Positions 1 to 33,792 of a stretch of 33,792 nt of DNA are shown here, piece by piece. The first letter of the stretch is position 1, and each line of letters opens with the position of its first letter. Source of the stretch: Limisphaerales bacterium (GTDB taxonomy: Bacteria > Verrucomicrobiota > Verrucomicrobiia > Limisphaerales > UBA11358). The notes under the pieces are model-generated. The model made no database searches and was not told where the DNA came from. It was given only the letters and a program-made list of their open reading frames with translations. Location of the stretch: assembly GCA_003134375.1 (NCBI GenBank), contig PLAY01000134.1, forward strand, positions 1-33,792, in the 5' to 3' direction. The position numbers were made by a program, and so were the translations under genes.

Positions 1-464
1 CCAGCCGCAACAATCTCGCGTCGCTGTATCAAGCCAAAGGCGATTACGACAAAGGATTGCCGCTGTTGGAGCAAACGCTGGCAGTTAGCGAGCGCGTGTT
101 GGGTGCAGAACACCCCGATACTTTAACCAGCCGCAACAATCTCGCGTTGCTGTATAAAGTCAAAGGCGATTACGACAAAGCCTTGCCGCTGTATGAGCAA
201 ACGCTTGTGGTTAGCGAACGTGTACTAGGTGCGGAGCATCCCGCTACTTTAACTAGCCACAACAATCTCGCGTCGCTGTATCAAGCCAAAGGCGATTACG
301 ACAAAGCCTTGGCGTTGTTTGAGCAAACATTAAAAGTTTGTGAAAAAACTTTAGGACTAAAACATCCGAAAACGCGCACAATTCGTGAGAATTTTCAATT
401 ATGTCGTGACAAATTTAACAGTGGAGAAGATGGAGGAACTGCTGGAGCAGTTAACAAACTTTAA
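1..464 (+). CDS. Kinesin-light-chain-type TPR repeat protein (5' partial)
   Basis: The reading frame is open from base 3 and runs off the left edge, so only the C-terminal part is visible; the stop is TAA at 462-464. The protein is a string of 42-residue tetratricopeptide units of the kinesin light chain/TPR_12 type, with a recurring core like NNLASLYQAKGDYDKAL followed by EHPDTLTS. Such proteins are protein-interaction scaffolds, often with NB-ARC or CHAT domains further upstream, but nothing of the N-terminus is visible here. The units are nearly identical as DNA. The last one degenerates into a charged tail ending around EDGGTAGAVNKL. Base composition is more AT-rich than the downstream genes, which may mean acquisition or recent repeat amplification. 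The repeat fold is certain; the function is unknown. Confidence 0.85.
   Translation, partial: SRNNLASLYQAKGDYDKGLPLLEQTLAVSERVLGAEHPDTLTSRNNLALLYKVKGDYDKALPLYEQTLVVSERVLGAEHPATLTSHNNLASLYQAKGDYDKALALFEQTLKVCEKTLGLKHPKTRTIRENFQLCRDKFNSGEDGGTAGAVNKL
3..380 (+). repeat. Three tandem 126-bp units coding for TPRs
   Basis: Units 3-128, 129-254 and 255-380 each begin with AGCC(G/A)CAACAATCTCGCG and code for 42 residues. The first two and a half are almost identical as DNA; the third diverges in its last third. The period is a multiple of three, so recombination could change copy number without breaking the frame. The array continues off the left edge. Confidence 0.85.
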
Positions 465-533
465 TTTCAGTATTTCCAGAACGAATGAGTTTTCTGTTCC
501 CGAAAATTTTCCGGGTCAAATCAAAGGATGCTT

Positions 534-2180
534 ATGAACTTCATGCTAAACTTGTTTCTCATTGGTGCTGTGAGCGGTGAACCGGCGGGACGCTTGTCCC
601 GCGTCAAGCGGTCAAGATGGTTCATCCTGGCAGGCGCGATCGCGGCAGCAGCGCTGATGGCCGTGCTGTTGGCGCCGATGGGACAAAAAATGTTCCGGGG
701 TGGTGAACGCCAGGCACAGGCCGAAACGCCCAAGGCCGCCGCAAAACAACTGGTGCGGGAGCCGGCCGTGGCGGGGCTGTTTTATCCGAAAGACCCGGCC
801 GAATTGTCACGAATGATTGACCGCCTGCTCGCCGCCGCGCCCACTGAGCCGGTTGGCGACCTTAAAGCCATCGTTTGTCCCCATGCCGGCTACGAGTTTT
901 CCGGTCCGGTCGCGGCCTACTCCTTCAAAAACCTGATTGGACGCCATTTCGACACGGTCATCATTCTGGGGCCGAGCCATTACGCGCTTTTTGACGGGGC
1001 GTCGGTCCCGGCGGTGGATGCCTATCGCACGCCGCTCGGGCTGGTGCCAATCTCTCCCAAAGCCCGGGCGCTGGCAAAAATCAGTCCCTGCCTCAGCGAG
1101 CCTTGCTGTCGGGTGGAACGCCCTGCCTGGTGGCCGCAGTCATCCAAGCCGGCACCCGACCCGGGCAAAGACACGCCGGATACCTGGGAACATTCGGTTG
1201 AAGTCGAGGTGCCATTTTTGCAAAAAGTTTTGACGAACTTTTCCATTTTGCCGGTGGTGTTCGGCAACGTGGATCCCGCGCAGGTGGCGCAGGCGGTGGC
1301 GACGCAACTCGACGACAAAACCCTGATCGTGGTGAGTTCAGATTTGAGCCACTACCATCCCTATGACGAAGCCGAAGCACTGGATGGCCGTTGCGTCAAG
1401 GCAATGTGCAGTCTGGACATCGCGGCCATGGAAAGCCAGGAGGCTTGCGGCAAACTGCCCATTCTGGCGTTGCTGCATCTGGCACACCAGAACGGGTGGC
1501 AGGCACGGTTGCTGGATTATCGCAACAGCGGCGACACCTCGGGCGACAAGAGCCACGGTGTTGTCGGCTACAGCGCCATTGCTTTCTTCGCGCCCGCGCC
1601 GGAAAACTACGCGGCACCGGAAAGAAAGTTACTGCTGGACCTGGCCCGCCGGACCCTGACCTGTGTGGTGACCAATCCGGGCTTGTCGGGATTTGAAGTC
1701 AACGCCAAGAGTGTGCCGCCCCAATTATCGGAAACCAAAGCCTGTTTCGTGACGTTGACGGAAAATGGCGAGTTGCGGGGTTGCATCGGCCACATTTCGC
1801 CGCAGGAACCGCTTTACCAGGCCGTGGTGGACAACGCGCGGAACGCGGCCATCCGCGACCCGCGCTTCCTGCCAGTGCAGCCCGGTGAAACGGGCAAAAT
1901 CAAAATCGAAATCAGCGTGTTGACCGAGCCGAAACCGTTGCCGTTCACATCGCCGGAAGATTTGCTGGCCAAATTGCAGCCCGGCAAGGATGGCGTGGTG
2001 CTCAAGCTTGATGGTCGGGGCGCGACATTTCTGCCCCAAGTCTGGGAGCAACTGCCGGACAAGGTCGAGTTCCTGAATCACCTTTCCGAAAAGGCGGGCT
2101 GTGCGCCCGGGGATTGGCGCGGCAAGGACGTCAGCGTCTCCATCTACCACGTCGAAGCATTCAAGGAATCGGAAAAGTAA
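534..2180 (+). CDS. AmmeMemoRadiSam system fusion: MEMO (protein B) + AMMECR1 (protein A)
   Basis: The N-terminal domain (about residues 75-355) is a MEMO family protein, related in fold to LigB-type extradiol dioxygenases. It shows PHAGYEFSG, LGPSHY, EHSVEVEVPFL and SSDLSHYHPYDEA, which hold the conserved histidines. The C-terminal domain (about 365-545) is AMMECR1, with the diagnostic LRGCIG loop and NARNAAIRDPRF. In many genomes these are separate genes, so this is a natural fusion. Ahead of both is a basic stretch (RLSRVKRSR) and a hydrophobic helix (WFILAGAIAAAALMAVLL), predicting a membrane anchor with the domains on the outer side by the positive-inside rule. The start at 534 is preferred because AAAGGA lies 5 bases before it; ATG 528 is the alternative. 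It leads the cluster with the SpeE-like protein and the radical SAM enzyme. The biochemical role is not established. Confidence 0.93.
   Translation: MNFMLNLFLIGAVSGEPAGRLSRVKRSRWFILAGAIAAAALMAVLLAPMGQKMFRGGERQAQAETPKAAAKQLVREPAVAGLFYPKDPAELSRMIDRLLAAAPTEPVGDLKAIVCPHAGYEFSGPVAAYSFKNLIGRHFDTVIILGPSHYALFDGASVPAVDAYRTPLGLVPISPKARALAKISPCLSEPCCRVERPAWWPQSSKPAPDPGKDTPDTWEHSVEVEVPFLQKVLTNFSILPVVFGNVDPAQVAQAVATQLDDKTLIVVSSDLSHYHPYDEAEALDGRCVKAMCSLDIAAMESQEACGKLPILALLHLAHQNGWQARLLDYRNSGDTSGDKSHGVVGYSAIAFFAPAPENYAAPERKLLLDLARRTLTCVVTNPGLSGFEVNAKSVPPQLSETKACFVTLTENGELRGCIGHISPQEPLYQAVVDNARNAAIRDPRFLPVQPGETGKIKIEISVLTEPKPLPFTSPEDLLAKLQPGKDGVVLKLDGRGATFLPQVWEQLPDKVEFLNHLSEKAGCAPGDWRGKDVSVSIYHVEAFKESEK
585..602. 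repeat. Small GC hairpin near the start of the MEMO-AMMECR1 gene
   Basis: GCGGGAC and GTCCCGC are separated by four bases. They code for the GRLSRV part of the basic stretch just before the membrane helix. It resembles the other short palindromes in this window and may be a small inserted element that became coding. Confidence 0.45.
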
Positions 2181-2192
2181 AAGGAACGTTTG

Positions 2193-4535
2193 ATGGCCGC
2201 CGACACCCCGAATCTCCCGTCTGCTGACAACGGCAGATTGCCGGTGCTTTGGGCGCTCGCCGGGTTGGGACTGGCCTCGGTGATGACGCAGTTGGCGCTG
2301 ATGCGCGAGTTGCTCTGCGCCTTTGCGGGTAATGAAATGGTGCTGGGCATCGCGCTCGGCCTCTGGCTGCTGCTCACGGGCCTGGGAACTTCGCTGGGCC
2401 GGACGGCGGACAAACTCCGAAATCCCCTGGCCGTCCTGTTCACCGCGCAAATCCTCGTTGCCGTGATTCCGCTGGCGCAGGTGTTTGCCGTCCGTGCCCT
2501 GCGCAACGTGGTCTTCGTGCGGGGCGCGGAGGTGGGCGTGACTGGAACCGTCTTGAGCGCCGCGGTTTTGTTGCTGCCGTTTTGCATCGTTGCCGGATAC
2601 ACCCTGACGCTGGCGTGCTCGATTCTCAATCGCCGCGGCGATGCGTCGGGCGCGGGCCGCGTTTATGTCGCCGACAGCTTGGGCAGCGTTGCCGGCGGCG
2701 CGCTGTTCAGCTTCGTGCTGGTGCGGTTTCTCGACCACATCGCGCTGCTCGCCGTGCCCGCCCTGTTGAATCTCGCAGCCGCCGTGTGGCTTGGCCGGGC
2801 AGGGGGGCAACATTTTCCATCGGACACGATGGCAACATTGGAGCGCCGGCCTCCGGTACGGCGCGTTTCTGAGAACACTCAAGACCTGCCGTGCCGGAGG
2901 CCGGCGCTCCGGGAGATTTTCATTTTGACACTGGTTGCGGGCATTGCCGCTTTCGTCTGGCTCGCCCACTCCGACGCGCTCTCGACTGCGCTCCAATTCC
3001 CCGGCCAGAATGTTTTGTTCCGCGCCAACTCGCCTTACGGCCGGCTGGTGGTCACGGAATCGGGCGGCGAGACCAATTTCATCGAGAACGGCATTGCCAT
3101 TGTGTCCACGCCGAACGTAGAGCAGGTGGAGGAAGCCACGCACTATGCCATGAGCCAGCGGCCCGATGCGCGGCGGGTACTGCTGGTTTCAGGCGGCGTT
3201 GCCGGGGTGGCGAAGGAAATCCTCAAATACAACGTCGCCGGGGTGGACTGCGTGGAACTCGACCCGCTCGTCATCGAAACCGGCCGTCGCTTCCTGCCGG
3301 AGCACTTCGCCGATCCGCGCATCCGGGTAATTGCCACTGACGCGCGGCAATTCGTGCGGCAGACGACCAACCGCTACGACGTCGTCATCCTCGCGCTGCC
3401 CGACCCATCCACGGCGCAGCTCAACCGCTTCTTCACGGTCGAATTTTTCAGCGGAGTCAAACAGGTGCTGGCCGATGGTGGTGTGCTCTCGTTCGCGCTG
3501 GGCCGTTACGAGAACTACGTCAGCCCGGAACTGGCGCAACTGCTGGCCTCGGCGAACCGGTCGCTCAAGCAGTCATTCGCCAACATTCTGGCGTTGCCCG
3601 GCGGCCGGGTCTTTTTCCTCGCGTCCGATGGCCCGCTGTACGGCGACATCGCTGCGCGGGTCGAGGCGCAGGGCGTTTCGACGAAGCTCGTGAACCGGCA
3701 TTATCTCGACGCCATGCTCACCGCCGACCGGATGGCAGACATCCAGCGGGCGGTGTCACAACCCGCCGCGCTGAACCGGGATTTCAGTCCGATGCTTTAC
3801 TTTTACCATCTGCGCCATTGGATGAGCCAGTTCACCTTGAGCTTCGGCGCGCTACAGGCGGTATTGTTGCTGTTGCTGCTCGTGTATCTCATTCGATTAC
3901 GTGGACCGGCGCTCGTGCTTTTTGCGTCGGGCTTCGCGGGCTCGGCGCTGGAGATCGTGCTGCTGCTGGCCTTCCAGGTTTTGTGCGGCTCGGTCTATCA
4001 TCAGGTCGGCGTGATCGTGACGGTTTTCATGGTTGGGCTGGCGCTTGGGGCCATGTCAACGAACCGTAGGAGCCGACGTGAGGAGGCTCTAACTGGAGAA
4101 TCCAGAAGTGATCAGAGCCTCCTCACGTCGGCTCCTACAAGTTCCAAGGATTGCAGTGGAAGAAGTTTGATTGTCCTTGCGATGGCCCTTGCCGGTTACG
4201 CCATCCTGCTTCCGCTTTTGCTGCCGCTGCTGAATCGCATGGGAGGCACAACCGCATCGCTCCTGGCGATCAAAGCGATCTTTACATCGCTGACTTTGAT
4301 TCTCGCCGTGCTGGTCGGTGCACAGTTCCCGCTGGCGAACCGGCTGCAGTTCGACGGCACGGCGACGGGCGCGTCACGGCTTTACACGGCGGATTTCGTG
4401 GGCGCATCACTCGGCGCGCTGCTGGCGAGCACGCTGTTGATACCGCTGATAGGCGTGATGGGCGTCTGCCTGCTGACAGCGGGATTGAATGCGCTGGCGG
4501 GCGGCGTTCTGTTTTGGAGAAAGGTTTCGATATGA
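2193..4535 (+). CDS. Multi-TM protein with embedded spermidine synthase-like domain (AmmeMemoRadiSam cluster)
   Basis: About 780 residues. A first hydrophobic half of six helices (about residues 15-205) and one more helix near 240-262 are followed by a Rossmann methyltransferase/spermidine-synthase-like domain (about 270-545), then a second hydrophobic half. The halves look like an internal duplication: AGRVYVADSLGSVAGGAL in the first resembles ASRLYTADFVGASLGALL in the second. The SpeE-like domain keeps VELDPLVIE, but the usual GGGDG motif is altered (VSGGVAGVAKE) and the catalytic Asp region reads VVILALPDPS. True aminopropyltransferase activity is therefore doubtful. The start is ATG 2193 with AAGGAAC just upstream; a TTG at 2190 is less likely. 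It lies 12 bp after the MEMO-AMMECR1 stop and overlaps the next gene by 4 bp (ATGA), so all are probably one operon. Two palindromic elements are translated in frame inside it. Confidence 0.88.
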   Translation: MAADTPNLPSADNGRLPVLWALAGLGLASVMTQLALMRELLCAFAGNEMVLGIALGLWLLLTGLGTSLGRTADKLRNPLAVLFTAQILVAVIPLAQVFAVRALRNVVFVRGAEVGVTGTVLSAAVLLLPFCIVAGYTLTLACSILNRRGDASGAGRVYVADSLGSVAGGALFSFVLVRFLDHIALLAVPALLNLAAAVWLGRAGGQHFPSDTMATLERRPPVRRVSENTQDLPCRRPALREIFILTLVAGIAAFVWLAHSDALSTALQFPGQNVLFRANSPYGRLVVTESGGETNFIENGIAIVSTPNVEQVEEATHYAMSQRPDARRVLLVSGGVAGVAKEILKYNVAGVDCVELDPLVIETGRRFLPEHFADPRIRVIATDARQFVRQTTNRYDVVILALPDPSTAQLNRFFTVEFFSGVKQVLADGGVLSFALGRYENYVSPELAQLLASANRSLKQSFANILALPGGRVFFLASDGPLYGDIAARVEAQGVSTKLVNRHYLDAMLTADRMADIQRAVSQPAALNRDFSPMLYFYHLRHWMSQFTLSFGALQAVLLLLLLVYLIRLRGPALVLFASGFAGSALEIVLLLAFQVLCGSVYHQVGVIVTVFMVGLALGAMSTNRRSRREEALTGESRSDQSLLTSAPTSSKDCSGRSLIVLAMALAGYAILLPLLLPLLNRMGGTTASLLAIKAIFTSLTLILAVLVGAQFPLANRLQFDGTATGASRLYTADFVGASLGALLASTLLIPLIGVMGVCLLTAGLNALAGGVLFWRKVSI
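2840..2910. repeat. Palindromic element, in frame inside the SpeE-like membrane gene
   Basis: Arms 2840-2862 and 2888-2910 match as inverted repeats at 22 of 23 positions (GGAGCGCCGGCCTCCGG type). The translated peptide (core LERRPPVRRVSENTQ) links the first six-helix half to the next helix. The same family recurs between genes at 32499-32569, which supports a dispersed element. Confidence 0.85.
4066..4138. repeat. Perfect 25-bp palindromic element, in frame inside the SpeE-like membrane gene
   Basis: Arms 4066-4090 and 4114-4138 are perfect inverted repeats of 25 bp (GTAGGAGCCGACGTGAGG type) around a 23-base loop. The element is translated as a hydrophilic loop (about TNRRSRREEALTGESRSD) between two membrane helices in the second half of the protein. 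It looks like an insertion tolerated in a loop. Confidence 0.9.
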
Positions 4536-4789
4536 TCAAACTCAACATGGTTTCCATTAAAATCATGCGCTGGAGCGGCTGGCTGTTGCTGCCGCTGGTG
4601 ATGGCCTTCCTGCTGACCGGTTACATCATGGATGGCCGCTACGGGTTCAGCAAACTGCTGGACGAGAAATCCGCGCTGACGTTCCACCGCATGCTGCACC
4701 TGCCGCTGATCGTCCTCGTGGTGGCGCATGTCGTGCCGGCGGTGTATCTTGCCTTCCAGCGATGGGGCTGGATCAGACATCGCGAATAG
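4532..4789 (+). CDS. Small two-helix membrane protein, possible b-type cytochrome fragment
   Basis: 85 residues, starting at the ATG that overlaps the previous stop (ATGA, 4532-4535), so translation is probably coupled. It has two hydrophobic segments, WSGWLLLPLVMAFLLTGYI and LPLIVLVVAHVVPAVYLAF. Three histidines (TFHRMLH and VVAHVV) lie at or inside the second helix, placed as in membrane cytochrome b or DUF4405-like proteins. Heme binding is an inference. The gene sits between the SpeE-like protein and the radical SAM enzyme with 7 bases to the GTG start of the latter, so a role in the same system, for instance electron delivery, is plausible but unproven. Confidence 0.8.
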   Translation: MIKLNMVSIKIMRWSGWLLLPLVMAFLLTGYIMDGRYGFSKLLDEKSALTFHRMLHLPLIVLVVAHVVPAVYLAFQRWGWIRHRE

Positions 4790-4796
4790 ACGTAGT

Positions 4797-6116
4797 GTGA
4801 ACATCGAACATCGAACATCGAACTCTGAACACCAGAACCGGCACTCCGGGTTGACGGGGGGAATTTCGCGGCGCGCTGCCATCGGGCTGGGCGCGGCGGC
4901 CGTGGTGGGATTGGCGGGGGCGGCATCACTGTTCGATCTGTTCTCCGGATGGCGGGAGTCCGAGGCGCCCGCAGGCGTTTTCAAAGGCGACGCTCCGTCG
5001 GGCGAGCTTTGGGAGTTGTGGCAAAAGCGCGGCTGGGTGAAGGAAGGCCGTCATTACCTCAAGCTCGGCCGCAACGTCCAGTGCAAGGTCTGCCCGAACA
5101 ACTGCATCCTTGAACCCGGCGACCGCAGCCATTGCCGCAACAAGGTCAACCGCGACGGCACGCTTTACACGCTGGTTTATGGCAACCCCTGCACCTTCCA
5201 CGTTGACCCGGTTGAGAAAAAGCCGCTGTTCCATTTCCTGCCCGGCACACTGAGCTTTTCCCTCGCCACGTCCGGCTGCGTCTTCCGCTGCCTCAACTGC
5301 CAGAACTGGGAGATTTCGCAGAAGAAACCGGAAGAAACCAAGGACCCGCGCGGCGAGGAGTTGCGCCTGCGCCCGCCGCTGCCTTCGAGCCTTTCGCTCG
5401 AGCAAATGTCGCGGCTCAGCCTGTTCCCGGAAGACGTCGTGTCGGTGACCGAGGCGCTCGGTTGCCCGTCCATTTCCTACACCTATTCCGAGCCGGTGGC
5501 GTTTTACGAATACACGCAGGATACGTGCAAGGCCGCGCGCGACCGGAAGCTCAAAAATATCGTCGTGAGCTGCGGCTCGATCGAAGACCGGGCCGCGCGC
5601 GACCTGTATCAATTTGTGGACGCCGCGCACGTGGACCTGAAGGGTTTTGACGAGGACACGTACCAGAAGCTCAACTCCGGCAAGCTCCAGCCCATCCTCA
5701 ACTTGCTCAAGACGCTCAAGGAACTGGGGGTGTGGGTCGAGATCATCAACCTCGTCGTGCCGACCTACACCGACAACCTGGACACCATCCGCCGCATGTG
5801 CGGCTGGATCGCGAAGGAGCTGGGGCCGGACCGGCCGCTGCACTTCTCACGATTCCACCCGGAGCACAAGCTCACGCACCTGGCGCCCACGCCCGTTGAG
5901 ACGCTCGTGAAAGCGCGCGACTCCGCCCGCGCCGAGGGCTTGGACTACGTTTATATCGGCAACGTGCCCGGCCTCGAAGGAGTGGAGACGACCTGGTGCC
6001 CCAACTGCAAAAAGGCCGTCATCGAGCGCGACATCTTCGCCGTCACCCGCATGAACCTCACGGACGGCAAATGCAATTTCTGCGGGACGAAGATTGCGGG
6101 GGTATGGAAAACATAA
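4797..6116 (+). CDS. amrS: AmmeMemoRadiSam system radical SAM enzyme
   Basis: The enzyme has the AmrS/PflA-like layout. A cysteine-rich leader (CKVCPNNCILEPGDRSHC) is followed by the radical SAM cluster motif CVFRCLNC (CxxxCxxC) that binds the 4Fe-4S cluster and SAM. The central part has SYTYSEPVAFYEY, HVDLKGFDEDTY and HFSRFHPEHKL, typical of the family. The C-terminus has two CxxC pairs (CPNC and CNFC) that resemble a metal-binding ribbon. Before the catalytic part is ISRRAAIGLGAAAVVGLAG, an RR-type (Tat-like) signal or membrane anchor, matching the anchor on the MEMO-AMMECR1 fusion. The start is uncertain: ATG 4728 (overlapping the previous gene), GTG 4797 (chosen, just after the previous stop) or TTG 4851. 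None has a clear ribosome site, and a GAACATC repeat array lies within this region. The substrate is unknown. Confidence 0.93.
   Translation: MNIEHRTSNSEHQNRHSGLTGGISRRAAIGLGAAAVVGLAGAASLFDLFSGWRESEAPAGVFKGDAPSGELWELWQKRGWVKEGRHYLKLGRNVQCKVCPNNCILEPGDRSHCRNKVNRDGTLYTLVYGNPCTFHVDPVEKKPLFHFLPGTLSFSLATSGCVFRCLNCQNWEISQKKPEETKDPRGEELRLRPPLPSSLSLEQMSRLSLFPEDVVSVTEALGCPSISYTYSEPVAFYEYTQDTCKAARDRKLKNIVVSCGSIEDRAARDLYQFVDAAHVDLKGFDEDTYQKLNSGKLQPILNLLKTLKELGVWVEIINLVVPTYTDNLDTIRRMCGWIAKELGPDRPLHFSRFHPEHKLTHLAPTPVETLVKARDSARAEGLDYVYIGNVPGLEGVETTWCPNCKKAVIERDIFAVTRMNLTDGKCNFCGTKIAGVWKT
4798..4840. repeat. GAACATC heptamer array at the 5' end of amrS
   Basis: About four successive seven-base units (GAACATC, later degenerate as GAACTCT and GAACACC) lie between the stop of the small membrane gene and the RR signal of amrS. 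In the amrS frame they read NIEHRTSNSEHQ. The same heptamer builds inverted-repeat elements at 15103-15172, 15876-15977 and 33056-33153. Confidence 0.8.
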
Positions 6117-6316
6117 AGTTTACCAGGTGAAAATATTGGCGGCGCGTACGGAAGTCACGGTGAGCGGAGGCGGTAGAAAAGATCCGGATACTGGTCATCA
6201 TCGGCAGAAAAGTGCCACTGCCTTGGCTAATCAGCAGCAAGATTTCAGTTCAGGACTTTATTTTCTTGCCACAATTCCGCGCTTGCAAATCGGACGCAAT
6301 CCGCTTCGATGAAGTC

Positions 6317-6646
6317 ATGTTTCCCTACATGGCATTGACCAAAGACAAGGCGTGGCAGCCCGGCCCTTACGAAGGAGTCGAGTTGATGATATTGCACAAA
6401 AATGAAAGCACCGGCGGGGTCGTGGTGCTGCGCAAGTTCAAGGCCGGCTGTACGATCCCGGCCCACATGCATCCGGACGCCAATGAATGGGCCTACGTGC
6501 TTTCCGGCGAATGGGAGGAATCCGACAAGACCTACACCGCCGGCACGCTGTTCTTCGCGCCCGAAGGCGTCCGGCACGGCCCGCATGTCGCCAAAACAGA
6601 AGTCATCAGCCTGACCATTTTTGACGGTCCGCTGACGGTGGCGTAA
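6317..6646 (+). CDS. Small cupin-domain protein
   Basis: About 109 residues forming a single conserved barrel of the cupin_2/ChrR-like kind. Metal-binding cupin motif 1 is visible as PAHMHPDANEWAYVLSGEWE and motif 2 as TLFFAPEGVRHGPH, so a metal-binding site with three or four histidines and a glutamate is likely. The start is taken at ATG 6317 (MFPYMALT); ATG 6329 is also possible, and an in-frame TTG extends to 6212 without family-like sequence. It follows amrS by 200 bases in the same direction and may or may not belong to that unit. The 6117-6316 gap shows no gene and no clear promoter. A sensor, isomerase or dioxygenase role cannot be told apart from sequence. Confidence 0.85.
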   Translation: MFPYMALTKDKAWQPGPYEGVELMILHKNESTGGVVVLRKFKAGCTIPAHMHPDANEWAYVLSGEWEESDKTYTAGTLFFAPEGVRHGPHVAKTEVISLTIFDGPLTVA

Positions 6647-6790
6647 GACTCGGAGCATGGCGGTGATCGGCGAGTTTGTGTTCAGGCATATTGTCCTCGT
6701 TTTGGCTGCTGCTTTTGCGTTGCCGCCCTGCTGCTGCAAACCGCCGCCGCCGGGGACGCGTATTACAATCTCCCGGTTTCCTCACTCACC

Positions 6791-9466
6791 TTGACGGAAG
6801 GCACGTTGCCGGCCAACGAGGCCGTCGAAAATTGGCGGCGGTGGCAGGTGACATCGGTGATGCAGCCTTATGTCGTGCTCGACGGCGAGGGCGATGCCTA
6901 CGTCAGCGGCGACAACAACATGTCCCGGATGCGCAGCCGGGGCGAATCACCCAGTCAAACCATTTCCATTCGCGCACCGGAAAACCAGGCGGTCACCAGG
7001 CGCCTCTTCGTCCCGAAAGGCGATTTGAGCGGCCTGATTCCCGTGCGGTTTAAAATTTCCCCGACGGAGGCAAAGCCGGAGGCCAAGGCGGCGTTTCTGA
7101 CGGCCAAAGAACAATTCTATCGCGGTCTGTTGGACCGGAACATTGCGGGCGCAGCCTGGTTTCGCCACCAACTCGAAATGATTGCGAAGGAGCGGGGCAC
7201 AAATCAGAACCCGCGAAACAATCCGGGAATGAACTGGAACCGCAACCGGCCGCCTGAATTTGAGGACACGTTCAATCTCTTTACCGGCGGGCGTGCCCTG
7301 AGCGAAAATTTGCAACTGGATCGCGCCATGGCGGTGCGCAACGGCACCAACGGAGGCAGTGTCGCCCTCACCAACCTGACCGGTATCACCGTCCGGCAAA
7401 TGGATTGGAAGGCCCTGCTCCACGAGCCGAAGCCGGGACTCGATCCGCTTGCCTCATTCATTCCCGCCGACCAGCACGCATTGTTTTTCCCGTCGTTTCA
7501 AGCCATGGCGGACATGACGGATGAAACCGACGCCAACGGGACACCGGTGCTGCAAATGTTCGAGCCGCGTTCGGAAGACGCCAGTTCGCGCGATCGTTAC
7601 CAGAATCAACTTTGCCTCGGCCTCAACGATCTTTCCCGGTTGCTCGGCCCGCAGGTCGTCGCCAGCGCGGCCTTCACCGGGTCGGATCCGTTCTTGCGCG
7701 TCGGAACGGATGTCGCGGTTTTATTTGAAGCCAGGAATCTGCCACTGCTACAGGCCAGTGTCATTGCCCGGCAAACCGCCGCCCGCACCACCCATCCTGG
7801 CACCAAGGCCGTGAGCGGCGACATCAAGGGAGTTCATTATGTGGGCGTTGTTTCACCGGACCGCGCCGTTTGCTCCTACCTGGCATCGGTATCCAACGTG
7901 GTCTTCGTCACCAATTCGCGCAAGCAGCTCGAAAACCTGGTGCGCACCGCCCAGGGCAAACTGCCGGCGCTCAGTTCACAGGATGAATACCTTTTCTTCC
8001 GCCAACGATACGTGCGCGGTGATGAATCGGAGACGGCCTTCCTCGTGTTGAGCGACGCAACCATCCGCCGCTGGTGCGGTCCGCAATGGCGCATTGCGGA
8101 TTCGCGCCGCACCCGTGCCGCCGCTGTCCTGGCCGAACTGCAGGCCGGTCAGGTTGACGGACTGGTCCGGGGCAAAACTGGCGTCACGAATTTGTCATCG
8201 GACTATTCCACGCCCGATCTGGGCGAACTGGGACTCGCCCCCGCCGGCGTGACGTCCACCACCTATGGCACGCTCAACTTCATGACGCCCATTTCGGAAA
8301 TTCCACTGGCAACCGTTACGAGCAACGAAGCCAATGCCTATGAACGCTGGCGCGACGGTTATCAAAACAACTGGCAGCAATTCTTCGATCCCATTGCCGT
8401 GCGCTTTTCCATCTCCAAACAGCGCTTGAGCACCGAACTCACCGTCATGCCGTTGATCATGGCCTCAAGATACAATTCCTTCACCGCCTTTGCCACCGGT
8501 GCACAGATTGCCCCGGACGCCGGCGACCCGCATACGAATGTCCTCGCCCGGCTGGCGTTTGCGGTCAACAACCAGTCGCAATCGGTTCAGGAGGCCGGAA
8601 ACTTTGTCGGCAACATGGCCCCGGGCTTGAAGGCGAACTTTTTGAGCTGGCTCGGACAATCCGTGACCCTCTACGCCGACGCCGACCCGTTCTGGAGCGA
8701 ACTTGCCGCCGCCACCAACGTGAATGTGTTCATGGAACATTCCCTGGCCCGCCTGCCGGTCGGACTGTATTGCGAAGTGAAAAATTCACTGGGGGTCGCC
8801 GCCTTCCTCACCGCCGTGCATGCGTATGCGGACCAGTCCGCCCCGCAAATGACGGTCTGGAAAAATCTCGAATACGCGGGCCGGCCTTATGTCAAAATTG
8901 CCTCTTCAAAAACCTCCCTGCAGTCCGAGCCGGACGAAAACTGGACGGTTTATTATGCGGTCACGCCGGATTCACTGACCGTGACCCTGAGTGAAGACCT
9001 GCTGAAGCGGGCATTGGACCGGCAGATCGCCCGGAGCAGCACGAACGCGCCGGCCGTTTCCGGTGTGAAATCGTGGCTGGGCCGCAGCCTTGGCTTGCAG
9101 GTGGACAGGAAATTCATTGATGTCCTGATCAAGACCATGCAGGACGATTACCAGGCCCATCTGCAAATGCTTGCCTGGAACAACCTGCCCATCCTGAACG
9201 AATGGAAACGCCTCTATCCGGACAAGGACCCGGTGAAACTGCACGAGCAACTCTGGGGCGTTAAACTCCTCTGTCCCGGCGGCGGCATGTATGTGTGGAA
9301 CGACCGATGGCACACCATGGAATCCACCGTGTTCGGCCATCCCGGCGAACCCAAATCCGGCACGGCTTCGCTGTTCCCAGGCATGACCGACGTCAACCTC
9401 GGCATCACGTTTGAAGATCAGGGGCTTTCCGCCAAAGGCATCATGAATCGCAACGCAACGCAATAG
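6791..9466 (+). CDS. Large exported protein of unknown function
   Basis: At least 891 residues with no domain I can name with confidence; parts such as FIPADQHALFFPSF and DVAVLFEARN recall DUF3352-like lipid-chaperone-type proteins, but this is weak. The stretch just upstream in the same frame reads VAALLLQTAAAGDAYYNLP, which looks like the end of a signal peptide with AAA before the cut. There is no good start codon in that frame. The first plausible ATG (6657) opens a typical signal start (MAVIGEFVFRHIVLVLAAAF) in a different frame, so a one-base frameshift or sequence error near 6700-6727 is suspected. TTG 6791 is only the first formal start. The gene ends 22 bases before the convergent hpnJ stop. 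Confidence 0.75.
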   Translation: MTEGTLPANEAVENWRRWQVTSVMQPYVVLDGEGDAYVSGDNNMSRMRSRGESPSQTISIRAPENQAVTRRLFVPKGDLSGLIPVRFKISPTEAKPEAKAAFLTAKEQFYRGLLDRNIAGAAWFRHQLEMIAKERGTNQNPRNNPGMNWNRNRPPEFEDTFNLFTGGRALSENLQLDRAMAVRNGTNGGSVALTNLTGITVRQMDWKALLHEPKPGLDPLASFIPADQHALFFPSFQAMADMTDETDANGTPVLQMFEPRSEDASSRDRYQNQLCLGLNDLSRLLGPQVVASAAFTGSDPFLRVGTDVAVLFEARNLPLLQASVIARQTAARTTHPGTKAVSGDIKGVHYVGVVSPDRAVCSYLASVSNVVFVTNSRKQLENLVRTAQGKLPALSSQDEYLFFRQRYVRGDESETAFLVLSDATIRRWCGPQWRIADSRRTRAAAVLAELQAGQVDGLVRGKTGVTNLSSDYSTPDLGELGLAPAGVTSTTYGTLNFMTPISEIPLATVTSNEANAYERWRDGYQNNWQQFFDPIAVRFSISKQRLSTELTVMPLIMASRYNSFTAFATGAQIAPDAGDPHTNVLARLAFAVNNQSQSVQEAGNFVGNMAPGLKANFLSWLGQSVTLYADADPFWSELAAATNVNVFMEHSLARLPVGLYCEVKNSLGVAAFLTAVHAYADQSAPQMTVWKNLEYAGRPYVKIASSKTSLQSEPDENWTVYYAVTPDSLTVTLSEDLLKRALDRQIARSSTNAPAVSGVKSWLGRSLGLQVDRKFIDVLIKTMQDDYQAHLQMLAWNNLPILNEWKRLYPDKDPVKLHEQLWGVKLLCPGGGMYVWNDRWHTMESTVFGHPGEPKSGTASLFPGMTDVNLGITFEDQGLSAKGIMNRNATQ

Positions 9467-9487
9467 CTGGCTGCGTTCCTGCCCGCG

Positions 9488-10942
9488 TCAAGCCGTTGCA
9501 GCCCGGGACGCGGCCAGGTCGGCCTTCCGCTCGCGCAGGCTCTTGAAGAATTCATAGCCTTCGCGCAATCGGCGGACACAGACGTCCTTGTCCTCCAGCA
9601 TGGTCTTGATGATGCGCAGAATCGGTTTCGGACGGAGATAATAGCTACGGTAGAAGCGGTCCACTTCCTCAAAAATCTTGTCCTTGCTGAGGCCGGGATA
9701 TTCCAGCGTGCTTTGCTGCAAACCGCCGGCTTCCACCAAGTCGGTCTTGTCCTTCTTCACGAACCAGCCGTTTTGCCTGGCCATTTCGTAAAGTTCCGTG
9801 CCCGGATACGGGGCGGCGAGTGAAACCTGCAGGCTGAACACGTCGAGTTCCTTGGCAAAGTTGATGGTGTTCTCGATGGATTGCTGCGTCTCGACCGGCA
9901 GGCCAAGGATGAACGTGCCATGAATCACCACACCGGCCTGATGGCAGGACTTGGTGAACCGGCGCATTTCGTCCATGGTCACGCCCTTTTTGATGCGGGT
10001 GAGAATGTCGTCGTTGCCGCTTTCGTAGCCGACCAAGAACAGGCGCAGGCCGTTGTCCTTGAAGGATTTTATCGTGTCATAATCGAGGTTCGCGCGGCTG
10101 TTGCAGGACCAGTGGATGCCGAGCGGGCCGAGTTTTTTGGCGATTTCGCGGGCGCGCGGGAGGTTCGCGGTAAACGTGTCGTCGTCGAAGAAAAATTCCT
10201 GCACCTGCGGGAAGAGTTTCTTCATGTAGGCCATTTCGTCGGCGACGTTTTGCGGCGAGCGGACGCGGTATTTGTGTCCGCCGATGGTCTGCGGCCAGAG
10301 GCAGAAGGTGCATTGCGCCGGGCAGCCGCGGCCGGTGTACATGCTGATGTAAGGATGCAGCAGGTAACCGATGAAATACTTTTCGATCTGGAGGTCGCGC
10401 TTGTAAACGTCCGCCACCCACGGGAGCGTGTCCATGTCCTGGATCATCTCGCGCTCGGGGTTGTGTTTGATTTTGCCGTCCTTGTCCTTGTAGGAAAGCC
10501 CGGCGATGGTCGCGAGGTCGCGGTCTTCGGCGACTTCCTTGCAGGTGAAATCAAATTCCTTGCGGCCCACCCAGTCAATCGCGGGCGAGGCCTTCAGTGT
10601 TTCCGTCGGCAACACCATGGTGTGCGCGCCGACGAAACCAATTTTGGTGGCGGGCTTCTGCGCCTTGATGGCCTCGGCCACCTTGCAATCGTTTTTCAAC
10701 GACGGCGTGGAGGTATTGATGATGACGTGATCGTAATCCTTCGCGATGCGCAGGGTTTCCTGCATGCCGATATTGTGCGGCGGGCAGTCGAGCAGCCGGG
10801 AATTCGGCGTGAGCGCGGCGGGTTGCGCAAGCCAGGTGGGATACCAATAGCTGGTGACTTCGCGCCGCGCCTGATAACGCGCCCCGGCGCCGCCGTCGAA
10901 ACCGTCAAAGCTCGGCGGTGAAAGGTAAAGGGTTCGGCTCAT
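9488..10942 (-). CDS. hpnJ: Hopanoid biosynthesis radical SAM protein HpnJ
   Basis: 484 residues, matching the HpnJ family over its length. The N-terminal part is a B12-binding-like Rossmann domain (IINTSTPS, KIGFVGAHTMVLP). The radical SAM domain follows with the cluster motif GRGCPAQCTFCLWPQT, then FFFDDDTFTAN and VGYESGNDDILTRIKKG. HpnJ is known to be needed for forming the cyclitol ether head group of bacteriohopanetetrol, acting on the glucosaminyl intermediate. It is the last gene of a minus-strand unit, 32 bases after hpnH. The glycosyltransferase (HpnI) and deacetylase (HpnK) partners are not in the window. The start ATG at 10942 gives the expected MSRTLYLSPPSFDGFDGG terminus. Confidence 0.93.
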   Translation of the reverse strand: MSRTLYLSPPSFDGFDGGAGARYQARREVTSYWYPTWLAQPAALTPNSRLLDCPPHNIGMQETLRIAKDYDHVIINTSTPSLKNDCKVAEAIKAQKPATKIGFVGAHTMVLPTETLKASPAIDWVGRKEFDFTCKEVAEDRDLATIAGLSYKDKDGKIKHNPEREMIQDMDTLPWVADVYKRDLQIEKYFIGYLLHPYISMYTGRGCPAQCTFCLWPQTIGGHKYRVRSPQNVADEMAYMKKLFPQVQEFFFDDDTFTANLPRAREIAKKLGPLGIHWSCNSRANLDYDTIKSFKDNGLRLFLVGYESGNDDILTRIKKGVTMDEMRRFTKSCHQAGVVIHGTFILGLPVETQQSIENTINFAKELDVFSLQVSLAAPYPGTELYEMARQNGWFVKKDKTDLVEAGGLQQSTLEYPGLSKDKIFEEVDRFYRSYYLRPKPILRIIKTMLEDKDVCVRRLREGYEFFKSLRERKADLAASRAATA

Positions 10943-10974
10943 TTGAATTCCAAAAATTTCCGTGGCGAAGCAGT

Positions 10975-12396
10975 TTATTCCGCCTTCTTCGCGTCCTTGA
11001 TTTTCGCCAGCAAATCGTCGCGTTCGGAGGTGTCGCTCGTGCCGCAGTGACTGCCGACATGCGTCTCAGGGTGTTCATCTTCCTTGCGCGAGAATGCGCC
11101 GCGTGCGCCGGCAGCGGGTGAATTGATCGCAGCCTTCGCCTCGGCCAGATGGCCTTTGCCGATGGTGACACCGTTGTAAGCGCGCTGCGCCAATTCCGGT
11201 GAGGATGGAAACGGCCTGGGTTTCGCGCCGAAATTGTATTTTATGTTTTTCCAGTTGTCGCCGCTCTGATAATTCGTGCCGAGCGCGCCGCTGGGGTCGT
11301 AGCCGCAGTGGACCATGCAGTTTTCGCAACGCGGGTCGCGCGCGACGCCGTCCACGACGCCGTATTTGTCCCATTGCACCTTCGTGAGCATTTCCTGGTA
11401 GCCGTCGTAATGGCCGTCCGTCATCAGATAACACGGCGCTTTCCAGCCCTTGATGTTGTAAGTGGGGATGGCCCACGCGGTGCAGGTCAACTCGCGTTTG
11501 CCGGCGAGAAACTCCTGATACGGCACCGTGCCGAAAATCGTGAACGCCTTGCCCCAATCGAGAATCTTCGCGAACTTCTGCCGCGTCATCCGGCGCGTGA
11601 GGAAAAAGTTTTCGGGCTGTTTGCCGAGCCGCGTGACCATGTCTTTCTTTGCCGCGTCGTATTCGTAACCGGGCGAAATCGTGTGGCCGTCCACTTCGAG
11701 CGAACTCAAGAACTTGAACATGTCCTCGATTTCCGCCACGTCAGTCTCCTTATAGACAGTCGTGTTCGTCGCGACCTGGTAGCCGAGAATCTTCGCCATT
11801 TTGATGGCTTCGATGCATTCCTTGAACACGCCTTCGCGCTCGACGATGAGGTCGTGCGTGAATTCCAGTCCATCCACGTGGACGTTCCAATACATCCATT
11901 TTGTCGGGCGGATGACCACTTTGCTTCGCGCCGCGGCATCGGACTTGCGGATGGTCTCGGCGTCCTTGTCGGAAATCAGTTTCTGGTCCAGCAGCTTTTT
12001 CAGTTTCGGCTCCACTGCCGGCGAGTAAATCGCGGCGAGGTAATCCCGCATTTTCTTCCGCATGAACATGGCGTTCGTGCAGATGTAAATGACCCGGTTT
12101 TGCTGAAGCAGCCCGGCGACGAGTTCCTCAATCTTCGGATAAATCAGCGGTTCACCGCCGCAAATGCTGACCATCGGCGCGTCACATTCCATCGCCACCG
12201 CGAGGCATTTTTCCAGCGGCACCATGTCCTTGAGCGATGTGGAGTATTCGCGGATGCGCCCGCAGCCGGTGCAGGTGAGATTGCACGTGTGCAGCGGTTC
12301 GAGTTGCAGCACCATGGCAAACTTCGGCGTCTTGCGCAGTTTGTGTTTGATGATGTGACTGGCGATTTTCGTCGTCAGCGCAAGTGGGAATCGCAT
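10975..12396 (-). CDS. hpnH: Adenosylhopane synthase, radical SAM protein HpnH
   Basis: HpnH joins the 5'-deoxyadenosyl group to diploptene to make adenosylhopane, the first side-chain step for C35 hopanoids. The protein has LEPLHTCNLTCTGCGRI with Cys38, Cys42 and Cys45 as the cluster ligands, then SICGGEPLIYP, HVDGLEFTHD, TISPGYEYD and CENCMVHCGYDPSG, all typical of the family. At 473 residues it is longer than the usual 330-390. Two additions explain this: a charged insertion at about residues 118-165, between the FMRKKM helix and the WNVHVDG strand, and a hydrophilic tail of about 80 residues. It is preceded by a small lipoprotein gene 4 bases away and followed by hpnJ, and no squalene-hopene cyclase is close by. 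Start ATG 12396 gives MRFPLALTTKIASHIIKHKL, as in the family. Confidence 0.94.
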   Translation of the reverse strand: MRFPLALTTKIASHIIKHKLRKTPKFAMVLQLEPLHTCNLTCTGCGRIREYSTSLKDMVPLEKCLAVAMECDAPMVSICGGEPLIYPKIEELVAGLLQQNRVIYICTNAMFMRKKMRDYLAAIYSPAVEPKLKKLLDQKLISDKDAETIRKSDAAARSKVVIRPTKWMYWNVHVDGLEFTHDLIVEREGVFKECIEAIKMAKILGYQVATNTTVYKETDVAEIEDMFKFLSSLEVDGHTISPGYEYDAAKKDMVTRLGKQPENFFLTRRMTRQKFAKILDWGKAFTIFGTVPYQEFLAGKRELTCTAWAIPTYNIKGWKAPCYLMTDGHYDGYQEMLTKVQWDKYGVVDGVARDPRCENCMVHCGYDPSGALGTNYQSGDNWKNIKYNFGAKPRPFPSSPELAQRAYNGVTIGKGHLAEAKAAINSPAAGARGAFSRKEDEHPETHVGSHCGTSDTSERDDLLAKIKDAKKAE

Positions 12397-12400
12397 AGAA

Positions 12401-12607
12401 TTATCGGGCTTGAGCGAGTTGTTGGAATGGAGCGGATATCGCCACCGGCGCGTTGGTCGCCGCCGGAGGATCGGCCTTCATCAGCCCCGGCAGAAAAAAC
12501 GAGGCGGGCGAAAAGCTCTTGCTGGCGCTGATGCCGCCACAACCGGTGCTGAACAGCGTCAAAAACACCAGCATTGCCAGCCGGGGCAAATTCCAATTTA
12601 ATCTCAC
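12401..12607 (-). CDS. Small lipoprotein upstream of hpnH
   Basis: A 68-residue frame beginning at GTG 12607 codes for a hydrophobic segment (LPRLAMLVFLTLF) ending in a lipobox-like STGC, followed by a short mature part (GGISASKSFSPASFFLPG onward). That is the layout of a small signal-peptidase-II lipoprotein. It ends 4 bases before the hpnH ATG, so the two are likely co-transcribed and translationally coupled. The frame is open further upstream to 12763, but that part lies under the divergent gene. The function is unknown; a link with hopanoid traffic is only a guess from position. Confidence 0.6.
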   Translation of the reverse strand: MRLNWNLPRLAMLVFLTLFSTGCGGISASKSFSPASFFLPGLMKADPPAATNAPVAISAPFQQLAQAR

Positions 12608-12656
12608 CTGCCCAGTATAAATCAGCCCGATGCGATGGCAACTTTTAATTCCAAAG

Positions 12657-13466
12657 ATGGCAATTCTTAATCCCAAGATCCGGCGCGCGACAAAAGGCGG
12701 ACTGGCCGCCGCAATTTTTCTTTCCACCGGCGTCGGAATTATTTTCGCCGGTGAACCACGCAACCCGATTTTCGCCGGACGCGCCGAGGCGGAATATCAT
12801 CGCGCGCAAACGCAATTCCAATCGAACACCAACGACCCCGTGGCGGCCTGGCAGTTTGCCCGCGCGTGTTTTGAGTTCAATGATTTCGCCACGAACAACG
12901 CCGGGCGCGCCGAACTGGCCAATCAAGGCATCGCCGCGTGCCGGCAATTGCTCGCGCGCGAATCCAATTCGGCCCCGGGACATTATTACCTGGCCATCGA
13001 ACTCGGCCAGTTGGCGGACACCAAACGGAACATGGCGGCCTTCAAAATGGTGAAGGAAATGGAGCGCGAGTTCAAAACCGCGGGCGACCTGGATGAACAT
13101 TTCGATTACGCCGGTCCCGCGCGCTGTCTCGGCCTGCTGTATCGTGACGCGCCCGGCTGGCCGGTGAGCATCGGCAGCCGGCACAAGGCGCGCGAGTGGC
13201 TGGAACAGGCCGTCCAGCTGGCGCCCGATTATCCCGAAAACCGGTTGAATCTGGTCGAATCGTACTGGCAATGGAAGGACCACGAAGCCGCGGGCAACGA
13301 ATTGAAAACGCTCGATGCGCTCTGGCCGTCCGCGCAAACGAATTTTACCGGTGAGGCGTGGGAACGAAGCTGGTATGATTGGTCAACGCGCCGCGAGGTT
13401 GCGCGCAAAAAACTCAAAGAAACCCGCCGCGCCGGCAAAACCACCGAAAAGCAGCCGTTGAATTAA
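12657..13466 (+). CDS. Exported TPR-like protein of unknown function
   Basis: About 269 residues. A basic start and hydrophobic run (TKGGLAAAIFLSTGVGIIFAG) predict a signal peptide. The mature part has helical-repeat features: AEAEYHRAQTQF, GHYYLAIELGQLA, and AREWLEQAVQLAPDYPENRLN, the last being a good TPR helix pair, with the SYWQWKDHEAAGNELK helix after it. It is probably a periplasmic TPR protein. ATG 12657 (MAILNPKIRRATKG) is chosen because it gives a normal signal peptide; ATG 12630 adds nine residues. The gene diverges from the small lipoprotein/hpnH unit, with at most about 50 bases between the starts, so the promoters must overlap the coding ends. Confidence 0.75.
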   Translation: MAILNPKIRRATKGGLAAAIFLSTGVGIIFAGEPRNPIFAGRAEAEYHRAQTQFQSNTNDPVAAWQFARACFEFNDFATNNAGRAELANQGIAACRQLLARESNSAPGHYYLAIELGQLADTKRNMAAFKMVKEMEREFKTAGDLDEHFDYAGPARCLGLLYRDAPGWPVSIGSRHKAREWLEQAVQLAPDYPENRLNLVESYWQWKDHEAAGNELKTLDALWPSAQTNFTGEAWERSWYDWSTRREVARKKLKETRRAGKTTEKQPLN

Positions 13467-13549
13467 ACTGAAATTTTCTATGGCCGCGACCGCCCGGGTG
13501 AATTATTCTATCACCTGAAAATTGGAGTCGAACAAAAGTTTTCAACGTC

Positions 13550-14134
13550 ATGGCCAAAAAGCTCATCGCAGCATTGACGGACTCAAGCCTGTTCCTGCGT
13601 GAATGGCTCGTCAATCCGCAACGGACGGGCGCGGTCACGCCGAGTTCGCCCAAACTCGCCGCCGCGATGGCGCGCTGGCTGCCGTCCGACCCGGAAAGTT
13701 ACGTGCTCGAACTCGGCCCCGGCACCGGAGCGGTCACCCAGGCGCTCATCGAACATGGCCTGCGCGAGGAGCGGCTGGTGGCCATTGAAAATAATCCCAA
13801 ACTGGCGCGGCGGCTGCGGCAGCGCTTTCCCCGCGCCCACATCATCACCGGTGACGCATGGCATCTGGACGTTTTGCTGCGGCAACACGACGAACCGATT
13901 GAAAGCGTCGGCGCGGTCATTTCCAGCCTGCCGCTGCTGAATTTCCCGGCGGCTGAAGCCGACACGCTCGCCGAAAAAATCCGCGCGATTTTGGAACACG
14001 GCGGCAAATGGGTTCAATACAGTTATCATCTCGGCAACGGACACCACAAAAGCGCCACCCGCTTCCACCGGCTGGCGTCCAAGATCGTCTGGCTGAATCT
14101 CCCGCCCGCCCGCGTGAACGTTTATCAGAAGTAA
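13550..14134 (+). CDS. PmtA-like SAM-dependent phospholipid N-methyltransferase
   Basis: 194 residues. The N-terminus FLREWLVNPQRTGAVTPSSPKLAAAMA is typical of the phospholipid N-methyltransferase (PmtA/COG3963) group. It is followed by SAM motif I VLELGPGTGAVTQALIEHG, motif II LVAIENNPKLARRLRQRFP and a motif-IV-like VISSLPLLNFP. These enzymes methylate phosphatidylethanolamine toward phosphatidylcholine, and the fold is shared with the rRNA adenine dimethylase (KsgA) group. The length is right for the family. It is 83 bases after the previous gene and convergent with the next. The exact lipid substrate cannot be read from sequence. Confidence 0.82.
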   Translation: MAKKLIAALTDSSLFLREWLVNPQRTGAVTPSSPKLAAAMARWLPSDPESYVLELGPGTGAVTQALIEHGLREERLVAIENNPKLARRLRQRFPRAHIITGDAWHLDVLLRQHDEPIESVGAVISSLPLLNFPAAEADTLAEKIRAILEHGGKWVQYSYHLGNGHHKSATRFHRLASKIVWLNLPPARVNVYQK

Positions 14135-14161
14135 GGATGGCGGCTCTACAAGAGCCATCCT
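14134..14161. terminator. Hairpin between convergent genes, possible terminator
   Basis: AGGATGG and CCATCCT arms, extended by CTCT/AGAG across a three-base bulge and closed by a short TACA loop, fill the gap between the methyltransferase stop (14134) and the coiled-coil gene stop (14166). There is no strong T-run, so it may be another palindromic element that acts as a two-way terminator. Confidence 0.5.
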
Positions 14162-14165
14162 GGTT

Positions 14166-14960
14166 TCAGTTTTGTTTCTCCGGCACCTGAACCGGTCCAG
14201 ATTTGTCGCGAAGAGTTTTGGCGGTGTTGAGATCCGCTTCCATTTTGGCCTGCAATCCTTTGATCACGCCGTCCACCTGGGCGTCAATCTGACCGTTGAT
14301 GGCGTTCACTAATGAGGCTGCCCTGGCGATGTGGAGATCTCTCGGGTCGTAGTCGTTCGTAAGACTCGCAAGCTTTTGTTCTGCTTCATTCAGTTGCTGC
14401 ATCAATGTCGTCAGCACGGGGTTGGAAAAATTTTGCTGGATGGCGATCCTCCTGTCTTCCCGGTTCAAACCCGAAAGGTGTGCGATTTGCGTCTTCAGGG
14501 CAGCCGCTTCCGCTTCCAATTCTGCTGTCTTGGCCGCCGATTCAGCGGTGGGTGGAGCAACTGAATCTTGCGGATTTTTCTTAATGATGGCCACCAACCG
14601 TTCCTGAAAACGGGGTTGGGATACGACGCCCAATCCGGTCAGATTCTGCCGGCTTAAGGTGACGAGCGTCTGCTGGTCGGAAAACTCGCGGACGATGAGC
14701 TGGTATTGGACGACGGCGTCGTTGGTCCGGCCGAGTTTGCGGTAGCATTCGCCCAAACGGAAAATCGCCGTGGCCGCCACCTGCCGGTCCTGGTCAAATT
14801 GCGTGGCGACCGCCTGGTAATTGGAAATGGCCGCGTCGAGGTTGCGGTTGGCCTCCTCCTCAAACAGTCCTTGGCGCAACGCGGCGCTCAAATCGTTTGT
14901 CTGCGCGTGCAGAACCATCGCCCCGGCCAGAAAAATTGAGCCAACGAGCCAGTTTGTTTT
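14166..14960 (-). CDS. Secreted TPR/coiled-coil protein of unknown function
   Basis: 264 residues from ATG 14960. A signal peptide (MKTNWLVGSIFLAGAMVLHA) precedes QTND. Next comes a TPR-like section (EANRNLDAAISNYQAVA, IFRLGECYRKLGRTNDAVV, QYQLIVREF), reminiscent of YbgF/CpoB-type proteins. A long helical segment with heptad-like character follows (KTAELEAEAAALKTQIAHL, LNEAEQKLASL). A longer frame to 15005 exists, but the internal Met gives the signal peptide. A motif 46 bases upstream of the start is shared with the histidine kinase gene, so the adjacent two-component system probably controls this gene. Confidence 0.78.
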   Translation of the reverse strand, partial: KTNWLVGSIFLAGAMVLHAQTNDLSAALRQGLFEEEANRNLDAAISNYQAVATQFDQDRQVAATAIFRLGECYRKLGRTNDAVVQYQLIVREFSDQQTLVTLSRQNLTGLGVVSQPRFQERLVAIIKKNPQDSVAPPTAESAAKTAELEAEAAALKTQIAHLSGLNREDRRIAIQQNFSNPVLTTLMQQLNEAEQKLASLTNDYDPRDLHIARAASLVNAINGQIDAQVDGVIKGLQAKMEADLNTAKTLRDKSGPVQVPEKQN

Positions 14961-15005
14961 CATAGGTTTGTTTTGTTTAAATGCTGCCAGACACATCGGC
15001 GCCAA

Positions 15006-15025
15006 TTGTCACACTTTTGCAAAAT
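15006..15025 (-). promoter_or_regulatory. Direct-repeat operator upstream of the coiled-coil protein gene
   Basis: On the minus strand it reads TTGCAA-N5-TGACAA, two six-base half-sites in direct repeat with an 11-bp period, the layout used by OmpR/PhoB-type regulators. It matches 18237-18256 at 18 of 20 bases and lies at the same distance (46 versus 45 bases) from the start codon. The regulator encoded next door (15173-15862) is the obvious candidate binder. Confidence 0.6.
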
Positions 15026-15102
15026 CGGGTGGCGGTATGGTTCGGGTGGGCGAGGCTACTGACGAGCCGGCTCGCGAGGACGCTCGCCCCACCGAAATTG
15101 CA

Positions 15103-15172
15103 AACATCGAACGGCCAATGGTTTCATCAGGCAGCATTGGATGTTGGGCGTTCGAGGTTCGATGTTGGATGT
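15103..15172. repeat. Heptamer-based inverted repeat after the response regulator gene
   Basis: ACATCGAACGGCCAATGG on the left is partly mirrored by a run of GATGTTG/GGTTCGATGTT units on the right, ending at the response-regulator stop codon. The element belongs to the GAACATC heptamer family and fills most of the space before the shared operator. Confidence 0.6.
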
Positions 15173-15862
15173 TCATTCCCCCTCCAACTCCAGCCGGTAT
15201 CCCACGCCATGCACAGTCTTGAGCCAGCGCGGTTCGTCCGGATCCGGTTCCAGCTTGGCCCGCAGGCTGGCGATGTGGTTGTCCACCGTGCGCGTCGTCG
15301 GAAACGCCGCATAGCCCCAGACCGCGTCGAGAAACCGCTCGCGGGTAACCGGTTCGCCTTCGGCTTCGGCCATCAGCCGCAGCATGGCAAATTCCTTGGC
15401 GGTCAGGTAAATTTGTTTTTTGCCGCGCACCGCGGTCTGCCGGGCCAGGTCAATTTCGATTTCGCCCAGCCGCAATTTTTCCATCGCTTTGGCCTGCCGC
15501 TGGAACCGCCGCAGCAGCGCCCGCACCCGGGCGAGTAGTTCCTCGGTGCTGAAGGGTTTGACGAGATAATCATCCGCGCCGGCGTCCAGGCCGGTGACCC
15601 GGTCCTCAATCCGGCCCTTGGCGGTGAGCATGAGCACAGGCACGGTGTTGGCCAGACGGCGCAACTCGGCGCACAGCGCGAAGCCATCGAGCTTCGGCAT
15701 CATGACGTCGAGCAGGATGAGGTCGGGCTTTTCGTCGAGCGCGCGTTGCAGGCCGCTCTCACCGTCGGCGGCGGCGAGCACGCGATAGCCCTCTGCCGTG
15801 AGCAGGTCGGTCAGTGCGGTGCGCATGGGCGCTTCGTCTTCGATGATTAAAATGCGGGACAT
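15173..15862 (-). CDS. OmpR/PhoB-family response regulator
   Basis: 229 residues. The receiver domain (about 1-120) has the acidic pair IIEDEA, the phosphoacceptor Asp52 in LILLDVMMPKLDG and the conserved Lys in VLMLTAKGR. The C-terminal winged helix (about 130-229) has LTAKEFAMLRLMAE, RERFLDAVWG and TRTVDNHIASLRAKLE. The start ATG 15862 gives MSRILIIEDEA; the frame is open upstream only because a heptamer repeat is translatable there. It lies about 90 bases downstream of the sensor kinase on the same strand, separated by that repeat. Likely targets are its own operon and the coiled-coil gene, both carrying the same direct-repeat motif. Confidence 0.95.
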   Translation of the reverse strand: MSRILIIEDEAPMRTALTDLLTAEGYRVLAAADGESGLQRALDEKPDLILLDVMMPKLDGFALCAELRRLANTVPVLMLTAKGRIEDRVTGLDAGADDYLVKPFSTEELLARVRALLRRFQRQAKAMEKLRLGEIEIDLARQTAVRGKKQIYLTAKEFAMLRLMAEAEGEPVTRERFLDAVWGYAAFPTTRTVDNHIASLRAKLEPDPDEPRWLKTVHGVGYRLELEGE

Positions 15863-15875
15863 TTTAAAAAGGGGG

Positions 15876-15954
15876 AAACATCGAACATCGAACATCGAAC
15901 GCTGAACGCTGAAGTGAAGCGTATCCGAGCGACGGCGCATTCGATGTTCGACGT

Positions 15955-15977
<23 letters not shown>
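15876..15977. repeat. GAACATC inverted-repeat element between kinase and regulator genes
   Basis: The left part (15876-15913) holds three ACATCGA units and two GAACGCT units. The right part (15940-15977) is their inverted copy (TTCGATG, TTCGACG, TTCAATG). The right arm contains the kinase stop codon and codes for its last residues (NETSNIEH). Similar elements lie at 33056-33153 and, partly, at 15103-15172. Confidence 0.85.
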
Positions 15978-18192
<2,215 letters not shown>

Positions 18193-18236
18193 GTGCGTTC
18201 TTTATGTGCCAAGCTTACGCGCCCGGCAAGCCGCAG

Positions 18237-18256
18237 TTGTCACGGTTTTGCAAAAT
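18237..18256 (-). promoter_or_regulatory. Direct-repeat operator upstream of the histidine kinase gene
   Basis: The minus strand carries TTGCAA-N5-TGACAA, almost the same as the site at 15006-15025 and at the same distance (45 bases) from the ATG. The half-sites are 11 bp apart, as expected for an OmpR-type dimer. Autoregulation of the kinase-regulator operon is the simplest reading. Confidence 0.6.
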
Positions 18257-18469
18257 TTCCGACGCCAATCACCGCCCGCCGATGTCAGCGTTTGTCAAAG
18301 GCTGCCGCGCTAACATTATTTCGCACTTCCGTTCCGTTGCAACTGGCTGGCCAGGTTTTTTATCCAGGTGTTGTTCAGGTCCAGTTTCAGGCAGGTGGAA
18401 GCCACCAGCTTAGTCGGCTCACGGGAGAGATTTACCCGAACGCTTGAACTCTTGGACCGGGGCACAGTT

Positions 18470-18547
18470 CCTGGGAGCGCTGGCGTCTCGCCGGCGAGTT
18501 CTGGTTTTCGGCTCCCGACAGGCCGGCGAGACGCCGGCACTCCCAGG
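18470..18547. repeat. Palindromic element after the MFS gene
   Basis: Arms 18470-18495 and 18522-18547 match as inverted repeats at 24 of 26 positions (GGCGTCTCGCCGGC core). It lies just past the MFS stop codon, so it may act as a terminator. The rest of the 18193-18551 gap holds the kinase promoter region and no convincing gene. Confidence 0.85.
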
Positions 18548-18551
18548 AGGC

Positions 18552-19826
18552 TTATGGGAAAGCATCATCCCGTTTGGATTTTGGCAGCAAAAAGCAAAGT
18601 GCTGCCGCCGCGAGCAGCGCGATACCTAAAACCCCGAAGGGAATGGTGATGCCGTGCGTCCGATATTTTAATTCGCCAACGATGGCCGGGCCGAGATAGC
18701 CGCCGACATTGCCGAGCGCATTTACCAAGCCCATGACCGCGCCGGCGGTCGCGCGCGGCATGGTTTCCGTGGGAATGGCAAAGAACGGGGCCAGCCCGGC
18801 GAACGGCCCCGGAATGGCCAGGCACAGGAATGCATACGAAAGCCAGAAGGAATGTTCCTTGAGCAAAACGCTCGCGATGAGGGATGCACCGCTCACGGCA
18901 TAAATAAAGGCGGCGTGGCCGCGCCGCTCGCCGGTCCGGTCCGAATGCCGCGACAGCAGCACCATGACGACGGCGGTGACCGCGTAAGGAACGGCAAAGA
19001 GCAGGCCGGTTTCCAGGCCGGTGAAATTATGGCCGCCGCCCCTGAGCCCTTCCGTGAGAAACGTGTTGCAGCCGTAAGAGGCGCTGTTGTAAAGGAAACA
19101 AACCGCCAGCATGACGAAAACCGCCGGTTGCAGGCAGGCACGCCCGACGGAAATCTTTTTGGCCGGCTCCAGTTCCCCGGCCTCGCGTTGCAGCGTGGCT
19201 TCGAGAAAATCCTTTTCCTCGCGCGAAATCCATTTTGCGTCGCGCGGATGGTCGCTGATGAAATAAAGCCAGACCGGCAACCAGAGGAACGGCAAGGCGC
19301 CTTCCGCCATCAGCATCGTCTGCCAGCCCCAGCCGCCCAGCAGCCAGCCGGAGAGCGGTGCGGACGCGGCGACTGCCAGCGGCTGGCAAAGGTTCCAGTA
19401 GGCATTCGCGCGGGCGCGTTCCGAGCGCGGGAACCAGTTCGCCAGCACCACCAGCATGGTGGGAAACACGCCGCTTTCCGCCACGCCGAGCAGAAAGCGC
19501 ATCACGGCAAATTCCCGGAAACTGGAAACCAAACCACAGCCGACCGCGCAGATGCCCCAGAACACCAGGAAAAGGGAGATCAATTTTTTCGGGCTCCAGC
19601 GGCCGGCCAGGTAACCGCCGGGAATCTGCAACAGCACATAGCCGAGAAAGAAAATGCCGGCGGCCTGGCCTTTCAACCGGTCATCCATGAGCAGGTCCCG
19701 CATCATGGACGAAATCTTTGGGTCCAGCGCCAGCGCCACGTTCGTGCGGTCCACGTACGAAATCGTGTACATGATCAGCGCGACGGGGATGATGCGCAGC
19801 CAGCGTTGTGATTTCACGGAATTCAA
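18552..19826 (-). CDS. MFS transporter, anion:cation symporter (ACS) family
   Basis: 424 residues with about twelve hydrophobic helices. The early part MYTISYVDRTNVALALDPKI and the segment GIFFLGYVLLQIPGGYLAGR are hallmarks of the ACS family (phthalate, hexuronate, galactarate and similar carboxylates taken up with protons). A loop with GVAESGVFPTMLVVLANWFP also fits. The substrate cannot be assigned. It stands alone: transcribed like the upstream M56 gene but 142 bases from its stop, and followed by a palindrome and the kinase operon promoter. ATG 19826 gives a normal short cytoplasmic N-terminus. Confidence 0.92.
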   Translation of the reverse strand: MNSVKSQRWLRIIPVALIMYTISYVDRTNVALALDPKISSMMRDLLMDDRLKGQAAGIFFLGYVLLQIPGGYLAGRWSPKKLISLFLVFWGICAVGCGLVSSFREFAVMRFLLGVAESGVFPTMLVVLANWFPRSERARANAYWNLCQPLAVAASAPLSGWLLGGWGWQTMLMAEGALPFLWLPVWLYFISDHPRDAKWISREEKDFLEATLQREAGELEPAKKISVGRACLQPAVFVMLAVCFLYNSASYGCNTFLTEGLRGGGHNFTGLETGLLFAVPYAVTAVVMVLLSRHSDRTGERRGHAAFIYAVSGASLIASVLLKEHSFWLSYAFLCLAIPGPFAGLAPFFAIPTETMPRATAGAVMGLVNALGNVGGYLGPAIVGELKYRTHGITIPFGVLGIALLAAAALCFLLPKSKRDDAFP

Positions 19827-19968
19827 GCTGGCGCGTTGTTAACAGAAGAACCCGGCGCTGTTCAATGGTTAACTTTTCGCGCAAAGTCGGCAGGCAGGCA
19901 ATCACGCGTTCGGTGGGCTTCCGAACCACCGGCCAGCACGTGTAAGAGTTTACCCGAAGCGAGCCGCT

Positions 19969-22668
19969 CTACTTTGCCCCCGCAGCCTGCTTCAATTCTC
20001 CAGCCAGTTTTCGAAATGAGGCAGGATCAATTCCCTCACTGAGGGGAAATTTGGCTGCGGTTTCCGCCACCAATATCGCATCGGAAATCCGGTTTTGACT
20101 TTTCAAGAGGTCAACGTAGCGATTGATGACTTCGGGCGAGTAGGGACAAAGAGCCAAAGCCTGGCGAAAGGCAAAGTCCGCTTCCCGAGCCATGCGCTCT
20201 TTTTCCGACGCGCTGGTCGAATGATTCATACGCCACGCGTAAATTCCGCCGAGGGAGCTCCGCAATTTGGAGAACATCTTGCGCGCGTAATCGTTTTGCA
20301 CAAATCGCAGATCGCCTTTGAATCCACTGAGGTCCTGTTTGAGTTGCACCTTTTCCACGAACGCAACGACCTGCTGTACCGGCGTATCGTAGTTCAGCCA
20401 ATCACCAATCATTGGCCGGATGCAGCGCGTCCAGCAATCGTGATCCCGTTGAACGATTTCGTCGGACAATTCCGGCAGCGGCTGGCGGTTGATTTTCATG
20501 ATCAGCCCGTGCGGCTCCAGGTAGGGATACATCCAGTCGAGCGGGAAACTTTCCTCGATGTAAAACTCGCGACCGGGATTTCTGTCAAAGATGATTTTGA
20601 CCAGCAGACCGTTGATGGACATCACGGCGACCTGGCCGCTAACCATGATGCGCCCGTCCGGTTCCTCTCGGAAATCCTCGTTCGGTTTTAGTTGGTGGTT
20701 GTGAAGACGTTGCACCGCGTCCTGCATGTAGTCCTGAAAACATTTTTGCGAGTCTTCGCCTGTGGGAGTGTAAATACTCTTTGTTTCGGCCTGGTTTTTC
20801 CCCACTGTTTTTTCAGCATCCGCGCGGGCTTGCACCTCGGCCAGAATGATTTTCATGCGCTCGTCGCGCTTCCGACTCAAATCATTCACCGCTTCCTCGG
20901 CGGCTTTGTATTGCGGATCGGCCTTGTCAGTTTCCACGGAGTCCAGTTTCTGCACGACCGCCGGCCATTCCGCATCCCAAGCTTGAAGCTGGCGGTCCGC
21001 CCGTCTCGCTTCAATCACTTGGTTGAGCAACTTTGCCTGTTCGCCGTATGTGTTCTTTAAATATTCCAGATAAGACCAATCGGCCAGCGCATTTTGCGTG
21101 AGCGTGTAGAACGGATCGGCGTCCACGTGCGACTTGCAAAACGCCGTGGGCAGTGCGCGTCCCGGATCCGTGCCGCCAAAATAAATGCTGCCCGCCGGAA
21201 TGGAATTGATGATGCCGTCAACCGCAATCTGCGTGTATTTCGGCTCGCAATTGACGACGTGGTCGTAGGCCATGCTGATTTCCAGCACGGGCTGCCAGAA
21301 CCTCGTCCGCAGGCTCAACTCGGGATGTTGATGTTTGTTGCTGTATTGCGGATGACGTTTCTTGAAACTCTCATACATGTTCGTCACCGTTTGCCAATCG
21401 CCTTTGGTGGCCGCGACAAAGAAGCGCTGAAACTCCGGCGAAATTTTTTCTCCGGCCGCCGCCGCCAATGTCTGCGACTGTTTTTCCTTCTCCATCGAGA
21501 AGGCTTCGAGGCGGGCAATCTGCTGTTTGCGAAGCAGGTTGGATTCATCCGTGCCGCTGCCGGCAGTGCCCGGCCTGTTCCCGCCCAGACCCAGGGTGAT
21601 TCCACCGACCACAGCCAGAATGGCCATCGCCGTTGCCAATCGCAGCCGCCGGTTCCGGGAGGCATCTACAATTGCCGTAATCCGGCCTTCCAGTTGCGAC
21701 GAGCGGGCCATCGCAATGGCCGCCACCTGTGGCACACGCCGAAAATTTTTGGCAATTTCGACCAGGTGACCTGCATAATCCGACGCCTTGCAACCGGCGT
21801 ACAGCACCAAGTCATCACACGCGCGCTCCCGCTCGACGCACATCCGCCGCGCTGCCAGCCAGGCCAGCGGATTGAACCAGTAAAACGCGCAGAAAATTTT
21901 TGCCGTAAATTGCGTCAAACAATCCCAGCGCTTCACGTGTGCCAGTTCATGCAGCAAAACAATCCGCCGCCGCTCCACCGGCCATTGCCCGGATTCCGTG
22001 GGTAGCAAAACCGCCGGCCGCCACCAGCCCCAGGTCAGCGGCATTACGTTGTCGGCCGACTGCAACAAATTCACGGCCCGCCGCAGACGCAGCGTTTCAC
22101 GGACTTCTTCCAGCAGAACCGTCCAGTCCGCACCTTGCAGCGGCTGCGCTTTCCGGGAAAATTTGCGGAGCCGGAGTTGTCCGCTGGCCGTGGAAATCAA
22201 AACCAGCGCTGTTCCGGCAAACCACGCAATGCCTCCGAACACCAGCCAGTTTGCGCTGAAATGAGCGGCGATCTGCCGGCTGCCGCCGGAAGGATCGTGG
22301 GACACGTTGGGTGATTCTGCCCGGCCCGGCGCAGCCGGCGTTTCCGGTGCGAGCGTTCCGGGGCTGGTGCCGGGCGCAAGTTCCAGCGCCAGGGAAACCC
22401 GGTTGCCGGAATCATAGCCGGTTGAAACCGACCAAAGCGGCCTTTGCCACGACGGCAGCATCGAGGACAGCAACGGCAGGCAAGGCAGACTCGCCACGGC
22501 CAAAAACCAGATCAAGTGCCGGGTTGCCGACGACGAGCGCCGCCACAGCACGCACACCCCGCCGGCCAGCGCGAGCACAATGAAACTTTTGAGAAAGGCA
22601 TCGAGAAACAACGCGACACAATGGGAGTTCTGAACGGTGCGGGAAACGAGCGTAATCCAAGAATTCAT
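19969..22668 (-). CDS. BlaR1/MecR1-type M56 metalloprotease with a large extra domain
   Basis: About 899 residues. Several N-terminal helices surround a cytoplasm-facing M56 protease domain with the zinc motif HELAH (residues 240-244) and the downstream ERERACDDLVLYAG that supplies a third ligand. A further helix (about 325-345) precedes a long outer domain. Unlike BlaR1, that domain is not a penicillin-binding sensor; it is a paralogue of the lipoprotein at 23173-24579 (shared GSIYFGGTDPGR, DPFYTLTQNAL, SEDSQKCFQDYM-like, FYIEESFPLDWMYPYLEPHG). It has about 95 extra residues of charged helix between the DYL and IYTP segments. In BlaR1 systems the protease removes the BlaI repressor when the outer domain senses its signal. 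ATG 22668 follows the blaI stop by one base (TGATATG) with GGAGGG upstream, so translation is coupled. Confidence 0.92.
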   Translation of the reverse strand: MNSWITLVSRTVQNSHCVALFLDAFLKSFIVLALAGGVCVLWRRSSSATRHLIWFLAVASLPCLPLLSSMLPSWQRPLWSVSTGYDSGNRVSLALELAPGTSPGTLAPETPAAPGRAESPNVSHDPSGGSRQIAAHFSANWLVFGGIAWFAGTALVLISTASGQLRLRKFSRKAQPLQGADWTVLLEEVRETLRLRRAVNLLQSADNVMPLTWGWWRPAVLLPTESGQWPVERRRIVLLHELAHVKRWDCLTQFTAKIFCAFYWFNPLAWLAARRMCVERERACDDLVLYAGCKASDYAGHLVEIAKNFRRVPQVAAIAMARSSQLEGRITAIVDASRNRRLRLATAMAILAVVGGITLGLGGNRPGTAGSGTDESNLLRKQQIARLEAFSMEKEKQSQTLAAAAGEKISPEFQRFFVAATKGDWQTVTNMYESFKKRHPQYSNKHQHPELSLRTRFWQPVLEISMAYDHVVNCEPKYTQIAVDGIINSIPAGSIYFGGTDPGRALPTAFCKSHVDADPFYTLTQNALADWSYLEYLKNTYGEQAKLLNQVIEARRADRQLQAWDAEWPAVVQKLDSVETDKADPQYKAAEEAVNDLSRKRDERMKIILAEVQARADAEKTVGKNQAETKSIYTPTGEDSQKCFQDYMQDAVQRLHNHQLKPNEDFREEPDGRIMVSGQVAVMSINGLLVKIIFDRNPGREFYIEESFPLDWMYPYLEPHGLIMKINRQPLPELSDEIVQRDHDCWTRCIRPMIGDWLNYDTPVQQVVAFVEKVQLKQDLSGFKGDLRFVQNDYARKMFSKLRSSLGGIYAWRMNHSTSASEKERMAREADFAFRQALALCPYSPEVINRYVDLLKSQNRISDAILVAETAAKFPLSEGIDPASFRKLAGELKQAAGAK

Positions 22669-22669
22669 A

Positions 22670-23053
22670 TCAACGGCCCTCCTTTTTGGCTTGTTTGATG
22701 ATTTGCTGCAATTTGCCAAGCTCGGCTTCCGAAAGCTGCGTGTCGGCGGTTTCCAGCAACGCGGCCATCGCCTGCGTGACCGAGCCTTGGAAAAAAGTCG
22801 AAACCAGCCGCTTCAAGGCGGACCGGCTGGCGGCTGCCTTCGATGTGCGCGGCAGATAAATGTAACGCACGCCGTCCTGCCGGTGCCGGATATGGCCCTT
22901 TTCCTCCAGAATCCGCAGCAGGGCGCGAACGGCGGAATAGCCGGGAGGATCGGGCAGCGCCGCCCGCACCTCGGCGGCCGTGGCGGATTCCTTCGTGTGC
23001 AGAACGTCCATGATCTGGCGTTCCCGCCGGCTAAGTTGTTGTTCCAAACTCAT
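22670..23053 (-). CDS. blaI: BlaI/MecI/CopY-family transcriptional repressor
   Basis: 127 residues. The winged-helix part has LSRRERQIMDVLHTKESATAAEV, SAVRALLRILEEKGHIRH and DGVRYIYLP, all characteristic of BlaI/MecI. The C-terminal helix (LKRLVSTFFQGSVTQAMAALL) is the dimerisation region that M56 proteases cut. It precedes and is coupled to the M56 gene. Two dyads of the TGCTAA/TTAGCA kind bracket its promoter, so it should repress its own operon. The predicted transcription start is only about 5 bases before the ATG, giving a nearly leaderless message. The signal and further targets are unknown; a beta-lactamase gene is not present in the window. Confidence 0.95.
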   Translation of the reverse strand: MSLEQQLSRRERQIMDVLHTKESATAAEVRAALPDPPGYSAVRALLRILEEKGHIRHRQDGVRYIYLPRTSKAAASRSALKRLVSTFFQGSVTQAMAALLETADTQLSEAELGKLQQIIKQAKKEGR

Positions 23054-23056
23054 GAT

Positions 23057-23115
23057 ATGCTAATTTTTTAGCATAACTGGCCGGCGTGTCAACCAAAAAT
23101 GCTAAAATTTTAGCA
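23057..23115 (-). promoter_or_regulatory. BlaI-type promoter with two operator dyads
   Basis: Dyad 1 (23057-23074) is ATGCTAA-N4-TTAGCAT and dyad 2 (23100-23115) is TGCTAAAATTTTAGCA, both perfect. Their centres are 42 bp apart, four helical turns. On the minus strand a -35 TTGACA (23087-23092) and a -10-like TAAAAA (23065-23070, spacing 16) lie between and inside them, so dyad 1 covers the -10 and dyad 2 sits just upstream of the -35. Confidence 0.85.
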
Positions 23116-23172
23116 GGCCGGCTTCCGGCAAAACTGGCTGCCCGTGTGAAAGTTTGTCAGAAGCCGCATCCG

Positions 23173-24579
23173 TTACTTCCCGCCGGAGGATGTTTGCTTC
23201 GCCTTCTGGAATTTTTTCACTTGTTCAACCAATGCGCGTATCTGGTCGCCTTCCTTGCCTTGCATTGCCTGCATTTGCGCCGCCGTTTCCGCCACGACGA
23301 GGGCGTCGGCAATCCGGTCCTGGGCCAGCAGGAAATTGATATATCGGAATACGGCCTCCGGTGAATACGGGCACAACGCCCAAGCCTGCCGGAAGGCGAA
23401 ATCCGCCGCGCGCGCCATGCGCTCTTTTTCCGACGCATTCGTAGCCTGTTTCAGGCGCCAAGCGTAAAGTCCAGCGATTGAATCCCGCAGCTTGGAAAAC
23501 GTCTTGTGGGAGTAGGCGTTTTGAATAAAACGCGGATCGCCGGTGAAACCGCTGAAATCCTGTTTTCCAAAAGTCTTTTTGGCAAACGCAGCCACCTGTT
23601 CAACCGGCGTGTCATCATTCAGCCAGTCGCCGATCATCGGTTGCACCAGCTTTGCCCAGTAATCGTGATCGCGCGCGAGAATTTCGTTGGACAATCCCGG
23701 CAGCGGCTGGTGGTTAATTTTGAAAATCAGGCCGTGCGGTTCGAGATACGGATACATCCAGTCGAACGGGAAACTTTCTTCGATGTAAAATTCGTGGTCG
23801 GGATTTTTGTCCAGGATGAGTTTGACCATCAGGCCGGCGATTTGCATCACGGCAACCTGACCACTGACCTGGATCTTGCCATCCACTATTTTCACATCTT
23901 CACCCGGCATGAGCTGGTGGCTTTGCATCCGACGCTGCGCATCCTCCATGTAATCCTGAAAACATTTCTGCGAATCTTCCGAGGTGGGAATGTAAATCCT
24001 GCCTCCATACATGCTCCGCAAATAATCCAAATAACTGCCATCGCACAAAGCGTTCTGGGTAAGTGTGAAAAACGGGTCGCCCTTCACCTGCGATTTTTGC
24101 ATCGCCGTGATCAAGAACCGGCCGGGATCGGTGCCGCCAAAGTAAATGCTTCCTTGCGGGATGGAATCGATGATGTCGTTGGCATAAGCCGCCGAATATT
24201 TTTCGTCACCCTCGCCGAAAGCAGCAAAGCCTCCCCAAATTTCTGCCACTGCCTGCCATGGTATTCCTTGCAACTGCCACTCCGGTTCGCCAACGGTCTC
24301 AAAATGGCCATTTCTCCGCCCTAAATCATAGAACATATTGCTGACCACAAGCCAGTCTCCCCTGTCTGCTGCCGCAAAAAATCTTTTGAAGTCTTCTGGC
24401 ATTTTGTTCGTTGCGGCATTTGCCTGCGCCTCCTTTTCCGCAACGAATGATTTCAACTGGGCCGCAACCTCCGGATTTTTAAGCGACTGAAACGACGCCA
24501 TTTGCTTTTTGGCGCAGCCGCCGATGAATAATCCAACGCCCAGAATGACCACCCCCAGTGATTTGATTGTCGTCTTCAT
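23173..24579 (-). CDS. Lipoprotein paralogous to the M56 protein's outer domain
   Basis: 468 residues from ATG 24579. The signal sequence VVILGVGLFIGGCAKK ends in a lipobox, predicting a lipid-anchored protein in the periplasm or outer membrane. The mature protein has no named domain that I recognise. Its segments FKRFFAAADRGDWLVVSNM, GSIYFGGTDPGRFLITA, DPFFTLTQNALCDGSYLDY, FYIEESFPFDWMYPYLEPHG and a helical C-terminal part (RAADFAFRQAWALCPYSPEA) repeat those of the M56 protein's outer domain in the same order. It lies just upstream of blaI on the same strand, with the blaI promoter in between. It could be a ligand, competitor or partner of that domain. Start at the internal Met gives the signal peptide; the longer frame to 24621 is unlikely. 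Confidence 0.85.
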   Translation of the reverse strand: MKTTIKSLGVVILGVGLFIGGCAKKQMASFQSLKNPEVAAQLKSFVAEKEAQANAATNKMPEDFKRFFAAADRGDWLVVSNMFYDLGRRNGHFETVGEPEWQLQGIPWQAVAEIWGGFAAFGEGDEKYSAAYANDIIDSIPQGSIYFGGTDPGRFLITAMQKSQVKGDPFFTLTQNALCDGSYLDYLRSMYGGRIYIPTSEDSQKCFQDYMEDAQRRMQSHQLMPGEDVKIVDGKIQVSGQVAVMQIAGLMVKLILDKNPDHEFYIEESFPFDWMYPYLEPHGLIFKINHQPLPGLSNEILARDHDYWAKLVQPMIGDWLNDDTPVEQVAAFAKKTFGKQDFSGFTGDPRFIQNAYSHKTFSKLRDSIAGLYAWRLKQATNASEKERMARAADFAFRQAWALCPYSPEAVFRYINFLLAQDRIADALVVAETAAQMQAMQGKEGDQIRALVEQVKKFQKAKQTSSGGK

Positions 24580-24761
24580 AGTTTTGCGTTTTGTGCGATT
24601 CCATTGACGTCTCAGCACCATTTGCCCAGTACCATCACTGAATAGACACCGGCACTGCCGAATTTGTATGAAAAATCCGCGCCCCTGCGTTTATCCCAAT
24701 TTCCCTTCACCCGGCAACTGAAACTTTCCGTGCGGCTGCCGGCGCGTATGTGATGGCCGGA

Positions 24762-25220
24762 TTATTTCAAAGACTGATTTTCCCCGGCGGTGAGGGGCGG
24801 CCACACTTTGAGTTTTTGCGTGACCGCCAGAATGCGCTGAAAACTGCGCCTGTCGAACGAAACAAAGGTTTTGAAATTGCCGGTCACGGCGGCGGCCACG
24901 TGCAGGGCATCCAACGAACGGAGCTTTTTCCAGCGCGGGCAATAGTTGATGATCAATCCCGCAGCGCGCCGGGCGACGAGATCGGCCTCCAGCTCCAGTG
25001 GGTAAAGTTTTTTGCCCCCGGCCATATCCTCCTTGACCCAGTCCCAAAGTGTTTCGGCGCTTTCGGGATGACTGGTCCAAAAGGATTTTGCCAGTTCCGG
25101 CCAGTGCAGAAAAAACAGCGGCAGGCGGGGCTTGTTGCTTTCAATGAAGTGTCGGGCACTGGCGGTGTTGGCATCCAAGCCGTAAGCGGACGCAATGAAA
25201 CTGGTGTCGGCGTAAATCAT
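24762..25220 (-). CDS. PIN-domain toxin (VapC-like)
   Basis: 152 residues. The PIN nuclease acids are visible: Asp5 in MIYADTSFIAS, an acidic patch in YPLELEADL, Asp in LRSLDALHVAAA and Asp in TFVSFDRRSF. VapC-type PIN domains cut RNA using these acids and magnesium. The start ATG overlaps the stop of the upstream antitoxin gene by four bases (ATGA), the usual toxin-antitoxin layout. The gap 24580-24761 on the far side of the toxin shows no gene. Confidence 0.9.
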   Translation of the reverse strand: MIYADTSFIASAYGLDANTASARHFIESNKPRLPLFFLHWPELAKSFWTSHPESAETLWDWVKEDMAGGKKLYPLELEADLVARRAAGLIINYCPRWKKLRSLDALHVAAAVTGNFKTFVSFDRRSFQRILAVTQKLKVWPPLTAGENQSLK

Positions 25221-25447
25221 CGTTCGCCGGCTTCCTCGCGCAGTTCAGCCACGGTTTTGCGCGACGGTTTAAGGTGCAGGGATTTCATCTTTTTCCAGTG
25301 GCTGTCCCAGGTGGTCGGCTCGGAAGCCGCCGCCGCTTCGCCGACAACTTTCTGCAGGAATGAATAAGTGGTCTCGCCCCGTTCGCGGGCGGCCTTTTCA
25401 AACCGCCGGGCGATTTCGTCGTCAACTCGTGTTTGCAGCAGTGTCAT
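25217..25447 (-). CDS. Antitoxin for the PIN toxin, ribbon-helix-helix type
   Basis: 76 residues. The N-terminal part TLLQTRVDDEIARRFEKAA followed by ERGETTYSFLQKVVGEAA looks like a ribbon-helix-helix DNA-binding unit. The C-terminal half (WDSHWKKMKSLHLKPSRKT) is the likely toxin-binding tail. It precedes the toxin with a four-base overlap, and the pair should autoregulate. The -10 box is only 8 bases from the ATG, so the transcript is predicted to be nearly leaderless. Confidence 0.85.
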   Translation of the reverse strand: MTLLQTRVDDEIARRFEKAARERGETTYSFLQKVVGEAAAASEPTTWDSHWKKMKSLHLKPSRKTVAELREEAGER

Positions 25448-25454
25448 ACACCAG

Positions 25455-25482
25455 ACTGTAATCTTGCGGTGTGGAATGTCAA
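25455..25482 (-). promoter_or_regulatory. Promoter of the toxin-antitoxin operon
   Basis: On the minus strand, -35 TTGACA (25477-25482) and -10 TACAGT (25455-25460) with 16 bases between. The -10 ends 7 bases before the antitoxin ATG (25447), so transcription should start at or just before the start codon. Confidence 0.65.
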
Positions 25483-25524
25483 CCCCCGGTTCTCCACCCC
25501 GCTGTCCGTCCTCAAGTTCCTAAT

Positions 25525-25571
25525 TTGGAATTATTCTAAGTATTGACAGATGCTTGAGATGGGTCTAGTGT
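25525..25571 (+). promoter_or_regulatory. Per/Fur-like box and promoter of the fur-suf operon
   Basis: A 15-bp dyad TTGGAAT-T-ATTCTAA (25525-25539), close in form to PerR/Fur boxes (7-1-7), lies three bases upstream of -35 TTGACA (25543-25548). The -10 is TAGTGT (25566-25571) with a 17-base spacer. Transcription would start near 25578, so the box sits upstream of the -35, where a regulator could repress or activate. The gene that follows is itself a Fur family regulator. Confidence 0.65.
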
Positions 25572-25604
25572 GCCGGCGAGATGAGCTTGGTCGAGAAGAA
25601 TAAA

Positions 25605-26021
25605 ATGAACGGTGATCTGAATAAGCGCCTCACCACGGGCGGTTTGCGGCTCACGCCGCAGCGGCAGCAGGTCTATGACGTGCTTATCCAAAAGCGCGAT
25701 CATCCGACTGCCGAGGAGGTTTTCATCCGCGCCAAGCAGGCCATGCCGGATATCTCGATGGCCACGGTCTATAACTGCCTCGACGCGCTGGTGCAGTGCG
25801 GCCTCGTGCGCCAGGTCCAGCTCGAACGCGGCGCGACGCGCTTTTGCCCGAACATGGAGGAGCATTGCCATTATTACTGCGACGAGTGCGGCACGGTGTT
25901 CGACGTGGCGCTGACGGGAAATTCGGCGGTTGTCCCCCGGCCAAAAGGCTTTAAGATTGATCACTACGAAATTGCCGTTCACGGCCTCTGCGCCAGTTGC
26001 GCGGCCAAACGCAAGAAATAA
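25605..26021 (+). CDS. Fur-family metalloregulator (PerR/Fur-like)
   Basis: 138 residues. The winged helix has [25 protein letters not shown] and [19 protein letters not shown]. The metal part has [14 protein letters not shown] and a final CASCAAK; the two CxxC pairs form the structural zinc site and the histidines are regulatory ligands. Whether it senses iron, peroxide or another metal cannot be decided from this. It is 8 bases upstream of sufB, so it probably controls Fe-S cluster assembly and itself. ATG 25605 is chosen because GAGAAG lies 6 bases before it; ATG 25581 would be nearly leaderless. Confidence 0.93.
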
Positions 26022-26029
26022 TTTTCAAC

Positions 26030-27478
26030 ATGAGCACCGCCACCGAAACCATCGAGGGCCTGGTCAAACAGGATTATAAATACGGTTTTTACACCGACGT
26101 GGAAACCGATTCCGCGCCGCCGGGCTTGAGCGAGGAAACCATCCGGCTGATTTCGCGCCGGAAAAACGAGCCGGAATGGCTGACCGATTGGCGGCTCAAG
26201 GCGTTTCGCCACTGGCAAACGATGCAGGAACCGCACTGGGCCAAGGTGCATCACGAAAAAATCAATTACCAGGACATCGTTTATTACTCCGCGCCCGGGA
26301 AAAAGGGCGACCGGCCGAAAAGCCTCGAGGACGTTGACCCGAAATTGTTGGAGACCTACGAGAAACTCGGCATTCCCCTGCGCGAGCGCGAGCGGCTCGC
26401 CGGGGTGGCCGTGGACGCGGTGTTTGACAGCGTGTCGGTCGGCACCACGTTCAAGAAGCAGCTCGCCGAAAAGGGAATCATCTTCTGCGCGTTCAGCGAG
26501 GCGGTGCAGGAGCATCCCGATCTCGTCCGGAAATATCTCGGCATGGTGGTCCCCTACACGGACAATTTTTTCGCCACGCTCAACTCCGCCGTTTTCACCG
26601 ATGGTTCGTTTTGTTACATCCCCAAGGGCGTGCGTTGTCCGATGGAGCTTTCGACGTATTTCCGCATCAATGCGGCCAACACCGGCCAGTTCGAGCGCAC
26701 GCTCATCGTGGCCGATGAAGGCTCGCACGTCAGTTATCTCGAAGGCTGCACCGCGCCGATGCGCGACGAAAACCAGCTTCACGCGGCGGTGGTTGAGCTT
26801 ATCGCGCTCGACAACGCGCAAATCAAATACTCGACCGTGCAGAACTGGTATCCCGGCGATGAGAACGGCAGGGGCGGCATCTACAACTTTGTGACCAAGC
26901 GCGGCCTCTGCCGGGGCAGCAACTCGAAGATTTCCTGGACGCAGGTCGAAACCGGCTCGGCCATCACCTGGAAATATCCGAGTTGCATCCTGCAGGGCGA
27001 CAATTCCATCGGCGAATTTTATTCCGTCGCCGTGGTGAACAATTACCAGCAGGCTGACACCGGCACCAAGATGGTCCACATCGGCAAAAACACGCGCAGC
27101 ACGATTGTGTCGAAGGGCATTTCCGCCGGGCACGGACAGAACAGCTATCGCGGACTGGTGAAAGTCCAGAAAAGCGCCACCGGCGCCCGCAATTTTTCAC
27201 AATGCGACTCGATGTTGATCGGATCGAAGTGCAGCGCGCACACGTTCCCTTATATCGAGGTAAAGAACTCGTCGGCGAGTGTCGAGCACGAGGCTTCGAC
27301 CTCGAAGATCGGCGAGGACCAGATTTTTTACTGCAATCAGCGCGGGCTGGCGACGCAGGACGCCGTGAACCTGATCGTGAATGGCTTTTGCAAGGAGGTC
27401 TTCAAGGAACTGCCGATGGAATTCGCCGTGGAAGCGCAGAAACTTTTGGGCGTGAGTTTGGAAGGCAGTGTGGGGTAA
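26030..27478 (+). CDS. sufB: Fe-S cluster assembly scaffold SufB
   Basis: 482 residues from ATG 26030 ([20 protein letters not shown]). It matches SufB along its length: [75 protein letters not shown] and the closing beta-helix segment with [11 protein letters not shown]. SufB is the scaffold on which Fe-S clusters form, normally as a SufBC2D complex. The gene is just after the Fur regulator. No sufD, sufS, sufE or sufU gene is present in the window. It is followed not directly by sufC but by a repeat-flanked gene remnant of about 190 bases. Confidence 0.97.
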
Positions 27479-27480
27479 TC

Positions 27481-27654
27481 TTAACCACGGATGGACACGG
27501 ATGAAAGACCGGATTTGCGTCGTGGCGGCGAATCGATACGCATCACAAAGTTGCGGGTCGGCTTGATTTTGAATTTCAAGAACGCCCGGCTGGAATTTGA
27601 GCGCGTTGTCCTGTAATTTTTAATCCGTGTTTATCCGTGTCCATCCGTGGTTAA
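27481..27654. repeat. Perfect 22-bp inverted repeats flanking a gene remnant between sufB and sufC
   Basis: 27481-27502 and 27633-27654 are exact reverse complements (TTAACCACGGATGGACACGG type); an extra partial unit (ATCCGTGT) precedes the right copy. They enclose the decayed GxxExxY frame. The whole block fills the sufB-sufC gap, and the hairpin could affect how much sufC is made. Confidence 0.9.
27491..27616 (+). pseudogene. Decayed GxxExxY-family gene (both ends joined)
   Basis: A 41-codon open frame starts in the left repeat with MDTDERPDLRRGGE and ends RITKLRVGLILNF then ARLEFERVVL before a TAA. The last 24 residues match the C-terminus that I recall for GxxExxY proteins (a PD-(D/E)XK-nuclease-like family, usually 120-140 residues, ending in the manner of LKVGLLLNFG..LEFKRxVL). 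The middle, with the GxxExxY motif, is gone. I read it as an internal deletion of a mobile, repeat-flanked gene; it is too short to be active. Confidence 0.65.
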
Positions 27655-27669
27655 AAAACATTTTAGAAA

Positions 27670-28428
27670 ATGAGCAAACCGATTCTTGAAATCAAAAACC
27701 TCAGCGCGGGCGTTGGGGACAAGCAAATCCTCAAAGGCATCAGCCTGACGATTTCTCCCGGCGAAGTCCACGCCATCATGGGGCCCAACGGCAGCGGCAA
27801 AAGCACGCTGGCTGCCGTGCTGGCCGGGCGCGCCGGTTACGAGGTGACCGGCGGCGAAGTGATTTACGATGGCAAAAATTTGCTCGACCTCAATCCCGAG
27901 GAACGCGCCCGGGCAGGCGTTTTCCTCGCGTTCCAGTATCCGGTCGAAATCCCCGGCGTCAACAGCACCTATTTTCTCAAAGCCGCGTTGAATGAAATCC
28001 GCAAATCCAAGGGCCAGCCGGAATTGGACGCGATGGAATTTCTGAACCTCGTCAAGGACAAGATCAAATTGCTGGAGTTGAACGAGGATTTGCTCCGGCG
28101 CTCGGTGAACGAGGGTTATTCCGGCGGCGAAAAGAAGCGCAACGAAATTTTCCAGATGGCCGTGCTCGAACCCCGGCTCGCCATCCTCGACGAAACCGAT
28201 TCCGGCCTCGACATTGACGCGCTGCGAATCGTCGCCGGCGGCGTCAACAAGCTGAAGCGGCCGGACAGCGCGCAAATGGTCATCACGCATTATCAGCGGC
28301 TGTTGAATTTCATCATTCCCGATTTCGTCCACGTGCTTTACGATGGCCGCATCGTGAAGTCCGGCGACAAACAGCTCGCGCTCGAACTCGAAGCGAAGGG
28401 CTACGATTGGATCACCAAGGCCGCGTAA
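27670..28428 (+). CDS. sufC: Fe-S cluster assembly ATPase SufC
   Basis: 252 residues. Walker A is GPNGSGKST (38-46), the SufC signature is NEGYSGGEKKRNEIFQM, Walker B is LAILDETDSGLDIDAL, and VITHYQRLL holds the switch histidine. SufC is the ABC-type ATPase that drives the SufBCD scaffold. It lies 191 bases after sufB because a decayed element sits between; it is probably still in the same transcript. A hypothetical gene follows after 13 bases, and no sufD follows. Confidence 0.97.
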   Translation: MSKPILEIKNLSAGVGDKQILKGISLTISPGEVHAIMGPNGSGKSTLAAVLAGRAGYEVTGGEVIYDGKNLLDLNPEERARAGVFLAFQYPVEIPGVNSTYFLKAALNEIRKSKGQPELDAMEFLNLVKDKIKLLELNEDLLRRSVNEGYSGGEKKRNEIFQMAVLEPRLAILDETDSGLDIDALRIVAGGVNKLKRPDSAQMVITHYQRLLNFIIPDFVHVLYDGRIVKSGDKQLALELEAKGYDWITKAA

Positions 28429-28441
28429 CCGCGGACAACTT

Positions 28442-28915
28442 ATGAATTTGGACGAAGCCCAACGCCAGAAAGTCGCCGCCTGGATTGCGGACGGTGCGAA
28501 ACTTTCCGAAATTCAAACCCGGCTCATGTCGGAGTTCAACCTCAAGCTCACTTACATGGAAGTGCGTTTCCTGGTGGACGATTTGAAATTGACGCCGAAA
28601 GATCCGGAACCGCCCAAGGTTGCCGCGCCGGTTGCCGAGGCGGCAAAACCCGCCGACAAGAAAAGCGCTCCGCCACCCGCCGGGCCGGCGGGCGCGACCG
28701 GCGGTGTGTCTGTGACAGTGGATCATTTGGCGCGGCCCGGCGCGATTGTCAGCGGCAAGGTCACGTTCAGCGACGGCCAGCAGGCCGACTGGTATTTGGA
28801 TCAAACGGGGCGGCTGGGCGTCGTGCCGAAGCAACAGGGTTACAAGCCGTCCGCCGCCGACGTGCAGCAATTTCAAGCCGCGCTGCAAAGCGAAATCGCG
28901 CGGATGGGATTTTGA
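28442..28915 (+). CDS. Conserved-looking hypothetical protein after sufC
   Basis: 157 residues, not assigned to a named family. The N-terminal 55 residues (QRQKVAAWIADGAKLSEIQ, then NLKLTYMEVRFLVDDLKL) are helical and resemble a small helix-turn-helix-like fold. A proline/alanine-rich linker (about 56-85) follows. The C-terminal part (VTVDHLARPGAIVSGKVTF, then GQQADWYLDQTGRLGV) looks like a small beta domain, and the end is helical (AADVQQFQAALQSEIARMGF). It has no signal peptide, so it is likely cytoplasmic. Its position 13 bases after sufC suggests a place in the same operon, perhaps as an accessory factor; this is inference only. Confidence 0.8.
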   Translation: MNLDEAQRQKVAAWIADGAKLSEIQTRLMSEFNLKLTYMEVRFLVDDLKLTPKDPEPPKVAAPVAEAAKPADKKSAPPPAGPAGATGGVSVTVDHLARPGAIVSGKVTFSDGQQADWYLDQTGRLGVVPKQQGYKPSAADVQQFQAALQSEIARMGF

Positions 28916-28990
28916 CGGCTGGCTTGACTGGCGGGCAAGCGTTCTTGCAAGCCGGTCTTGGCGGGTTTTCTTGACGCAACCTGCCAATGG

Positions 28991-29103
28991 AATGACGAAT
29001 GACGAAGCCCTAATGACGAAAGAATGTCCAAAGGTTTAAATGCCGAATTCGGGCTTCAGTATTCGTCATTCTTTTAGTCATTCGGATTTAGGAATTAGTC
29101 ATT
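28991..29103. repeat. Inverted ATGACGA heptamer element between the suf operon and lpxK
   Basis: AATGACGAATGACGAAGCCC units on the left face ATTCGTCATTC and TTAGTCATTC units on the right; seven-base spacing recurs in each arm. The remaining part of the 28916-29196 gap shows no gene. The element may end suf transcription. Confidence 0.75.
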
Positions 29104-29196
29104 TTCCCAGCCGTGCAGTCCGCCAATGGTCTCGTTCCACTTATTCCAGCCGCCAATTCTTGCCGCACGCCCGCCGACTTGGCACATTGATGCGGC

Positions 29197-30369
29197 ATGC
29201 GCGAAAAATTCCGGGTCTGGGCGGAAAGCCTTGAAACCTTTGCCCTCGAAGTCATCTTCGGCGAACGCCGCGACACCAAGGCGGTGTTGATGCGCGCGGT
29301 TTTGTTTGGCAGCTCAAAGATTTTCCAGGTCGGCGTCAAATTGCGCCGCTGGCTTTATAATGTGCGCATCCTCCGCGACAAGACGCTGGGCGTCCAGGTC
29401 ATCGCCATCGGCAATCTGACCGTCGGCGGCACGGGCAAAACGCCGGTCGTGGAAAAATTCGCCCGCGAATTGCGCGACGCCGGGCGCACCGTCGCGATTC
29501 TTTCACGCGGTTATCGTTCCAAACCGCCGCCGTTTCACCGGTGGCTGCTCAATAAAATCTTTTTGCGGGAGGACCAGACCCCGCCGCGCGTCGTATCCGA
29601 CGGCAAATCACTGTTGCTCGATTCGGAAATGGCCGGTGACGAACCTTACATGCTGGCGTCCAATCTTCGGGACGTCGTCGTGCTCGTGGACAAGAACCGC
29701 GTGAAAAGCGGACGTTATGCGATAGAAAAATTCGGCTGCGACACACTGTTGCTCGACGACGGTTTTCAGTATTGGGATTTGCGCGGGCGCCGGCACGACG
29801 TGGTGCTGATTGACCGGCAGCAGCCATTCGGCAACGAACATCTGCTCCCGCGCGGCACGTTGCGCGAACCGCCGTCGCACCTCGCGCGGGCCCAGACGAT
29901 TTTCATCACCAAAAGCGACGGCCAGACCGCCGAACTCCGCCGGCGCATTGCCGAATTCAATTCCGAAGCCGCCATCATCGAATGTGTGCATCATCCGCTT
30001 TTCCTCGAAGATGTGTTCACCGGCCAGCGGCGCAAATTGGATTTTCTGCAAGGGCATAAAGTCGCGTCGCTTAGCGGCATCGCGCAACCGGAAAGTTTCG
30101 AGCAAAGCCTCGTAAAACTCGGCGCGGAACTGGTTTATTCCAAACGCTTTGCCGATCATCACCGCTTCACCCAGCAGGAAATTCTCAACGTCATCAATCG
30201 CGGCAAGAAACGCCAGGCCACCACCATCATCACCACCCAAAAGGACGCCGTGCGTTTCCCCAAAATCGACCGGCGCGACCTGCCGATCTATTTCATGCGC
30301 GTCGAAATCCAAATCGTCAGCGGCGCCAACGACTTTCAGGACTGCGTCCGCAAAATCTGCTTCCGCTGA
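29197..30369 (+). CDS. lpxK: Tetraacyldisaccharide 4'-kinase LpxK
   Basis: 390 residues. The P-loop is AIGNLTVGGTGKTPVVE (about 70-86), followed by ILSRGYRSK, LVDKNRVKSGRYAIEKFG, LLLDDGFQY and RGTLREPPSHLARA, all characteristic of LpxK. It phosphorylates the lipid A precursor at the 4' position on the inner face of the cytoplasmic membrane. The N-terminal segment (about 30-60) is amphipathic or hydrophobic, as expected for its membrane association. It is somewhat longer than the usual 320-340 residues because of the N-terminal part. It leads a three-gene lipid A/core unit, with the acyltransferase starting 2 bases after its stop. Confidence 0.95.
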   Translation: MREKFRVWAESLETFALEVIFGERRDTKAVLMRAVLFGSSKIFQVGVKLRRWLYNVRILRDKTLGVQVIAIGNLTVGGTGKTPVVEKFARELRDAGRTVAILSRGYRSKPPPFHRWLLNKIFLREDQTPPRVVSDGKSLLLDSEMAGDEPYMLASNLRDVVVLVDKNRVKSGRYAIEKFGCDTLLLDDGFQYWDLRGRRHDVVLIDRQQPFGNEHLLPRGTLREPPSHLARAQTIFITKSDGQTAELRRRIAEFNSEAAIIECVHHPLFLEDVFTGQRRKLDFLQGHKVASLSGIAQPESFEQSLVKLGAELVYSKRFADHHRFTQQEILNVINRGKKRQATTIITTQKDAVRFPKIDRRDLPIYFMRVEIQIVSGANDFQDCVRKICFR

Positions 30370-30371
30370 AA

Positions 30372-31274
30372 ATGGACACGCTGATTTATTGGTTCGCGCG
30401 CGCACTCGTCACGGTGATTCAGGCGTTGCCGCTCCCCTTCGTCGCGCGCCTCGGTCGCGCGGGCGGCGGGCTGGCCTTCTGGCTCGATGCGCGGCACCGG
30501 CGCGTGGCGCTGAAAAACCTGACGATGTGTTTTGGCGGAGAAAAATCGCCGGAGGAAATCCGCGCGCTCGCCCGGGAAAATTTCCGGCGCATTGGCGAAA
30601 ATTACGCCGGCGCCATCAAAACCGCCGCGATGACTTTTGACGAATTGCGCCCGCATGTCGAATTCGCCGGCATTGAACGCCTGCCGCAAAAATCCGGCGA
30701 CCAGCCGCCGCACAGCGCCGTTGTCGCCATCGGCCACTTCGGCAACTTCGAGCTTAACGCGCGAATCCAGGACGTCCGGCCGGATTACCAGAGCGCCACG
30801 ACCTACCGCGCACTCAAGCACCCTGCGTTCAACCGCCTCATGCAGGATTTGCGCACGCGCAGCGGCTGCCTTTACTTCGAGCGCCGCGCCGACGGTCCGC
30901 TGCTCCGCACCGCGATGAACCGGGGAGGAATCCTTCTTGGCCTGCTCGCCGACCAAAGCTCCAACGGCCTCCGGGCGCCGTTTCTTAGCCATGACTGTTC
31001 CACCACGCTTGCGCCCGCCGTGTTGGCCTTGCGTTATCAGTGCGAACTCTTCACCGGCTTCTGCTACCGCGTCGCCCCGGCGAAATGGCGGATCGAACTC
31101 GGCGAAAAAATTCCCACGCATGAAAACAACCATCCCCGTCCGTCCGGGGAAATCATGGGCGACGTCAATCGCGCTTTTGAAGCCGCCGTCTGCCGCGACC
31201 CGGCCAACTGGTTCTGGGTCCATCGCCGCTGGAAGGCGGCGGAAACGAAAGCGAAGATGGAAGATGGAGGATAG
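30372..31274 (+). CDS. LpxL/HtrB-family lipid A acyltransferase
   Basis: 300 residues. The N-terminal hydrophobic part is followed by RHRRVALKNLTMCFGGEKSPEEI and REFRRIGENYAG-like sequence. The catalytic H-x4-E motif is IGHFGNFELNA, and LGLLADQSSNG is the second acyltransferase motif. These enzymes add secondary acyl chains to lipid A. It starts 2 bases after the lpxK stop and is followed by waaF, in keeping with a lipid A/core operon. Whether it acts as LpxL or LpxM cannot be told. The end of the gene is made of a short GGAAGAT repeat stretch (AETKAKMEDGG). Confidence 0.92.
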   Translation: MDTLIYWFARALVTVIQALPLPFVARLGRAGGGLAFWLDARHRRVALKNLTMCFGGEKSPEEIRALARENFRRIGENYAGAIKTAAMTFDELRPHVEFAGIERLPQKSGDQPPHSAVVAIGHFGNFELNARIQDVRPDYQSATTYRALKHPAFNRLMQDLRTRSGCLYFERRADGPLLRTAMNRGGILLGLLADQSSNGLRAPFLSHDCSTTLAPAVLALRYQCELFTGFCYRVAPAKWRIELGEKIPTHENNHPRPSGEIMGDVNRAFEAAVCRDPANWFWVHRRWKAAETKAKMEDGG

Positions 31275-31310
31275 AAAATGGAAACCCCGCCATCCCATCT
31301 TCCACCCTTG
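31248..31310. repeat. GGAAGAT heptamer element between acyltransferase and waaF
   Basis: GAAGATGGAAGATGGAGG on the left is mirrored by CCATCCCATCTTCCA on the right. It spans the acyltransferase stop and the apparent upstream extension of waaF, so the extra N-terminal codons before 31332 are probably only translatable repeat. Confidence 0.7.
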
Positions 31311-31331
31311 CCACGTCGAAGCGAAGTGAAG

Positions 31332-32456
31332 ATGGGTCGCCGTGTTCTGGTGCGCAGCACCAACTGGCTGGGCGATGCGGTCATGACCACGCCGGCGCTG
31401 CTGCGACTCCGGGAAAAATTTCCCGATGCGCACATTGCCCTGCTGGCACCGGAAAAGCTTGCCGATTTGTGGGCCAATCATCCCGCCGTCAACGAAACCA
31501 TTCCGTTCGCGCCGGGCGAAAGCGTGTTTTCCGTCGGCAAAACATTACGGGCGGGCAAATACGACCTCGCACTGGTATTCCCAAACTCACCCCGTTCGGC
31601 GCTCGAAGTCTGGCTGGCGGGAATTCCGCAACGCATCGGCCATGCGCGCCCGTGGCGCAACTTTTTCCTGACACAGGCCATTGCATCACGCCTTGATAGT
31701 GTAACGATGCGGAAACTGTCGGTGGCAGAAATCCGCCGTAGGACAGGCGTCACGCCTGTCTCTAATCAAATCAAAAACAATTTGGAGACAGGCAGGATGC
31801 CTGTCCTACAAACAAACGCGCACCAGATTCACGAGTATCTGCATCTCGTTGCTGCGCTGGGCGCCAACCCGGAACCGCTGACGCCGCGGTTGTTTGTGAC
31901 TCCCGGTGAAATTGAAGCCATGAACAAGAAATTCGACCTGAGTAAAATTGAGCGGCCGCTCTTGGGCTTGAATCCCGGCGCGGAATACGGGCCGGCCAAA
32001 CGCTGGCCGATGGAAAAATTCATTGCCGCCGCCAGTGAAATCCAAAAACGGACCAACTGTACCTGGCTGGTTTTCGGCGGCCAGGCTGATGTGGACATCG
32101 CGAACCGGATCGAGTCCGCCATGGCCAGCCCGCCATCTGCAATTTGGAATCTGGCCGGGAAGACCTCCCTCCGCGAGTTGATGACGCTGCTAAAAATTTG
32201 CCGCGTGCTGCTCACCAACGATTCCGGCCCGATGCACGTGGCCGCCGCGCTGGGCACCCCGGTCGTCGTCCCCTTCGGCAGCACGTCGCCGGAACTCACC
32301 GGGCCGGGCCTGCCGGGCGACCCGCAGCACCGGCTGCTCAAATCCGACGCCCCGTGTTCACCCTGCTTTTTGCGCAAATGCCCGATTGATTTCCGCTGCC
32401 TGAACGGCATCAGCACCGAGCGCGTGGTCGAGGCTGTTTTACAAATCATCCGCTGA
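31332..32456 (+). CDS. waaF: Lipopolysaccharide heptosyltransferase II (glycosyltransferase family 9)
   Basis: 374 residues from ATG 31332 (MGRRVLVRSTNWLGDAVMTT), with AAGTGAAG just upstream. Family features are the N-terminal SNWLGD-type segment, LLGLNPGAEYGPAKRWP, LTNDSGPMHVAAALGTPVV, FGSTSPELTGPG and the C-terminal Cys-rich CSPCFLRKCPIDFRCL typical of WaaF/RfaF. The enzyme adds a heptose from an ADP-heptose donor to the inner core. ATG 31278 is an alternative start but adds only repeat-derived residues. A palindromic element is translated in frame near the middle (31738-31809). The gene closes the lpxK-acyltransferase unit. Confidence 0.93.
   Translation: MGRRVLVRSTNWLGDAVMTTPALLRLREKFPDAHIALLAPEKLADLWANHPAVNETIPFAPGESVFSVGKTLRAGKYDLALVFPNSPRSALEVWLAGIPQRIGHARPWRNFFLTQAIASRLDSVTMRKLSVAEIRRRTGVTPVSNQIKNNLETGRMPVLQTNAHQIHEYLHLVAALGANPEPLTPRLFVTPGEIEAMNKKFDLSKIERPLLGLNPGAEYGPAKRWPMEKFIAAASEIQKRTNCTWLVFGGQADVDIANRIESAMASPPSAIWNLAGKTSLRELMTLLKICRVLLTNDSGPMHVAAALGTPVVVPFGSTSPELTGPGLPGDPQHRLLKSDAPCSPCFLRKCPIDFRCLNGISTERVVEAVLQIIR
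31738..31809. repeat. Palindromic element, in frame inside waaF
   Basis: Arms 31738-31762 and 31785-31809 match as inverted repeats at 22 of 25 positions (GGACAGGC/GCCTGTC core), and each arm is itself nearly palindromic. It spans 72 bp, exactly 24 codons, and reads RRTGVTPVSNQIKNNLETGR. It sits between the two domains of the glycosyltransferase. Confidence 0.9.
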
Positions 32457-32498
32457 TTAGTGTATTGTCCAGCAAATCAACGGTGTCATGGTTTGGAG

Positions 32499-32569
32499 GG
32501 AGCGCCGGCCTCCGGCACGGCGTTATAAGGCCGGTTTCAGCATCACGCCGTGCTGGAAGCCGGCGCTCC
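32499..32569. repeat. Palindromic element downstream of waaF
   Basis: Arms 32499-32523 and 32545-32569 form an inverted repeat with a few mismatches (GGAGCGCCGGCCTCCGGC type). It is of the same family as the in-gene copy at 2840-2910. It lies between the waaF stop and the GntR promoter and could end transcription. Confidence 0.85.
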
Positions 32570-32601
32570 ACAGTCTAAATTTCACACCTCAAAAATTCTT
32601 C

Positions 32602-32640
32602 TTGACGTTCGCCGCCAACTGTCATACTGTTCTATGACAG
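32602..32640 (+). promoter_or_regulatory. GntR autoregulatory promoter and operator
   Basis: The dyad CTGTCATA-N6-TATGACAG (32619-32640, perfect 8-bp arms) covers the -10 TACTGT (32625-32630) of a promoter whose -35 is TTGACG (32602-32607, 17-base spacer). Binding there would block RNA polymerase. The repressor gene starts 13 bases past the dyad. Confidence 0.75.
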
Positions 32641-32652
32641 TAAAAGACAGCC

Positions 32653-33057
32653 ATGATTTTTCAGATTGATTTCAAGTCCGGCAAGCCGGTTTACCTGCAA
32701 CTGGTGGACCAGATCCGCTACGCGGCGGCTTCGGGCGCGTTGCGTTCCGGCGAACCGCTGCCGTCCATCCGCCCGCTGGCCGAGGAACTGCGCGTGAACC
32801 GCAACACCATCGCCAAGGCCTATGCCGAACTGGAGGGGCAGGGCGTCATCGAGACGATCCCCGGCAAGGGCTGCTTTCTGAAAAAAAGCGATTCTCCGTT
32901 TAACAAACAGGTCCGCCAGAAACTGCTGGCGGCGGAAATTGACGAGGCCGTGGTCATGGCGCATCACCTGCAGGTGGACCGCGAAAAATTCCTGGCCCTG
33001 GTCAAGGAACGGCTTGATTACTTCGAACGCAAGGCAAAGGAAGGAGAAGACAAATGA
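32653..33057 (+). CDS. GntR-family regulator, YtrA subfamily
   Basis: 134 residues, short as in the YtrA group that lacks a large ligand domain. The winged helix has GKPVYLQLVDQIRYAAASG, LPSIRPLAEELRVNRNTIAK and AYAELEGQGVIETIPGKGCF. The C-terminal part is a short helical dimerisation segment (LVKERLDYFERKAKEGEDK). YtrA-type regulators usually repress ABC transporter genes that follow, and an ABC ATPase does follow here at 33187. The stop codon is the first bases of a GAACATC inverted-repeat element that separates the two genes. Confidence 0.94.
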   Translation: MIFQIDFKSGKPVYLQLVDQIRYAAASGALRSGEPLPSIRPLAEELRVNRNTIAKAYAELEGQGVIETIPGKGCFLKKSDSPFNKQVRQKLLAAEIDEAVVMAHHLQVDREKFLALVKERLDYFERKAKEGEDK

Positions 33058-33153
33058 ACACCGAACATCGAACATCGAACGCTGAACATCGAATGATTTC
33101 CGTACGAGCGGTTCATTGGATGTTCGATGTTCGATGTTCAGCGTTCAATGTTT
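33056..33153. repeat. GAACATC inverted-repeat element between gntR and the ABC gene
   Basis: The left arm (33056-33096) has units GAACACC, GAACATC and GAACGCT. The right arm (33112-33153) is an imperfect reverse complement (TGTTCGA, GTTCAGC, GTTCAATG). It resembles 15876-15977 closely in unit order, so both come from one element family. Confidence 0.85.
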
Positions 33154-33186
33154 CCCATCCCATTTCAATTTTTAAAAGGATACGCT

Positions 33187-33792
33187 ATGAGCACTGACAC
33201 TCCCGTCATCGAAATCAAAAACCTGACCCGCCGTTACGGCAAGCTGGATGCCGTCAATGGCCTGAGCCTGACCGTCCGCGCCGGAAAATGTTACGGCTTC
33301 TTCGGCCGCAACGGCGCGGGCAAGACCACGACCATCAAATGCCTGTTGAACCTGCTCCGGCCCAACTCCGGCACCGCGCGCGTGTTCGGACTCGACCCGC
33401 AGCGCAACGAAGTGGCTGTGAAATCGCGCCTCACCTATGTGCCGGACATGGTGGCGTTTTATCCGTGGATGACCGTGCGCGGCACGCTGGAATATCTCGC
33501 CTCGTTCCGCAAACACTGGAACGGTGACATCGAGGCCGACCTGCTGAAACGCTTTCAACTCGACCCGAACCAGAAGACCAGCAATCTATCGAAAGGCCAG
33601 AAGACACAGCTCGCGTTGGTTGGTGCGATTTGTCCCGAACCGGAACTGCTGGTGCTGGACGAGCCGACCTCCGGGCTGGATCCCATCGTGCGCCGCGAAT
33701 TTATTGAGACCGTCATCGGCGCGTATCAATCCGGCGATCCGGGCAGCCGGACGGTCTTCGTTTCCACGCATCTCATACTATTTTGCATTCAA
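33187..33792 (+). CDS. ABC transporter ATP-binding protein (3' partial)
   Basis: The first 202 residues are visible. Walker A is GRNGAGKTTT (about 40-49), the signature region is NLSKGQKTQLALV, Walker B is LLVLDEPTSGLDP, and the H-loop is VFVSTHL. It is of the YtrB/YxlF-like exporter kind often paired with a YtrA-type regulator. AAAGGA lies 7 bases before the ATG. The frame stays open to the right edge, but after STHLI the sequence turns AT-rich and reads LFCIQ, unlike the SEFE-type continuation I recall for this family, so the last 15 or so bases may be an assembly edge or an insertion. Confidence 0.9.
   Translation, partial: MSTDTPVIEIKNLTRRYGKLDAVNGLSLTVRAGKCYGFFGRNGAGKTTTIKCLLNLLRPNSGTARVFGLDPQRNEVAVKSRLTYVPDMVAFYPWMTVRGTLEYLASFRKHWNGDIEADLLKRFQLDPNQKTSNLSKGQKTQLALVGAICPEPELLVLDEPTSGLDPIVRREFIETVIGAYQSGDPGSRTVFVSTHLILFCIQ

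Follow-up and report, generated by a model that had tools for sequence, protein, structure and literature searches.

The trio formed by MEMO, AMMECR1 and a radical SAM enzyme (AmmeMemoRadiSam) is widespread, obscure and, in its ordinary form, cytosolic, and to our knowledge its chemistry is unsolved. FdnGHI and MsrPQ are examples of redox enzymes that are exported by Tat and work with a small or cytochrome b partner in the membrane; we know of no radical SAM enzyme among FdnGHI, MsrPQ and PceAB. A passage of a review on MEMO1 describes relatives of MEMO that range from archaea to humans and a dioxygenase-like fold (PMC7694686), and 'recently-described Memo-Ammecr1 systems' are mentioned in a passage of an eLife 2020 article that cites Burroughs 2019 (PMC7159879). 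We found no description of an exported AmmeMemoRadiSam in the literature that we surveyed, although Burroughs et al. 2019 (J Biol Chem) may treat related gene contexts, perhaps including the association with SpeE; a search for the phrase 'periplasmic radical SAM' returned no paper.

The locus studied here comes from a Limisphaerales bacterium and opens a window (the whole stretch of DNA that was analysed) of 33,792 nucleotides. With signal-less AmmeMemoRadiSam sets (TIGR04335, TIGR04336 and TIGR04337) it shares the same three enzyme families at the same cut-offs, and it differs from them in its Tat-like or signal-like N-termini, a single MEMO-AMMECR1 chain, two added membrane partners and its place in a separate clade. 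With FdnGHI, MsrPQ and PceAB it shares the arrangement in which the gene of an iron-sulphur enzyme with a Tat signal adjoins the gene of a membrane partner. Judging from sequence, we consider it probable that the cluster is an exported, membrane-bound variant of AmmeMemoRadiSam; the trio is already known, and the exported form with membrane partners may be new. Its features are as follows.

528 to 2180, forward strand: MEMO-AMMECR1 fusion, a single chain that joins AmmeMemoRadiSam proteins B and A, 550 amino acids counted from the first ATG
615 to 677, forward strand: N-terminal hydrophobic anchor or signal of the fusion, approximately residues 30 to 50, by hydropathy
759 to 1577, forward strand: Memo part of the fusion
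1641 to 2162, forward strand: AMMECR1 part of the fusion
2193 to 4535, forward strand: SpeE-MFS, an MFS-like membrane protein with 14 hydrophobic helices and a central SpeE-like domain
2973 to 3842, forward strand: SpeE-like domain, residues 261 to 550, predicted outside the membrane
4532 to 4789, forward strand: 85-residue two-helix membrane protein, a predicted half-cytochrome b (G16/G30, H52/H66)
4685 to 4687, forward strand: codon of His52 of the small protein, invariant in 41 of 41 members
4727 to 4729, forward strand: codon of His66 of the small protein, invariant in 41 of 41 members
4797 to 6116, forward strand: radical SAM enzyme of the AmmeMemoRadiSam family, starting at GTG 4797 or TTG 4851
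4866 to 4940, forward strand: Tat-like signal, SRR and then a hydrophobic segment, by our own pattern
5277 to 5300, forward strand: CxxxCxxC radical SAM cluster motif, present in 86 of 86 clade rows, the window included

A preliminary description of this DNA had proposed a packed cluster of a fusion, a SpeE-like membrane protein, an 85-residue membrane protein and a radical SAM enzyme, and both the packing and all four identities were confirmed: the first two genes lie 12 bases apart, the second and third overlap by 4 bases, and 7 bases separate the third from the fourth. The MEMO, AMMECR1 and radical SAM proteins all score above the curated NCBIfam cut-offs, with 228 bits for TIGR04336 (cut-off 26) and 189.7 for TIGR04335 (cut-off 99) in the first protein and 336.9 for TIGR04337 (cut-off 220) in the fourth, whose best matches beyond its own family are glycyl-radical activases. 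The second protein matches MFS_SpdSyn (NF037959; 59.2 bits, cut-off 40) and Pfam Spermine_synth (88.5, cut-off 22.9), and the third gave nothing above cut-off in searches of NCBIfam and Pfam family models. Further along the window, the hopanoid radical SAM genes hpnJ and hpnH adjoin each other on the reverse strand (9488 to 12396); a hopanoid link was rejected, since the window's hpn genes fall in no neighbour cluster of at least 4 loci.

Membrane anchors had been proposed on both the fusion and the radical SAM enzyme; the former stands, while the latter is better read as a Tat-like signal. We defined this signal by a pattern of our own rather than a trained predictor, namely a twin-basic pair followed by a hydrophobic segment, and found it in 81 of 86 radical SAM rows inside one clade and in 0 of 27 outside it. 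The clade (SH-aLRT 87) was recovered in a quick, midpoint-rooted tree of 113 of the 114 rows (the truncated L098 was omitted), which carries long-branch warnings, including for L052, L150 and L158. The clade rows that fail the pattern are truncated (L127), have an unclear N-terminus (L095) or carry PRR (L082) or SRG/SRS (L128 and L131), and the twin-basic pairs of the 81 rows are RR in 54, RK in 23 and KR in 4; a looser test for RR only also flagged L047 and L048, both of which lack a hydrophobic segment. The organism's own genome encodes tatC. The start of the radical SAM gene is uncertain because GTG 4797 lies within an AACATCG-type repeat and TTG 4851 is possible as well; this repeat overlaps the 5' end of the gene (4797 to 4840) and encodes a NIEHRTSN-like peptide, and such peptides also occur at other ORF ends in the window.

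Two further radical SAM proteins deserve mention here. At L150 (7293 to 8411) one with a plain hydrophobic, not Tat-like, N-terminus adjoins a lipoprotein-like MEMO-AMMECR1, and at L188 (2147 to 3211) a different one with a clear Tat-like signal and no NCBIfam match at E ≤ 1e-10 adjoins a MEMO with a signal-like N-terminus. We rejected the latter as a second Tat-signal partner family, as it was seen at this one locus and its relative at L091 lacks such a signal.

The other enzymes of the cluster point in the same direction. The N-termini of MEMO/AMMECR1 proteins are mostly signal, anchor or lipobox-like, with a hydrophobic segment in 35 of 50 rows (hydropathy, at a threshold that we set), and MEMO and AMMECR1 form one chain in the 33 MEMO frames of the neighbour clustering described below. 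In SpeE-MFS, the positive-inside charge sums (18.7 vs 4.9) place the SpeE-like domain outside. Because of the Tat-like signal of the radical SAM enzyme, the signals and anchors of MEMO/AMMECR1 and the positive-inside rule, the system looks periplasmic, and we predict that the whole of it faces outwards, a point absent from the preliminary description. It is conceivable, if rather unlikely, that these proteins are merely tethered to the membrane, with a cytosolic radical SAM domain and the small protein as a haem-free anchor. SAM and low-potential donors are, after all, cytosolic, but a twin-basic motif ahead of a hydrophobic segment predicts an N-in/C-out orientation, and neither the MEMO/AMMECR1 N-termini nor the predicted location of the SpeE domain fits such tethering.

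Our class survey comprised 141 genomes, 36 of them with a radical SAM match above cut-off, and exported-type calls were made by reading the N-terminus of at least one radical SAM gene in each of the 36. Eighteen proved to be of the exported type, 17 with a Tat-like N-terminus and one (G027) with a plain hydrophobic N-terminus; no signal was seen in the other 18, which have one radical SAM gene above cut-off each. Co-occurrence of the four families, which the preliminary description had suggested surveying, was evident: SpeE-MFS was present at E ≤ 1e-60 in 18 of the 18 exported-type genomes and in 0 of the 123 others (at most 8 candidates scored per genome, at a threshold that we set), and the small gene was found in 13 of those 18 and again in 0 of the 123 (at most 38 candidates). 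The exported-type genomes without the small gene are G025, G027, G045 (74% complete), G052 and G054 (75% complete), and the small protein is also missing from most Desulfobacterota-type loci. A MEMO-AMMECR1 chain above 500 bits was found in G045 and in the 14 genomes whose radical SAM enzyme is of the window's subtype, and a weaker chain adjoins the radical SAM gene in G025, G027 and G052. G001 and G036 (L141 and L142) are an exception, having a MEMO-AMMECR1 above 500 bits with a signal-like N-terminus and neither an exported radical SAM enzyme nor SpeE-MFS.

Gene order was assessed by clustering the neighbours within 8 kb at 81 loci, that is, the window and, of 458 relatives, the best 80. The families that recurred widely on the same strand were the radical SAM enzyme, SpeE-MFS, MEMO/AMMECR1 and the small protein; the remaining clusters of at least 10 loci match none of the four models and look like shadow frames of the four families, and beyond these one family occurred at 7 loci, one at 6 and several at 4-5. 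Among the clusters inspected, none pointed to a recurrent substrate gene near the cluster at these 81 loci. SpeE-MFS was found at 61 of them, AMMECR1 at 49, MEMO at 33 and the small gene at 40, counts to be read in light of the many contigs that end within the cluster. Where at least 2.5 kb was available upstream, SpeE-MFS was present at 54 of 66 loci, and for the remaining 12 it occurs elsewhere in the genome in every case, once in two pieces. Upstream sequence extends for 6 kb or more at 48 loci, and 24 of these have the order MEMO-AMMECR1, SpeE-MFS, small gene and radical SAM gene on one strand. Frames with at least three CxxCH motifs lie near MEMO-AMMECR1 at L067 (3552 to 5705, 7 motifs), L071 (3473 to 4957, 8 motifs) and L146 (14727 to 16001, 3 motifs); a multihaem cytochrome link was rejected, as such frames adjoin the cluster in no more than three lineages (L038/L067, L040/L071 and L146).

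The preliminary description had named two patterns that would count against it, partner genes lying elsewhere and trios that lack them, and each was found in a qualified form. In G003, G011, G020 and G047 the genes are split over three sites, one for MEMO-AMMECR1 together with SpeE-MFS and one each for the radical SAM gene and the small gene, which could be taken to mean that four ordinary housekeeping genes are linked by chance or lineage only; yet these genomes keep all four genes, and neither the distribution of SpeE-MFS in the survey nor the shared order at 24 of the 48 loci would be expected of such a linkage, so that we regard it as highly improbable. Signal-less trios without SpeE-MFS or the small gene also occur, but in a different clade. 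The organism's own genome holds a signal-less set on another contig (L046), a second radical SAM gene with an adjoining MEMO, next to ribD/ribE-like riboflavin-biosynthesis genes by our reading of the sequence; a riboflavin link was rejected, these genes having been noted beside this one set. SpeE-MFS and the small gene were found at 0 of 20 further loci of signal-less radical SAM genes, and adding the six loci L046 to L051 gives SpeE at 1 of 26, namely L046, where a more distant MFS/SpeE protein, absent at 1e-60, lies upstream of the radical SAM gene with two genes between. Overall, that the four genes belong together as partners is well supported, and the signals, the co-occurrence and the conserved gene order lend good support to the membrane-bound four-part pathway first proposed; the case for export is fairly good.

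SpeE-MFS had been described as a multi-TM protein with a spermidine-synthase-like domain, which holds and can be refined to an MFS-like protein with the domain inserted mid-protein. It resembles the fused MFS/spermidine synthases of NF037959 in its MFS-like helices and SpeE-like domain; here, in contrast, that domain sits between two seven-helix halves and lacks the GGGDG acid, and at E ≤ 1e-60 the protein was found in no genomes of the class survey other than the 18 of the exported type. One could envisage a true aminopropyltransferase or a polyamine exporter, with the cluster modifying an extracellular polyamine or polyamine-lipid, given that the domain matches spermidine synthases in both fold and sequence and that Asp401, at a position which we take to align with their catalytic Asp, is kept in 42 of 57 domains. 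Such an activity is nonetheless improbable: in the window's own copy position 401 is Ala, its TIGR00417 score of 90.8 bits falls below the speE cut-off of 249.55, and the residue at the GGGDG acid position (336; D in 1inl, E in 1uir and 3anx) is acidic in 0 of 57, where L, V, I, M, F or A stands in its place. E355 (56 of 57, with one D) and D383 (57 of 57), which we take to be the nucleoside-binding acids on the ribose and adenine side, are kept. Since the GGGDG acid is lost and these two are retained, nucleoside binding appears likely and aminopropyl transfer unlikely; the domain is probably no spermidine synthase and may instead handle SAM or a nucleoside, and the preliminary proposal of SAM or nucleoside binding is compatible with the retained E355 and D383. 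The gene also contains two in-frame palindromic repeats (2840 to 2910 and 4066 to 4138) with 23- and 25-nt arms, 96% and 100% complementary, both in regions predicted to form the two large loops on the cytosolic side; for the arm of the second, the genome holds 25 sites at up to 3 mismatches, including the window's own two arms, against 0 for the reversed control.

As regards the small protein, H52, H66 and G30 are each present in 41 of 41 members, H56 in 34 of 41, and position 16 is Gly in 33 of 41 and Ser in 8, so that H-x13-H is invariant and G-x13-G near-invariant. Cytochrome b carries H-x13-H in helices B and D and G-x13-G in helices A and C. The same motifs on paired helices, together with weak to moderate matches to Pfam cytochrome b561 (PF01292; 20 of 41 members at E ≤ 1, best 8.5e-6), liken the family to the cytochrome b of bc1/b6f and to cytochrome b561, from which it differs in having two helices only, and a homodimer would be required. 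The window's own protein has no PF01292 match at E ≤ 1, its fold search returned unspecific generic hairpins only, and no relative came up when solved structures were searched with a profile (one match, E 0.086, to an unrelated protein). AF2 models the monomer as a two-helix hairpin (pLDDT 91.9), which is uninformative on haem. In a hairpin, G30 would lie at about the depth of H52 and G16 at about the depth of H66, and two chains paired as a parallel homodimer could thus rebuild a two-haem bundle. The spacing shared with cytochrome b supports the earlier idea of an electron carrier, which gains further from the invariant histidines and the cytochrome b561 matches, and the protein may bind haem through bis-histidine ligation. 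For the tethered arrangement considered above, a precedent exists in PceB, a small membrane protein that partners the dehalogenase PceA, which bears a Tat signal; PceB is described as an anchor that shows no evidence of own cofactors, and no haem is described for it (PMC10624902). An anchor, however, needs no two invariant histidines in H-x13-H spacing.

Returning to the exported variant, the radical SAM enzyme is likely to fold in the cytosol, complete with its iron-sulphur cluster, before Tat exports it, and then to remain on the outer side of the inner membrane. Somewhat less securely, a dimer of the small protein would form a four-helix, two-haem cytochrome b-like bundle that passes electrons across the membrane to the radical SAM enzyme, their outward push aided by the membrane potential. 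More tentatively, the MFS part and the outward SpeE-like domain might supply SAM to the periplasm or take back the spent nucleoside. MEMO-AMMECR1 would act on the same extracytoplasmic substrate as the radical SAM enzyme, perhaps a membrane lipid, a quinone or an envelope protein. The complete scheme, an extracytoplasmic radical SAM pathway that combines a Tat-exported enzyme, a dedicated MFS transporter that moves SAM or product by way of its outward SpeE-like domain, and a minimal homodimeric di-haem cytochrome b as power source, is one that we put forward as a possibility. Its weak points are that radical SAM clusters need a low potential, whereas those of haem b and quinol are high for this purpose, and that we know of no SAM source in the periplasm. 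Also against the exported variant as a whole are the absence of the small protein from 5 of 18 genomes and from most Desulfobacterota-type loci, the lack of a family match above cut-off and of a specific fold match for the window's own small protein, RK or KR pairs in 27 of 81 rows and SRG/SRS in L128 and L131, the G001/G036 exceptions, the MFS/SpeE protein of L046 and the lack of a recurrent substrate gene nearby.

If true, the outer face of the membrane would be an unusual place for radical SAM chemistry, and SAM would have to get there; we know of no bacterial SAM exporter. A form that faces outwards and has two such partners, one constant and one frequent, limits the possible locations of the substrate, and it offers two testable cofactors, namely haem, and SAM or a nucleoside. 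It would thereby give the chemistry of MEMO and AMMECR1 a defined location and defined partners.
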